Below, piece after piece: positions 1 through 64,000 of a stretch of DNA of 64,000 bases. Made by a program: the position numbers and the translations under genes. The DNA comes from Bifidobacterium sp. ESL0690 (GTDB lineage: Bacteria > Actinomycetota > Actinomycetes > Actinomycetales > Bifidobacteriaceae), in NCBI RefSeq assembly GCF_029392315.1, contig NZ_CP113939.1, positions 1,426,001 through 1,490,000 of the forward strand. Direction: 5' to 3'. Within the stretch, counting starts at the first letter, position 1. Each line of letters starts with the position of its first letter. The notes under the pieces are model-generated. The model was not told where the DNA came from, searched no databases, and saw nothing but the letters and a program-made list of their open reading frames with translations.

Positions 1-438
1 GGCTACGAAGCCCCGACGAACCTGGTTTATTCTGCCCGCAACCGTTCGGCCGCCATCCGCATTCCGTTCGCCGGCACCGCTCCTGCGGCCAAGCGCATCG
101 AGTTCCGCGTTCCCGATCCCTCCTGCAACCCGTTCCTCGCCTTCTCGGCCCAATTGATGGCCGGCATGGACGGCGTCCTGAACCACATCGAGCCTCCGGC
201 TCCTGTCGACAAGGACGTTTACGAGCTGCCGCCAGAGGAGCTGGACAACATGAAGCATGTCCCCGCCTCCCTCGGCGAGGCGATGGACGCCCTCGAGGAA
301 GACAACGACTTCCTGACCGCCGGCGATGTCTTCACCACCGACCTCATCGATACCTGGGTTTCGCTCAAGCGCGACGAGATCGACCAGCAGCGTCTGGCCC
401 CGACCCCGCTCGAATACGAGCTCTACTTCAACTGCTGA
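1..438 (+). CDS. glnA: Glutamine synthetase type I, C-terminal part (5' truncated by window edge)
   Basis: ATP-dependent ligation of ammonia to glutamate in the cytoplasm. The frame is open from base 1 and gives the last 145 residues. They include the conserved catalytic-domain stretch with N-R-S-A-A-I-R-I-P near the start and the [13 protein letters not shown] motif. The segment D-V-Y-E-L-P-P-E-E carries the tyrosine that is adenylylated in GS I-beta enzymes, so activity is probably controlled by a GlnE-type adenylyltransferase encoded elsewhere (family knowledge). The gene ends with a TGA and is followed after about 45 bp by a hairpin terminator. The start and N-terminal beta-grasp domain lie outside the window. 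Confidence 0.94.
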
Positions 439-481
439 GCTTGAAAGCGTCATCGCTCAATCTGTTTTGAACGATTGATAG

Positions 482-520
482 AAATTGCCATACTGACTGA
501 TGTTGGTGTGGCAATTTTTT
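482..520 (+). terminator. Rho-independent terminator of glnA
   Basis: A 9-bp perfect stem (AAATTGCCA at 482-490 with TGGCAATTT at 509-517) is followed by a run of T. It lies 44 bp after the glnA stop and reads in the glnA direction. Confidence 0.75.
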
Positions 521-544
521 ATGCTATTTTCCGCAATGTTTATT

Positions 545-602
545 TAGGTGACACATATCTAGACACAATGTATCTGCATAAACGTATCTAGGTGAAACAT
601 AT
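545..602 (+). repeat. Two direct copies of TAGGTGAMACATAT, candidate operator
   Basis: TAGGTGACACATAT at 545-558 and TAGGTGAAACATAT at 589-602 differ at one base. They are 44 bp apart start to start, about four helical turns, so they would face the same side of the DNA. They sit in the AT-rich gap upstream of the zinc-ribbon gene. Operator function is inferred from spacing and position only. The rest of 521-720 holds no recognisable element. Confidence 0.4.
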
Positions 603-720
603 ACGCAAACTCCCCGATGCGTAAAATTTATAAATTTATAACGGCCAATATCACCGTCATACACTTATCACGATTTCGTCGAATTCCACACGTTCCGATA
701 GTCTTGAATCGTTCAGTGCA

Positions 721-1770
721 TTGGCGCAAGAGAAGAAGGAAACATTGAGATTCTGTAATCACTGCGGAGCAACATTACCCGACGACGTTCAGTTCTGCCC
801 TAATTGCGGCACCCCAATCATTCCACCTCAGCAAGCACATGGTCAACCGCAAGCGCCATTCCAACAGCAACCCCAGCCGCAACAATTCCAGACACAACCG
901 CGACAATTCCAACCGCAAGTGCAACCTCAACCGCAGGTGCAGCCGCAGCAGTTCCGACCGCAGGGTCAACCTACGCCCCAACCGCAACAATTCCCCAATC
1001 CCGGCGTTCTACCCGCCGCCGGAGCGTCGCAATTCAATCAGGCTCCCGGCCTGCCTCCCATGCCTGCCGCTCAATACGGCAACCCGATGCCCCAGCCGGT
1101 TGCCGCGCAAGCCACCAAGAACCGCAACATCATTATCGCCGTTCTCGCATCCGTCCTGGCCGTCCTCCTGGTGATAGGTGCTGTGGTACTTACCCGACCC
1201 GCCTCATCCTCCGGCCATTCCGGTATCGGCAAGCCCGGAGTTCCTGAAGGAACGTGGTCGTTCAGCATCAGTTCATCAGGATTGAAAATCAAACTCATCA
1301 GCATCGATGTGGACAAAGACGGTGTGGCAACGCTCTCTTCGCTAGACAAGAAGTACTTGCGAGGAGATCTCACTCTCGCCGATTACGACAAGGAAAGCGT
1401 CACTTACGACGTGAAGAACATGAAAGTTCTGGTCAATGACGACGACTATAAAGATTTCGACTTCAAGCGTATTACTATGCCGCGCACAGGGGTAGTAGGC
1501 AAGTGGATTGTGGATATGAATGATAAGGATGAGAGCGGGAAATTCGGTATAAATGTGAGCAGCAACCACGACATCACATTCAATTGGGACACCCCGGAAG
1601 ACCGTAATTATATCGATGCCACTTGGGAAAAGACAGATTCCAGCAGCGCCACCGACACCTATGTGGTCGAAAATGGATCGAAATTAATGGGAGGCCTTCT
1701 TGGCAGTGAAGACAATGCCAACGACTCAGACAAAATCCAACTGGAGTTCACAATCCCGTCCGACCGATGA
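721..1770 (+). CDS. Zinc-ribbon membrane protein with Gln/Pro-rich linker
   Basis: A 349-residue protein of unknown function. Residues 12-30 form a zinc ribbon with two C-x2-C knuckles (C-N-H-C-G and C-P-N-C-G). Residues about 35-125 are rich in Gln and Pro with many Q-P and Q-F repeats. A single membrane helix follows at about 137-160, and the last 185 residues, predicted outside, contain a beta-rich domain starting near G-T-W-S-F-S. The architecture (cytoplasmic ribbon, disordered linker, helix, extracellular domain) is common in actinobacterial surface or sensing proteins. The TTG start has no clear ribosome-binding site and the frame is open further upstream, so the start is uncertain. 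Confidence 0.75.
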   Translation: MAQEKKETLRFCNHCGATLPDDVQFCPNCGTPIIPPQQAHGQPQAPFQQQPQPQQFQTQPRQFQPQVQPQPQVQPQQFRPQGQPTPQPQQFPNPGVLPAAGASQFNQAPGLPPMPAAQYGNPMPQPVAAQATKNRNIIIAVLASVLAVLLVIGAVVLTRPASSSGHSGIGKPGVPEGTWSFSISSSGLKIKLISIDVDKDGVATLSSLDKKYLRGDLTLADYDKESVTYDVKNMKVLVNDDDYKDFDFKRITMPRTGVVGKWIVDMNDKDESGKFGINVSSNHDITFNWDTPEDRNYIDATWEKTDSSSATDTYVVENGSKLMGGLLGSEDNANDSDKIQLEFTIPSDR

Positions 1771-1780
1771 AAATTCGACT

Positions 1781-1835
1781 GATAGACAACAAGCGTGTTC
1801 TGACAACTTGCGAGGTCAGAACACGCTTGTCTATC
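1781..1835. terminator. Strong bidirectional hairpin between convergent genes
   Basis: Arms GATAGAC plus AAGCGTGTTCTGAC (1781-1804, with a 3-base bulge AAC) pair with 1815-1835 across a 10-base loop. It lies between the convergent zinc-ribbon and GrpB-family genes, as expected for a shared terminator. Confidence 0.75.
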
Positions 1836-1844
1836 ACAAAACCA

Positions 1845-2570
1845 CTATGATTCAGAGCTGACAAGTCCTGCTTCGATGAAAGCCCGATGGTAAATCGAGC
1901 GAATGGTATCTTGCTTGCGCTGGTTATATTCTGACATCATGTTGGTATAAGTATGATTTGCAGCTTCACGTTTTACCGAAATATAAAGGTCTCGGTCCTC
2001 AGCATTCTGCCGCAGCCAGTTGCGGAATATGAGATGGCGAATGGCTTCAGGGGAACCAACTGACCAGACATGCAAATTGCAGGCCGGATTGTCACCGCGA
2101 AACATACGATGCCCATACCACCAAGTCTCACGGATAACCAAGTGGAATCCGGCTTTCTCAAGTGCAGGCACGTACGAACTTTCCTCATCCGAATCGGCAA
2201 CGGTAAGATCAATGTCAATCACCGGCTTCGCGGCAAGTCCCGGCACCGAAGTGGAACCGATATGTTCGATGGCCAATGCACGGAAACCGAGTGTGTTAAC
2301 GATAGTCATACGTAACTTTTCGAAAAGCGTCGTCCATGACGAATCATAAGGAACGACAGCGATGTCTCGTCGTGGCTCTACCCCACTTACAAAGGGCGAT
2401 TCGTCCCGCGGTGCAGGCGTATCGTCAAAAGTTACAATTGCCTTTCGGAATGTTGCTGAACTTAATTGTTCACTTCTATCGTCACCAACTTTATTGCCTC
2501 TTGTATCTCTCATAATCTGTCTGTTCTCTTGTAACCGCATCAATTCACTAAGCTTCATCATAATAAACAT
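1845..2570 (-). CDS. GrpB / UPF0157 family protein (nucleotidyltransferase-like fold)
   Basis: A 241-residue protein whose C-terminal 175 residues match the GrpB family: V-P-Y-D-S-S-W near residue 77, the signature I-E-H-I-G-S-T-S-V-P-G-L-A-A-K-P-V-I-D-I-D-like block, then H-V-W and a C-terminal L-x-F-R-x-W-L-R segment. Relatives are nucleotidyltransferase-like and are sometimes fused to dephospho-CoA kinase; the reaction of the free-standing form is not established. The first 70 residues are charged, not conserved in the family as I know it, and may be partly untranslated. Several ATGs lie in the first five codons and none has a good ribosome-binding site. Confidence 0.8.
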   Translation of the reverse strand: MFIMMKLSELMRLQENRQIMRDTRGNKVGDDRSEQLSSATFRKAIVTFDDTPAPRDESPFVSGVEPRRDIAVVPYDSSWTTLFEKLRMTIVNTLGFRALAIEHIGSTSVPGLAAKPVIDIDLTVADSDEESSYVPALEKAGFHLVIRETWWYGHRMFRGDNPACNLHVWSVGSPEAIRHLIFRNWLRQNAEDRDLYISVKREAANHTYTNMMSEYNQRKQDTIRSIYHRAFIEAGLVSSES

Positions 2571-2744
2571 CGTTAAACGACTTGTCTTCTCAATAAGATT
2601 TCCTAAAATGTGGATAACTTTTTTGCAATTTTATACGGCGTGTCCTCAATCAGGACAAGGCCTAGCAGATATTCATAGTCAAGCATCCGGTCACGCCTGC
2701 CGAATTCACGGCTGTAAAAGAGCGCAATCCGGTACAGTCGAATC

Positions 2745-3575
2745 ATGGATGCTTCATTTCTCAACGACGACTTGCAGGAATTGCGAGAACAGGAATTCCA
2801 ACTTTGCCAGCAGACCGTCTCCCGAACTAGCAAAACGCTGACTATCGGATACACCGACGCGTTAAGGCTTTACGGCATACCAACTCCGAAGAATTGCTCA
2901 TTGTCGGCCGATGAAGTACACGTTTGCGTGGCTCTCACAGAAAAACGGCCGAAAATCAACGGTGTTCGAGTTCATACTTGGCAAGCGGAGACTCGCACCT
3001 GCGATATGGGAAACTTCCAATTGGTCGCACCACCGGTTGCTTGGGCTCAAGTCGCCCCATATTGTTCCCTTCAGGATCACATAGCCATGGGCTGCATGAT
3101 GATGAGTAAGGACAGATATCGTCGAACCGCCAAATTAAACGACTTCGAAGAGTATCTTGCCACAAATCAAAAATTCAAGGGACGAGCACAGTGCTATAAG
3201 ACGTTGCCGTATCTCACCGCAGGAACCGACTCGCCGACTGAGGCCAATCTTCTAGCATTCTTGAGCGTTAATGGCATTCAAAACATTACGCCCAATTTCG
3301 AAGTATCTCTGCGCAACGGCGCCCGCCGTTACATTGATTTAGCAGTGCCAAACCTCAAATTGGGACTCGAATATCAAGGTGCCTATCATAGTGACGCTTT
3401 ACAAATGAGGAAGGACGCGAACCGTATGAACCAGCTCATCGATATGGGATGGGTAATCATTCAGGTTACATCTTCCGACATGCGCACAACCGAAAGTCGG
3501 AACCAATTACTCGCGAAAATACAACGTGCTATTACTCGACAGACCGCCCTGAAAAAGTTGATACAGAATTCGTGA
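2745..3575 (+). CDS. DUF559/Vsr-like endonuclease-fold protein
   Basis: A 276-residue protein. Its C-terminal 90 residues have the layout of the PD-(D/E)XK-type DUF559 family: an Asp in R-Y-I-D-L-A-V-P, then L-E-Y-Q-G-x-Y-H, a basic D-x-N-R segment, and G-W-V-I-I-Q-V-T. The Asp and the E-x-Q pair are the likely metal ligands. The N-terminal half resembles the leading part of AbiEi-like or DUF559 proteins common in actinobacteria. It stands alone with no partner gene, so a restriction, repair or orphan toxin-antitoxin role cannot be chosen. ATG start; no strong Shine-Dalgarno. Confidence 0.7.
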   Translation: MDASFLNDDLQELREQEFQLCQQTVSRTSKTLTIGYTDALRLYGIPTPKNCSLSADEVHVCVALTEKRPKINGVRVHTWQAETRTCDMGNFQLVAPPVAWAQVAPYCSLQDHIAMGCMMMSKDRYRRTAKLNDFEEYLATNQKFKGRAQCYKTLPYLTAGTDSPTEANLLAFLSVNGIQNITPNFEVSLRNGARRYIDLAVPNLKLGLEYQGAYHSDALQMRKDANRMNQLIDMGWVIIQVTSSDMRTTESRNQLLAKIQRAITRQTALKKLIQNS

Positions 3576-3737
3576 CTCCCATTTTTTGAAGCCTAAGAAA
3601 AAATGAAAGTCACAAATGAACATTCACTCTGAGCATATTTATCAAATTGTTGGAATTGCAACGATTTGAGCCACTACTTATTTTTTGCAATGTTCATTTG
3701 GCTCCCATTTTTTAAATCCTCGAAAAAAATGTGAGTC
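3574..3737. repeat. Large imperfect inverted repeat built from two terminator-like hairpins
   Basis: The left arm (3574-3624) and right arm (3689-3737) are imperfect reverse complements over about 50 bp. Both start or end with GACTC and share AAATGAACATT. Each arm is itself a small hairpin (CATTTTTT pairing with AAAAAATG). The element fills the gap between the DUF559-like gene and the stop of mrp, so it can terminate both convergent transcripts. The 64-bp centre has no gene. Confidence 0.6.
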
Positions 3738-3738
3738 T

Positions 3739-4863
3739 CTACCTCATTAATCGTGTTGCCAAATCCTTAAATGCATCGGCAACCGGGGTTGAGGCGAGGG
3801 AACCGTCAGGATTGAGAACGGCAGGACGACCGGATTCGCCGATTTCTCGGATTTCGGGCTGAAGGGGAAGCTGGGTCAACAGCGGGACATCGTAGCCTAG
3901 GGCTTCGGTCAATTGATCGGAAACACGATGGCCCCCGCCTTCGCCGAAGATGTGCAGTCGTTCGCCTTTGTGGTCGAAATAGCTCATGTTCTCAACCACG
4001 CCACGCACCTTCATCGGCACCTGCAACGCGACGAGACCGGATCTCACAGCAACATCGGAGGCGCTGGGCTGTGGAGTGGTGACCACCACTAGCTCGGCGT
4101 TGGGCAATGCCTGGGCCACGGAAATGGCCATGTCGCCGGTTCCAGGAGCCAAATCGAGCAGCAACACATCGGGACTGCCCCACCATACATCGGCGAGGAA
4201 CTGCTCGAGAGAGCGTTGCAAGCGCGGGCCGCGCCAGAGGATTGCGCGGTCGGCCCCGGCGAACATGCCGATGGAAATCATCTTGACACCCCAGGCAACC
4301 ACCGGCATGAGCATGCCGTTCAGATCGGTTGGCCGGGAATGAACACCGAACAAGGACGGCAGGGAAAAGCCGTAGATATCCGCGTCGATGGCGGCTGTAT
4401 CATAACCGAGCGCCGAAAACGTAGCTGCAAGATTGGCGGTGACCGACGATTTGCCCACACCGCCTTTGCCGGAAGCAATGGCAAAGATGCGCGTTTTCGT
4501 GCCGGGCTTGTTGAAAGGGTTCTGGCGGCGTTCCGCCTTGAGCTCGCCTACCAGCTTCTCGAGCTTTTCGCGGCTCATCGCACCGATTTCGATCTTCGGC
4601 GTCAGCTTGGCGTCAGGGTAGGTGAGTACGGCTTGTTTGATACGTTCGCTGATGGTTTTGGAAAGCGGGCAGCCGGGTACGGTGAGCTCGACGTGGACAG
4701 TGACGTCATAAGTATTATCGCCCGTATTAGATTTGACGGCCTTAACGGCGGGAATCATGCCCAAATCGGTGACGGAACGACCCAATTCGGGATCGATGAC
4801 ATGGCTCAAACGCTCGTAGATCTGCCGTTCGATCTGCCGTTCCATCGTGTCGTTCTGCGTCAT
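3739..4863 (-). CDS. mrp: Mrp/ApbC family Fe-S cluster carrier P-loop ATPase
   Basis: A 374-residue protein. Residues about 10-95 are a MIP18/DUF59 domain (I-D-P-E-L-G-R-S-V-T-D-L-G-M), and the rest is an NBP35-type deviant Walker ATPase with A-S-G-K-G-G-V-G-K-S-S near residue 130 and L-D-L-A-P-G-T-G-D near 240. Family role: cytoplasmic carrier or scaffold for iron-sulfur clusters. The C-x2-C pair usual after E-N-M-S-Y-F is missing here (F-D-H-K-G-E-R instead), which other actinobacterial Mrp proteins also lack as far as I recall. The start at 4863 is chosen because GGAAGG precedes it by 6 bases; an in-frame extension to 4980 has no ribosome-binding site. Confidence 0.9.
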   Translation of the reverse strand: MTQNDTMERQIERQIYERLSHVIDPELGRSVTDLGMIPAVKAVKSNTGDNTYDVTVHVELTVPGCPLSKTISERIKQAVLTYPDAKLTPKIEIGAMSREKLEKLVGELKAERRQNPFNKPGTKTRIFAIASGKGGVGKSSVTANLAATFSALGYDTAAIDADIYGFSLPSLFGVHSRPTDLNGMLMPVVAWGVKMISIGMFAGADRAILWRGPRLQRSLEQFLADVWWGSPDVLLLDLAPGTGDMAISVAQALPNAELVVVTTPQPSASDVAVRSGLVALQVPMKVRGVVENMSYFDHKGERLHIFGEGGGHRVSDQLTEALGYDVPLLTQLPLQPEIREIGESGRPAVLNPDGSLASTPVADAFKDLATRLMR

Positions 4864-5122
4864 CGTACCTTCCTTTTCACTCGCCTTCCACTGTATCGTT
4901 TCCACCGACGGCTCGCCAGTACTTACATGTATTGCATAATATTGAAATTGCTGGCCAAACTGAACCATGATAGAGGTCAAACCTCAATCACTGACAACAC
5001 TTTTGAACACCCAATCCACGCTTTGACTTGCCGATGAGCGCACACGAATCAATGCCCTGCTAAGACATTGCTCCACGCACTTCACCGTTGACATCAACAA
5101 CACAATTACCGATTCGGTATTT
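4864..5122. other. Intergenic region between mrp and the 17-bp repeat array
   Basis: No supported gene, RNA or terminator. The mrp promoter should lie here on the minus strand; I could not pick a convincing -10/-35 pair. Confidence 0.4.
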
Positions 5123-8103
<2,981 letters not shown>

Positions 8104-8256
8104 TCAGTATTACAATATCAGCCTCGCACCATTCCCTCTGATTGTACGGTCATGTCAAGAAAGCAGACAAGGCGGGAATCGCTCAAACCCCACCAACGAA
8201 GATCGCACTTGATAACATACCCAGAGGCCAGCAACCAACCAAGCTCAAGGCATAAT

Positions 8257-11200
8257 TCAGGCGTTAAGGGAACGCAAGAACTGCGCTTGCGCCATGTCCA
8301 TCCCGTCGTCAGCGCTATCATCCATCCTCGCGGCCGCCACCGAAAGTGTTCGGGCCGGCACAAAGAGTGCTTTGTCTACGCACACACGCGCCGCATCGCG
8401 AACGATGTCGCCGACTTCGGTATGCGGCCACACCGGAAGGTCATGGGAAGCCAGCACTTGCTGGGCCGATTCGAAGGAGACCGGCACCAGGATGCACTGG
8501 GATTGCGCGCGTGCCAGCAATTCCTGAAGTTCGCCGTCAAGCGAGGCAATCTTGCCCGGGGAAATATGCTCGCTCATGATGTAACTTGCGGCCGCCACGT
8601 CGAAATCGCCAAGCATCCACTCGGCGTAGGCCAAGCGGTAGTAGGCGTAGGCCGCATCGTCCCGATCCAGCGAGACACGCAAAGCGTTCAAGCAAGCGGC
8701 ACGGGCGGAGTTCCAATCCTCTTCGCGGGCCAGTTGCACGGCAAGTCGCATATGCGAAAGCGGGTAGGCCGGAGCGTAGGAGACCATCTGGTTCAGGTGC
8801 GGTAACGCGGCTTTCGCGCCCTGCAACTGAGCCAGCACGTCGGCCAGTTCCATATGGGCATAGAAAAGATTGTCGGGAATGAGCACGGTCTGCTCGTCGC
8901 TGGTGGCGAAAAGACGGTTATAGACCACGCGCTCGGCGTATGAGTTGAAATATCGCGGCGCGCCGGTCGGGGCATAGAGCGCGTCAACCTTCTCGACGGC
9001 CTCTTCAAGACTTGCGATGGCCTGATCGACCTGCCCGGAAAACAGCAGATCGCGTGCCTTCACTCGCTCGGCGTCCAGATTTTTGGCAAGTGTGAAATCG
9101 AGATCCGGGGTGTCGACCCCGTCGATCAATGCGCTACTTACGCTCGGCGCGAGTTTCTTCAATTCCGGATCGCCGTTGGCTTCGACAATGGCCATGGCTT
9201 GTTGGGCCTTGGCGACGCTGGGCAACGTATCGTCTTCGGCAATCCGATGGAAATCACTCACTGCACGCTGCAACAGGTCGGCACGTTGGATGGAAAGCCC
9301 GGTGATGTTGTCCGTTCCGAGCACACGCTTGGCATCACCGTCGATCGTCACCTCGGCGAGTTCCGGCTCCTCCTGGCTTCCCAAAGGCGAGAACCGCTTG
9401 TCACGCAAGGTGAACTGCGGATTAGCGTTGCGAGGCATCGCGGCTTCGATATTGAGCGACGCGCCGAACTTGCGATAGGTCTCAATCGGGTGTTTCAGTC
9501 CGTCCGAGGCGATGCGGCGCATGAATTCCTCGCGCGTGAAGGTCACGGTCGCCATATTGTGCGCGGTAGGACCGCTGCGCAACACCGCAAGCGGATCATT
9601 GCCGTCTCTGTCGTCCTCGCCTTGATCGTCGTCGATGTCGGTCTCCTGGTCGCCTTGCGGCACCGACATGGCGATGCTGTCGAGGTCGACACCCTTCATC
9701 AAGTCGGCGAATTGCGCGTCGATTTGTTCTTCATCACTGCGAGAATCTTCTTGGGAATCACCGTGGGAATCGTCGTTGGTCTCGTTACCGTTGAAATCTC
9801 GACTATTCGCGGAACCTAAGTTTTCGGGAGCGGAACCACCTTGCTGGTTGCTATTGTTTGTGCTGTTATCGCCTTTACCATCCGATACGCCGTCTACCGG
9901 ATTGTTTTGCGCCTCTGTTGGCGCCGAAGCCTGCGCCGCACTGGTCGCATTCGTTTTGTCAGCATCGGCATTCGAGCCTGCATGCTCTTGCCCGCCGTTA
10001 TCGTTTTGGGATTCGGCGGAATCATTGCCTTCGACATCTTTGGGAGTTTGCATTGCAGGAGAGGCAAACGGCATGGAATCGTGAGCGGCTGCCACGGGAC
10101 CTGCCTGTGAGGGGTCACCGTGGATATCACCGTCCTTGGGGTCGGCTTTCGACCCGCCCCTTCGCATATCGCCGCTCGGCATGCGCTCGAACGCACCCAA
10201 CGCCTGAGCCATGAGTTTGGAAATGGCGGAATCCTGCTGTTCTACGGCCTCTTCCAACCCCATCGAGTCGATGCGGATAGAGACGTTTTGAATGCTGTCG
10301 TCGGCGCCGAAGCAAAGCGCGGCGATCATCAGGCCGACACGCAGATTGTAGCGTTCGCTCATCGCGGTACGCTCGTTCTCGCTCAAAGTCACCCACGTGT
10401 GACGTTGCGAATCGTATCGGCTGGTCGGCATCATGGTACGCCCTGCGGTGGTGAAGGCGACGGCGACATTGCCAAGCTCCAGATTGGATCGGAATTCGGT
10501 GTCGAAACGATACGGCACCCTTATCTGCCGCAGCAAAGTAGACAAAACTTGACGATAGACCCATTCGCCACGACCGGCCGAGGTGGAAGCAGCGGTTTGA
10601 GTCGGAGAGACATCATCATTACCGGCTGCATCGGCGGCAATACGATCTGCGGTCTGCCCGGCTATCCCGATCATCCGAGACAGCGACACAGAACTCGGTT
10701 CACGCAAATCCGCACCTTGTTTCGGCAGCGGCTTCAACGCCATCAACGCAGGATTGTCCAGCAACGCGTGATCGATCTGAGCGGCCTGCGCACGCGTGAC
10801 GGTGTCTTCGATGGGCAGCGCGCCAGTATGTGCGTTGTGCTCGAGCCAAACGCTGACCGATGCGAAACGGTTGAGATTGCCCTCGATATTCAGAGCTTCA
10901 AGGGCCGGGGCCAGGTTCAGGGAATCATCCCAAGTGAAGAAATAGGCTCCGGAATAGCTGGAAGTATATAGATGCAACGGCTCGGCGCCGTGAACGGCCT
11001 CAAGTCCGGCCGACGGTTTCAACGCCCCCGATTCGCGCATCAGATCGGCGAAATAATCCTCAAGACCGGAGACGCGCAAACCGTGAGCCCGCGCCTCCAG
11101 GCTGTCGCGCACACTGCGGCGAATCGCACCAAGCGGCGCTTCCCGGTTGAGTCTACGGAAAATGTTGCCAGCACCGAAACCGATGAGCTGCCCACCCATC

Positions 11201-12027
11201 TGCGGAAGCATGTAGGTGGCAAAGAAAGCGATGGCCATCGCATCGCGGTATTCCAAGTTGAGACGCAGGTTCTCGGGCAAACGGTAGCGCATCTGTTCCA
11301 ACGTATAACGGTTGCCGCGCTTGAGCCAGGAAGCCAGCCAGGTCATCTGACCAAACATGTCACGACCGACGATGCCGCCTTGCACCACGTCAATGCCACG
11401 GCCTTCGCCCTCGCCAGCCGGATCGGTTTCATACGCGGATTTCGTGTCAAAGCCAATGTTTTGAACGGTTCGTGGCGCCGAACCGGATTTGCCGGCTCTG
11501 TCTCCACGCATCCTGCTGTCGTCAGAAAGCGAAAAATCGCCCTCCTTGCCAAAAACGAGCGCCGGATCCACGTCGTGGGTGTCCATCTGCGGGTCGCCGC
11601 CAAGGAAAACCCGACCTTTGCCGTCAACCAAAGCGACCTGGCAGAATTCATTGGGCGCCAGAAACACTCCGAGAGCGAAAAAACGCCCGTCGAGCTGCGG
11701 CAACTGCGCCCACCCGAGCGAAAGCCCATCGGGCACGTCCGGAAAATCTTCGAAAATATGCCGTTTGACCATCGGCCCCACCTGAACGGAACGTTCGAAA
11801 AACTCCTGCATCATGGCGCTGGTTCCGGCTTTGCCCTGTGTTTGCGGCGAAGAAGACGAAGGAGATGAAGGCAATGAAGCAGGAGCTTCCTCATCGATAT
11901 CGTTGCGCGAAACGCCGCTGCCCACCATCGTATTCACACGATGCGCGATGCCTCTGGCCGACTCGACAAACCTGCCAAACCGCGAAGAAGAGGCGAAATC
12001 ATGCAAATGCTGTGTGAAATTGGACAT
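8257..12027 (-). CDS. Large TPR-containing protein of unknown function (1256 aa)
   Basis: No membrane segment or signal peptide is visible, so it is probably cytoplasmic. Residues about 60-600 form a globular region that I do not recognise. Residues about 620-830 are low-complexity, rich in Asp, Glu, Gln, Asn and Ser (many D-D, E-D, N-D). Residues about 960-1230 contain tetratricopeptide-like helical pairs, for example A-A-L-P-H-L-N-Q-M-V-S-Y-A-P-A-Y and the A-Y-Y-R-L-A-Y-A-E-W segment. TPRs suggest a protein-interaction scaffold. It lies downstream of nothing on its own strand and is divergent from the membrane protein at 12078 with a 50-bp shared promoter gap. ATG start at 12027. Confidence 0.75.
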   Translation of the reverse strand: MSNFTQHLHDFASSSRFGRFVESARGIAHRVNTMVGSGVSRNDIDEEAPASLPSSPSSSSPQTQGKAGTSAMMQEFFERSVQVGPMVKRHIFEDFPDVPDGLSLGWAQLPQLDGRFFALGVFLAPNEFCQVALVDGKGRVFLGGDPQMDTHDVDPALVFGKEGDFSLSDDSRMRGDRAGKSGSAPRTVQNIGFDTKSAYETDPAGEGEGRGIDVVQGGIVGRDMFGQMTWLASWLKRGNRYTLEQMRYRLPENLRLNLEYRDAMAIAFFATYMLPQMGGQLIGFGAGNIFRRLNREAPLGAIRRSVRDSLEARAHGLRVSGLEDYFADLMRESGALKPSAGLEAVHGAEPLHLYTSSYSGAYFFTWDDSLNLAPALEALNIEGNLNRFASVSVWLEHNAHTGALPIEDTVTRAQAAQIDHALLDNPALMALKPLPKQGADLREPSSVSLSRMIGIAGQTADRIAADAAGNDDVSPTQTAASTSAGRGEWVYRQVLSTLLRQIRVPYRFDTEFRSNLELGNVAVAFTTAGRTMMPTSRYDSQRHTWVTLSENERTAMSERYNLRVGLMIAALCFGADDSIQNVSIRIDSMGLEEAVEQQDSAISKLMAQALGAFERMPSGDMRRGGSKADPKDGDIHGDPSQAGPVAAAHDSMPFASPAMQTPKDVEGNDSAESQNDNGGQEHAGSNADADKTNATSAAQASAPTEAQNNPVDGVSDGKGDNSTNNSNQQGGSAPENLGSANSRDFNGNETNDDSHGDSQEDSRSDEEQIDAQFADLMKGVDLDSIAMSVPQGDQETDIDDDQGEDDRDGNDPLAVLRSGPTAHNMATVTFTREEFMRRIASDGLKHPIETYRKFGASLNIEAAMPRNANPQFTLRDKRFSPLGSQEEPELAEVTIDGDAKRVLGTDNITGLSIQRADLLQRAVSDFHRIAEDDTLPSVAKAQQAMAIVEANGDPELKKLAPSVSSALIDGVDTPDLDFTLAKNLDAERVKARDLLFSGQVDQAIASLEEAVEKVDALYAPTGAPRYFNSYAERVVYNRLFATSDEQTVLIPDNLFYAHMELADVLAQLQGAKAALPHLNQMVSYAPAYPLSHMRLAVQLAREEDWNSARAACLNALRVSLDRDDAAYAYYRLAYAEWMLGDFDVAAASYIMSEHISPGKIASLDGELQELLARAQSQCILVPVSFESAQQVLASHDLPVWPHTEVGDIVRDAARVCVDKALFVPARTLSVAAARMDDSADDGMDMAQAQFLRSLNA

Positions 12028-12077
12028 ATGGATAATTCTTTCAATTCAGCCAGACATAAAGCTTATAGAATAAACAT

Positions 12078-14474
12078 GTGAACACTTCTCCTGCTAGCTC
12101 CTGGACCCGCCACAAGACCGCCATATTCGCGCTTCTGGCGGCGGCGATCATACTCCTGCTCGAGTGCTTCGTATTCAACGCGCAGTTCTGGAGCACCTTA
12201 GGAGCCAGCCGCGATTCGGTTTCCGCGCTCAACACGCTCGGCCCGGGCCTTTCGCGCCAGAAAGACGGCACACTGGTGGTCACCGACCCGACCTCGGCGT
12301 ATCTCACCACACAAAGTGATGGAAGTTCGCCGTATATACGTATCGATCCGACGGAATCGACGTTCCGTTTCACTTCGCCGTCGCAGGTTTTGGGATTCTC
12401 TGATACCAGCGAAACCATTGAAAACACGACAAAGGCCAGACAGAAATCCCCGTCGACGGCTTTCCATATCCGGGTGGATGCCGCCGGGCACGCCTCGCCT
12501 GTTCGTTCGGTTTCAACGGCCATTTCCAATTCCCGTTACCTGCGCATTCCCGGTTCCAATACGGCACCGCAGCCCACCGATATCAAGGTCTGGGTTGATG
12601 AGCCCGCCGGGACCCATGTCGACATCGCCGCCATCCACGCGAACGTGCGTGTGCCGTTCCACGCCAGTTGGGGGCGCGTGGTGGCCATGGCGGTCATCAT
12701 TGCGCTGCTCGCGCTGTGGATGCCATCTTCGAAGCTGTGGAGGATGCGCTTGGACACGGCCAGCATCCGGCAAAGGCTTGTTTTCACGGGATTCATGCTT
12801 GTGGTCGCAGCGTTGGCCGCGCTCTCGATGGTGCAATCGATTTGGACGGCCAACACCTCCGCATTCCACGAGCCGGGCAACTACACTTACGATTTCAACC
12901 AGTATGGCCATATGGCAGATTCCCTGCTTCACGGCCGCGCATCAATGGATTTACCTGTGCCGAAGGGGCTCGAAACAGCTGCAAACCCTTATGATCCGCA
13001 AACTCGCGAAACATTGCTTGGCCATGGCGTCACGCCGATTTATTGGGATTATTCCTTCTTCCACGGCCATTGGTATTCGTATTTCGGCGTGCTGCCGGCA
13101 CTGCTGATTTTCGCCCCATACCGTCTGCTAACTTCGCTGTTCGTCTCGGGCGGGTTGATGCTCCCGGCAGGCGCTGCAGTGGCGTTCCTGCTCTTCATCT
13201 TCGTCCTGTTCGGCTCGCTCTTGGTCATCCGCATGCTGAAATTGCTGAATCCGAAGACTTCGCTGGCCACGGTTTCCATGGCCATCACGCTTTTTCTGCT
13301 GGGCTCGCAGGTCGGCTATCTCGCTTTCCGTATGAATTTCTATTCGGTTCCGTTTGCCGCCTCCCTCGCTTTGAGTGCGATGGGTTTGTGGTTCTGGTTG
13401 GGCGCGATTGGATATCAGAAAGACAGGCTGGCGCGCCGTCATCTCATCACCATCGGCGATACCTCTCCGCTTTCATGGCCTCATCTGGCCGTTGGCTCGC
13501 TTTGCTTGGCAGCTAATTTCGGATGCCGACCGACATTCATTTTGGTCACATTACTGGCGTTTCCGATATTCTGGCCCCAGATTCGCGCGATATTCGCCAA
13601 ATCGCAAAAGTCACGAAAACCAAGTAAACGGAAAGCTGTGATCCGCGTGCTGACTGCGGTTTTGCTGCCAGCACCGATTGTAATACTTCCGTTGTGCGTC
13701 TATAACGCCGTTCGGTTCGGCTTCCCCATCGATTTCGGCGAACGCTACCAAATCACCGTCGCCGACATGACCCATTACCACAACTCCCCCGCCAATTTGC
13801 TGCCGACGCTCGGCTATTACCTGTTCCTGCCGCTGCGCTTTACGCGAGACTTCCCATTCCTTGCCATCAACCCCACACCGGTTGCTTCCTGGAGCTATGC
13901 GGAACCATTGGCGGGCGGGCTTTTCGTACTTTGCCCGGCTCTTTTGCTTGTCTTGCTGTTGCTGATTCCTAGCGTGAGAAAGCGTATTCGTCGGTCCGAT
14001 TTGCTTCGACTCGTGTTGACCACGTTGCCATTGGCTTTGCTGCTTTTACTGGTCGACATCGTCAAAGGCGGCATCGGCTGGCGCTATATGGTCGACTTCG
14101 GCTGGCTGGTCGCCATTGCGGCCATCGTGGTGTTCGGAGCGATTCTCGGCGATGCTCGGCCTTGCCGGAAGATGAGGAAAACATCACTGAATCCGCATTC
14201 GGATGCAGATACAGAAGGTCAGCAAACATCACTATCGCAACCGAACCTACGTAATCAGTTGGGAAGACTGAGGCTCCATCATCAAACCGCATCCGCAACC
14301 CCGCGGCCGAGTATTGATTGGGGATGCGTCGCCTTACGGCTTGCGATGCTGCTGCTTCTGTTGTTGAGCATCACCGTGGCGTTCCTGGTTATTTTCGTCC
14401 CGGGCCGCGAGGATGCCCTGACGCGAACGAATCCGGCGATGTTCCAAGCGGTCGCCTCGTGGTTTTTGATCTAA
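12078..14474 (+). CDS. Polytopic membrane protein, GT-C glycosyltransferase-like
   Basis: A 798-residue integral membrane protein. A helix at about 13-35 is followed by a long outside loop (to about 195), then roughly ten hydrophobic helices. The loop motif Y-W-D-Y-S-F-F-H-G-H-W-Y-S-Y-F-G-V-L-P-A-L resembles the Y-Y-x-Y-F-G-V-x-P segments of uncharacterised GT-C-like proteins, which use polyprenyl-phosphate sugars to modify cell-surface polymers. That assignment is an inference from topology and one motif. A basic Ser/Lys cytoplasmic loop lies near residues 510-525. The start is GTG at 12078, and the gene is divergent from the TPR gene. Confidence 0.7.
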   Translation: MNTSPASSWTRHKTAIFALLAAAIILLLECFVFNAQFWSTLGASRDSVSALNTLGPGLSRQKDGTLVVTDPTSAYLTTQSDGSSPYIRIDPTESTFRFTSPSQVLGFSDTSETIENTTKARQKSPSTAFHIRVDAAGHASPVRSVSTAISNSRYLRIPGSNTAPQPTDIKVWVDEPAGTHVDIAAIHANVRVPFHASWGRVVAMAVIIALLALWMPSSKLWRMRLDTASIRQRLVFTGFMLVVAALAALSMVQSIWTANTSAFHEPGNYTYDFNQYGHMADSLLHGRASMDLPVPKGLETAANPYDPQTRETLLGHGVTPIYWDYSFFHGHWYSYFGVLPALLIFAPYRLLTSLFVSGGLMLPAGAAVAFLLFIFVLFGSLLVIRMLKLLNPKTSLATVSMAITLFLLGSQVGYLAFRMNFYSVPFAASLALSAMGLWFWLGAIGYQKDRLARRHLITIGDTSPLSWPHLAVGSLCLAANFGCRPTFILVTLLAFPIFWPQIRAIFAKSQKSRKPSKRKAVIRVLTAVLLPAPIVILPLCVYNAVRFGFPIDFGERYQITVADMTHYHNSPANLLPTLGYYLFLPLRFTRDFPFLAINPTPVASWSYAEPLAGGLFVLCPALLLVLLLLIPSVRKRIRRSDLLRLVLTTLPLALLLLLVDIVKGGIGWRYMVDFGWLVAIAAIVVFGAILGDARPCRKMRKTSLNPHSDADTEGQQTSLSQPNLRNQLGRLRLHHQTASATPRPSIDWGCVALRLAMLLLLLLSITVAFLVIFVPGREDALTRTNPAMFQAVASWFLI

Positions 14475-14514
14475 TTATAAAACTTACCAAGTAATAAAAG
14501 CCTGCGAAATCAAC

Positions 14515-15183
14515 TCAGTCTTTAAGTATGATGTGGTTAATCGGAACAAAACCATATCGGCCGCCAAAATCAACCAACGGAACCAATAGGCTGAACAAGG
14601 CGATAAAAAGGCATGTAGGATCCCGTTCTTTGCCGATATAGGGTGAAATAAATAGTCCGGCTATGCCCAAAAGCACCAATACCAACGTCCAGAGCCATAT
14701 CACTCTTTTCAACAGCCGCTTGCAGCGCTTCGTTCTGACCAGCAGAAATATAAACAAACCTATCACAGAGCCCACGTATTGTGCAATAGCCGCTAATTCC
14801 AGAACTATCATGCAAACCTGCCACCATAAGACTGACGCATGTTCCAAATCATGTCGAATGAAAAGACAGAAGGCAAACAGGAAAACACCGGCTATAACCA
14901 ATTCAAAAAACATACAGAATATCAGATAGCCAATGCTTACTAGGGATTCACCCTTTGCTATCTCTTCCGGCGTGCGGCGCTTAAAAATCCCAAACACTCG
15001 TTTGTTTTCATTTTTGTTCTTATCGCTTTTGTTCGGAGGCGTGGCCGCATTCGATGCGTCTTCCGAATTGGTTTGTGCCATATCAACGGACGCGCCGTTG
15101 TCGACATTTTCCACCGTGGCGACGTAAGGTATTTGCTCCGGGATTCCGTTGAATTCACCGTTTTGATTGCCAAATGCCATCAT
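14515..15183 (-). CDS. Small four-helix membrane protein, function unknown
   Basis: A 222-residue protein with a polar N-terminal region of about 75 residues (many Asn, Asp, Lys). About four hydrophobic helices follow, at roughly 82-108, 120-145, 160-180 and 190-210. Its ATG overlaps the TGA of the upstream aminotransferase gene by one base (T-G-A-T-G), so translation is probably coupled. No family recognised. Confidence 0.7.
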   Translation of the reverse strand: MMAFGNQNGEFNGIPEQIPYVATVENVDNGASVDMAQTNSEDASNAATPPNKSDKNKNENKRVFGIFKRRTPEEIAKGESLVSIGYLIFCMFFELVIAGVFLFAFCLFIRHDLEHASVLWWQVCMIVLELAAIAQYVGSVIGLFIFLLVRTKRCKRLLKRVIWLWTLVLVLLGIAGLFISPYIGKERDPTCLFIALFSLLVPLVDFGGRYGFVPINHIILKD

Positions 15184-16394
15184 CAGGCTCCCAACAGGTT
15201 GAGTTCGCGTGAAACCGCTGCCAGTACGGCTTTGATGTTGCGCTCGAAAATGTCCGGTTCAGGCAGGAGGGAGACCGCAAGATAACCATTTTCGGTCATA
15301 TCGAAGTAATAGCCGGGCTGACCGGTCAGGTTAAAATCATGAATCAGGCGCAGGACCAACGAGTTTTCATCGATGACCGAGGGGAATCGCAGAAGCACGT
15401 TCCAGCCGCCTTCCGCACGCAGGACGGAGACCAAGCCAGATTCATCCTCGTCCAGCATGGTATGCAAACGTTTGAGATTGGCTCGAGTACGCTTTTGCAC
15501 ACGCTTAAGCTGGCCGGGAACCGCAGCAAGCAATTCCGGCATTCGCGTGGCGATGATGTCGCTGAATGGCAGATAGTCGTCGGCAATAATATCAAGCCTG
15601 CGCTGCGCTTCGGCCACCAGGTTCTTTGGCCCGCTGACCTGAATCCAGCCGACCTTGGCGTGAGGAGCGGCAAGGAGTTTTGAGAAACCGTCGAGAGCGA
15701 ACGTCAACGCGCCTTGCTCCCCCGCCAGCCGACGATTGCCGGCAAACGGTTCCAAGGAATAGTCGAAGAACACTTCGTCGGCGATGATGGCGACATCGTG
15801 CTGGCGGCACAACGCCACCAACTCCTCGCGTTCATCCGGTTTGATGTAAGAACCTGTCGGATTGTTCGGGTTAATCAAGACGATGGCCTGTACTTTTTCG
15901 CCTTTCGTACTTTCCAGAAGCTCGTGCAGCCAAGCCACGTCGATGAACCATGACCCATCGAATTGCAGCTGGTATTCCAGCGTGTCCACGTTCTCCAGCC
16001 CACCGATGGACTCGATGAGCGGATAACCCGGCTTCGGCCCGAGCACGATATCGCCCGCATCACACATCAACTTAAAAAGCCACGTATAGGCCTCGGAAGT
16101 AGAGCTCAAAAGATAAAGCCGGTCCGGATCAACCGGTGCAGAGGAATCCTGCCCTGCCGTTGCCATTTCCTCGACATTACGATTGGTCAAAAATTCAGCA
16201 AGCTGCTTTCGCGCCACCAACGGCCCGCGCAGCTCGGCGGTGTAGACGCCTGGCACTTCCTTGGGGGCAAGACCATGCTTCGTCGGATTGGAATCGTTGA
16301 CGGTATTCAGCGCAATCCCTTGGCTTCTGACTGCCGCTTCGGCTTCAGCAATGGGGTTGAGCTTGGTCGAGCCGACTCTTGACGAAAAACGCAT
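15183..16394 (-). CDS. PLP-dependent aminotransferase, class I/II
   Basis: A 403-residue fold-type I aminotransferase acting on an amino acid and a 2-oxo acid in the cytoplasm. Visible motifs are the S-S-T-S-E-A-Y cofactor phosphate segment, I-N-P-N-N-P-T-G-S, the Asp that contacts the pyridine nitrogen in A-I-I-A-D-E-V-F, and the Schiff-base lysine in D-G-F-S-K-L-L-A-A-P-H-A-K-V-G-W. Substrate cannot be told from the sequence; relatives are annotated as aspartate/alanine-type or MalY-like enzymes. GGGAGA lies just before the ATG. First gene of a two-gene unit with the small membrane protein. Confidence 0.9.
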   Translation of the reverse strand: MRFSSRVGSTKLNPIAEAEAAVRSQGIALNTVNDSNPTKHGLAPKEVPGVYTAELRGPLVARKQLAEFLTNRNVEEMATAGQDSSAPVDPDRLYLLSSTSEAYTWLFKLMCDAGDIVLGPKPGYPLIESIGGLENVDTLEYQLQFDGSWFIDVAWLHELLESTKGEKVQAIVLINPNNPTGSYIKPDEREELVALCRQHDVAIIADEVFFDYSLEPFAGNRRLAGEQGALTFALDGFSKLLAAPHAKVGWIQVSGPKNLVAEAQRRLDIIADDYLPFSDIIATRMPELLAAVPGQLKRVQKRTRANLKRLHTMLDEDESGLVSVLRAEGGWNVLLRFPSVIDENSLVLRLIHDFNLTGQPGYYFDMTENGYLAVSLLPEPDIFERNIKAVLAAVSRELNLLGA

Positions 16395-16545
16395 AATCTC
16401 CCATTCCCAGACAGTGATTTCAAAGTTTCAGACAGCATGACGCACGAATCGACACCAACCGAATTCACTCACTATCGATTAGCGACGTCGATATATATGC
16501 GACACTAAAACCGATTTTACTCCAATAACAGCCAAACAATACAAA

Positions 16546-16577
16546 AGTTCCGCCCGGCTTTGCAGCCGAACGGAACC
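16546..16577 (-). terminator. Terminator of ppgK
   Basis: Minus-strand hairpin with outer stem GTTCCG/CGGAAC and inner stem GGCT/AGCC, followed by TTTTG. It lies 17 bp past the ppgK stop. Confidence 0.75.
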
Positions 16578-16593
16578 TGTAAAACGTCAGAGC

Positions 16594-17361
16594 TCAGACG
16601 AGCTTGGTGGTCGCGTAATACGCAGCACCCACAATGCCCGCCTCATTGCGCAGCTTGGCCTGCACAATCGGGGTCTTGATATCGATATACGGAAGGAACT
16701 TGTCAGCCATACGGCTCACGCCGCCGCCGACCACGAAGAGGTCGGGGCTGAAGTATTTCTCGAGCAGACCATAATACTTGGTCAGGCGCTTGGCCCACTT
16801 CTTGTAGCCGAGGCTCTTCTTGTCGCGCACCGAGGAGGCCGCGTACTTTTCGGCGTCGCCCTTGCCCTTTTCAAGCTGAATATGGCCGAGCTCGGTGTTC
16901 GGCAGCAGCACACCGTGATAAATCAGCGCGGTGCCGATGCCGGTGCCAAGCGTGGTGGCGATGACCAGTCCGTCCTCGCCTTTGGCCGCACCATACTGCT
17001 GCTCGGCAAGGCCCGCGGCGTCAGCGTCGTTGACGACCGTGACCGGACGACCGCAAGCCTTGGAGAAGACCTCGGTGACGTCAAGACCGATCCACGATTT
17101 GTCGAGGTTCGCCATGAAGTCAAGCGGCTTGCCGGGCTTGATAGGTGCCGGGAAGGCGATACCCACCGGAGCACCTGCCGGAACTTCAAAATGTTCGAGT
17201 TCCTGACGCACGACTGCCGCAACGGCGTCCGGCGTAGAAACTTCGGGGGTGAGGATCTTCAGGCGAGGCAGGGCGAACTCGCCCTTCTCCAGATCCACGG
17301 GGGCCGCCTTGATACCCGAACCGCCGATATCAACGCCAAAGGCCTGTGCTGTCTCAATCAT
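16594..17361 (-). CDS. ppgK: Polyphosphate glucokinase (ROK family)
   Basis: It phosphorylates glucose using inorganic polyphosphate (and usually ATP) as donor, feeding cytoplasmic glucose 6-phosphate. The 255-residue protein has the ROK phosphate-binding loop F-G-V-D-I-G-G-S-G-I-K near the N terminus, V-V-N-D-A-D-A-A-G with the catalytic Asp, and the L-G-T-G-I-G-T-A-L-x5-L-x-P-N-T-E-L-G-H block typical of actinobacterial PpgK. The zinc-binding Cys motif of longer ROK repressors is absent. The start at 17361 is chosen for AGAGGGG 7 bases upstream; the frame extends to 17388 without a site. Confidence 0.93.
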   Translation of the reverse strand: MIETAQAFGVDIGGSGIKAAPVDLEKGEFALPRLKILTPEVSTPDAVAAVVRQELEHFEVPAGAPVGIAFPAPIKPGKPLDFMANLDKSWIGLDVTEVFSKACGRPVTVVNDADAAGLAEQQYGAAKGEDGLVIATTLGTGIGTALIYHGVLLPNTELGHIQLEKGKGDAEKYAASSVRDKKSLGYKKWAKRLTKYYGLLEKYFSPDLFVVGGGVSRMADKFLPYIDIKTPIVQAKLRNEAGIVGAAYYATTKLV

Positions 17362-17483
17362 CGCTAACCCCTCTTGGTAACGGAACAAAAAATAATCGTT
17401 GACATTGTACCGCGCTCGATAGTCAACGCGCCTGCATCAACGGCTAAATTGAGCCTGCAAGCGCATAATCTTTTTTTCGAGCG

Positions 17484-18542
17484 CTATTTCAGCGGTGGCA
17501 TCGGCTGCCAATTCGGGTCGTGCAGGAGCTTGCGCGAGTCGACCCAGCCTTTGGCAATGGCCTTGAGCCCGGTCTTGACATGCTCTCGGTCGACGGCGAA
17601 AAGCCGGATGACTTCCTTGACGGCCGTCAGCAACGTGCCCAACCCGAACAATGCCGGACGGTAGTCGCCGTGAGCCATGAAGTAGCGGGCCATGTAGCCA
17701 CGGTTGCGCATGATGTGATAACGGTTCATGTCGGAGGTCGAGTTGAGCTGGCGAAGACCGGCGATGTCCCAGTTGTCGATATCACGCGTGCGCTGAATGA
17801 TCTTGTCGTTGACCACAATCGGGTCGGTCACTTTGCTGGCGAGATAGCCGTAGATCGTGTCGTCCCAATAAATAAAGAAACGCGGATCCGGCAGGCCGAT
17901 CTGCTCGACGATATTGCGGCGGAAGAGTCCACCTTCGAAGCACATCGTGTCCATCGTACGGTAGCCGGAAGGCCCGAACGCAGCTGGTGCGATGGGGTTG
18001 GGGATGCCGAGCGGCACGATGAAATCATATTGCCAATAAAAATCACCGCCATCATAATCGAGGCGCGAACCCTGAATCACGTCGTGACGCGGCGTCCACT
18101 TGGCGAGCTGCCCGATGGCGTTCGGGAGCACGGCCACGTCGTCGTCCATCACCCAGAACCATTCGGCACCGAGTTCGTAAGCTTTCTTGACCCCATTGGA
18201 GAAACCGCCGGAACCACCGATATTGCCGGCTTGCGGCTCGTAGACCACGCGATCGGTATTGCCGCTTTCGTCGGGCTCGGTTCTACCCCACTGGGCGTTG
18301 ACCGCGTCGGCAAATTCCCGCACCATCGCTGCGGTTTCGTCGCTATGCTCGTTGTCGACCACGACCACGCGCCAGGGAGCGTCGTTCAGTGCTTTGATGG
18401 AATCGAACAGACGGGCCAGGAGCTTTTGCCTCTTATACGTCACCACGACGATGGCCAGTTTCTCGATCGGCGGCGCCACCGACGATGTAACATCCAAGTC
18501 CAAGCCACCGGCAGTTTCCATAGTTTTCTCGTTTTCGCTCAT
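17484..18542 (-). CDS. Glycosyltransferase family 2, galactofuranosyltransferase-like
   Basis: A 352-residue GT-A enzyme. V-V-V-T-Y-K-R near residue 32, V-V-V-D-N-E-H, and the metal-binding W-V-M-D-D-D-V-A mark the nucleotide-sugar fold. G-N-I-G-G-S-G-G-F and the later W-D-D-T-I-Y-G-Y-L resemble GlfT-type enzymes, which add galactofuranose or rhamnose to cell-wall polysaccharide; sugar identity is an inference. No membrane span is predicted apart from weak hydrophobic stretches near the C terminus. The start at 18542 (AGGGA before ATG) is preferred over the longer frame to 18587. Confidence 0.87.
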   Translation of the reverse strand: MSENEKTMETAGGLDLDVTSSVAPPIEKLAIVVVTYKRQKLLARLFDSIKALNDAPWRVVVVDNEHSDETAAMVREFADAVNAQWGRTEPDESGNTDRVVYEPQAGNIGGSGGFSNGVKKAYELGAEWFWVMDDDVAVLPNAIGQLAKWTPRHDVIQGSRLDYDGGDFYWQYDFIVPLGIPNPIAPAAFGPSGYRTMDTMCFEGGLFRRNIVEQIGLPDPRFFIYWDDTIYGYLASKVTDPIVVNDKIIQRTRDIDNWDIAGLRQLNSTSDMNRYHIMRNRGYMARYFMAHGDYRPALFGLGTLLTAVKEVIRLFAVDREHVKTGLKAIAKGWVDSRKLLHDPNWQPMPPLK

Positions 18543-18656
18543 ATTCCCTATTCTTGCACCCCCACACGATTGCGACAGGAAAGCCACTAATCACCATTCG
18601 GACCTACCTTTATTCGTGCACCGTATAGCCATATTTATCGAATTGTGCAAAATCGT

Positions 18657-18686
18657 TTGACTTTTGGCTAGGCATACGGGTATAGA
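18657..18686 (+). promoter_or_regulatory. Promoter of the ribU leader
   Basis: TTGACT at 18657-18662 and TATAGA at 18681-18686, 18-bp spacing, place the transcript start near 18693, immediately before the first paired base of the FMN riboswitch. Confidence 0.65.
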
Positions 18687-18697
18687 TAGGGACGTAA

Positions 18698-18840
18698 GTT
18701 TCAGGGAAGGTGAAATTCCTTATTGGCGGTAACAGCACTGTCGGTCTCAAAACGACAGCATTGCCGAAGCCCGCGAGCCGCGAAAGCGGTCGATCCGGTG
18801 AAAATCCGAGGCCAACGGTTATAGTCCGGATGAAAGAAAC
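18698..18840 (+). promoter_or_regulatory. FMN riboswitch (RFN element)
   Basis: The conserved RFN blocks are present in order: AGGGAAGGTGAAATTCC, TTGGCGGTAA, GAAGCCCGCGAGCC, GATCCGGTGAAAATCCGA, GGCCAACGGT and AGTCCGGATGAAAGAA. Arms GTTTC (18698-18702) and GAAAC (18836-18840) close the P1 helix. The Shine-Dalgarno of ribU (GAGG, 18841-18844) touches P1, so FMN binding most likely blocks ribosome access rather than acting through a terminator, and no U-tract hairpin follows. Confidence 0.93.
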
Positions 18841-18850
18841 GAGGCTCATC

Positions 18851-19537
18851 ATGAGCGATATTTCTGATACCCAAAATCAGTCGTCAACAAACGGCAACGA
18901 AGACACCACGAATTCCACAAAAGTCATGGAATCGAGCGACCCCAAAGACCAAGAATTAGCCGCCAGCAGCGCACACGACAAAACACAATCGTCGCACTCC
19001 ACGGGCGTGGCCGACAAGGGCAATTGGTCGACGCAACGCATCGCCATCTACGCACTCTTTGTGGCGTTGGCAATGGCCGCATCGTTCATCGAATTCCCGA
19101 TTATGCCGGGAGTTCCGTGGCTCAAGTACGACCTTTCCGGCATCATCTGCCTGGTCGCGGGCTTCGCCTTCGGCCCGATGGCGGCGTTCATCGTCAGCGT
19201 CCTGAGCTGGATCCCCCACCTGTTCATGAACCCGTGGGGCGCCATCATGTCCATCGCAGTCTCCGTGTTCCTGAGCGTTCCCGCGGCCATGGTCTACAAG
19301 CGCATGCGCACGCGCGTCGGCGCGTTGGTCGGCATCCTGGTCGGCGTGGTCTTCGGCCTCATCGCGGCCATCGGCGGCAACCTTTTGATTACTCCGATTT
19401 ACGCGCACATGACCACCGCCCAGGTCTTGAAGATGGTGATTCCGGTTCTTCTGCCGTTCAACCTCATCAAGTTCGCGATTCACGGCGTGGTCACCTTCGT
19501 CATCTATAAGCCGATTTCCAACCTTCTTAACCGATAG
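18851..19537 (+). CDS. ribU: RibU-type riboflavin ECF transporter S component
   Basis: Membrane substrate-binding subunit for riboflavin uptake. Of 228 residues, the first 60 are polar and disordered (many Ser, Asp, Thr). They are followed by about six helices starting at I-A-I-Y-A-L-F-V-A-L-A-M-A-A-S. The blocks F-I-E-F-P-I and P-W-L-K-Y-D-L-S-G and the F-A-F-G-P-M-A-A loop are characteristic of RibU. The FMN riboswitch directly upstream supports riboflavin as substrate. The next gene, 14 bp downstream, encodes all energising subunits in one chain. The start at 18851 follows GAGG; the longer frame to 18710 would run through the riboswitch. Confidence 0.92.
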   Translation: MSDISDTQNQSSTNGNEDTTNSTKVMESSDPKDQELAASSAHDKTQSSHSTGVADKGNWSTQRIAIYALFVALAMAASFIEFPIMPGVPWLKYDLSGIICLVAGFAFGPMAAFIVSVLSWIPHLFMNPWGAIMSIAVSVFLSVPAAMVYKRMRTRVGALVGILVGVVFGLIAAIGGNLLITPIYAHMTTAQVLKMVIPVLLPFNLIKFAIHGVVTFVIYKPISNLLNR

Positions 19538-19551
19538 GAACCAGCCAGACA

Positions 19552-22344
19552 ATGACTGACCGTAAATTCACCGAGGCCGAGTCTTCCGCGCCCAATCGCA
19601 GCGAAGGCTCGGCTTCGGGTTACCTTTCCGGCCAAAGTTCCCGGCAATCTCGCAACTATTCGCAGGATGCGAATTCCACTAAGGATACCGGTGAATCGAA
19701 CACTGCCGGAACGAACAACGTCAACGGTTTCAACGGTTTCGCCGCACAACTGAATGATGTCCGTTTCAGCTATGACGGCGGCAAATCGTGGGCATTGAAC
19801 GGCATCGACCTCGATATCCGCTTTGGCGAACGCATCTGCCTGGTCGGTCCGAACGGTTCCGGAAAATCCACGCTCGCACGGCTTATCGCTGGTCTTGCCG
19901 CACCTGACGATGGTTCGGTGACACTGCTCGGCTACGACGTTTTTTCTTCCGGGGCTCCACATAGCAACCTCTATCGGAAGGCACGCCGTGACATCGGCGC
20001 GGTCTTTCAGAATCCGACCGACCAGATCATCACTACCGTCGTGGGCGACGACGTGGCGTTCGGGCCCGAAAATCTTGCGATTGCCCCCGATGAAATCTCG
20101 ACGAGAGTAGACGAGTCGCTCGATGCCGTGGATATGAGGGATTTTCTGCTAGACGATCCTTCACGGATGAGCGGGGGGCAGCAGCAGCGCATCGCCATCG
20201 CCGGAATATTAGCCATGCACCCCAAGATGATCGTGCTCGACGAGCCGACAGCAATGCTCGACCTTGAAGCGCAGCACGACGTATTGCATGTGCTCGACAA
20301 CCTTCAGCGCGCCGGAACCACCATTGTCCACGTCACGCATCGGCCAGAAGAACTGAAGGCTGCCGACCGTATCCTGAGCCTCGAAAACGGCAAGCTCGTT
20401 GAGCTTTCGCAAACGCAGGCTGCACTCAAACTTTCGGTGACGAATGCCGATGACACAGGGATATTGAAACCCGACGGCGTTATCATCGATGCCGATTCGT
20501 CAGTCCCGAATACCATCACAAAGACGAAACCAACAAACGTCGATACCAAGATGGAACCGGCGAACGAGGATGATGATTCTTCAGAAATTCCGGTAAATCA
20601 ATCAGCCGAATCGGATAATTCCCAATTCGACAAAAAAACTGACCGAAATAAAGCAAGCAGCAACAGAGAACTTTCCAATTCCGAACTTCCTACGGACGAA
20701 CCGGCCATCAGCTTCGAGCACGTTTCCTTCCGCTACCCCAAGGCAGACGACGATACACTCCACGATTTCTCGATGCATATCGAACAGGGCGAAATCGTCG
20801 CCATCATGGGACGCAACGGCACCGGCAAATCGACGTTGACCAGGCTGATGACCGCATTGTCAAAACCCGATAGCGGTACCATCAAGGTGGCCGGCATCGA
20901 TCTGGGCTCGATGACGCGACGCGACAAAAAGGCGCTGCGTTCCAACGTCGGCCTAGTGATGCAGCAACCCGAACACCAGCTCTTCGCCGAAACCGTGCGG
21001 CAGGATGTAGCCTACGGACCAAGCAATCAAGGCCTGCCACAGCAGGTGGTCGACCAGCGTGTGGACCGGGCGTTGTCGCTGCTGGGTATCAGCGAACTCG
21101 CTGATCGCTCCCCCTTCTCGCTTTCCGGCGGACAGCAACGGCTTGCAGCCATCGCCGGTATCATCGCCTGCGACCCGCGCATTCTCATTTTGGACGAACC
21201 GACCGCCGGGCTCGACGCCACGGCCAGCGAGCGCATCTACGCCCTGGTACGCACGCTCAACGCGCACGGAGTCACGATAGTGATGATTACTCACTCCCCA
21301 CGTCAGGCGCGCCAACTCGCCGACCGCGTCATTACTCTTGGCAAGCCGCTTGAAGGCGATAACGGCAAGGACGATACAAACGGCGATTCCTATCAAAGCC
21401 TAGCTTCACTGCAAACGTCAGAACCGAACAAAGACGACCGCGAAGAATTTACTGTACATTCCAAAACGCCCAAGAACACAACCGCTCCCGCCAAAAACAA
21501 ACAAACCACCGATAACGGCCAATCAGTAGATAGCGGTAAGAACTCCAAAGCCACCCGACAACCGAGCATCATCGAACGTCTTGACCCACGCGTGAAACTG
21601 GTCGTGTTCCTCGTGCTGATGTTCACCTCGTTCATGGTCAGTTCCCTGCCGCAGCTTGGCCTGACCGCACTTATGGTCATCGTTCTCGCGGCTGCCGCAA
21701 AACTCGGCCCGAAACGCCTGTTCCGCTCGATGCGCGGATTCCTGGTACTGCTGCTGGTGATGGGCGTCATCAACATGCTCTTCGTCCGCACCGGCAAGCC
21801 GCTGGCGAGCTTTTGGAATTTCCCGATCACCGATGAAGGTGTGATGGCGGCGATACTGTATACCTGCCGTTTCGGACTGGTGATTTTGCTTGGCATCATT
21901 CTGCTGCAGACCACGACGCCCACGGCGCTGACCGACGGCTTCGGCTCCCTGCTTTCCCCGCTGCGCCGTTTCGGATTCCACACGCAGGAACTGGCGTTGG
22001 TGATGAGCCTGGCATTGCGTTTCCTGCCGACACTGGCCGAGGAGGCACGTAACATCATGGACGCGCAGGCGGCTCGCGGCGGCAGCATCGAAACCGGCTC
22101 ACCCGCCAAACGAATCAAGGCGATCGTGGCCATCATCGTCCCGATTTTCGCGGGTGCCTTGCGCCATTCGGACAATCTTTCGCTCGCGCTCGACGCACGT
22201 AGCTACGAGGAAGGCATCCACCGGACACATTTGCACGCCCTGCGTATAACAGGCAAGGATATCGTCTTCATCATCCTGTGCGCACTGTATCTTGCCGTTT
22301 TGCTCAGTCTCAAGACCGGGATTCTTTCCGTAGTGCGGCTCTAA
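19552..22344 (+). CDS. Fused ECF transporter EcfA-EcfA-EcfT energising module
   Basis: A single 930-residue chain. ATPase 1 (about residues 63-285) has G-P-N-G-S-G-K-S-T, M-S-G-G-Q-Q-Q-R and I-V-L-D-E-P-T. A polar linker of about 95 residues follows. ATPase 2 (about 385-600) has G-R-N-G-T-G-K-S-T, L-S-G-G-Q-Q-R and I-L-D-E-P-T-A-G-L-D. After a second polar linker comes the T component (about 675-925) with several helices and the coupling motifs A-A-R-G-G and D-A-R-S-Y. Usually these are three proteins. Sitting behind ribU and its riboswitch it probably powers riboflavin uptake, but as a module it could serve other S components too. Confidence 0.92.
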   Translation: MTDRKFTEAESSAPNRSEGSASGYLSGQSSRQSRNYSQDANSTKDTGESNTAGTNNVNGFNGFAAQLNDVRFSYDGGKSWALNGIDLDIRFGERICLVGPNGSGKSTLARLIAGLAAPDDGSVTLLGYDVFSSGAPHSNLYRKARRDIGAVFQNPTDQIITTVVGDDVAFGPENLAIAPDEISTRVDESLDAVDMRDFLLDDPSRMSGGQQQRIAIAGILAMHPKMIVLDEPTAMLDLEAQHDVLHVLDNLQRAGTTIVHVTHRPEELKAADRILSLENGKLVELSQTQAALKLSVTNADDTGILKPDGVIIDADSSVPNTITKTKPTNVDTKMEPANEDDDSSEIPVNQSAESDNSQFDKKTDRNKASSNRELSNSELPTDEPAISFEHVSFRYPKADDDTLHDFSMHIEQGEIVAIMGRNGTGKSTLTRLMTALSKPDSGTIKVAGIDLGSMTRRDKKALRSNVGLVMQQPEHQLFAETVRQDVAYGPSNQGLPQQVVDQRVDRALSLLGISELADRSPFSLSGGQQRLAAIAGIIACDPRILILDEPTAGLDATASERIYALVRTLNAHGVTIVMITHSPRQARQLADRVITLGKPLEGDNGKDDTNGDSYQSLASLQTSEPNKDDREEFTVHSKTPKNTTAPAKNKQTTDNGQSVDSGKNSKATRQPSIIERLDPRVKLVVFLVLMFTSFMVSSLPQLGLTALMVIVLAAAAKLGPKRLFRSMRGFLVLLLVMGVINMLFVRTGKPLASFWNFPITDEGVMAAILYTCRFGLVILLGIILLQTTTPTALTDGFGSLLSPLRRFGFHTQELALVMSLALRFLPTLAEEARNIMDAQAARGGSIETGSPAKRIKAIVAIIVPIFAGALRHSDNLSLALDARSYEEGIHRTHLHALRITGKDIVFIILCALYLAVLLSLKTGILSVVRL

Positions 22345-22386
22345 ACGGTATTTATAAAATCCTTTTGTAATACAATAGAAATGAAA

Positions 22387-22433
22387 GGCAAATTTAGCTC
22401 TATCACGACGTTATTTGCCAAATCCTGATAGAG
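22387..22433 (+). promoter_or_regulatory. Interleaved inverted repeats (pseudoknot-like) in amidohydrolase leader
   Basis: GGCAAAT (22387-22393) pairs with ATTTGCC (22413-22419), while CTCTATCA (22398-22405) pairs with TGATAGAG (22426-22433). The order a-b-a'-b' permits an H-type pseudoknot. A possible -10 (TACAAT) lies just upstream near 22370. Function is inferred; no named riboswitch class recognised. Confidence 0.45.
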
Positions 22434-22477
22434 TGGAATTGAGCCGTTTTACACTTTTCGCTTATCAAGGAGACGAT

Positions 22478-23824
22478 ATGCACGCACCACGTAATACCGC
22501 GATAGAACCATTCGCCATCGAACATGCCAGCGTAGCCACCGGCGATGAGGACGGCCGCACCCTCACCGACACCACCATCGTGGTCGACGGGCTGGGCAAG
22601 ATCCGGGAAATCGGGCCTTCCAGCGAGGTCGTGGTGCCTCCGGGCTACCACAAGCTGGACGGCACCGGCAAGTTCGTCTCCCCCGGCATGATCAACGGCC
22701 ACACCCACACCTTCTCGCAAGGCAAACCGCTCGACCCGAAGGGCAGCACGCCCGAAGGTCAGCGCAAGACCGCGAAAATCATGCATTCGGCGCCTGGCAA
22801 GCTCTTCATGTACGAAACCAGCAAGTCCAATATCATGACGCTCCTGAACTCGGGCGTAACCACCATCCGCACCGTGGGCGACGTCGGCTACGAAGTCGTC
22901 GCCATCCGTGATCGCATCAACTCCGGCAAGATGGTCGGCCCACGCATCATGGCTTCCGGCCCGATGCTCGCGATCCCCGACGGCCACGGCGCACCGTTGG
23001 TCGCGATGGAAAGCGATACTCCTGAAGAGGCTCGCAGCGAGGCCGAATACAGTATCGACCACGGTGTCAACGCCTTGAAGATCGCAGCCACCGGTGGTGT
23101 CACCGATTCACAGGTGCTCGGCGAGGCCGGCGCGCCGCAGATGACCGAAGAGCAGATGCGCGCAATCTGCGAGGCCGCACATGCCAACGACATCATCGTC
23201 GCCGCCCACGCGCAGAGTGAGGAGGGCGTCCGCCGCGCTCTGAAAGCCGGCGTCGACACCATCGAACACGGCTGTGCGCTCGACGACGAGCTGACCGAAC
23301 TCTTCCTGAACAATCCGAACACGCTGCGCGGATGGAGCGCGCTTGAACCCACGCTTTCCGCAGGTTTGCCGATGAAGTATCTGTCGCAGGAAACCCTCAA
23401 CATGACCGACATCCAGATGGAGAATTCCGTACCGGTGGTCGAAGGCATGGTCAAGGGAGCTCAACAGGCTCACGAGGCCGGTATCAAGGTCGGCGTCGGC
23501 ACCGATACCGCGATGCCGTTCGTGCCACAGTATGGCACGTGGCGCGAGATGGCGTTGCTCGTCCGCTTCGCCGGCTTCACGCCAGCCGAAGCCTTCCACG
23601 CCGGCACGCAGGTCACCGCCGAAATTCTCGGTTTGGGCGATGTCACCGGTTCGTTGGAGGTCGGCAAGTCCGCCGATCTGCTGGTGTTGAACGAGAACCC
23701 GGTCGACAACCTGCGCACGCTGGAGAAGCCGCTGCTCGTGGTCGCCGCCGGCCACCCGATCTTCCACCCTGAGGTCGATCGCTTCGACGACATGGAGGCT
23801 CAGCTCGACGAAGCTTACAAGTAA
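22478..23824 (+). CDS. Amidohydrolase family protein (imidazolonepropionase/prolidase-like), copy 1
   Basis: A metal-dependent hydrolase of the COG1228-type amidohydrolase superfamily, 448 residues, cytoplasmic. It has the H-x-H metal pair in M-I-N-G-H-T-H, a likely carboxylated lysine in A-L-K-I-A-A-T-G-G, metal histidines in A-A-H-A-Q and T-I-E-H-G, and the Asp in G-V-G-T-D-T. The ending A-D-L-L-V-L-N-E-N-P is the typical small beta-domain. Substrate unknown; relatives hydrolyse cyclic amides or Xaa-Pro type dipeptides. A paralogue lies at 26837. AAGGAG precedes the ATG at 22478, which fixes the start. Confidence 0.9.
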   Translation: MHAPRNTAIEPFAIEHASVATGDEDGRTLTDTTIVVDGLGKIREIGPSSEVVVPPGYHKLDGTGKFVSPGMINGHTHTFSQGKPLDPKGSTPEGQRKTAKIMHSAPGKLFMYETSKSNIMTLLNSGVTTIRTVGDVGYEVVAIRDRINSGKMVGPRIMASGPMLAIPDGHGAPLVAMESDTPEEARSEAEYSIDHGVNALKIAATGGVTDSQVLGEAGAPQMTEEQMRAICEAAHANDIIVAAHAQSEEGVRRALKAGVDTIEHGCALDDELTELFLNNPNTLRGWSALEPTLSAGLPMKYLSQETLNMTDIQMENSVPVVEGMVKGAQQAHEAGIKVGVGTDTAMPFVPQYGTWREMALLVRFAGFTPAEAFHAGTQVTAEILGLGDVTGSLEVGKSADLLVLNENPVDNLRTLEKPLLVVAAGHPIFHPEVDRFDDMEAQLDEAYK

Positions 23825-23861
23825 AGCCTGAACGAAACTCGATTCGTTAAGAATCAGGTAT

Positions 23862-23901
23862 AAGAAATCCGCCATTGAATGAGATCAGTGGCGGATTTCT
23901 T
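23862..23901. terminator. Hairpin terminator after amidohydrolase copy 1
   Basis: 13-bp stem AAGAAATCCGCCA (23862-23874) with TGGCGGATTTCTT (23889-23901). It can act in both directions between the convergent amidohydrolase and dehydrogenase genes. Confidence 0.75.
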
Positions 23902-24032
23902 GTAGTCAGGTTTTCGAGTGGCTTATTCGGGTTACGATGTCTGATCTTTCAATATCGTCATGGTCATATCGTGACAATACCGGAAACCTGCTTCAAGGCA
24001 CAAGTCCGACTCGCAAAACCTAAAACACAAAA

Positions 24033-25022
24033 TCAGCGATGCGCGTTGTCCTGCAAGGGCTCGCCATGGGCGTAGCGGCGCACATTGGCCACGGCGATGT
24101 CGACGATATGGGCGTCGTTGCTGGCCAGATGGCTGCCACCGGCGACGTGCGGGGTCATGATACAACGCGGGGCATCCCAAAGCGGATGGGAGGCCGGCAA
24201 CGGCTCGGTCTCGAATACATCGACACCGGCGCCGCGAATCGCCTTGCGGTTCAAGGCCTCGGCCAAAGCGTCGTCGTCGACCGCATCCCCACGGCCACCG
24301 TTGATGACGATGGCATCTTTCTTGAGCATCGCAAGCCTGCGTGCGTCGATCAGATGATGGGTGTCGGCAGCCCTCGGCAACGACAAGGCGACCACATCGG
24401 CCTGCGGCAACAGCGTGTCCAGTTCATCGAAACCATGCATCTCGTCGATGCCGTCAACGGGCTTGTCGGCACTGCGGCGCACGCCGACGGTGTGCATTCC
24501 CGCACCCTTGGCAAGACGGGCGAAATGCGAGCCGATATCACCGGTGCCGATAACCAGTGCGGTCGCGCCGTTAGGCGTAAGCACGGTACCTTCGTCCTTC
24601 CATTCATGGGCTTCCTGGTCGCGGATATAAAGCGTGAAGTTCTTCATCAGCGCCCACATCATCGCAATCATGTGTTCGGAGACCGACTGGCCATACGCGC
24701 CGGTTGCGCTGGTCACAGTGACGCCTTCGGGCAGCACGCCTGGCTTGATATAGGCGTCGACACCGGCACTCCAGGTTTGCAGCCATTCGAGGCTGGTGAA
24801 TTGGTCGGCAATCGCCGGGTTGAAGTTACCCAGCACAGCCGTTGCCTTTGCGCGCAGCTCTTCTGGAATTTGCGCCTTGACTTTCATGTCACCGTAGTTT
24901 TTGGGGTCTCCGCAGAATTCGATAGGCACGTCGCCCGCTGCCTCGATAAACCGTTGCCTGTCCTTTTCATCCACAGGTATACAGTTGACGATGAGCTTTT
25001 CGCCCTTGTTGGTTTCTGCCAT
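24033..25022 (-). CDS. D-isomer-specific 2-hydroxyacid dehydrogenase
   Basis: NAD(P)-dependent interconversion of a 2-oxo acid and its D-hydroxy acid. A 329-residue protein with an N-terminal catalytic lobe, a Rossmann motif V-I-G-T-G-D-I-G-S-H-F near residue 158, the arginine in S-L-P-R-A-A-D-T and a later G-G-R-G-D-A-V-D, the E in D-V-F-E-T-E-P-L-P, and the His of M-T-P-H-V-A-G-G. It resembles the glyoxylate/hydroxypyruvate or phosphonate dehydrogenase-like branch; the substrate is not readable. AAGGAG precedes the ATG at 25022. It is 59 bp downstream of rarA on the same strand, so may be co-transcribed. Confidence 0.88.
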   Translation of the reverse strand: MAETNKGEKLIVNCIPVDEKDRQRFIEAAGDVPIEFCGDPKNYGDMKVKAQIPEELRAKATAVLGNFNPAIADQFTSLEWLQTWSAGVDAYIKPGVLPEGVTVTSATGAYGQSVSEHMIAMMWALMKNFTLYIRDQEAHEWKDEGTVLTPNGATALVIGTGDIGSHFARLAKGAGMHTVGVRRSADKPVDGIDEMHGFDELDTLLPQADVVALSLPRAADTHHLIDARRLAMLKKDAIVINGGRGDAVDDDALAEALNRKAIRGAGVDVFETEPLPASHPLWDAPRCIMTPHVAGGSHLASNDAHIVDIAVANVRRYAHGEPLQDNAHR

Positions 25023-25081
25023 AGGCTCTCCTTTGTCGACAGCAATATAATTTATTCTTTAACAATATTAATCGCTTTTTA

Positions 25082-26497
25082 TTATTTGTCTTTTCCGCCG
25101 TCGGAACCGTCATTTTGGCCGTCACGGTTTTTGCCAGCATCCCCATGCAAAATCTGACGGATTTTTTCCAGTCTAGGTCCGACCTCGCGCTCGTAACCGC
25201 GATTGTTGGGGTGATAGTATTCGTGGCCCACCAGCTCGTCGGGCATGTACTGCTGAGTCGCAACGGCCCCAGGAACATCGTGAGCATAGATATAGCCATC
25301 CTTGTTGCCCCAATCCTTCATGAGCTTGGTCGGAGCATTTCGTAGCCACAGCGGAACCTGGCCGATCATGCCCGCATCGACGTCGGCGAGCGCCTGGTTG
25401 ATGGCGTTGTAGCTGGCGTTGGACTTGGGCGCGGTGGCCACGGCTATCACCGCTTCCGAAAGAATGATCCGCGCTTCGGGCATGCCGACCATCGCGACAG
25501 CTTGTGCCGCGGCGACAGTAAGTTCAAGAATCTGCGGGGCGGCCATGCCGACTTCTTCGGCCGAGGCAATCATGATGCGCCGGGCGATAAAGCGCGGGTC
25601 CTCCCCCGCGCGCAGCATCCGAGCCAGATAATGCAGCGCGGCATCCGGGTCCGACCCCCGCATCGATTTGATGAACGCGGAGGCGACGTCGTAATGGTCG
25701 TCGCCATCCTTGTCGTAGCGCACGGTGGCCGAATCCATCACCTTGGAAACAATGTCGGGAGTGATAACCGGCTTGCGAGCGCCCTTCTTGCGTTCCCTGT
25801 CCCCCATGACCGCGCCTGCAGCTGCTTCGAGTATCGTGAGCGTCTTGCGTCCGTCTCCCCCGGCCATGCGGATGATCTCGTTGATCGCCTCATCGCTGGC
25901 TTTGACCTCGCCTTTGAGCCCATGCTCGCTTTCCAGCGCACGGGTAATCAGGGTTTTCAGATCATCAGGTTCGAGCGATTCCAGCTTGACGACCACCGAC
26001 CGGCTCAGCAACGGCTTGTTGATGGAAAAACTCGGATTTTCCGTGGTCGCCCCGATGAAGGTGACATCGCGGTTTTCGACGCTCGGGAGCAGCGCGTCCT
26101 GCTGGGATTTGGAGAAGCGGTGCACCTCGTCGATGAACAGCACCGTCTCGCGCCCCTGCGTCACCAAACGTTCGTGGGCGCGTTCCAATACCGCACGCAC
26201 ATCCTTGACCCCGGAGGTGACGGCGGAAAGTTCCTCGAAATCACGACCTGATTGCTGCGCGACGATATAAGCCAGCGTGGTCTTGCCGACTCCCGGAGGG
26301 CCGAAGAGGATAATCGAACTCGGAGCGGTCAGCGAACCTTTGGAAGCAGGGCTTGCAAGCCGGCGTAAAGGCGAGCCCTCGCCGAGAACCTGCTGCTGGC
26401 CCACCACGTCGTCAAGCGTCGTCGGCCGCATCCGCACGGCAAGCGGACGGGTCACGTCTTCAGGCGCATCGGCGGCGCTGAACAAGTCTTCGGTCAT
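25082..26497 (-). CDS. rarA: Replication-associated recombination protein RarA (MgsA) AAA+ ATPase
   Basis: Clamp-loader-like AAA+ ATPase acting at stalled replication forks. The 471-residue protein begins with the family's R-P-T-T-L-D-D-V-V-G-Q block, then Walker A G-P-P-G-V-G-K-T-T, Walker B F-I-D-E-V-H-R-F, sensor 1 G-A-T-T-E-N-P-S-F, and the C-terminal M-R-G-S-D-P-D-A-A-L-H-Y-L tetramerisation region including E-A-R-I-I-L-S-E-A. Length and motifs match RarA throughout. A LexA-type box 23 bp upstream of the ATG suggests SOS control. Confidence 0.95.
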   Translation of the reverse strand: MTEDLFSAADAPEDVTRPLAVRMRPTTLDDVVGQQQVLGEGSPLRRLASPASKGSLTAPSSIILFGPPGVGKTTLAYIVAQQSGRDFEELSAVTSGVKDVRAVLERAHERLVTQGRETVLFIDEVHRFSKSQQDALLPSVENRDVTFIGATTENPSFSINKPLLSRSVVVKLESLEPDDLKTLITRALESEHGLKGEVKASDEAINEIIRMAGGDGRKTLTILEAAAGAVMGDRERKKGARKPVITPDIVSKVMDSATVRYDKDGDDHYDVASAFIKSMRGSDPDAALHYLARMLRAGEDPRFIARRIMIASAEEVGMAAPQILELTVAAAQAVAMVGMPEARIILSEAVIAVATAPKSNASYNAINQALADVDAGMIGQVPLWLRNAPTKLMKDWGNKDGYIYAHDVPGAVATQQYMPDELVGHEYYHPNNRGYEREVGPRLEKIRQILHGDAGKNRDGQNDGSDGGKDK

Positions 26498-26519
26498 GCT
26501 GTTACCTTACCTCATCATT

Positions 26520-26533
26520 CGAACATTTGTTCG
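26520..26533. promoter_or_regulatory. LexA (SOS/Cheo) box upstream of rarA
   Basis: CGAACATTTGTTCG is a perfect palindrome around GAAC-N4-GTTC, the Gram-positive/actinobacterial LexA operator core (C-GAAC-N4-GTTC-G). It lies 23 bp upstream of the rarA start codon, a typical promoter-overlapping position. Confidence 0.7.
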
Positions 26534-26836
26534 TAAACTGTACTTCGCAAAGAAGTACCTTTCCATCATAATGTTCCGCAACCCATCAAACCCGCGCGCA
26601 GGCCAAGGACGTATCAGGCCAGAGTCAAACCACAGCCGAGCCCCAATTTGACAGTGCTCGTTTCCGCACCTCAGTGCCGTGAAACCATAGATGTTTCCAA
26701 ACTACAGATAGATAATGGATAAATGGCGCAAACCCGCGGCAGGATGTCCGTCAAACGAACCTGGGCCACCAGTACGCTTTCTTAAACTGCTAAGCTTGAA
26801 CGATACGCTTATTTGTGAATCATCAGAGGAGAAATC
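26534..26836. other. Intergenic region between rarA and amidohydrolase copy 2
   Basis: About 300 bp shared by two divergent genes. Apart from the LexA box at its left end and GAGGAG just before the amidohydrolase ATG, I see no gene, RNA or repeat. It does not contain the interleaved repeats found upstream of the paralogue at 22478. Confidence 0.4.
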
Positions 26837-28192
26837 ATGAGTCTGCCACATCATCCGACGATTGAACCGTTCGCCATCGAGCACGCCACGCTTGCCACTG
26901 GCGACGAGGACGGGCGTTCCATACCCGATTCCACCGTCGTGGTCGATGAGGTGGGCAGGATCGAAGCCATCGGGCCGAGTGCGTCGGTCACCGTGCCCAA
27001 CGGGTATCACCGGCTCGAGGCCACCGGCAAGGTCGTTTCGCCGGGCATGATCAACGGCCATATCCACACCAATTCCAAAGGGTTGCCCGGCAACCCGAAG
27101 AACCAGACCCCGACCGGCCAGCGCCGTCTGGTCCGTCTCCTGCGCTCGCTGCCCGGCCAGGTCTTCATGTATTTCAACAGCAAGTCCAATATCGAGACGA
27201 TGCTCAACTCCGGAGTCACCACGGTGCGTTCGGTGGGCGACATCGGCTACGAGCTCACCTGGCTGCGCGACGAAATCAGGGACGGCATCGTCGTCGGCCC
27301 ACGCATCATCCCGGCAGGCCCGATGATGTCCATCCCCGACGGGCACGGCGCCCCGCTTTCCGCGCTGGAAAGCGCCACACCGGAAGAATCCCGGCACACC
27401 ACGGCGGTCAACATCGCCCACGGGGTCAGGGCCATCAAAATCGCCGCCACCGGAGGCGTGACGGACTCGCAGGTTCCAGGCGAGGCGGGAACGCCGCAGA
27501 TGTCGATCGAGCAGATGCGCGCCATCTGCGAGACCGCCCATGAGGTCGGCATCATCGTCGCCGCGCACGCGCAGAGCCGCCAAGGTGTCTACAACGCCCT
27601 CAAGGCCGGCGTGGACACCATCGAGCATGGTTGCCCGTTGGACGACGAGCTGATCGGGATGTTCCTGAACAACCCGCTCACGCTTCGCGGCTACAGCGCC
27701 CTTGAGCCGACGCTTTCTGCAGGCCTCCCCACCGCGTTCCTTACCAAAGAGACCCTGCACATGACCGAGATACAGCTGGACAACTCGATTCCTATCGCCA
27801 AAGGCGTGGTCGTAGGCGCGCGCGACGCCCATGAGGCCGGCATCAAGGTCGGCGTAGGCACCGACACCGGTGTTCCGTATTCGATGGCATATGGCACCTG
27901 GCGCGAGATGGATCTCCTCCACCGCTATAGCGGCTTCAGCACCGCAGAGGCTTTCCACGCCGGCACGCAGGTCACCGCCGAGATCATCGGGGTCAGCGAT
28001 ATCACCGGTTCGCTCGAGGTCGGCAAATCCGCCGATCTGCTGGTATTGGCAGAAAACCCGGTCGACAACCTGCGCACGCTGGAACATCCGCTGATGGTCG
28101 TAGCCGCGGGCCACCCGATCTTCAAGCCGTCGGTGAAACGTTACCCGGAAATCGAGTCGACGCTCGACATGATCTATTCCAAACCGCTATAA
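26837..28192 (+). CDS. Amidohydrolase family protein, copy 2 (paralogue of 22478-23824)
   Basis: A 451-residue paralogue of copy 1, alike along the whole length (about two thirds of residues by eye). The same catalytic set is present: M-I-N-G-H-I-H, A-I-K-I-A-A-T-G-G, A-A-H-A-Q, T-I-E-H-G and G-V-G-T-D-T. The differences cluster after the H-x-H motif and around Y-F-N-S-K-S-N versus Y-E-T-S-K-S-N, which could alter substrate choice. GAGGAG 5 bases before the ATG fixes the start. It is convergent with the peptide-binding lipoprotein gene. Both copies keep all likely metal ligands, so neither looks decayed. Confidence 0.9.
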   Translation: MSLPHHPTIEPFAIEHATLATGDEDGRSIPDSTVVVDEVGRIEAIGPSASVTVPNGYHRLEATGKVVSPGMINGHIHTNSKGLPGNPKNQTPTGQRRLVRLLRSLPGQVFMYFNSKSNIETMLNSGVTTVRSVGDIGYELTWLRDEIRDGIVVGPRIIPAGPMMSIPDGHGAPLSALESATPEESRHTTAVNIAHGVRAIKIAATGGVTDSQVPGEAGTPQMSIEQMRAICETAHEVGIIVAAHAQSRQGVYNALKAGVDTIEHGCPLDDELIGMFLNNPLTLRGYSALEPTLSAGLPTAFLTKETLHMTEIQLDNSIPIAKGVVVGARDAHEAGIKVGVGTDTGVPYSMAYGTWREMDLLHRYSGFSTAEAFHAGTQVTAEIIGVSDITGSLEVGKSADLLVLAENPVDNLRTLEHPLMVVAAGHPIFKPSVKRYPEIESTLDMIYSKPL

Positions 28193-28260
28193 ACGTTATA
28201 ACGCCGTAAGGCTATGACGTTCGTAACGTTATAAACGCCCAAACGTTATAACCCGAAATA
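28192..28260. repeat. AACGTTATAA repeats with ~17-bp period
   Basis: AACGTTATAA occurs at 28192-28201, 28225-28234 and 28242-28251, spaced 33 and 17 bp. With an intervening degenerate unit (GCTATGACG...) this reads as four roughly 17-bp tandem units. The array starts inside the stop codon of amidohydrolase copy 2. Confidence 0.55.
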
Positions 28261-28268
28261 ACACAACA

Positions 28269-28307
28269 AAATGCGGGGCAGACGACATTTCCGTCTGCCC
28301 CGCATTT
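28269..28307. terminator. Strong bidirectional terminator
   Basis: 16-bp perfect stem (28269-28284 with 28292-28307), GC-rich at the centre and flanked by A- and T-runs, loop of 7. It lies between convergent amidohydrolase copy 2 and the peptide-binding lipoprotein gene. Confidence 0.88.
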
Positions 28308-28330
28308 ACGTTTGACCTGCTAGAAGAACA

Positions 28331-30037
28331 TCACTTCGTCAGGTTCTCATAGATGATGTTGTTGCTCCAATCCATGCCAAAGCCCTTGATGGCCTTGTCG
28401 GCGACACCATGCGCATTGTTGTAATACAGTGGGACCACCGGTAGATCCTTCAGGATGATGGCTTGGGATTCCTGATAGATCTTGTTGGCCTCGGCGGTCG
28501 ACTTGGCCGCATAGGCCTTGTCCATGTAGACATCGAAATCGGGGTTGATGTAGTCCGTATCATTGGCACCGGCGCCGTGGGCTGTGCGCGTGTCGAAATG
28601 CTGGAACAGATAGGCCTCGGGCGAAGGATATTCCGGCGTCCAATCGTATCGGGTCGCGCCCACGACTTTTCTGGCCTCCACCGCGCTGCGGTATTCCTTG
28701 AAGGTCGGCATCGGGTTGGTTTTGACCTCGAGGCCTATCGTGTTCTTGATCGAATTGGCGATCGCGTCGTAGACGGGCTTGAGTCCGCTGTCGGAGTTGT
28801 AGGTGATGACCAACGGATCGGTGTCCTTGGAAATGGCTTCGGCTTTCGCCCAAAGTTCCTTGGCCTTCTTCGGGTTGTAGTTGAGCACGTCGTTGCCGGG
28901 AAGATCAGGCGAGTATCCAGGAACCAGCGGCGAGGTGAACTCGCGGGCCGGGGTGGCCGTGCCGTAAAGGATCTTGTTGATGATGTTCTTGCGGTCGATC
29001 GCCATGGAAACCGCTTGACGGCGCAACGTACCCTCTTCGGTCCTGGCCACGAAATGCGGCAGGCGCGAGGTCAGCCCAAGCATGGAAAGACGTGAACCAG
29101 GCTTGTTGTAAGCGGTGACTTGCGGATCGGTTTTGAAGGACTTGGAATCCGCTGCAGGCACGATCTCCATCACGTCGAGCTGTCCGCCCTGCACGTCGGA
29201 GTATGCGGCTTGGTCGGAGGTATAGACCTTGAAGGTGACGCCGGCGTTCTTGACCGTGCGCCCGCCATGATAGTAGGGGTTCTTCACCAGTTTGATGGAC
29301 GCATCATGATCCCAGCTGGCAAACTTGTAGGGGCCGTTGCCGACGGGATGCTGGCCGAATCCCTTCGGGTCCTTGAAGAACGCATCGGGAAGCGGCGAAA
29401 ATGCCGAGCAGCCGATCTTGATCGGGAATGTGGCGTCGGGATGCTCCAGATCGACGGTGAAGGTCTTGTCGTCAAGAACGGAAAGCCCGGAAAGCTGTTC
29501 GTCGCCTTTGAGCTTCGTGGGGTCCTGCAGGTCCTTGTAGCCTTTGATGGTCGTCAGATACGAGGTTCCCTTCTGCGCATCCTTCGCGTTGGCGGTATAG
29601 CTCCAGGCGCGCGTGAACGATTTCGCGGTCACCGGCGTGCCGTCGCTGAATTTCCATCCGTCTTTGAGCTTGATGGTGTATTTCTGGAGCGTTGCGTCGG
29701 GCTTGATCGATTCCGCCACCTCGTTGACGGCCTTGCCGTTGGGTTCAAAGCGAACCAGTTGGGAGAAGAGCAGGCCAATCGGCTTGCCGCCACCGGTTTC
29801 GTTGGTATCCCCTGGCACCAGCGGGCTCTGCGGCTCTGTGTCGTAGGCGGTGATGGTAGCCGTACCCTTCGCGCTCTCGTTCTTTTTGGAATCATCGCTT
29901 CCGCTGCCGCATGCCGAAAGCAGACTCGCGCAGAGCGCCAAAGCCAAGCCCGCCGCCATAGCCTTGCCACCACGCTTGCCCGCAAGCACCAACGACGGCT
30001 TCATCTTGCCATTTCGTAAATTCATCGTCATACCCAT
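28331..30037 (-). CDS. ABC transporter substrate-binding lipoprotein, oligopeptide family (OppA/DppA, SBP_bac_5)
   Basis: Extracellular lipid-anchored binding protein for peptides or similar solutes. A long basic N-region and hydrophobic core end in a lipobox L-S-A-C with Cys43. The mature part shows the family features: F-S-Q-L-V-R-F-E-P near the start, the segment Y-T-I-K-L-K-D-G-W-K-F-S-D-G-T-P-V-T-A, and G-N-G-P-Y-K-F near the middle. No permease or ATPase genes adjoin, so it must pair with one elsewhere. Upstream lies a tryptophan-type attenuator, which suggests that the ligand includes tryptophan or Trp-containing peptides (inference). Start at 30037 or, via overlap with an upstream mini-ORF, 30031; neither has a good ribosome-binding site. 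Confidence 0.9.
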   Translation of the reverse strand: MGMTMNLRNGKMKPSLVLAGKRGGKAMAAGLALALCASLLSACGSGSDDSKKNESAKGTATITAYDTEPQSPLVPGDTNETGGGKPIGLLFSQLVRFEPNGKAVNEVAESIKPDATLQKYTIKLKDGWKFSDGTPVTAKSFTRAWSYTANAKDAQKGTSYLTTIKGYKDLQDPTKLKGDEQLSGLSVLDDKTFTVDLEHPDATFPIKIGCSAFSPLPDAFFKDPKGFGQHPVGNGPYKFASWDHDASIKLVKNPYYHGGRTVKNAGVTFKVYTSDQAAYSDVQGGQLDVMEIVPAADSKSFKTDPQVTAYNKPGSRLSMLGLTSRLPHFVARTEEGTLRRQAVSMAIDRKNIINKILYGTATPAREFTSPLVPGYSPDLPGNDVLNYNPKKAKELWAKAEAISKDTDPLVITYNSDSGLKPVYDAIANSIKNTIGLEVKTNPMPTFKEYRSAVEARKVVGATRYDWTPEYPSPEAYLFQHFDTRTAHGAGANDTDYINPDFDVYMDKAYAAKSTAEANKIYQESQAIILKDLPVVPLYYNNAHGVADKAIKGFGMDWSNNIIYENLTK

Positions 30038-30148
30038 TCTTGTTGCTTTTTCTTGCTTTTCTCTGAATTGACTTTCATTCCTAGCATCACGGCTGTAAAT
30101 CGTCGGCAATGCCTCGGAACACCAACGCCTTCATATATCGACCAACAT
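30028..30148 (-). other. Chain of three overlapping mini-ORFs leading to the peptide-binding lipoprotein
   Basis: AAAGGAGGTGC, a near-perfect Shine-Dalgarno, precedes an ATG at 30148 that opens only M-L-V-D-I-stop (30131-30148). Its ATGA overlap starts a 15-codon ORF (30087-30134, M-K-A-L-V-F-R-G-I-A-D-D-L-Q-P). That ends TGATG into a 19-codon ORF (30028-30087, M-L-G-M-K-V-N-S-E-K-S-K3-Q-Q-E-W-V). The last stop overlaps, as ATGA, the ATG at 30031 of the lipoprotein frame. Coupled reinitiation is an inference; the overlaps are seen directly. Confidence 0.4.
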
Positions 30149-30206
30149 GCACCTCCTTTCCATTTTCATACCGCACCACCCTGGCCAAACCGACCGTCAA
30201 GACCAC

Positions 30207-30241
30207 AAAAAAGGGATGAACCACAATCTGTGATTCATCCC
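30207..30241 (-). terminator. Attenuator terminator of the trp-type leader
   Basis: Minus-strand 13-bp stem (30241-30229 with 30225-30213, one G-U pair), 3-base loop, then six U (30212-30207). It lies 64 bp after the leader-peptide stop and 170 bp before the lipoprotein start. Confidence 0.85.
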
Positions 30242-30304
30242 ATTGATCGACCGGAACCACAGGTTTTTGAACACAACCTGTGACCGACAAGCGGGGCAGA
30301 TTGT
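30223..30304 (-). promoter_or_regulatory. Antiterminator and pause-hairpin elements of the attenuator
   Basis: Just after the leader stop, ACAATCTG (30304-30297) can pair with CAGATTGT (30230-30223) in the ascending arm and loop of the terminator, an 8-bp perfect antiterminator. The same ATCTG-CC can instead pair with GGC-AC-AGAT, which overlaps the last Trp, His and Arg codons. A separate 8-bp hairpin CACAGGTT/AACCTGTG sits between (30282-30258). These mutually exclusive pairings are the standard attenuation layout. Confidence 0.72.
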
Positions 30305-30436
30305 TTATCTGTGCCACCACTGCCAGTTGTCGTTATTGGTATTGTTGCAATCAGAGTTTGCCACAACCACTGCGAAGGCGCGCTGAAGGGCAAACGCCGT
30401 AACAGGACGCATCCTGCTCACGCTCATCCGCTTCAT
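30305..30436 (-). CDS. trp-type leader peptide (43 aa, ends N-W-Q-W-W-H-R)
   Basis: An ATG at 30436 opens a 43-residue ORF with AGGGTGG 8 bases upstream. It ends N-N-T-N-N-D-N-W-Q-W-W-H-R followed by TAA. Three Trp codons within four positions next to the stop are the hallmark of tryptophan leader peptides, and actinobacterial examples also run W-W-W near the end. A ribosome stalled at these codons would cover the GGCACAGAT arm and free the antiterminator. The five Asn codons before them might add a second signal. The downstream gene is a peptide-binding lipoprotein rather than a biosynthetic gene. Confidence 0.75.
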   Translation of the reverse strand: MKRMSVSRMRPVTAFALQRAFAVVVANSDCNNTNNDNWQWWHR

Positions 30437-30618
30437 CTTCAACCACCCTGACTGTCTTTTGTCTTTCTTTGTCGACCGGAAATCAAATTCCCTTTATGCC
30501 GAAAAGAAACCACTAATTTCACCATACTCAGGCAACCGTTACTTCAATCCATATGTCCACAATCCGGACATGAAGGCATCTGTTGCGTAATCAACTTTAG
30601 CAGAAGGCAAAGAACGAT
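30437..30618 (-). other. Presumed promoter region of the attenuated transcript
   Basis: No gene. A short palindrome ATGTCC-N7-GGACAT at 30553-30571 could be an operator. TATGGT with TTGAAG 15 bp upstream is the best -10/-35 pair I can see and is weak. Confidence 0.35.
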
Positions 30619-30654
30619 GAGCAACGGGAATTGAACGACGCCCCGTTCCTGCTC
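30619..30654 (-). terminator. Terminator overlapping the helicase stop codon
   Basis: Minus-strand hairpin with arms GAGCA-GGA-ACGGG and CCCGT-TGCTC (3-base bulge), starting at the helicase stop codon and followed by the T-containing ATCGTTCTTT. Confidence 0.5.
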
Positions 30655-33223
30655 AGTCAAGCCCGTCGTCGCTGACGCGGTAATCCACGAAAATCACTTC
30701 GCCGTTTTCCTGTGTGGCGTCGAGGTCAACGGTTCCGGTGATGGCCCAGTCATGGTCGCCGTCGGAATCGTCGATGATCTGTCGCACCTTCCAAGTGTGT
30801 TCCTTGGCCTCGTTGCGGTCATCCAAAATGAAAAGATCACCACTGCGGGCCTTCTGGTCGATGCCGACGTATTCATGCTCGTCGTAGTAGTCGTCCAACG
30901 TGTCTTCCCACTCGTGCACGCCATAGCCCCAGTCCTTGTCGAGCGCGCCAAGCGCCTCAGGTTTGTCCTGATCCATGAGCTGGATGCGGCGGAACATGGC
31001 GTTGCGGATGAGCACGATAAGCCCTCGCCGGTCCTCCACCACGGCGGCTTTGCCACCGGGCGCGGCGGCATTAAGCCCGGCGTTTTCGGCATCGGCTGCC
31101 GACTCGCTTCCTGCGTTCTCCCATTCGTCGACCAGACTGGAATCGACAGAACGCACGACCACGCGCAGCCATGAGATGATGTCTTCGAGCTCGTCGTCGC
31201 GTTTCTCGACGGGAACCGTACGGGCCAATGACCGGTAGGCGTCGGAAAGGTAACGCAACAGCGTACCTTCGCTTCGCGCGATGTTGTAGCGGGCGATGTA
31301 GCCGGTGAAATCGCTGGCCGTCTCCACCATGTCGCGCACCACCGATTTCGGACTCAGCTCGTAGTCATTGGCCCATGGCACGTCGTGGCGGTATTCGTCG
31401 AAGGCGGCATCGAGCATTTCCTCGAGCGGCTTGGGCCAAGTCACTTCCTGCAGCTTGTCGATGCGCTCGTCATAATCGAGGCCATCGGCCTTCATCTCGG
31501 CCATCGCCTTGTCGCGTGCCTGCCGCTGTTGGGCTTTGAGCACCTGCTTGGGGTCTTCAAGCGTCGCCTCGACCATCGAGATGACGTCGAGCGCGTAGGT
31601 GTCGGATTCGGGGTCGAGCAGTTCCAGCGCCGCCAACAGGAACGGTGAAAGCGGCTGGTCGAGCGCGAAATTGTCCGGCACATCGACAGCCAGGAAGTAA
31701 TCTTTGCCACCGCGGCCGTTGTCTTCCGCTTCGATGAACGACGAGTCGAACATGGTCTGGAAAATCTCGTCGGCGCGCTCGTGCAGATGTTCCTTCTGCT
31801 CTGGCGTCTGAGAGGAATCGTCGATGAGCCTGTCGATGCGGGCCCGGGCGTCGCCGCCTTGCGCCACCTCGTTCAGGACCATGGAATGGCTGATTTTCAT
31901 ATGTGGAACTAACGTTTCGGGCGCAGCTTCGATGAGCTTGTCGAACGTGCCTTCGTTCCAGGTGACGAAACCTTCCTGAGGCTTTTTGCGCTTGATCTTC
32001 TTGAGCTTCTTCGGGTCTCCGTTGGCTTTGGCGATGGCCCGTGCGTTCTCGATCTCGAATTCGGGGGCCTCGGCCACCACCAATCCTTCGGTGTCGAAGC
32101 CCATGCGTCCGGCGCGTCCGGCAATCTGATGGAATTCGCGGGCGCGCAGCCTGCGCATCTTGAACCCGTCAAATTTGGTGAGCTGAGTCAAGACGACCGA
32201 ATGAATCGGCACGTTGATGCCGACGCCGAGCGTGTCAGTGCCACAAATCACCGGTAATAAGCCTTGCTGAGCCAGTTGCTCAACCAAACGGCGGTAACGC
32301 GGCAGCATGCCCGCGTGGTGAATGCCGACGCCAGTGCGCAACAGTCGTTGCAGAATCTTGCCGAACGCCGTGGTGAAGCGGGTTCCCTTAATGGCTTCGG
32401 TGATGGCCTTGCGCTGTTCCTTGCTGGAAACGCCCGTACTGGCTAGGGCCTGTGCAGTTTCGAGCGCCGCGTCCTGGGAGAAATGGACAACGTAAATAGG
32501 GGTATCGCCGCGATTGAAGAGCAGCTCAACCGTTCCGGCAAGCTGTTTGTCGGTGTATTCGTAGCTCAGCGGGACCGGCCTCGGCGCGTCATCGATCACG
32601 TCCACATCGCGCCGGGTCATGTCCTCGAGCTTGTCGGCGATGGCGTTGACATTGCCGAGTGTCGCGCTCATCAGCAGGAACTGCGTCTTGGGCAACGTCA
32701 ACAGCGGCACCTGCCAGGCCCATCCACGGTCGGCATCGCCATAGTAATGGAATTCATCCATCGCCACGCAGCCGATGTCGGCGTTGATACCCTCGCGCAA
32801 GGCCTGATTAGCGAGGATTTCGGCGGTGCAGCAGATAATCGGCGCATCAGAATTGATGCTGGTATCCCCCGTAATCATGCCAACATTGTCGCGCCCGAAC
32901 GCCTCGACCAGATCAAAGAACTTTTCAGAAACCAACGCCTTGATAGGCGCCGTATAATACGAACGCCGTCCAGTGCACAACGCCGCGAAATGCATGCCCA
33001 ATGCCACCAGCGATTTGCCGGACCCGGTCGGCGTGCTCAGGATGACGTGGTCTCCGGCCAACAAGTCCATGACGGCTTCTTCTTGGTGCGGCCACGGATC
33101 GATGCCCTTGACGCCCTTCACCCACTCAAAGAACCTGTCATAAATCTCATCGGCATCGATATTTCGCCGCTCGTCCCCGCTGCCGCCCCAACTAGGCGCC
33201 AATTCCCCTAAACTCTGTGTCAT
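30653..33223 (-). CDS. Ski2/Mtr4-like DEAD/DEAH-box helicase with DUF3516
   Basis: An 856-residue superfamily 2 helicase, probably acting on RNA in the cytoplasm. Domain 1 has W-P-H-Q-E-E-A (Q-like), Walker A S-T-P-T-G-S-G-K-S, motif Ia A-P-I-K-A-L, box II A-M-D-E-F-H-Y-Y and motif III M-S-A-T. Domain 2 (about 220-390) has the long H-H-A-G-M-L-P-R-Y-R-R and Q-I-A-G-R-A-G-R-M-G motifs. The last 450 residues match the actinobacterial DUF3516 region found fused to this helicase. The box II sequence is DEFH rather than DEAD/DEAH. Monocistronic; ATG at 33223. Confidence 0.92.
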   Translation of the reverse strand: MTQSLGELAPSWGGSGDERRNIDADEIYDRFFEWVKGVKGIDPWPHQEEAVMDLLAGDHVILSTPTGSGKSLVALGMHFAALCTGRRSYYTAPIKALVSEKFFDLVEAFGRDNVGMITGDTSINSDAPIICCTAEILANQALREGINADIGCVAMDEFHYYGDADRGWAWQVPLLTLPKTQFLLMSATLGNVNAIADKLEDMTRRDVDVIDDAPRPVPLSYEYTDKQLAGTVELLFNRGDTPIYVVHFSQDAALETAQALASTGVSSKEQRKAITEAIKGTRFTTAFGKILQRLLRTGVGIHHAGMLPRYRRLVEQLAQQGLLPVICGTDTLGVGINVPIHSVVLTQLTKFDGFKMRRLRAREFHQIAGRAGRMGFDTEGLVVAEAPEFEIENARAIAKANGDPKKLKKIKRKKPQEGFVTWNEGTFDKLIEAAPETLVPHMKISHSMVLNEVAQGGDARARIDRLIDDSSQTPEQKEHLHERADEIFQTMFDSSFIEAEDNGRGGKDYFLAVDVPDNFALDQPLSPFLLAALELLDPESDTYALDVISMVEATLEDPKQVLKAQQRQARDKAMAEMKADGLDYDERIDKLQEVTWPKPLEEMLDAAFDEYRHDVPWANDYELSPKSVVRDMVETASDFTGYIARYNIARSEGTLLRYLSDAYRSLARTVPVEKRDDELEDIISWLRVVVRSVDSSLVDEWENAGSESAADAENAGLNAAAPGGKAAVVEDRRGLIVLIRNAMFRRIQLMDQDKPEALGALDKDWGYGVHEWEDTLDDYYDEHEYVGIDQKARSGDLFILDDRNEAKEHTWKVRQIIDDSDGDHDWAITGTVDLDATQENGEVIFVDYRVSDDGLD

Positions 33224-33370
33224 AACCCCAACTCTATCGTCCGCTCGCTACTCTTCGCATCACGATGAATATGCCACCTCATTATGAGTTCTGTTTTTGA
33301 CGGTACAGCATCCTTCATCTTATAATTAAGGGAAAGTAGGTCGTTTTATACCATTGTTTAAACTATCAAT

Positions 33371-34099
33371 ATGAAAAACTTTTATAACATGCACAAACAA
33401 GTACTTACAATATCTTTAACTGGCTTAGCTATATTAACTTTGTTTGTTATTTTACCTTTTATTTGGGAATGGGCGTCCAATCAAAGTATGGGCTGGGAAG
33501 GTTGGACTCAGTGGTGGTCTTTAGGCACATTCCTCGTAGCCACTATTGCATTATCAGTGGCGTGGGCAGAATACAGAGTGAACAAAACACATCATCAAGA
33601 AGAAGAAGAAAACCGTAAAGAAGATTTATGGAATGAGCTTAGACCTTTTGTGGAAGTCTCATACGAATTCACAAGAACGGTTGTCATATTAAAAATAACT
33701 AATAGCGGCAAAACACAGGCCAAAGATATAAAAGTTTATCCGTCTATCGATAATATTGACTCATTACAAGAAAATCTTGAGATTACAAGAATGATTCATA
33801 GGTTGGATAGAGATTTTAGCGGTCATTCAATTACTTCATTATCTCCTCAATCAAGTTTATTTTATTCCCTTCTTTCAATAAAACCACTAGAAAATTCTGA
33901 TGTTTTACTCACCTTGCCTGAAGTCACATTTGAACTAATATATTCAGATAATTTTAATCGCACATTAAAAGATGAGTATCGTCTTGATTTTAATTACATG
34001 TCTTATCTGTCAACACATCCTGAGCCATTAGAGCTAATCCATCAGGATTTACAAGAACTTAATAAATGTCTAAAAGGGCTGAACGGAGTATCGAAATAA
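33371..34099 (+). CDS. AT-rich hypothetical protein with two N-terminal membrane helices
   Basis: A 242-residue protein with helices at about 13-32 and 48-66, then a charged E-E-E-E-N-R-K-E segment and a cytoplasmic domain of about 160 residues (R-P-F-V-E-V-S-Y-E-F...). No family recognised. Codons are strongly A/T-ending (aaa, ttt, ata, tta), unlike the neighbouring genes, which marks it as recently acquired. The ATG at 33371 has no clear Shine-Dalgarno. It sits alone in an AT-rich island with the GNAT pair. Confidence 0.65.
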   Translation: MKNFYNMHKQVLTISLTGLAILTLFVILPFIWEWASNQSMGWEGWTQWWSLGTFLVATIALSVAWAEYRVNKTHHQEEEENRKEDLWNELRPFVEVSYEFTRTVVILKITNSGKTQAKDIKVYPSIDNIDSLQENLEITRMIHRLDRDFSGHSITSLSPQSSLFYSLLSIKPLENSDVLLTLPEVTFELIYSDNFNRTLKDEYRLDFNYMSYLSTHPEPLELIHQDLQELNKCLKGLNGVSK

Positions 34100-34198
34100 T
34101 TAGCTCCTGTTTCAATTATCGCTTTGGAGAAAAATAAGTCTACACGATTGAGAATTATTTTTAGTTGATTTGAATTATAAAATTAATAACTTTCAGTT

Positions 34199-34218
34199 AC
34201 TGGTTTATTGTAACCAGT
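34199..34218. terminator. Small hairpin between convergent island genes
   Basis: 7-bp stem ACTGGTT (34199-34205) with AACCAGT (34212-34218), in an AT-rich gap between the membrane protein and the GNAT gene. Confidence 0.45.
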
Positions 34219-34222
34219 GCAA

Positions 34223-34780
34223 TTAAATGTCATCAAAACCAATACGAACCCAGCGATGATATTCCGTTGCTTCCGGATCAACACCCATATCTATAAAACC
34301 ATTACGCTTAAAAAGATTTATGCTGCCGAGATTCATTGGATCGATTCGAGCACCAATAACGGGACGGCGTCCAGTCTCTTTCTGATTTTTCTTCAAAACG
34401 GCTAAGGCATGATGCAACGTCGCATCTCCGAAATGGCATCCCTGCGTTTCAAGAGATCGGGCAATGTAACCTATCATGTATGAACCGTTGGCGTCACGTT
34501 TCTTTCCACCGACGACACCAAACCATACAAACGACCAGATTCGTTCTTGTTTGTCTTTGGACACACAAATCTCAGCCCACTGCTTTGCTGCGTCACACGC
34601 ACGAAAATTACGGATTGTTGATTGGACTTCCCATTCAAAAACTGGATAGTAATGACCGTGCCTTTTCACCGTATCAAACGAAGAAAAGGCATCGATTTCG
34701 GTAGCACAGGAAAAATCCTGAAGTCTGCCCCAATAATCGGGCGCAACTTCAGTCCATCGGCAGTCGCTTGCGTCTGTCAT
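34223..34780 (-). CDS. GNAT-family N-acetyltransferase
   Basis: A 185-residue acetyl-CoA-dependent N-acyltransferase-like protein. Y-M-I-G-Y-I-A-R-S-L-E-T-Q-G-C-H-F-G-D-A-T-L-H-H-A-L corresponds to the GNAT beta4-alpha3 acetyl-CoA region (with the Q/R-x-x-G-x-G/A loop degenerate). N-L-G-S-I-N-L-F-K-R-N-G-F-I is the beta5-alpha4 signature. The substrate is unknown. Its ATG lies 32 bp inside the end of a 53-residue ORF on the same strand, with AGAGGAA as ribosome-binding site. Base composition is lower in GC than the surroundings. Confidence 0.75.
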   Translation of the reverse strand: MTDASDCRWTEVAPDYWGRLQDFSCATEIDAFSSFDTVKRHGHYYPVFEWEVQSTIRNFRACDAAKQWAEICVSKDKQERIWSFVWFGVVGGKKRDANGSYMIGYIARSLETQGCHFGDATLHHALAVLKKNQKETGRRPVIGARIDPMNLGSINLFKRNGFIDMGVDPEATEYHRWVRIGFDDI

Positions 34781-34910
34781 ATTCCTCTATGGCCTTATCC
34801 ACAAAGTCACTATTAAACGAACGTTCCAAAGACTGCCAATACTCATTCTGTTTCAAATCGCGTCCGGTAGGAGCTGTGGCACGACTTAGCATATTTGAAT
34901 AATTTGTCAT
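34749..34910 (-). CDS. 53-residue ORF overlapping the GNAT gene
   Basis: Starts M-T-N-Y-S-N-M-L-S-R and ends R-R-K-R-L-P-M-D. It has a good Shine-Dalgarno (GAGGTG, 5 bases before ATG) and overlaps the GNAT start by 32 bp, so the two are probably coupled. The sequence is charged and likely helical in its second half. A small gene upstream of a GNAT gene recalls GNAT toxin-antitoxin pairs, but I see no DUF1778/ribbon-helix-helix signature, so that role is only a suggestion. Confidence 0.5.
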   Translation of the reverse strand: MTNYSNMLSRATAPTGRDLKQNEYWQSLERSFNSDFVDKAIEEYDRRKRLPMD

Positions 34911-35103
34911 TTCAGCACCTCGGTTTCATAAGACTACATACACAATTCTTTACGTATATAGGCTATCACAATCTTAAGTCAGTACCATTCAGCTTTCATC
35001 AATATCAATAAGTTTGCGATTGCAACTGAAAAGATTGGACTAACACAATAGCAATGTACAAGAACAAACTCTAAATTTTCTTTATTACCCACTCACCATA
35101 TAA

Positions 35104-35135
35104 ATGATGACCGCCCAAAACTGGCGGCCATCATT
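35104..35135 (-). terminator. Terminator of the amino-acid ABC transporter operon
   Basis: Minus-strand hairpin GATGGCCGCC / GGGCGGTCATC around a 6-base AT-rich loop, 23 bp after the last permease stop, followed by ATTTATA. Confidence 0.65.
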
Positions 35136-35157
35136 CCGTATAGCTTATATCAACAAA

Positions 35158-36297
35158 CTACTTATCCTTGTGCGTTTGAGGCTTGTCCCCATGCGGACGA
35201 GACTTCTTGCCCGGCAGAGGAATGTCTGGAAGCTCGACGCGGTCGGGTTCCTTTTCGCTTTCGGGATGCGTGGCGTCATAACCCTGCATATAGCGGGTCT
35301 TACGCCATTCGTGGACCGAAGCGTTGGTGCCGCGATGATGCACGTGGTACTGACGCGGCACGCCACCGTAGTGGTCCTCGTCCACTTCCTTGGCGACCGC
35401 GATCTGGTTGACGTTCGAAGCGTCCATGATGGCGATCGGGGCAACTGGCTCAGGCTCGGCCGGAGCGGCGGTACGGGCCTGCATACGGCTCGGCAGCCAT
35501 TCCGCGAGCTTGGAAAGCAGGGCGCAGACGATGAAGTAGACCACGCCGGCAACAACCAGCGTCTGCAGGATGTTGAAGTACATCGAGCCGAGGCGGCGGG
35601 ATTCCTGCAACAAATCCGTATACATGATGATCGAGCCGAGCGCCGTGTCCTTCAATACGACGACCAGTTGGGTGACCGCAGCCGGCAGCATGGCGTAGAC
35701 GGCCTGCGGCACTTCGATCTGCATCAGCGACTGCGTGGTGGTCAGGCCCAAGGCCAACGAGGCCTCTCGCTGGCCGCCGGGCAGATTGCCGACGCCACTT
35801 CGCACGAGTTCCGCGACCACGGAACCGTTATAAAGGATAAGACCGAGCACGACGGCCCAGTAGGAGGCGCTTTGAATGCCCATGAAGGAGAAGAGTCTCC
35901 AGAAGAAAATCATGAACATCAGCACGGGCACCGCGCGGCAGAATTCGACGATGACGCCGGAAACCGCGCGTACGATCCTGCTCGGCAGAAGCCTGCCGAT
36001 ACCGAAGATCAAGCCGAATACCACAGACCCGATAACGGCCAGAACCGCCGCCTTAATGGTCATCCACAGGCCAGGCAGGTAGAAGTCCGTCCAAGCTTCG
36101 CCGTCAAGCGCCGGCTTCCATAACGCCCAGTCCAGCTGGTTCTCGCCGTCCGGCGGGTTGTGCAGGCGCATGAGGATAAGCACCACGAGGATGGCGACGA
36201 TAATGCCACCGATCCAGTTGGCGATGCGGATGTTGCGTTTGCCTTTCGGCCCCGGCTCATCGAAGAGCACGGCCGATTCGTTGTTGTTCTTATTCAT
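35158..36297 (-). CDS. Amino-acid ABC transporter permease (second), glutamate type
   Basis: One of two permeases of a polar amino-acid importer (HisMQ family, probably glutamate/glutamine like corynebacterial GluABCD). A 379-residue protein. A helix at about 25-45 is followed by a periplasmic-side loop and the binding-protein-dependent permease core with the EAA-type motif G-Q-R-E-A-S-L-A-L-G-L-T-T. A hydrophilic C-terminal tail of about 90 residues is rich in His, Asp and Lys. The tail is longer than usual. The start at 36297 follows GGAGGTG and lies 4 bp after the stop of the first permease. Confidence 0.9.
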   Translation of the reverse strand: MNKNNNESAVLFDEPGPKGKRNIRIANWIGGIIVAILVVLILMRLHNPPDGENQLDWALWKPALDGEAWTDFYLPGLWMTIKAAVLAVIGSVVFGLIFGIGRLLPSRIVRAVSGVIVEFCRAVPVLMFMIFFWRLFSFMGIQSASYWAVVLGLILYNGSVVAELVRSGVGNLPGGQREASLALGLTTTQSLMQIEVPQAVYAMLPAAVTQLVVVLKDTALGSIIMYTDLLQESRRLGSMYFNILQTLVVAGVVYFIVCALLSKLAEWLPSRMQARTAAPAEPEPVAPIAIMDASNVNQIAVAKEVDEDHYGGVPRQYHVHHRGTNASVHEWRKTRYMQGYDATHPESEKEPDRVELPDIPLPGKKSRPHGDKPQTHKDK

Positions 36298-36301
36298 GCG
36301 T

Positions 36302-36979
36302 TCACCTCCGTACCGCAAGCTTGTTGGAAAGGATTGTGGTCAGCGCCCCGATGGGAATGATCAGAATCACGTAGCCGAACGCGAAGATCAGGAAGATGGC
36401 GACGATGGAGTTCGCATGGAACTCGATCATCTCGCTCATCAGGCTGGACGTTTCGGTGGCTACCGATGCGGCTGCGGCGACCGTCGAGTTCTTGAGCAAC
36501 GCGATCAGCGTGTTGCCCAGCGGCGCGACGGAACCACGGAAGGCCTGCGGCAGGATAATCTGCGTGGCCGACTGCATGAAATTAAGTCCCAGCGCACGAG
36601 CCGCCTCGGCCTGCCCGAGCGGAACGGTGTTGATGCCGGAACGCAGGGATTCGCAGACGAAGGCCGCCGTGTAGAGCGAAAGGCCGGTGACCGCCAGCCA
36701 GAAGAAGTTCGTGGCGAAAGAGTTCGAGAACGTGAGCTTCAACTGGGCGAAGGCACCGAGCACCATGAAGACCATGATGATGGTCAACGGCATGTTCTTG
36801 AAGAACTCGACGTAAGCACTCGCCACAGTGCGCAGCGAGGAAATCGGCGAGATGCGCATCATCAGCAGGATGACGCCAAGAATCAACGAGAACAGCGCGG
36901 ACCAGAGCGTCAGCTCGATGTTGACGAGGAACGCGCCCGGCACGTTGTACTGGCTGAACAATTGCATAAGTTCATTCAT
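36302..36979 (-). CDS. Amino-acid ABC transporter permease (first), glutamate type
   Basis: A 225-residue inner-membrane permease of the HisMQ family, with about five helices and the EAA loop G-Q-A-E-A-A-R-A-L-G-L-N that docks on the ATPase. It shares the A-Y-V-E-F-F-K-N-M-P-L segment with GluC-type subunits. Its start overlaps the stop of the binding-protein gene by four bases (ATGA), a sign of coupled expression. Confidence 0.92.
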   Translation of the reverse strand: MNELMQLFSQYNVPGAFLVNIELTLWSALFSLILGVILLMMRISPISSLRTVASAYVEFFKNMPLTIIMVFMVLGAFAQLKLTFSNSFATNFFWLAVTGLSLYTAAFVCESLRSGINTVPLGQAEAARALGLNFMQSATQIILPQAFRGSVAPLGNTLIALLKNSTVAAAASVATETSSLMSEMIEFHANSIVAIFLIFAFGYVILIIPIGALTTILSNKLAVRR

Positions 36980-37830
36980 TTCGCGGCTCCCGTCTCTCCG
37001 AGGTCCGGTTTGGGCGGATTGTATTTCATATTCGGTTTATACTTCACGCCACGCGTGTTGTCGTTGATATAGCGCTGCCAGGAACCGTCCTTTTCCATCT
37101 GCGCGATGGCCTTGTCGATCTTCTTGGCGAATTTGATATTGCTCTTCTTGACACCAACACCGTAATATTCCTGCGTGAACGGCTTGCCGATCAGGCGCAG
37201 CCTGCCGCGGGCGTTCGAGGCGAGACCGGCGAGGATGATGTCGTCGGTGGTCACCGCGTCGACGATGCCGCTGAACAGCGCCGTCGCGCATTCCGCGTAG
37301 CCGGGCTGCTCCATCAGCTGGACTTTGGAGGCGAACTTCTGTTTGACCACTTCGGCCGATGTGGAGCCGGTCACCGAACAGAGGCGTTTGCCGTTGAGAC
37401 TATCGGGTCCGGTGATCTCGTGGTCGTCTTTACGGACCATCAGGTCCTGTCCGGCCACGAAATACGGCCCGGCGAAGCTGACAGCTTTCTTACGTTCGTC
37501 GGTGATGGAATAGCTGGCGACGATCATATCGACGTCGCCGTTCTGCAACATGGCCTCACGCTGTTTGCTCGGCGCTTCCTTCCAGACGATCTCATCGTCC
37601 GAATAGCCGAGCCTGCGGGCGATGTATCGCGCCACGTCCACGTCGAAGCCGACGTAGGTGCCGGACTTCTTGAAGCCGACGCCAGGCTGGTCGAATTTGA
37701 TGCCGATGCGGATTTTGCCCGCCTCGTTGCTCGAGCCGCAGGCGGCCACGGTGAATACGCAGGCCAGTGCGCAGAAGGCCGCAAGGACCCTGCGCCAGGT
37801 GCGCGAAAGTTGTTTGAATGATGGTTTCAT
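36976..37830 (-). CDS. Amino-acid ABC transporter substrate-binding lipoprotein, glutamate type
   Basis: A 284-residue extracellular solute-binding protein family 3. The signal peptide ends in lipobox V-A-A-C with Cys31. The mature domain shows G-F-D-V-D-V-A-R-Y-I-A and the S-Y-S-I-T-D-E-R segment that lines the ligand site in GluB/GlnH proteins, then T-G-S-T-S-A-E-V and V-T-T-D-D. Most likely ligand is glutamate or glutamine, by analogy. Separated from the upstream ATPase gene by 164 bp that contain an inverted repeat. Confidence 0.92.
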   Translation of the reverse strand: MKPSFKQLSRTWRRVLAAFCALACVFTVAACGSSNEAGKIRIGIKFDQPGVGFKKSGTYVGFDVDVARYIARRLGYSDDEIVWKEAPSKQREAMLQNGDVDMIVASYSITDERKKAVSFAGPYFVAGQDLMVRKDDHEITGPDSLNGKRLCSVTGSTSAEVVKQKFASKVQLMEQPGYAECATALFSGIVDAVTTDDIILAGLASNARGRLRLIGKPFTQEYYGVGVKKSNIKFAKKIDKAIAQMEKDGSWQRYINDNTRGVKYKPNMKYNPPKPDLGETGAAK

Positions 37831-37933
37831 AGGCTTTTGCTTTCCCGATACTTCCCCATTCGCTGATTAGCGGATTAACGATTATGTTCTCTTTGCTGCT
37901 GAAACGTGTCTCGCAATTGTTCGAATGTTTACC

Positions 37934-37964
37934 AGATATCGTTTTATATCAAATACCGATATCT
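37934..37964. repeat. Inverted repeat between transporter ATPase and binding-protein genes
   Basis: AGATATCG (37934-37941) and CGATATCT (37957-37964) form an 8-bp perfect stem with a 15-base loop. There is no U-tract on the minus strand, so it is more likely a processing or stability hairpin, or an operator, than a terminator. Confidence 0.45.
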
Positions 37965-37994
37965 CCGATATTTTTTGCGCACGCCTGCAGGAAG

Positions 37995-38801
<807 letters not shown>

Positions 38802-38996
38802 GAAAAGCAGTATAACTGCACACTGTTACCACATAGTTACCAGCGAAATTATTGGGAAATATCAGCAATCAATGCTATATGCGTATTACTTGGAATAATT
38901 TGTTACCGCGAATTATTTGAAATCGTCGGTTATATCAGATTATTTTTTTCATAAGTATCTTATCATATTGCATTACGCTCCGGTACCAGTTTTCCG
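38802..38996. other. AT-rich intergenic region
   Basis: It contains the ABC operon promoter (TATACT near 38812 on the minus strand, two GGTAAC repeats upstream). Otherwise it is AT-rich with no supported gene. Confidence 0.4.
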
Positions 38997-39125
38997 ATGC
39001 CTGCAAAAGTGGCATCGTCGATTCCGTCATATTCTGAACCGTCGCAAGATACTGGTTATCCGGTATACAAATGTGCCCAGCTCAACAATGAACTGGACAC
39101 ATTCAAACAACTACTGAAGTGGTAA
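38997..39125 (+). CDS. Possible 42-residue ORF
   Basis: ATG at 38997 opens M-P-A-K-V-A-S-S-I-P and closes F-K-Q-L-L-K-W-stop, 20 bp from the aspS stop and convergent with it. The C-terminal half (Y-K-C-A-Q-L-N-N-E-L-D-T-F) looks protein-like and amphipathic, so it could be a small protein or the tail of a decayed gene. No family recognised and no ribosome-binding site. Confidence 0.25.
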   Translation: MPAKVASSIPSYSEPSQDTGYPVYKCAQLNNELDTFKQLLKW

Positions 39126-39145
39126 AGAAAACCTATACAACCAAA

Positions 39146-40945
39146 TCAGTCTTTATCCTCTTCCGGGTCGTAATCGACACCGGTCTCGGCGCGCTGGGCA
39201 TCCGAAATCGGAGCCGGAGCGCCGGTGAGCGGATCACGGCCGCCGCCAGCCTTCGGGAAGGCGATAACGTCGCGGATGGTGTCGACGCCGGCAAGCAGCG
39301 AAACCGTACGGTCCCAGCCAAGGGCGATGCCCGCGTGAGGCGGTGCGCCGTACTTGAACGCTTCGAGCAGGAAGCCGAACTTCTCCTGGGCTTCCTCTTC
39401 GCCGATGCCGAGCACGTCGAGCACGCGCTCCTGGATGTCGTTGCGGTGAATACGCACCGAGCCGCCGCCCATTTCCTCGCCGTTGCAGACGATGTCGTAG
39501 GAGTCGCTCATGGCGTGTTCCGGATCCTTATCGAACTTGTCGATCCAGTCGGCCGAAGGCATGGTGAACGGGTGGTGCATGGAAGTCCACTTGGAATGGC
39601 CCACGGCCACGTCATCGTCATCCGGGTCATCGGTGCGCTTGAAGAGCGGGAAATCGACAACCCAAGTGAAGGCGAACTTCTTCGGGTCGAGCAGACCCGC
39701 GCGACGCGCGATCTCGACGCGGGCGGCGCCGAGCAGCAGCTGCGAGGATTCGCGGGTACCGGCGGCGAAGAACACCGCGTCCCCGTCCTTGGCGCCCACG
39801 GCTTCTTTGAGGCCGTTGCGCTCTTCGTCGGAAAGGTTCTTGGCCACAGGCCCCTTGAGCGTTCCGTCGCCGGTGAACTGGACGTAGGCGAGACCCTTAG
39901 CCCCGCGCTGACGCGCCCATTCCTGCCATGCGTCGAACTGACGACGCGGGGTATCGGCTCCGCCTTCGAAGACCACGGCACCGACATAAGGCGCCTGGAA
40001 GACGCGGAACGGAGTGTTCTTGAAGTAGTCGGTGAGCTCGACGATCGGGTTGCCGAAGCGCAGGTCCGGCTTGTCGGAACCGTATTTGTCCATGGCGTCC
40101 TGCCAGGTGATACGGTCGATCGGCAGCTTGACGTCGTAGCCTTGGGTCTTCCAGATGGCGGCGATGACCTTCTCGGCCATGGCCATCACATCCTCCTGAT
40201 CCACGTAGCTCATTTCCATATCGAGCTGGGTGAACTCCGGCTGACGGTCGGCACGGAAATCCTCGTCACGGTAGCAGCGTGCAAGCTGGAAGTAGCGCTC
40301 GACACCACCCACCATCAGCAGCTGCTTCAGAAGCTGTGGGGACTGCGGCAGCGCGTACCAGGAGCCGGGCACCAAGCGTGCCGGCACCACGAAGTCGCGT
40401 GCGCCTTCCGGCGTGGACTTAATGAAGGTAGGGGTCTCCACCTCGGTGAAGTCCATATCTTCCAGCGCGTGACGTGCCGCACGGGTCATGTCGCTGCGAA
40501 GCTTCAGGTTCTTCTGCATGGAAGGACGACGAAGATCGAGGTAACGATACTTCAGGCGAACATCCTCGCCCGGGAGCTTGTTCTCGGCCTCGTTCTCGAG
40601 GGCAGTGGAAACCTGGAACGGCAGCGCGTCGGACTTGGCCAGCACCTTGAGGGTTTCGACGACGACCTCCACCTTGCCAGTGGAAAGGTGTTCATTCTCG
40701 TTGCCGTCCGGACGCTCACGCACTTCACCGACGACCTGCACCACGAACTCGCTGCGCAGCGGGCGGGCGATCTCCTCGTCGTAGATGACGATCTGCACCA
40801 GGCCGGTGCTGTCGCGCAAATCAATGAAAGCGACGCCGCCGTGGTCGCGCCTGCGGTCAACCCAGCCCGCAAGGGTTACCTTCTGACCGATCAATTCCTC
40901 GGTCACTTCAGTGGCATGGTGTGTTCTATAAGCCGTCTGGCTCAT
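39146..40945 (-). CDS. aspS: Aspartyl-tRNA synthetase (bacterial type)
   Basis: It charges tRNA-Asp in the cytoplasm. At 599 residues it has the normal length for the bacterial enzyme. It has an N-terminal OB fold ([15 protein letters not shown]), class II motif 2 around [18 protein letters not shown], a GAD insertion domain, and motif 3 G-I-A-L-G-W-D-R. An Asp/Glu-rich C-terminal tail follows. It is 56 bp downstream of hisS on the same strand, forming the hisS-aspS pair common in many bacteria. Confidence 0.97.
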
Positions 40946-41001
40946 GCTCCCTCTATTCCTTATCTACTAACCGTTCGGAAACCGCGAAAATCCGCGCTCT
41001 T

Positions 41002-42402
41002 TTACTTGTCCAAAGAGACGGTTTGCTGAGCATACACAGTATCGGGTTGCCATGACTTGACATCGGCGGGAACCTGCTCACCGGTGATGATGTTCTTCAC
41101 CTCGTCATGGTCGCTGCCCTCGCCGTCGCCCGATGCGTCAGCCGGGAACCAGACATAGGGGATACCCAATTTGTCGGCGTATTTGATCTGCTTGCCAAGC
41201 TTCGCGGCCTTCGGGGCCACGTCGGCGGCGATGCCGCGCTTGCGCAGGGCAGCGGCGATGTGATTGCAATCCAGACGATCGTCTTCATTCCAGACCGCAA
41301 CCATGACGGCTGCGGGCGAAACGCGAGAGGCGTGCGCACCGGCGGTGTGCAGCATGTAGGAGACCAAACGCGAAAGGCCGATGGACAGGCCGACGCCGGG
41401 ATATTTCCTGTTGCCTTGCGAAGCGAGGTTGTCGTAACGACCGCCGGAGCAGATGGAACCAAGTTGATCCGCACCATCCAAGAACGTCTCATAAACGGAA
41501 CCGGTGTAGTAATCAAGGCCACGTGCGATTTTGAGATCCGCGATGACGGAACCGGGACGGGTAATGGCCGCTTCGTCGACAATCATCGCCAACGTGTCGA
41601 GACCTTCACGGGCGAGCTTGTAGGCATCGCTGTCCGACGCGATATCATGCTTAGCACAGAGCTCATCGAACTTCTGCAACAGTTCCTTGCCGTCGGCGGC
41701 CGTGAGCTCCGCCAATTCGAGGCAGGCACGTGCCTGTGCCACGGTCGCGCCACATTCGCTTACGAGAAGCTTGACCACTTCGTCGGCACCGATCTTGTCG
41801 AGCTTGTCGATCTCGCGCAATACACCTTCAACGTCTGTCAAACCAAGCCCACGATAGAAGCCCTCGGAAAGCTTGCGGTTGTTGGCGTGCACAGTTGCCT
41901 TGGGCAGACCGAACTGACGCAGTTCCTCAAGAGCCTGCACCATGACCAACGGAAGCTCAACCTCGTAATGGTCCTCAAGCTCACCGTTGCCGATCACATC
42001 GATATCAGCCTGGACGAACTCGCGGAAGCGGCCTTCCTGCGGACGCTCGCCGCGCCAGACCTTCTGAATCTGCCAACGCTTGAACGGGAAGGCGAGTTGG
42101 CCGGAATGTTCGACCACGTAACGGCTCAGCGGAACGGTCAGATCGAAATGCAGGCCAAGACGATGCTCGATGGGCGTGTCGGATTCGTGGCCGACTTCCT
42201 GCAGACGGGACAGAAGATAGATCTCTTTGCTGGTCTCGCCTTTTTTGAGAAGGCTTGAACCTTCCTCTACTGCTCTTGTCTCGATGCCGATGAATCCGTT
42301 GAGTTCGAAAACCCTGCGGACCGTGTCGATGACACGCTGTTCGACCACCCTTTCTTCGGGTAGCCATTCCGGAAATCCTGATATTGATGCGCCTTTTGCC
42401 AT
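41002..42402 (-). CDS. hisS: Histidyl-tRNA synthetase
   Basis: It charges tRNA-His. The 466-residue class II synthetase has G-F-P-E-W-L-P-E near the start, histidine motif 2 W-R-G-E-R-P-Q-E-G-R-F-R-E-F, the A-R-G-L-D-Y-Y-T-G signature, motif 3 G-V-G-L-S-I-G-L-S-R, and a C-terminal anticodon-binding domain. AGGGAG precedes the ATG. Divergent from the DUF349 gene across 92 bp. Confidence 0.96.
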   Translation of the reverse strand: MAKGASISGFPEWLPEERVVEQRVIDTVRRVFELNGFIGIETRAVEEGSSLLKKGETSKEIYLLSRLQEVGHESDTPIEHRLGLHFDLTVPLSRYVVEHSGQLAFPFKRWQIQKVWRGERPQEGRFREFVQADIDVIGNGELEDHYEVELPLVMVQALEELRQFGLPKATVHANNRKLSEGFYRGLGLTDVEGVLREIDKLDKIGADEVVKLLVSECGATVAQARACLELAELTAADGKELLQKFDELCAKHDIASDSDAYKLAREGLDTLAMIVDEAAITRPGSVIADLKIARGLDYYTGSVYETFLDGADQLGSICSGGRYDNLASQGNRKYPGVGLSIGLSRLVSYMLHTAGAHASRVSPAAVMVAVWNEDDRLDCNHIAAALRKRGIAADVAPKAAKLGKQIKYADKLGIPYVWFPADASGDGEGSDHDEVKNIITGEQVPADVKSWQPDTVYAQQTVSLDK

Positions 42403-42494
42403 AACTCCCTATAATAAGTGGTGTTGTGGAAAAATGAGGCATCCGTCTCGGCTTTTGCAACACCTGTTACACGAAGACTCTCAAGGAGCTGGCC

Positions 42495-44084
42495 ATGGCC
42501 GACGAACAAGTCACTGAACCCGAAAACACCAATGAATCCAACGCACAGGCAGCGCAGCCTGCCGCGGACGCACAGGCCAGCGCCACGTCCAAACCGACAG
42601 AACCGGCAGCCCCCTCGGCTCCGTCCGAACAGCAAGCGCCCGAAGCTGAAGCGCCAAAAGCACCTGCTGCTCCAGAAGCACCGAAGGCTGACGACACGCC
42701 GGACGCTTCTGCTCCTGCTGCAGCTACGCCTGCCCCGGCCGCTCCAGCTAAGACCGCACCAAAACCGCACGTCCCCTCCCCCTTGGCCTTTGCCAAGAAG
42801 CCGGCGAAACACCCGGTCGCAGCACCTGCTCACACTTACTCCGAGGCCGATGTGAAGGCCGCCGAAGCGTTCGGTCGTGTCGACGAAAAAGGCACCGTCT
42901 ATGTGCGTGAAGGCGAAACCGAGCGCGAAGTGGGCGAGTTCCCTGGCGCCACGAACGAGGAAGCTCTGACGCTTTACGCACGCCGTTACCTCGATCTCAA
43001 GGCCAAGCTCGACCTGTTCGCCACGCGCCTCAAGGCCGCGAATATCAAGCCTCATGAGATTGACGAATCCGTCAAGACGCTTGGCGAGGAAACCGCCAGC
43101 CCCGCCATTGTTGGCGACATTGCCGCACTCAAGACGCAGTACGAGGAGCTGAAGAAGGCCGGTGAAGCCAAGAAGGCCGAACTCGCCGAGGCTCGCAAGG
43201 CCGCGCTCGAGAAAGCCATCAAGGAACGCACGGCCATCGTCGAGAAGGCTGAAGCGCTGGCAAATTCGCTTTCAGAGAACACGAATTGGCGTTCCACCGC
43301 CGACAAGTTCCGTTCGCTCTTCGAGCAGTGGCAGGAGCATCAGCGCACCAGCATCCGCATCGACAAGCCGACCGCCGACGCGCTGTGGAAGCGTTTCTCC
43401 GCCGCCCGCACCACCTTCAACCAGCACCGTCGCAAGTGGGCTCAGGCTCGCGACGCCTCCCGCGAGGAGACCAAGCGCGTCAAGGAAGAAATCATCAAGG
43501 AAGCCAACGAAATCAAGGATTCCACCGATTGGGGCGCCACCTCGCACCAGTTCAACGAACTCATGGACCGTTGGAAGGCCGCAGGACGCGCAGGACGCAA
43601 GGAAGACGACGAGCTGTGGGCCAAGTTCCGCGAGGCTTGCGACGTCTTCTTCAACGCGCGTCAGGCCGACCGCGACCAGATGAGCTCCAACGAGAAGGAC
43701 AACCTCGCCAAGAAGGAAGAGCTCTTGAAGAAGGCCGAGGCCTTGGTGCCGGTCGCCGATGAGAAGGCCGCCAAGAAGGCGCGTCAGGCTCTGGCCGACA
43801 TCCAGGACGAGTGGGACCAGATCGGCTACGTGCCTCGCGAGGACATGCACCGCATCGAAAGCCGCCTCGACGCCGTCGACAACAAGATCAAGGCCGTCGA
43901 ACAGGCCGCTTGGCAGAAGAGCGACCCCGAGGCCGACGCCCGCGTCTCCAGCTTCGAGACCCAGCTCAAGGCCCAGCTCGATGAGCTCGACAAGCAGATC
44001 GCCGCCGAGTCCGACCCTGCCAAGAAGTCCAAGCTCGAGGCCGAAAAAGCCACCAAGGAACAGTGGCTCAACGCCGTGAAGTAA
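42495..44084 (+). CDS. DUF349 domain-containing protein
   Basis: A 529-residue protein. The first 105 residues are Ala/Pro/Glu-rich and probably disordered. From about 230 onward come repeated DUF349 helical units with the pattern W-x-A-T/T-A-D-x-F-x5-W-x2-W/G-R-x-x-R: N-W-R-S-T-A-D-K-F, D-W-G-A-T-S-H-Q-F, and a third, weaker copy. The C terminus is a coiled coil rich in K and E. Family role unknown (relatives have been linked to RNA or stress functions). AAGGAGCTGGCC before ATG is a good ribosome-binding site. A TATAAT at 42410 may be its -10. Confidence 0.88.
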   Translation: MADEQVTEPENTNESNAQAAQPAADAQASATSKPTEPAAPSAPSEQQAPEAEAPKAPAAPEAPKADDTPDASAPAAATPAPAAPAKTAPKPHVPSPLAFAKKPAKHPVAAPAHTYSEADVKAAEAFGRVDEKGTVYVREGETEREVGEFPGATNEEALTLYARRYLDLKAKLDLFATRLKAANIKPHEIDESVKTLGEETASPAIVGDIAALKTQYEELKKAGEAKKAELAEARKAALEKAIKERTAIVEKAEALANSLSENTNWRSTADKFRSLFEQWQEHQRTSIRIDKPTADALWKRFSAARTTFNQHRRKWAQARDASREETKRVKEEIIKEANEIKDSTDWGATSHQFNELMDRWKAAGRAGRKEDDELWAKFREACDVFFNARQADRDQMSSNEKDNLAKKEELLKKAEALVPVADEKAAKKARQALADIQDEWDQIGYVPREDMHRIESRLDAVDNKIKAVEQAAWQKSDPEADARVSSFETQLKAQLDELDKQIAAESDPAKKSKLEAEKATKEQWLNAVK

Positions 44085-44105
44085 GGGCTAAATTTCATAG
44101 CCAGC

Positions 44106-44147
44106 AAAAGTCGCTTGCATCAATTGATTTGGTGCAAGCGACTTTTT
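44106..44147 (+). terminator. Terminator of the DUF349 gene
   Basis: 14-bp stem AAAAGTCGCTTGCA with TGCAAGCGACTTTTT, 13-base loop, ending in a T-run. It lies 22 bp after the stop. Confidence 0.88.
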
Positions 44148-44192
44148 ATATTACGCTTGAATCAAGCCCACCTCCAAGGAGGGAAGGGAAGT

Positions 44193-44233
44193 GAAAGCCG
44201 GAGTGCCTGTGTCTCTCATAGGGGCCGGCTTTC
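44193..44233 (-). terminator. Hairpin downstream of lipoprotein gene
   Basis: 9-bp stem GAAAGCCGG (44193-44201) with CCGGCTTTC (44225-44233) and a short inner CCT/AGG pair. It lies 63 bp past the lipoprotein stop; the U-tract is weak, so efficiency is doubtful. CCTCC-AA-GGAGG at 44171-44182 is an adjacent short palindrome. Confidence 0.45.
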
Positions 44234-44295
44234 GCGTTACTTACGAACTTATCTCAGTGCGTCCGATAACCAACTCCGGCGGAAGAAAAGCAAGG

Positions 44296-44778
44296 TCAAT
44301 CGTCTTTGATGAATCCGCCTTGTGCGACCGATTTACAAGTCTGATAGTCGATTTTCCACTGTCCATCTTCCTTGGCAAAACCTAAATCGACCACTGCATC
44401 GCTTGTGAGGATAGCCGAAGAATCGGAATCTCCCTTTACCACCTTGCCTTTCTCAATACCTTGAGTAATGTGTAAGAGATTCTTATGCCAATTTTTATCG
44501 AGTCTCAACGAGCCGATTAAATCGTATTTCTTGGCTAAAGATGTATCATCCGAGCAACGTTTACTGGCATAACTCATAATTGATTTTGAATCGCCTTCAT
44601 ACATTTCTTTGAAAAAGTTTTCGCCCGTATCCTTGATCTTCGCTGATTCCGAGGAAGCAATGCTTTCGTTACCATGCGGCAGCGAGCCATCATCCCCACA
44701 GGCTCCTAGAGATAACGGCAAAGCAAGACAAACAACTATGCATGTCAGTAAGCGGGAAATACGTTTCGTACCGTTCAT
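44296..44778 (-). CDS. Hypothetical lipoprotein (160 aa)
   Basis: A secreted lipid-anchored protein. Signal peptide with lipobox L-G-A-C (Cys27), then about 130 residues with S-K-R-C-S-D-D, a V-V-D-L-G-F-A-K-E-D-G-Q-W-K-I-D-Y-Q-T-C segment near the end and two further Cys that could form a disulfide. The D-G-Q-W-K-I pattern recalls NTF2-like or DUF4878-type lipoproteins, which I cannot confirm. It lies 39 bp downstream of another small lipoprotein gene, probably in one transcript. Confidence 0.75.
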   Translation of the reverse strand: MNGTKRISRLLTCIVVCLALPLSLGACGDDGSLPHGNESIASSESAKIKDTGENFFKEMYEGDSKSIMSYASKRCSDDTSLAKKYDLIGSLRLDKNWHKNLLHITQGIEKGKVVKGDSDSSAILTSDAVVDLGFAKEDGQWKIDYQTCKSVAQGGFIKDD

Positions 44779-44817
44779 CTTTCTTCTCCTCAGTTGTATT
44801 GAAGATTCGAAAATCGT

Positions 44818-45240
44818 CTATTTTGTTGCTTCAAACAGCGCTTTTAAATTGGCCGTCCCGGACTGGTTGCAGCTGAGCTTGTGGTCACCAGCTTGCCCGA
44901 CCTTCGATTGTGCAAATGCGAAGAGGTTCTTGCCTTTGGAATCCGGGTAGTTGAGGTCTTCGGTGCTGGCTTTCATGGGATTGCCATCGACAGTGCAGCT
45001 TTCGGCATTCATCTTTTTCAGATCATCACGATAAGCCAAAACATAAAGCGTGCCGCTTTTGGAAGCAGTAACGGTTGTCACGTCTCCGTTGGGTTTGACA
45101 TCATACTTTTCCATCGCAGAGAACCTGTCGGCCACATCGCTCACACTCGGTTCCGAACTCTTGGCTCCACAACCTGCCAGACTGCCGATGCAAAGCAACG
45201 CCGCCACTATACCGATAACTCCCCGATTGCTCTTTCCCAT
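44818..45240 (-). CDS. Hypothetical lipoprotein (140 aa)
   Basis: A signal peptide with lipobox L-A-G-C (Cys24) is followed by about 115 residues of unrecognised sequence with two Cys (E-S-C-T and K-L-S-C) that may pair. The start at 45240 is chosen because the longer frame (45267) adds a basic, signal-poor extension; AAGGGTACAGGTA precedes it. Upstream sits an array of four GAAAAGCACC boxes. Confidence 0.72.
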   Translation of the reverse strand: MGKSNRGVIGIVAALLCIGSLAGCGAKSSEPSVSDVADRFSAMEKYDVKPNGDVTTVTASKSGTLYVLAYRDDLKKMNAESCTVDGNPMKASTEDLNYPDSKGKNLFAFAQSKVGQAGDHKLSCNQSGTANLKALFEATK

Positions 45241-45365
45241 TACCTGTACCCTTCTTTGGACACACAACTTCGTGTTGTTGTTTTCTCTTGGTTACAAGAT
45301 TATCAGTCCCCCTACTCACATTTTCCAAGACTGTACCCAAAAAGTACGTTTTCGAACCTTATTTC

Positions 45366-45472
45366 GTGCTTTTCGCCGCAGTTACGAACCGAATCAGTGA
45401 GAAAAGCACCAAAATAGGGCCGAAATGGTGCTTTTCTCACTGATGAGCGGTTTTACTGAAGAGAAAAGCACC
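45366..45472. repeat. Four alternating GAAAAGCACC boxes, including an 18-bp perfect hairpin
   Basis: Boxes at 45366-45377 (inverted), 45397-45410 (direct), 45427-45440 (inverted) and 45458-45472 (direct) alternate in orientation with centres about 30-33 bp apart, near three helical turns. The middle two extend to a perfect 18-bp inverted repeat (45394-45411 with 45426-45443, loop 14). They lie upstream of the lipoprotein gene at 45240 and beyond the clpC terminator. The remaining bases of 45241-45568 outside this array and the terminator show nothing else. Confidence 0.65.
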
Positions 45473-45492
45473 TTTGGGCGTCTGAATACATG

Positions 45493-45526
45493 AAGGCCCG
45501 ACTTCTTGGACGAGAAGTCGGGCCTT
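45493..45526. terminator. Terminator of clpC
   Basis: 14-bp perfect GC-rich stem AAGGCCCGACTTCT / AGAAGTCGGGCCTT, 6-base loop, 43 bp past the clpC stop; both flanks carry only short T-runs. Confidence 0.75.
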
Positions 45527-45568
45527 TGTACAGTGAGCGCGTTATATCAGCGCTGATCTAGGTCAACA

Positions 45569-48298
<2,730 letters not shown>

Positions 48299-48367
48299 AC
48301 TTGTCCTTCCATTCTTGATAATCCATTTAACTCTACCGATTTATGGTGACGTTTATTTCATGTCGCG

Positions 48368-48378
48368 CGCCTATTGCG
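48368..48378 (+). promoter_or_regulatory. Candidate ClgR box upstream of clpC
   Basis: CGCCTATTGCG fits the actinobacterial ClgR operator core CGCYNANRGCG at 10 of 11 positions. It is 70 bp upstream of the clpC ATG. ClgR control of clp genes is established in bifidobacteria and corynebacteria; binding here is inferred. Confidence 0.4.
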
Positions 48379-48452
48379 CTGAGAACGCAACAAAGGTGAC
48401 ACAAACGGCTAAAATCCGCTCGTTGACGGCGATTTCGTCCACAATTGCGTAA

Positions 48453-50282
48453 TCAAGCGTTATCAGCTTCGTTTTCCTCGTCAGAGTTTTCTTCTGGGTC
48501 CGTTGCTGTAGTGGCGGTAACGTCAGTAGATTCATCCGTTTCACTACTTACGGATTCGTCAGAATCTTGGGTACTGACATCATCCGTATCGCTTGAATCG
48601 TCATTTCCCGATTCATCTTCCGCCGAATCATCTGTTTCTTTATTCGAATCAGAATCGTCTGCATCGTTAGAATCTTCCGAGTCGTCGGAGTCATCGTCTG
48701 TCACTTTGCCATCCGAATCATCGGAATCGTCAGAAACATCATCGTCCAAATCGTCACTGACTTCATCATCTGAATCATCATCTGAATCGTCGCCGACTTC
48801 ATCATCATCTGAATCATCTTCAGAATCATCGTCGTCATCGCTCAAATCAATGGTGGATTCGACAGCCACATCAGCGGTGACGGCACTGCCTACCGTGCCC
48901 TTGCCAACCGTTTCGTCTTCATCATCGTCGTCGCTTTCATCATCGTCCAACGAACCGGGAACGGCATGCTCGGCGATATCATTTTCAGTCGCGGTATCTT
49001 CATCCGTCTCATCCACTTCATCGGATTCGTCCGATTCCGTACCGTCAGCGTCATCCTCCTCATCGATCGATTCGATGAGTTCGACCTGTCCACGTTCCTC
49101 GCGCGGCGCCTGAGCGATGATGTCGATATGCAAATCGTCAAACGCCGGCTTGGACTGCACCCACAGATGCGAGGGCTCCGGCTGCTCGATTTCGGAATGT
49201 TCGCCGCAACCGTGATCGAGCGAAACGACACGTCCATCGTCCGGGCTCCAGCGGTTCGCGCACACGCCGAACATGGTGTCCAGATCGCCCTTGAGCCCGA
49301 TGAAGAAGGCACAGGTCGAGCAGAGGTTGCCCTCGGCCGTCTTGGTGGAAAGTGACTTCGGCCCGTGCTGCCCGTCATACCAACGTTTTGCAGTCTGCGA
49401 ACGTCCAAGTGCACTCATCACATGTCGACGCGAAAGGCCGAATTGTTCGACCGTGTCTTCAAGTTCGCGGCTCAGTCCTGTCTCTGGATCGATATCAGCG
49501 TCAGACTTCACTTCACTGTCGTCACCCGCTTCACCGTCAATATTCGTTTCCGTATCAATCCTGGTTGCAGCTGATATTTCCGTTTCGGCGTTGTCGGTTG
49601 CCTCGGCGGTACTTTCCTCGCTGGCAGATGAAATATCCGATTCCTTGGAACCATTCGGTTCAACTCTGGTATCGACGACTTTCTGCCCGGAAATCGCGGA
49701 ATCAGTTTGGCTCTTATTCGAAACCTCAACCGAATCGTTTTCAACGACCTCGGTCTTGCGGAACCCGTCTTCCATCCGCGGGTCGTTCGGATCGGTGCCC
49801 AGAGAATCCGTCACCGAAAGGTCGGCAGCCTCAAGCCTGTCCTTCCAAGGAATCCAGGCCGGTGCCAGCAACGAATCATCAGTGGGAACCAGCGTGGATT
49901 CGTTGACGCTCCACGAATTCATTTCTACATCGTGATAAAGCGTCACCGCCCATTGCCAGCCCTCATAGCCTTTTCTCAGACATACGAAACGAAAATCGGT
50001 GACGTTGTCGCCCAAATCGATGCTCTGCGCGAAATCCCCCACCTCTTCCGGTTCATCGGCCACAGTGAGCACCACTGATTTCGCCAAAGCGCGCGGGTCG
50101 AGCTTTGCTTCCTCCTCGGAACGCTCGGCTGCACCCTCGGCCGTTTCCGCCGTTGCGTCTGTCACCGCGTCTACGGCTACATCCGGTGTCGTATCCACAG
50201 TTACATCCGCTGCCACTTCCGCCGTCGCATCTGTCTGAGTCGCTACTTCCGCCGTCGTTTCCACCATGCTGTCTTCCGTCAT
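48453..50282 (-). CDS. DUF3027 domain-containing acidic protein
   Basis: Actinobacterial protein of unknown function, 609 residues from the start at 50282. The conserved DUF3027 core near residues 70-160 reads F-V-C-L-R-K-G-Y-E-G-W-Q-W-A-V-T and A-P-A-W-I-P-W-K-D-R-L, with a second conserved block C-S-T-C-A-F-F near 310. Around these lie acidic Ser/Thr/Asp/Glu spacers, and the last 150 residues are almost wholly Asp, Ser and Glu repeats. The start at 50282 (GGAAAG 4 bases before) avoids overlap with the upstream cold-shock gene; a start at 50324 would overlap its end by 23 bp. Confidence 0.8.
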   Translation of the reverse strand: MTEDSMVETTAEVATQTDATAEVAADVTVDTTPDVAVDAVTDATAETAEGAAERSEEEAKLDPRALAKSVVLTVADEPEEVGDFAQSIDLGDNVTDFRFVCLRKGYEGWQWAVTLYHDVEMNSWSVNESTLVPTDDSLLAPAWIPWKDRLEAADLSVTDSLGTDPNDPRMEDGFRKTEVVENDSVEVSNKSQTDSAISGQKVVDTRVEPNGSKESDISSASEESTAEATDNAETEISAATRIDTETNIDGEAGDDSEVKSDADIDPETGLSRELEDTVEQFGLSRRHVMSALGRSQTAKRWYDGQHGPKSLSTKTAEGNLCSTCAFFIGLKGDLDTMFGVCANRWSPDDGRVVSLDHGCGEHSEIEQPEPSHLWVQSKPAFDDLHIDIIAQAPREERGQVELIESIDEEDDADGTESDESDEVDETDEDTATENDIAEHAVPGSLDDDESDDDDEDETVGKGTVGSAVTADVAVESTIDLSDDDDDSEDDSDDDEVGDDSDDDSDDEVSDDLDDDVSDDSDDSDGKVTDDDSDDSEDSNDADDSDSNKETDDSAEDESGNDDSSDTDDVSTQDSDESVSSETDESTDVTATTATDPEENSDEENEADNA

Positions 50283-50301
50283 TTCGCTTTCCGTTTTCTT
50301 T

Positions 50302-50691
50302 TCAGTCCTCGACATCGAAATCATCGGCGACAGCCCGCAACAACGTAGCCAGCTTGCGGCTTTCCCCAGGATTCGGGTAACGATGACGCCTCAAGGAATT
50401 GCCGGCCTGGTCGAGCAATTTGATCAGATCCTCGACGATGGCGGCCATATCGTCAGGCTTGGGCCTGGTGGCACGCACCACGGAAGGTGCCGGTCCCAAA
50501 ACGTGCAGATCCATGGCCTGCGGGCCTTTGCGGCCGTCGACCAGAGAAAATTCGACTTTGGCACCCTTACGTAAAGTCGACGTACCTGCCGGCAATGCCG
50601 CCGCAGGTAAGAACACGTCATTGCCCTCCCCGTCGGTGATAAAGCCGTAACCTCTCTTTGAATCGAACCAACGCACTTTCCCGCTGGGCAT
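50302..50691 (-). CDS. Cold-shock protein with C-terminal extension
   Basis: Residues 1-66 form a cold-shock domain (G-K-V-R-W-F-D-S-K-R-G-Y-G-F-I and D-V-F-L), with RNP1-like G-Y-G-F-I and RNP2-like D-V-F-L. A 60-residue extension of predicted helices (M-A-A-I-V-E-D-L-I-K-L-L-D-Q-A) follows. At 129 residues it is longer than classic 67-residue Csp. A nucleic-acid chaperone role is implied by family. Its end abuts or overlaps the DUF3027 gene, a pairing seen in other actinobacteria. Confidence 0.9.
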   Translation of the reverse strand: MPSGKVRWFDSKRGYGFITDGEGNDVFLPAAALPAGTSTLRKGAKVEFSLVDGRKGPQAMDLHVLGPAPSVVRATRPKPDDMAAIVEDLIKLLDQAGNSLRRHRYPNPGESRKLATLLRAVADDFDVED

Positions 50692-50795
50692 GACACACCT
50701 CGTTCATCGTAAAACTTCTGACGGAATACCGTTTCCGCTCTGTTTTTCTTGGTCTATAACCAGTCTAGCGTAACCGCTACGCAAAGCGCGAAAGA

Positions 50796-52883
50796 TCAGC
50801 TTGTCTTGCCCTTGTCGCGGTGCGACCACCTGCCTTGATGATTGGATTGCCGGTTCTGTTTCCTCTGCCTGCCCTGCTTTGCCTGTTTGGCTGGTTTGGT
50901 TGGTTTCCCGGCCTTGCCGGTTCTGCCAGATTTCCCGGATTTGCCAGACTTACCCGACTTCCCCGATTTGTCATTTTTCCGGCCTTGCGCTTCCCCGGTA
51001 ACAGCAGGAGCCTGCGGCTCGACCGGTCCAAGAGGAAGAATAACGGTCAGTGTGAGGCCTCCCCCATTGGTGGTCGTGGTCGCATCGATGAAGCCATGGT
51101 GGGCCCGCACCACAGACTGCGCGATGGACATGCCGAGTCCGGTACCACCCTTTTGACGGGCGCGCGAAGGATCAGCGGTATAGAACCGTTCGAAAATCTG
51201 GGATTGGCGGTCCGTGGGGACGCCGGGACCATGATCCATGAAGCTGAACACGGCGTAGTTCATGCCCATGTGCATGGATTGACCGACCTCGACGGCCTCA
51301 AGGAAGTAACGCAGCGATTGCGGGTTTGAAGGCATACGTTGCAGCGATTCGGGGCTGATCGAAGCAGGAAGAATGGCCAGTCCGACCTCGACCGGTGAAT
51401 CCGAAGGCGTATAGCGGTGGATGTTGCCGACGATATTGGTGATGACCTGACGCAGCCTCGAGCCGTCGCCGGTCAAAGTGACGTCCGGGAATTCGCCTTC
51501 CCTGAACACCAGATGAGCGGGTTTGTTGCCGTCCTTGGCGTTGAGTTCGAGTCTTCCGCGTCTGATGACACGATTGTTGTCGAGCGCATGCAGGTCATCG
51601 ACGGCGTCCTTCAACTGTTGGGCAAGATTAACCTGCTGGGTCATGTCGATGCCGCGGCCTTCGTCAAGACGCGCGAGAGAAAGCAGATCTTCGACGAGCA
51701 CGGTCATGCGTTGGCTGGAAGCCTCAATATGGTCGATGGATTCATCGGCACGTTCCAGCGCCCCCGGCAAATCGCGCTGCATATGGTAAAGCTCGGAATA
51801 GCCATGAATCGTGGCCAACGGCGTACGCAGCTCATGGCTGGCGTCGGAGACGAACTGCTTCATCTTCTCCGTGGTCTCCTGCTGCTCGCGGAAGCTTGAT
51901 TCGATTCGTGCCAGCATGGCATTCAGGGATGCCGCAAGCGAGCCGACCTCAGTGTTTTCGGGAGCTGTGGGAACACGCTGGCTCAGATCGCCGGCGGCAA
52001 TCTTGGCAGCGGTCTTTTCGATGCGTTTCAACGGCAGCAAGGTGCGTTGGATAATCAACGTGGCCACCACGGCACCAAGCAGGACGATGATGATACTGAC
52101 GAAAATGGAGTATTGCGTCAGCGTCGAGATGATGTCGATCTGATCGGCCATCGACACGCCGATATACACCGTCATCTTCACCGTGCTGCTGCCATCCGGC
52201 CCGCGTTCCCGACCCTCTAGAGCGAGCACACGCCACGGGGCCTGGGCCACCTGCATGGTACGTTTGTCGGCTTTCACGGACGGGTTCAACTCCCGTACTT
52301 TGGCCGAAGCGGTAAACGGCTTGTCGTATTTGACATCGCCCATGGATCCGTTTGCAGGCAGCACCGGTTCGGAAACAACACTATTTCGTAATACAGGAAC
52401 TAGCGGCGTTCTGATAATGACGTTGCTTTTGCTGTCACGCCATTGCATGAAGTATTCGTTTGGGCCGACGTTTTCGTTTTCATCTTTTCGACTCAGCAAA
52501 TCGACATTGCTATACACCAGCTGGGCCTGATCGCGCAGCTGGGTATCGGTTTTCTGCACCAAGTAGCTGCTGACCAACTGGCGTATCGTCAGCGAAATGC
52601 CGAATGTACCGACCATCAGCAAGACGAGCGTGCAGGCGACCAGCTTGGTAGAAAGCGGCACCCCGTCGAGACGCGCAAGCCAGCGTTTACGCATTCTGGC
52701 TAACGCCGGAAACTTGCTTGGCCTGCTGCCTTTCGGCGGTTTGTGGGCTTTTGCGGGGTTGCCGGACTGACCGGGTTCGCTCTTAGCGTCGGCTGGCTCG
52801 ATGAAAAGCGTATGCTCCTCCGACTCGTCCGCCCCGACGTTTGCGCCCTCCTGCGCTCCTACCGATGTCTGTACGTTCATCAT
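50796..52883 (-). CDS. Two-component sensor histidine kinase with basic C-terminal tail
   Basis: A 695-residue membrane sensor. An acidic N-terminal stretch is followed by TM1 at about 80-103, an extracytoplasmic sensor domain to about 245, and TM2 at about 247-270. HAMP (P-L-K-R-I-E), HisKA with H in F-V-S-D-A-S-H-E-L-R-T-P, and HATPase (N box N-I-V-G-N-I-H-R-Y-T, G1 D-H-G-P-G-V, G2 G-G-T-G-L-G) complete it. The last 60 residues are unusual: repeated S-G-K then K-, R-, Q- and N-rich sequence. The gene follows a response regulator 8 bp upstream; stimulus unknown. Confidence 0.93.
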   Translation of the reverse strand: MMNVQTSVGAQEGANVGADESEEHTLFIEPADAKSEPGQSGNPAKAHKPPKGSRPSKFPALARMRKRWLARLDGVPLSTKLVACTLVLLMVGTFGISLTIRQLVSSYLVQKTDTQLRDQAQLVYSNVDLLSRKDENENVGPNEYFMQWRDSKSNVIIRTPLVPVLRNSVVSEPVLPANGSMGDVKYDKPFTASAKVRELNPSVKADKRTMQVAQAPWRVLALEGRERGPDGSSTVKMTVYIGVSMADQIDIISTLTQYSIFVSIIIVLLGAVVATLIIQRTLLPLKRIEKTAAKIAAGDLSQRVPTAPENTEVGSLAASLNAMLARIESSFREQQETTEKMKQFVSDASHELRTPLATIHGYSELYHMQRDLPGALERADESIDHIEASSQRMTVLVEDLLSLARLDEGRGIDMTQQVNLAQQLKDAVDDLHALDNNRVIRRGRLELNAKDGNKPAHLVFREGEFPDVTLTGDGSRLRQVITNIVGNIHRYTPSDSPVEVGLAILPASISPESLQRMPSNPQSLRYFLEAVEVGQSMHMGMNYAVFSFMDHGPGVPTDRQSQIFERFYTADPSRARQKGGTGLGMSIAQSVVRAHHGFIDATTTTNGGGLTLTVILPLGPVEPQAPAVTGEAQGRKNDKSGKSGKSGKSGKSGRTGKAGKPTKPAKQAKQGRQRKQNRQSNHQGRWSHRDKGKTS

Positions 52884-52891
52884 CGGCCTTG

Positions 52892-53623
52892 TTAATCCTT
52901 CGGTTCGCGAATCATATAGCCGATGCCGCGCTTGGTCTCGATCAGCGGGGAGACCTTGTGCTTGGTGCCGTCCGGATCAGTGACGACGACTCCGTCGACC
53001 TTCTTGCGCAGGTAGGAAATATAGGATTCGACGATGGCCGCGTCCCCGCCCCAGTCGTATTGCCAGACGTGGTCCAAAATCTGGGCCTTGGAAAGTACCC
53101 GGCCTTCGTTGTCCATCAGGTAACGTAGCAGCTTGTATTCCGTGGGGCTCAGGTCGATGGCCTGCCCGGCACGGGTTACATCGTGGGAATCCTCGTTGAT
53201 TTCGAGATCGCCCACGCGGATGACCGGGTCGTCCTCCACCTGCTCATGCGTGCGACGCAGGATGGCGCGTATACGCGCGACGACCTCTTCGAGGCTGAAT
53301 GGCTTGGTGACGTAATCGTCGCCACCGACGGTCAGGCCCATGATCTTGTCTTGGGTGTCGTCGCGGGCGGTGAGGAACAGCACCGGTGCATCGATACCTT
53401 CCTGACGGATACGACGGGTCACGGTAAAGCCGTCGATATCAGGCAACATCACATCGAGGACGATGAGGTCGGGCTGGGTCTTCTCGATGACTTCGATGGC
53501 CTCTGTTCCGGAAGCGGCCGTAGCCACCTCGAAGCCGGAAAAATGCAAGGATGCGACCAGCAGGTCCCGAATTGACGGTTCGTCATCCACTACAACGATT
53601 GATGCTTCTATTGGTTTGCTCAT
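52892..53623 (-). CDS. OmpR/PhoB-family response regulator
   Basis: A 243-residue transcription regulator. The receiver domain has the acidic pair D-D-E, phospho-acceptor Asp in V-L-D-V-M-L-P, Thr in F-L-T-A-R-D and Lys in Y-V-T-K-P-F-S. The C-terminal winged helix has the L-S-P-T-E-Y-K-L-L-R-Y-L motif and Y-I-S-Y-L-R-K-K-V-D. It is cognate to the kinase 8 bp downstream. The start at 53623 opens with M-S-K-P-I; the longer frame to 53674 has no support. Confidence 0.94.
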   Translation of the reverse strand: MSKPIEASIVVVDDEPSIRDLLVASLHFSGFEVATAASGTEAIEVIEKTQPDLIVLDVMLPDIDGFTVTRRIRQEGIDAPVLFLTARDDTQDKIMGLTVGGDDYVTKPFSLEEVVARIRAILRRTHEQVEDDPVIRVGDLEINEDSHDVTRAGQAIDLSPTEYKLLRYLMDNEGRVLSKAQILDHVWQYDWGGDAAIVESYISYLRKKVDGVVVTDPDGTKHKVSPLIETKRGIGYMIREPKD

Positions 53624-53774
53624 AACGCTAAGGATTACTCGTCTGTCTGTATGTTTCCTGAATGCTTCCTGCACAAATTGGTCGATTCATCACTCAGCTA
53701 AATAGCTGAAAACGCATCGGCATATAAATTCATAGAAATCGAAAAGACAACAGCTTACGCAACACTATGATGCT

Positions 53775-54650
53775 TTATTTTTTCTTGCGATGGCGAGGCC
53801 CTTTGGTCTTGGGTTTTGCATGTTCCGCGGCACTTGAAGCATCCGTTTGCTCGGTTACGGAATTTTCGACTGCTGCTTCGCGCTTGTCTTCGCCTCTTTC
53901 CTCGCCCTCACTCTTGCCCTTGGCGGATTTGGCATGTTTGTGACCGGCAGCCTTCCGTTTGCGTAGCATGACAACCACACCAACAGCGATGAGTACCACT
54001 ACTACCCCGACTGAGACGCCGATGATGATCTTCGGCTTTTTCGAAGCCTCCTGCTTGTGCAGCACCTTGATTTCATCCATCATCGCGCACGCCGAACCGG
54101 ACCAATCGGGATTGTCGCCTTTTTGGATGGGCCCGAGCGCGGCTTGGGAAAGCTGGGAAACATGGTCGTTGTCTTTAAGCCAGTTGTCGGAATTGTGCGA
54201 AACTGCGACCACGAGCCTGCCGTCATTCGAGGCGACGGCGAGCAGAACGGTGTTGGCCGGCGGTTTGGTCGATTGCAGGCTCTCCCCCGCCCATTTGTCC
54301 GGATCCTTGGTGCCGGTGAAATTGGCCAGATACAGAAGTCGCACTGTCACGCCGGTCTCCTGCTTGGTCGAAGCGATCTCATCGTTGACTTTTGAGACGC
54401 TGCCGCCAAGGAGATTCTGCGGGTCGGTGACATCGGCACTAAGTTCTCCCGTTGACTGGCTTGCCGCCTGGGCCGGGCTTGCGAAACCGAGAAAAAGCGA
54501 GCCCGCGAGCATATAGACCATGGCGACAATGAGCAATGTTAAGACACGTTGGAAACCAGGTCGCGACGGGCCCTCAGGATTGGTTTTCTCGGTCAAGGAA
54601 CAATTCAGGCTTTCGGCGGTATCCGTAAGAGGCAAAATACTGGCTGACAT
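53775..54650 (-). CDS. TPM-domain (YgcG-like) membrane protein
   Basis: A 291-residue protein. An N-terminal hydrophobic segment around residues 40-60 with A-x-A-A at its end acts as signal peptide or anchor. An extracellular TPM domain follows (V-T-D-P-Q-N-L-L-G, then T-V-L-L-A-V-A-S-N-D-G-R-L-V-V-A), and a second helix at about 215-235 leads into a Lys/Glu-rich cytoplasmic tail of about 55 residues. TPM proteins take part in membrane-protein or photosystem turnover elsewhere; the role here is unknown. Start at 54650; 54680 possible. Confidence 0.82.
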   Translation of the reverse strand: MSASILPLTDTAESLNCSLTEKTNPEGPSRPGFQRVLTLLIVAMVYMLAGSLFLGFASPAQAASQSTGELSADVTDPQNLLGGSVSKVNDEIASTKQETGVTVRLLYLANFTGTKDPDKWAGESLQSTKPPANTVLLAVASNDGRLVVAVSHNSDNWLKDNDHVSQLSQAALGPIQKGDNPDWSGSACAMMDEIKVLHKQEASKKPKIIIGVSVGVVVVLIAVGVVVMLRKRKAAGHKHAKSAKGKSEGEERGEDKREAAVENSVTEQTDASSAAEHAKPKTKGPRHRKKK

Positions 54651-54822
54651 ATCCACCACTCTAGCGGGCAGGTTCACCAATGAATCTTCAAGTCCGCTAC
54701 GGACACAAAAGTCCGAGCGACAGGCATGCCACTAGAGAGGCTTTGAAAATACGACAAGATAGGCGCTGCGGCGACTGCAGATTACCGATTGCCCCTCACC
54801 AGCTATTTGCGCAAACAACAAG

Positions 54823-54856
54823 AAAGCGCCGGTACCCAAACAGATACCAGCGCTTT
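54823..54856 (-). terminator. Terminator of groEL
   Basis: Minus-strand hairpin with AAAGCGC/GCGCTTT outer stem and GGTA/TACC inner stem, then T-rich TTTCTTGTTGTTT. It lies 52 bp after the groEL stop. The rest of 54651-54908 shows no gene. Confidence 0.68.
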
Positions 54857-54908
54857 GCAAATCCTGACGATTCCTTACGGCTTTTCAGCTTGGGGAATCA
54901 GCTTTGGA

Positions 54909-56555
<1,647 letters not shown>

Positions 56556-56619
56556 CTACACAGCTAATATTGACTCACCCGAAATCCTTGAAGCACGATA
56601 ACCAACCGTCAGCTGCCGA

Positions 56620-56646
56620 TTATCACTCTCAGGCTTCGAGTGCTAA
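56620..56646. promoter_or_regulatory. CIRCE operator 1 (HrcA binding)
   Basis: TTATCACTC-N9-GAGTGCTAA, one mismatch from consensus TTAGCACTC-N9-GAGTGCTAA, 83 bp upstream of the groEL ATG. Confidence 0.75.
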
Positions 56647-56654
56647 TTGCAAGA

Positions 56655-56681
56655 TTAGCACTCCCACCCGTCGAGTGCCAA
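56655..56681. promoter_or_regulatory. CIRCE operator 2 (HrcA binding)
   Basis: TTAGCACTC-N9-GAGTGCCAA, one mismatch from consensus, starting 8 bp beyond operator 1. The facing half-sites of the two operators also form a GAGTGCTAAT/ATTAGCACTC inverted repeat. Confidence 0.85.
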
Positions 56682-56708
56682 AATTGATGAAATTGCGCTG
56701 TTGGCATG

Positions 56709-56752
56709 AAAAAACGTCGGGTTCCGATTCATATGAACCGGAACCCGACGTT
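56709..56752 (-). terminator. Terminator of the cold-shock gene
   Basis: 14-bp stem AACGTCGGGTTCCG / CGGAACCCGACGTT (56713-56752), 12-base loop, followed on the minus strand by TTTTTT. Confidence 0.88.
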
Positions 56753-56775
56753 AAATATAGCTTTGAGCTAGCTTT

Positions 56776-56979
56776 TCAGAGCTTGGTGACGGTTGTCGCC
56801 TGCAGACCCTTCGGGCCCTGCTCAAACTCATATTCCACCTTATCGCCGTCGTCAAGCTTCTTAAAGCCATCACTTTGAATAGCGGAATAGTGAACGAAGA
56901 CATCTTCGCTCCCGTCATCGGGGCTGATGAATCCGTAACCCTTGCCAGCATTGAAGAACTTCACGGTACCTTGTGCCAT
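56776..56979 (-). CDS. cspA: Major cold-shock protein CspA family
   Basis: A 67-residue single cold-shock domain RNA chaperone. It shows [15 protein letters not shown] (RNP1) and D-V-F-V-H-Y-S-A-I (RNP2), with E-Q-G-P-K-G-L-Q-A near the end. Length matches classic Csp proteins. Translated from ATG at 56979; the frame extends three codons upstream to 56988. Monocistronic with its own terminator, followed by groEL on the same strand after the CIRCE region. Confidence 0.95.
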
Positions 56980-57194
56980 AATAACCATTCTCTCATCCGA
57001 GTGTCACGCGAAAACAATATGAGGTACTCGGCTGATTCCGAATACCACATCACGTAACATGCTTCAACTATAGACAGAACCCCAGTCAAAAACACGCAAC
57101 ACGCCGAGAAAATGAACAATTAAGACATAAAAAGTCAATTAACCGGTCGAATGCGGTCCTTGAATGGGGCCCGTCAAATATCGATATTATCGAA

Positions 57195-57812
57195 TCAGTT
57201 AAGCAGCACCACGACAATCGCCTGCTGGATGCCGTTCTGCTGCTGCACGGCCTGAATGCCCAAGGTGTTCGCGACATCCTGCGCCGTGGCCTTGTCGGCA
57301 TCGTTCTGATACCAGACAACGGTGGAGGAAGGAAGCGTGCCTGACGCATTGCCGGCGGTCACCTGTGTATAGCCGGCCTGATCGAGCACGGCCTTCTTTT
57401 GGGCGGCATAACCACTCGTCTGGGTGGCGTTGATGACCTGGACCGCAGTCTGCTTGTTGACCTGCTGAGCCGGCTGAGGCGCCGCTTGCTGCTGCTGATT
57501 GGTTGAATTGCTGGTATCGGACTTGGTGTCAGTATCCTGCTTGACGACCTTTTTTTTCTTGAGGGTCTTGGGAGCAGTCGTGGTCTGGGACTGAGTCTGG
57601 CTGTGTCCGGTAAAGGTTTTTTGCAACTCACCCGAGTAGAAGCCCCAAACCAAAAGACCAGCGATGATGGCAACTATGATGACAATGACATAGGGAATCG
57701 AGCGGGAAAGCAATGACGTATTGCCACGGTGAACGCCTATAGGTCCCTTCGGGGGGTTATCGAATGCGTCTTTCTGATAAGACTCATAGTTACCTCGGTC
57801 GTCGCGCGCCAT
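57195..57812 (-). CDS. LytR C-terminal domain membrane protein
   Basis: A 205-residue protein. A polar N-terminal 36 residues precede one membrane helix at about 37-58, a Thr/Lys/Gln-rich linker, and a C-terminal LytR_C domain (about 118-205) with V-Q-V-I-N-A-T-Q-T-S-G-Y-A and a final V-V-V-L-L-N. LytR_C is a small beta-alpha module found at the end of LCP cell-wall enzymes; a free membrane-anchored copy probably binds the wall or its synthases. CGGAGGAGAATT before the ATG is a near-ideal ribosome-binding site. Confidence 0.85.
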   Translation of the reverse strand: MARDDRGNYESYQKDAFDNPPKGPIGVHRGNTSLLSRSIPYVIVIIVAIIAGLLVWGFYSGELQKTFTGHSQTQSQTTTAPKTLKKKKVVKQDTDTKSDTSNSTNQQQQAAPQPAQQVNKQTAVQVINATQTSGYAAQKKAVLDQAGYTQVTAGNASGTLPSSTVVWYQNDADKATAQDVANTLGIQAVQQQNGIQQAIVVVLLN

Positions 57813-57940
57813 AATTCTCCTCCGTATGTTCCACTACAAACAATTGCTATTAACTATAGCGTCCTCCACCGTCAAAACTTCGAATGCGTTAAAAATTCTC
57901 GGAAAATAAACATACTCACCCGATCCTATTGTTAAGTAAC

Positions 57941-58690
57941 ATGAGCGAAACCCATGTCAAACCACTTTCCGAACTCGTCGAGGCCGGTTGGGCGCAGGCC
58001 CTGGCCGACGTGGAACCGGACATCCACCGTATGGGAGACTTCCTGCGTGCCGAGCATAAGGCCGGGCGCCCTTCTCTGCCGGCAAGTCATAACATCCTGC
58101 GGGCCTTCACCATCCCCTTCGATTCCATCAAGGTATTGATCGTCGGCCAGGACCCTTACCCCACCCCCGGCCACCCGGTGGGATTGAGTTTCTGCGTGGC
58201 ACCCGACGTACGCCCCGTGCCCAAAAGCCTGCAGAACATTTATAAGGAGATGCACGACGACCTCGGCCTGCCGATTCCTCAGAACGGCGACCTCACGCCT
58301 TGGTGCAGCCAAGGGGTCATGCTCCTGAACCGCTGCCTCACCGTCGGCGTTGGCCGGCCCAACAGCCATCAGGGAAAAGGTTGGGAGAAAGTCACCGATG
58401 CCGCGATCACGGCCTTGAACGCGCGCAAAGACGCACAAGGTAACCCGAAGCCTTTGGTCGCCATCCTCTGGGGGCGCAACGCGCAAAGCCTCGAGCCGCT
58501 GCTGACCAACGCCTTCATCATCAAATCCCCACACCCCAGCCCACTTTCCGCTTCAAGAGGATTCTTCGGTTCCCGCCCGTTTTCCCGGGCCAATGCGGCA
58601 CTGCAACAGATGGGAGTCGCGCCGATCAACTGGGATTTGACGTCAAGCTCGACTCCACCTTCGGCTACAATGCCTCAGACAGAGCAATAA
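57941..58690 (+). CDS. ung: Uracil-DNA glycosylase, family 1
   Basis: It removes uracil from DNA in base-excision repair. The 249-residue protein has the water-activating loop G-Q-D-P-Y-P, the uracil-binding L-L-N-R-C-L-T-V, and the DNA-intercalation loop [13 protein letters not shown]. All catalytic residues are intact, including Asp of G-Q-D-P and His of H-P-S-P. The start is taken at 57941; no Shine-Dalgarno precedes it, so translation may be weak or leaderless. Confidence 0.95.
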
Positions 58691-58724
58691 ACATCCGCAT
58701 TTAGCAATCTAGAATAGAAGCGTT

Positions 58725-59801
58725 ATGGCCATTTTCCCACCAAATCCACGTTCGTCGCAGCCTGCCGGGCAACAGCCCAACACATCCATTCCAAGCCCCG
58801 CAGCCACAAGCGCCGGCGCCGGTGAAGGAGCCCGTGCCAAGCAGCTCGCCGACCGTATTCGCATGCGTTTCGCCCAAACGCTCATCGGCCAGGAGAACCT
58901 TCGCGAAGCGTTGATCACCACGATGATCGCCGGCGGCCATATCCTGATCGAATCGGTGCCGGGCCTTGCCAAGACCACCGCGGCCCAGACGCTGGCGACT
59001 TCGGTTTCCGGCACGTTCCGCCGTGTGCAGTGCACTCCCGACCTGATGCCTTCCGACCTCGTGGGCACGCAGATCTTCGACTTTTCCAAGCAGCAGTTCT
59101 CCACCCAAATCGGCCCGATTCACGCCAATTTCGTGCTGCTCGACGAAATCAATCGTTCCAACGCGAAGACCCAGTCGGCCATGCTTGAAGCGATGGCCGA
59201 AGGCGCCACGACCATCGGCGGCAAACGTATAGCGCTGCCGAAGCCGTTCATGGTCATCGCCACGGAAAACCCGATCGAAGAGGAAGGCACCTTCACTCTC
59301 CCGGAGGCGCAGATGGACCGTTTCATGATGAAGGCGGTCATGACCTACCCCAGCGCCGCCGACGAAACGCGCATGCTTTCGATGCTCACGCTGCGTGGCA
59401 CCGACGTGGTGGATCCCTCCACCCCGGTGCAGAACGCCCTGAGCATTGCCGACGTCGATTTCCTGCGCTCGGCCGCACGACGCGTCCATGTCTCTGAAGC
59501 CATCATGAATTATGCGGTCGATCTGGTGGCCACCTCTCGAGGCGCAGGCACCCATCCCATCAAGAACCTTGCGGCCAAGGTGCGTCTGGGCGCAAGCCCG
59601 CGAGCCTCCATCTCGCTGGTCCGCATCGGTCAGGCCCAGGCCCTTTTGAACGGACGCGACTATGTGATTCCCGAGGATGTCAAGAAGTTCGTTCACGAAA
59701 TCATGCGTCACCGAATCCTTCTGACCTTCGAAGCCCAGGCCGAAGGCACCACCACTGACCAGATCATCGATTCCATCGTCGAAACGGTGCCCGTTCCATG
59801 A
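58725..59801 (+). CDS. MoxR-family AAA+ ATPase
   Basis: A 358-residue ATPase, first gene of a five-overlap operon. The first 30 residues are Pro/Ala/Gln-rich. The AAA+ core reads S-V-P-G-L-A-K-T-T (Walker A, with the A-K-T variant of MoxR), L-L-D-E-I-N-R-S (Walker B) and A-T-E-N-P-I-E (sensor 1). MoxR proteins remodel or insert cofactors in VWA-domain partner proteins, and two VWA genes lie downstream. The exact client is unknown. Confidence 0.94.
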   Translation: MAIFPPNPRSSQPAGQQPNTSIPSPAATSAGAGEGARAKQLADRIRMRFAQTLIGQENLREALITTMIAGGHILIESVPGLAKTTAAQTLATSVSGTFRRVQCTPDLMPSDLVGTQIFDFSKQQFSTQIGPIHANFVLLDEINRSNAKTQSAMLEAMAEGATTIGGKRIALPKPFMVIATENPIEEEGTFTLPEAQMDRFMMKAVMTYPSAADETRMLSMLTLRGTDVVDPSTPVQNALSIADVDFLRSAARRVHVSEAIMNYAVDLVATSRGAGTHPIKNLAAKVRLGASPRASISLVRIGQAQALLNGRDYVIPEDVKKFVHEIMRHRILLTFEAQAEGTTTDQIIDSIVETVPVP

Positions 59802-60760
59802 GTTCCGCCCAACGTCAAGCCTCACCTGAGGCGAGAGAAGTGCGCAGGAAAATCGAAACACTTTCCTCGACGCTGACTCTGCCCACGGTACGCCGCGCCT
59901 TAGGAGTGCTCGAAGGAGAGCACTCGTCGTCACGGCTCGGCGGCAACAACGACCCGATGTCGACCAGGGATTACACCTTCGAGGACGAGGCACGGCTTAT
60001 CGACTGGAAAGCCAGCGCCAAACAAGGGCACCCGATGGTCATCGACCGCGAGCGTCTGGTGACTTCGCGCGTCCATCTGCTGCTCGACAACGGGTTGGAG
60101 ATGGAAGGCCGAACGACTTCGGGAGAAACAGCCACGGAAGTCGCCGGCAATGCCATGTGCATGTTCGCGGCCCTGAGCGCCCGCCGCCACGACAGGATTT
60201 CGCTGGTGTTCGCCGACAGCGCGAATATCATCCGCAAACCGTTCAAAGGCGGGCTGGCCCAATTCGAAGAGGCCATCGACAACGGAATGGGCGGCGAAAA
60301 GCGCCATCCTCGCAATTTCGAGGCCTTGCTTGCCTATGCCCGAACCTTGAACGACAGGGGCTCGCTGGTGGTCATCGCCACTGACGAACACGCCCTGAGC
60401 GGCGATCATCTGCACTCGCTGCGGCTTATCGCCGCAATGCACCCGCTGATGCTCATCGACGTGGCGACGCTGAACCCATTCAGGAAAATCCCGTTCGGCC
60501 AGATCACCGACGGGTTCGACGGCCGCCGCATTCCCGCCTTCATGATCGGCGAACAATCGGCAAGTTCCGTCGACACCCATCGCAAGTATCTGACCGCCCA
60601 GCTGCAGGAGCATCTCAAAGCCAACGGCACGACGCTGATACGCGCAAAATCGAGCGAGGACATGTTCTCCCAGTTCATTCATCTGGTAAGCGTGACCTTG
60701 AAGCAGACCTCATTCGCCCGCTTTGACGCCTCCTCCGTATCGTTGGGAGGAATGGCATGA
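59798..60760 (+). CDS. DUF58 domain protein
   Basis: A 320-residue protein with the DUF58 signature R-D-Y-T-F-E-D-E-A-R-L-I-D-W-K-A-S-A near residue 55 and a VWA-like fold after it, including L-L-D-N-G-L-E-M and V-V-I-A-T-D-E-H. No membrane helix is seen. It starts four bases before the end of the MoxR gene (ATGA). DUF58 proteins usually accompany MoxR and VWA partners; molecular role unknown. Confidence 0.9.
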   Translation: MSSAQRQASPEAREVRRKIETLSSTLTLPTVRRALGVLEGEHSSSRLGGNNDPMSTRDYTFEDEARLIDWKASAKQGHPMVIDRERLVTSRVHLLLDNGLEMEGRTTSGETATEVAGNAMCMFAALSARRHDRISLVFADSANIIRKPFKGGLAQFEEAIDNGMGGEKRHPRNFEALLAYARTLNDRGSLVVIATDEHALSGDHLHSLRLIAAMHPLMLIDVATLNPFRKIPFGQITDGFDGRRIPAFMIGEQSASSVDTHRKYLTAQLQEHLKANGTTLIRAKSSEDMFSQFIHLVSVTLKQTSFARFDASSVSLGGMA

Positions 60761-61374
60761 TTCCAGCGATGCGGCAATTACCGTTATATGAATATGTAAC
60801 GGCGGCAACCAGCCAAAGAACGCCCCGTTCCCTAGACTTTCAACATCTTCAAGTGAACACGCTTGATATGGCCGATTACAAGCCCGAAGGACTGATTACG
60901 GTGCCCACGGTGCTTATCGTCGCCTTCATCGTCTTTCTTGCGGTCGCAATCATTCTCGTGATTGCGATAATCGTGCTTTCAAGACCCAAAAAGCAGGCCA
61001 GTGCAAAAGTCCACGGCGCCCACAGCGCGCAGAACGACAAAATGGCGTGGCGCAGACGCATCAACGATATCGTGGAACGCCATGCAGATGGCGAGTTGAC
61101 GCGAGACGCGGCGCTGCGCGACCTAGCACAAGTGGCACGTGACTTTGCCGGGGTAAAGACCAATAAAGATATGAGTTCCTACACCCTTGCCGATATCAAC
61201 CACCTCCCCGTCTCCGCTTCGGCCGACCCCGGGATGAAACTGCTGCGGCAAACAATCACCGCCCTCTACCCCCCAGAATTTGCCGACGCCGAACGTCATG
61301 AGCAGGCGCGGTCCACCAGCGTGGAGCAAGCCGCCGAATGGGTCTCGAACCTGATTGAAAGGTGGCGGAAATGA
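60757..61374 (+). CDS. Single-span membrane protein of the MoxR cluster
   Basis: A 205-residue protein with one strong hydrophobic helix at about 50-73 (V-L-I-V-A-F-I-V-F-L-A-V) and a cytoplasmic helical domain of about 130 residues. Its place (after DUF58, before VWA) matches the small membrane proteins of other MoxR clusters, though I see no named domain. ATGA overlap with DUF58 and GGGAGG 6 bases upstream support the start at 60757. Confidence 0.75.
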   Translation: MIPAMRQLPLYEYVTAATSQRTPRSLDFQHLQVNTLDMADYKPEGLITVPTVLIVAFIVFLAVAIILVIAIIVLSRPKKQASAKVHGAHSAQNDKMAWRRRINDIVERHADGELTRDAALRDLAQVARDFAGVKTNKDMSSYTLADINHLPVSASADPGMKLLRQTITALYPPEFADAERHEQARSTSVEQAAEWVSNLIERWRK

Positions 61375-62429
61375 ACCTCGAGTGGCATTGGCCCTGGGCC
61401 GCCGCAATAGCGCTCGTCGCCGCAATCGTCTGTATCATCGCCTGGCAGCTGGTCAGCGCGCGCCGTCCGAACAAGTATCCGCAGATTCCCGTGTTCGATT
61501 TGGACGAGGATCTCAATACCGAACATGTAGAAGAGCTTTTTCGGCAATGGCGGGTGCTGGGACGTCTGGCAGTAATCGTTCTGGCGATCTCGCTTTTGGT
61601 TTCGCTGGTGACGGTTTCAAGACCTTCCACGGTTGACGAAGCCGACGAGAGGGCTGCGAACCGCGATATCGTCCTGTGCTTGGACGTCTCCCCTTCGATG
61701 CTTTCCTACGACCATGAGGTCCTTGCCTCCTATCAGCGGCTTATTTCCAATTTCAAGGGCGAACGCATCGGCCTGAGCCTATTCAATTCGACCTCCCGCA
61801 CGCTTTTCCCGCTGACCGACGATTACCAGTTGGCTTCGGGACAGCTCAAATACGCCAGCGATATCCTAGGAAAAATCTCCTCACAGGACAAGATCAACAA
61901 AACCAATGACCGCACCCTGCAGGAATTCTCCGATCTGATCGAAGGCACCCAGAACCGCAAGGACAAGACCAGCCTGATCGGCGACGGCCTCGTGAGCTGC
62001 GCGGCGATGCTCCCCGGTTTCACTTACGGCAAGACGGGTCGAACCCAAGACGAGTCCGACAAAGCCTCGATCGTGCTGGCGACCGATAACTTCTCCGGGA
62101 AATCGACCTATACGCTGGGGTCGGCCCTGGACCTGACACACAAGGCAGGCATCGTGGTGGACGGTTTGTACGCCGGCCCGGCCAGCAGCGAGAACGACGA
62201 TACAACCATCGAAATGCAGCGTGACATTACCTCTCACGGAGGCTCGTATTTCTCCGTCCATTCCGGCAAACCGATAGAAAACCTCGTCCAAACGATCGAA
62301 AAGCGGAAAAACCGGGACGAAGAGAAGGTCCGCAAGGCGGCTTTGGTGGATGCCCCCGGCTGGTGGACTTTGGCATTGGCGCTTTTGGTGGCACTTTGGA
62401 TAGGCCTTGCTTGGAGACTCAAACGATGA
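61371..62429 (+). CDS. VWA-domain membrane protein 1
   Basis: A 352-residue protein. Helices at about 12-28 and 65-82 flank a VWA domain from about 95, and a third helix lies at the C terminus (about 325-345). The MIDAS metal site D-x-S-x-S is intact (D-V-S-P-S in C-L-D-V-S-P-S-M). The topology is that of BatA/BatB-like proteins served by MoxR ATPases. ATG overlaps the previous stop as ATGA at 61371-61374. Confidence 0.88.
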   Translation: MNLEWHWPWAAAIALVAAIVCIIAWQLVSARRPNKYPQIPVFDLDEDLNTEHVEELFRQWRVLGRLAVIVLAISLLVSLVTVSRPSTVDEADERAANRDIVLCLDVSPSMLSYDHEVLASYQRLISNFKGERIGLSLFNSTSRTLFPLTDDYQLASGQLKYASDILGKISSQDKINKTNDRTLQEFSDLIEGTQNRKDKTSLIGDGLVSCAAMLPGFTYGKTGRTQDESDKASIVLATDNFSGKSTYTLGSALDLTHKAGIVVDGLYAGPASSENDDTTIEMQRDITSHGGSYFSVHSGKPIENLVQTIEKRKNRDEEKVRKAALVDAPGWWTLALALLVALWIGLAWRLKR

Positions 62430-63484
62430 ACCTCGACAATCTTAAGACATTGCGTTTCAATCCCGCGCTCGGTTGGCCCGCCGGCATCGCCATCGCGATT
62501 ATCATGCTTGGTTTCGCGTTCGCCGTGGTCGTGGTTCACCGCCGCAGGAAAGGCGAAAGCGACGAAACCGTGTGGGCATGCGTGCGCCGTTGTGCCATTT
62601 GCGTCATCATCGCGCTTTTGGCACTGACCCCCTCAACCATCGCCAGCACCACAAGCCGCGCGGTGAACACCACCGATGTGGTCATCGCCACCGACGTGAC
62701 CGGTTCCATGGCCGTTGACGACGCCCAATACGGAACAAGCAAGACAATGACGCGCCTGGATGCCGCCAAAAAAGCCATTAACGACCTCACGTCGATCTAT
62801 GACAATTCCAGCTTCGCTGCGGTACATTTCGGAGCGAGCGCGACATTGGACGTGCCGTTGACCCCTGATGTCGGTGCCATCCGCAACTGGGCCACCGGGC
62901 TCAACACGGAACCGACTTCGGTCTCCGCAGGTTCGAACCTTGACGCCCCGATTGACCCGCTGCTGGTGACGCTCAAGCAAATGCGCACTGCACATCCGCA
63001 GGATAAAATCGTACTGTACTACATATCGGATGGAGAACAGACTTCGACGAAACCACGACGTACCTTCTCCTCACTTCGCCAATACCTCGACGACGCCTTC
63101 ACCATCGGCGTCGGCAGCGAGAAAGGCGGCCAGATTCCTGAAGTCACGGCAGGCCCCAGCGACTCTGATGGCGACCAGCCGAGCACGAGCAGCCAAGGCT
63201 GGGTGAAGGACCCTGCCACCGGTCAGCCCGGAATCTCAAGGATGGATAAGAAGAACCTGATCGCAATCGCCGACGAGATGAGCGGGAAATGCATCCTGCT
63301 CGATGCCACGCACAAGCTCGACAAATCTTCCGTGGCCACGCTCTCCAAGCATTTCAGGACCGTGGAAACGCCGAAACGCCGTGAACGCGTGATGCCCGTG
63401 GTCTGGCCCCTTTACATAGCCCTGGCAGCACTGTTGACGATGGAGATAGGCAGCTGGCTGGCAAATTCAAGGAGACTGCTGTGA
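62426..63484 (+). CDS. VWA-domain membrane protein 2
   Basis: A 352-residue paralogue in type of the previous gene. Two N-terminal helices (about 20-38 and 57-78) come before a VWA domain with MIDAS D-V-T-G-S and a conserved Y-I-S-D-G-E-Q-T-S strand; a C-terminal helix at about 325-345 ends it. The VWA insert G-P-S-D-S-D-G-D-Q-P-S-T is Ser-rich. ATGA overlap with VWA1 and GTGA overlap with the following gene. Confidence 0.9.
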   Translation: MNLDNLKTLRFNPALGWPAGIAIAIIMLGFAFAVVVVHRRRKGESDETVWACVRRCAICVIIALLALTPSTIASTTSRAVNTTDVVIATDVTGSMAVDDAQYGTSKTMTRLDAAKKAINDLTSIYDNSSFAAVHFGASATLDVPLTPDVGAIRNWATGLNTEPTSVSAGSNLDAPIDPLLVTLKQMRTAHPQDKIVLYYISDGEQTSTKPRRTFSSLRQYLDDAFTIGVGSEKGGQIPEVTAGPSDSDGDQPSTSSQGWVKDPATGQPGISRMDKKNLIAIADEMSGKCILLDATHKLDKSSVATLSKHFRTVETPKRRERVMPVVWPLYIALAALLTMEIGSWLANSRRLL

Positions 63485-64000
63485 AGAAGAACAAGAACGA
63501 AATCCATGCCGCCCCTTCGCCGCCGGCCGCACCGGCACCTCCAACCGCTTCGGCCAAATCGCCAAAAGCCGCTCGAAAAAGCAAAAAGCGGAGCGGAACG
63601 GGCACTGCCAGAAGCTCACGAACCAATAGCGGGAAGCGCCAGGCCAGAGTGTCTCTGCCTGTACGAATCATCATGGGAATCATCGCAGTCGTTTTTCTCA
63701 TCGTCGCCGGGGCGCTGCTGGCTAACATGACAGCCATCGATACTTATAACCAAGCCACGGCATCGCTCAACGCCAGCATCGAATACTCCAAGAAGCCCGA
63801 TGCCGACCCGCAACGGGTCAAGGCGCAGCTCGACCAGGCCAACACCCAGTTCGACCAGGCCCGACGCATGGGTGTGCTGCTTACGCCCAGCACGAAGAAA
63901 CTCATCAACGTTAACAGCGACATTTCCGGCAAACTCACCACTTCGACCGACCACAAGATAGCCGCGGCCAACGGCAATGGGAACGGGACAAGCGGCAAAG
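63481..64000 (+). CDS. Membrane protein of the MoxR cluster (3' truncated by window edge)
   Basis: A GTG start overlaps the VWA2 stop as GTGA. The frame is open to the window end (173 codons seen). A basic Lys/Ala/Pro-rich N-terminal 60 residues precede a membrane helix at about 63-83 (I-M-G-I-I-A-V-V-F-L), then a helical region with A-S-L-N-A-S-I-E-Y and V-K-A-Q-L-D-Q-A-N-T-Q-F and a Gly/Asn-rich turn. Probably the last member of the operon seen here; the C terminus is missing and I do not recognise the family. Confidence 0.7.
   Translation, partial: MKKNKNEIHAAPSPPAAPAPPTASAKSPKAARKSKKRSGTGTARSSRTNSGKRQARVSLPVRIIMGIIAVVFLIVAGALLANMTAIDTYNQATASLNASIEYSKKPDADPQRVKAQLDQANTQFDQARRMGVLLTPSTKKLINVNSDISGKLTTSTDHKIAAANGNGNGTSGK

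Follow-up and report, generated by a model that had tools for sequence, protein, structure and literature searches.

Why should the gene of an orphan peptide-binding lipoprotein be preceded by a short open reading frame ending in tryptophan codons and by an intrinsic terminator? The element in question lies on the minus strand, between a helicase gene and a family-5 binding-protein gene, in a stretch of 64,000 nucleotides (the window; positions 1426001-1490000 of a 2.64-Mb genome, G000). We consider it very likely that it is a ribosome-mediated transcription attenuator that ties synthesis of the orphan oligopeptide-binding lipoprotein to charged tRNA-Trp. The features of the locus are collected in Table 1. 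The leader ORF, with AGGGTGG as a possible Shine-Dalgarno sequence, ends in N-W-Q-W-W-H-R, its Trp codons starting at 30325, 30319 and 30316 and following five Asn codons, and the terminator stands ~180 bases ahead of the lipoprotein gene. Coordinates and folds agree with the initial annotation of this DNA as to the 43 codons, the terminal residues and a 13-bp terminator with six U. Transcription would begin at a promoter upstream of the leader, and the leader would be translated; no sigma-70 promoter match was found before it, and an upstream palindrome whose exact match is unique within its own genome may be an operator.

Table 1 Coordinates of the attenuator element and of the features around it (positions within the window)
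Feature	Positions	Strand	Details
DUF3516 helicase gene	33223-30653	-	Upstream of leader, same strand as leader
Palindrome ATGTCC-N7-GGACAT	30553..30571	.	Upstream of leader; arms kept in all three genomes with the leader
Leader ORF	30305..30436	-	ATG 30436, stop TAA 30307-30305; 43 aa, MKRMSVSRMRPVTAFALQRAFAVVVANSDCNNTNNDNWQWWHR
Trp codons TGG CAG TGG TGG (W-Q-W-W)	30314..30325	-	Same in all three genomes with the leader
Arm 1, covers Trp codons	30307..30327	-	Pairs with arm 2 in ribosome-free folds
Arm 2	30283..30304	-	First part ACAAUCUG (30304-30297) predicted to pair with arm 3 once arm 1 is masked
Arm 3, CACAGGUUGU	30273..30282	-	Predicted partner: arm 4 (terminating) or arm 2 (read-through)
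Arm 4	30254..30265	-	CUGUGGUUC (30262-30254) predicted to pair with terminator 5' arm GAAUCACAG (30236-30228)
Intrinsic terminator, arms 5 and 6	30213..30241	-	13 pairs, loop 3, TTTTTT tail
Shine-Dalgarno AAAGGAGGTG and four-codon ORF TTG GTC GAT ATA TGA	30131..30159	-	Between terminator and lipoprotein gene
Peptide-binding lipoprotein gene, SBP_bac_5, OppA/DppA-type	28331..30031	-	Pfam PF00496, 251.9 bits
Terminator-like site after lipoprotein gene	28269..28307	-	Loose scan

The terminator alone is unremarkable, because a loose scan finds two terminator-like sites in 4 kb and shuffled sequences average 4.7. In the window, two short ORFs have three or more Trp codons among their last eight (shuffle mean 0.25), and a Trp-ended short ORF combined with a perfect stem and U5 within ~140 nt occurs once, at the leader site, and in none of 100 dinucleotide shuffles. 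The 154-nt leader end folds at -56.7 kcal/mol (z -4.4), a stability that none of 200 shuffles attained.

The leader element was recovered from three of the 112 genus genomes (G000, G057 and G034), the first two of which are close and not independent, and each copy precedes a close ortholog of the lipoprotein (97% identical to that of G000 in G057 and 81% in G034). Gene order is the same in all three, i.e., helicase, leader, lipoprotein, convergent amidohydrolase and RarA-type ATPase, the neighbors in G057 and G034 having been matched by reading ORF lists. Counted from the aligned ATG, the leader ORF has 43 codons without gaps in every copy, only W-Q-W-W-H at its end is common to G000 and the most divergent copy (G034), and an intrinsic terminator lies between leader and structural gene in all three. 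Across the leader end and arms 1-3, G000 and G057 match at 95 bases in a row; identity in 40-column alignment windows well outside this block is 0.44 to 0.88, and 80% (224/281) of the 4-fold sites of the lipoprotein gene are identical.

Beyond these copies, searches of the 112 genus genomes, 11 of which were covered by patterns and the RNA model alone and the other 101 also by a protein search, gave no wider leader family of this kind. In those 101, only G000, G057 and G034 exceed 61% identity to the lipoprotein among the matches listed, and the best 120 of 2215 protein relatives include none above 62% except those of the three leader genomes. The motif TGGCARTGGTGGCAY is found in nine of the 112 genomes (the three leaders and six sites that are not leader-like), and the RNA model, at E up to 0.1, has matches in seven of 112, three of them the leaders; at the other four (L060-L063, E 0.005-0.04) there is no Trp leader, and a second match in G034 (L064) is on the other strand, where it overlaps the terminator of the leader itself. 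Across 297 genomes of the order, scanned with stricter filters and at most 11 candidates scored per genome among the matches listed, three matches have E up to 0.01, namely the window genome and two at E ~0.009. Upstream regions of 38 loci (L001-L038, two with shortened upstream sequence), a subset of the many more matches given by the protein search, yielded only the three credible leaders, and Rfam covariance models gave no match at the leader in the three loci and two chance-level matches elsewhere in the window.

Without a ribosome, the leader RNA folds into three hairpins, namely 1:2 (arm 1 holds the Trp codons), 3:4 and the terminator 5:6. The initial annotation had proposed a Trp-type attenuator with a 1:2, 2:3, 3:4 layout before a peptide-binding lipoprotein, and had overlooked the hairpin 30282-30258 between leader and terminator together with its alternative pairing. 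This hairpin makes the layout six-armed, and the predicted wiring is his-type, in which 1:2, 3:4 and 5:6 would terminate whereas 2:3 and 4:5 would read through. What stands of the proposal is the Trp-type attenuator, its Trp codons and mutually exclusive pairings being present in three of three genomes; its four-armed wiring does not. No orthologous leader lacks the Trp codons or the alternative pairings, and the pairings named at the outset, of the last codons with AUCUGCC and of ACAAUCUG with CAGAUUGU inside the terminator arm, both exist in G000. We rejected the antiterminator initially drawn (ACAATCTG with CAGATTGT in the terminator), since the G057 sequence is altered there and lacks one base of the alignment.

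In the fold of a transcript that ends after the terminator 5' arm and has arm 1 masked (edge at Trp codon 2), ACAAUCUG of arm 2 pairs with CAGGUUGU (arm 3) and arm 4 CUGUGGUUC with GAAUCACAG. Helix 4:5 keeps 9 of 9 pairs in each of the three sequences (27/27 cells), with four one-sided changes in G034. For helix 2:3 as drawn in G000, four of eight pairs are in register in G034, one via a double change, and G034 completes the helix by a shifted five-pair helix, GACAC:GUGUC; three terminator pairs are changed on both sides there (A-U to G-C). Shuffle controls reached the paired percentage of 2:3 and 4:5 in 44 of 500 cases and their covariation in 160 of 500, and the same two measures for the terminating-state helices in 11 and 36 of 500. 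Such controls on pair counts are weak because the alignment has three rows, too few for the covariation counts to reach significance by themselves. The complete terminator exceeds the antiterminator in equilibrium stability by 12-13 kcal/mol (the gap is 18 in the E. coli his leader), and read-through must therefore be kinetic.

For each first base that the ribosome leaves free, we computed how probable it is that upstream sequence holds the 5' arm of the terminator; ribosome edges are counted from the start of Trp codon 1. Over +15 to +21 this antiterminator probability is 0.75-0.93 in G000 and 0.86-0.91 in G057, and beyond that it is 0.00-0.15 in G000 (+23 to +31) and 0.02-0.08 in G057 (+23 to +30); in G034 it runs in the same direction with less contrast (0.95-0.97 at +9 to +19, 0.31-0.78 at +20 to +31). 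It rises again to 0.52-0.62 in G057 for edges at +32 to +39, and in all three genomes it climbs once more when the edge is at +44 to +45 and the ribosome covers arm 3. For ribosome-free RNA it is 0.20 (G000), 0.07 (G057) and 0.60 (G034). The same calculation on E. coli controls gave a fall from 0.61 at +20 to 0.03 at +24 for trpL and, for hisL, 0.44-0.54 at +14 to +22, 0.01-0.24 from +24 to +50 and 0.58 from +52.

If the edge is set 13 bases beyond the first base of the A-site codon, the value for a stall at Trp codon 2 is 0.84, 0.88 and 0.96 (G000, G057 and G034), for codon 1 0.14, 0.31 and 0.96, and for codon 3 0.25 and 0.42 (G000 and G057), while the stop codon in the A site gives 0.12, 0.37 and 0.62. 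Owing to the codon 1 values of 0.14 and 0.31, a codon 1 stall in G000 and G057 would need a footprint two bases longer. Computed folding thus favors the antiterminator at a Trp codon 2 stall, over a range of ribosome positions resembling that of E. coli hisL and dependent on the footprint. The difference between this stall and the stop codon is strong in one genome (0.71 in G000, matched by 3 of 500 shuffles of the stop-to-terminator stretch) and weaker in two (0.52 in G057, 21/500; 0.33 in G034, 42/500); the stall value alone was matched in 34 (G000), 21 (G057) and 41 (G034) of 500.

In the mechanism that we propose, a ribosome supplied with sufficient Trp would reach the leader stop codon and cover arm 2, so that hairpin 3:4 and then terminator 5:6 would form and transcription would stop at ~30207. 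Were charged tRNA-Trp short, the ribosome would stall at the Trp codons and mask arm 1; free arm 2 would then take arm 3, arm 4 would take the terminator 5' arm, and the polymerase would continue into the lipoprotein gene. The lipoprotein would hand peptides to an Opp permease encoded elsewhere, and Trp would be drawn from these peptides. Low charged tRNA-Trp would thus probably raise peptide uptake.

The hairpin could also be a constitutive terminator in an untranslated region, e.g., one that ends read-through from the helicase gene, with the Trp codons a coincidence. The helicase gene does lie upstream on the same strand, and terminator-like sites are common by chance under a loose scan, but the terminator starts 412 bases beyond the helicase stop (30653), and a plain terminator has no need of the Trp codons, ORF length and helix 4:5 that are conserved here; together with the joint occurrence of ORF and stem (0/100 shuffles), this makes the explanation unlikely. 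We give even less credence to nascent-peptide arrest, in which free Trp or another small molecule would be sensed through the WQWWH peptide and not through uncharged tRNA. TnaC senses Trp in this way, and the Gln and His of WQWWH are conserved along with the Trp residues; however, base pairing may be what preserves the CAG and CAY codons, which lie within arm 1 or next to it, and the terminator here is intrinsic, whereas the part of PMC1262725 available to us describes Rho for the E. coli tna operon.

A variant, already raised in the initial annotation, would retain the attenuator and have it respond, through the five Asn codons, to charged tRNA-Asn as well in G000 and G057. The Asn run is found in these two of the three copies, within the 95-base block identical between them, but it is missing from G034 (IVGGAMGARSWQWWHS), and we regard such a double cue as improbable, if slightly less so than the constitutive terminator. 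With good computational support, we infer a real, conserved six-arm Trp-codon attenuator that acts on an unusual target.

That target is one of eight family-5 binding-protein genes in the genome and stands alone, with no permease gene beside it; its start (ATG 30031) was chosen by comparison with G034. The terminator-like site behind the gene suggests that its transcript may be a single-gene one. Among solved structures, the chains closest to the protein in sequence carry the name DppA (391.9 bits) and are mycobacterial, and an AlphaFold model built on three alignment rows has a mean pLDDT of 33. The lipoprotein is 61% identical over 501 residues to an Opp binding protein encoded elsewhere in the genome, in tandem with another and next to genes for two permeases and a double ATPase. 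It probably feeds the Opp permease encoded elsewhere, and the leader points to peptides that would supply Trp as its cargo.

Some further observations concern these neighborhoods. The amidohydrolase gene (26837-28192, plus strand) is convergent with the lipoprotein gene in all three genomes, and its product scores below threshold against an Xaa-Pro dipeptidase model (208.7 bits vs a cut-off of 500); it may be a peptide-use partner of the lipoprotein. Upstream of tandem Opp binding-protein genes at four loci (L004, L027, L029 and L035), a terminator-like hairpin with a U-run directly follows a promoter-like stretch; as judged by eye, a short ATG ORF (MRL....FFV) extends across this hairpin, and the U-run forms its Phe codons. 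At L038 the hairpin is present, also by eye, but the ATG is not.

Tryptophan supply appears to be controlled at another locus as well. The genes trpE, trpB and trpS are found elsewhere in the genome (trpE with 492.8 bits, under the curated cut-off of 517.7), and trpE is preceded by a T-box-like leader (L053:1016-1260; 75.3 bits, E 1.5e-16, against a gathering score of 93) whose specifier position reads UGG in our own reading of the alignment. Judging from this match, trpE seems to be under T-box control, and the genome would thus seem to use two devices for one signal. Scanning the upstream regions for ORFs that end in two Trp codons gave none for trpE or trpS and two for trpB, both ending >700 bases from that gene. 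The four-codon ORF between terminator and lipoprotein gene (15 bases, TTGGTCGATATATGA) occurs in three of the 112 genus genomes, solely at the leader locus, and its Shine-Dalgarno spacing, compared by eye, differs by two bases in G034. We tentatively suggest, as a rather doubtful extension, that charged tRNA-Trp is read by two unrelated RNA devices that split supply (the T-box of trpE for synthesis, the his-type attenuator for peptide import), and that the four-codon ORF with its strong Shine-Dalgarno sequence adds a second, translational gate on the lipoprotein transcript.

A literature search by title and start of abstract, with partial coverage (few subscription journals), returned no Trp attenuator before a peptide-binding protein and none in Bifidobacterium. 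In the passages available to us, PMC1262725 predicts trp operon attenuators in Corynebacterium and Streptomyces and names no Trp attenuator in Bifidobacterium, and PMC4833913 refers to a work on actinobacterial Trp attenuators (Korolev 2015). TrpP, beside the trp operon of C. glutamicum, is no precedent, because the portion of PMC11995493 at hand judges it not to be a transporter and gives it its own start site.

Leader-peptide attenuators are textbook devices of biosynthetic operons, and the target here is an orphan peptide receptor. If our reading is true, bulk peptide uptake would be under control specific to one amino acid, a hint that this receptor is important for Trp supply; the leader gives a functional clue for one of the eight family-5 binding proteins of the genome.

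Among known systems, the leader of the E. coli his operon, in which attenuation is experimentally proven, has six arms that pair as 1:2/3:4/5:6 or as 2:3/4:5. The element described here is like hisL in this layout and in the range of effective ribosome positions, and unlike it in having Trp codons where hisL has His codons and precedes the his operon; we claim no sequence relation. E. coli trpL, which has four arms, shares the Trp codons and loses its antiterminator at a similar distance from the first of them, but differs in layout and in preceding a biosynthetic operon. T-box leaders likewise sense tRNA charging, though by direct tRNA binding, whereas sensing here would be by translation, and the leader locus has no T-box match. 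The DppA of solved structures and the bifidobacterial Opp binding proteins belong to the same protein family as the lipoprotein, which is an orphan copy. As far as the passages of PMC1262725 describe them, the Corynebacterium and Streptomyces trp attenuators have a conserved gGCC-rGCy-GGCC triple, spread over antiterminator and terminator, that is missing here (there is no GGCC in the G000 element). Like our leader they carry two or three Trp codons and a poly-U terminator in Actinobacteria, but in those passages they stand before trp operons or trpS, whereas the element of this locus stands before an SBP_bac_5 gene.
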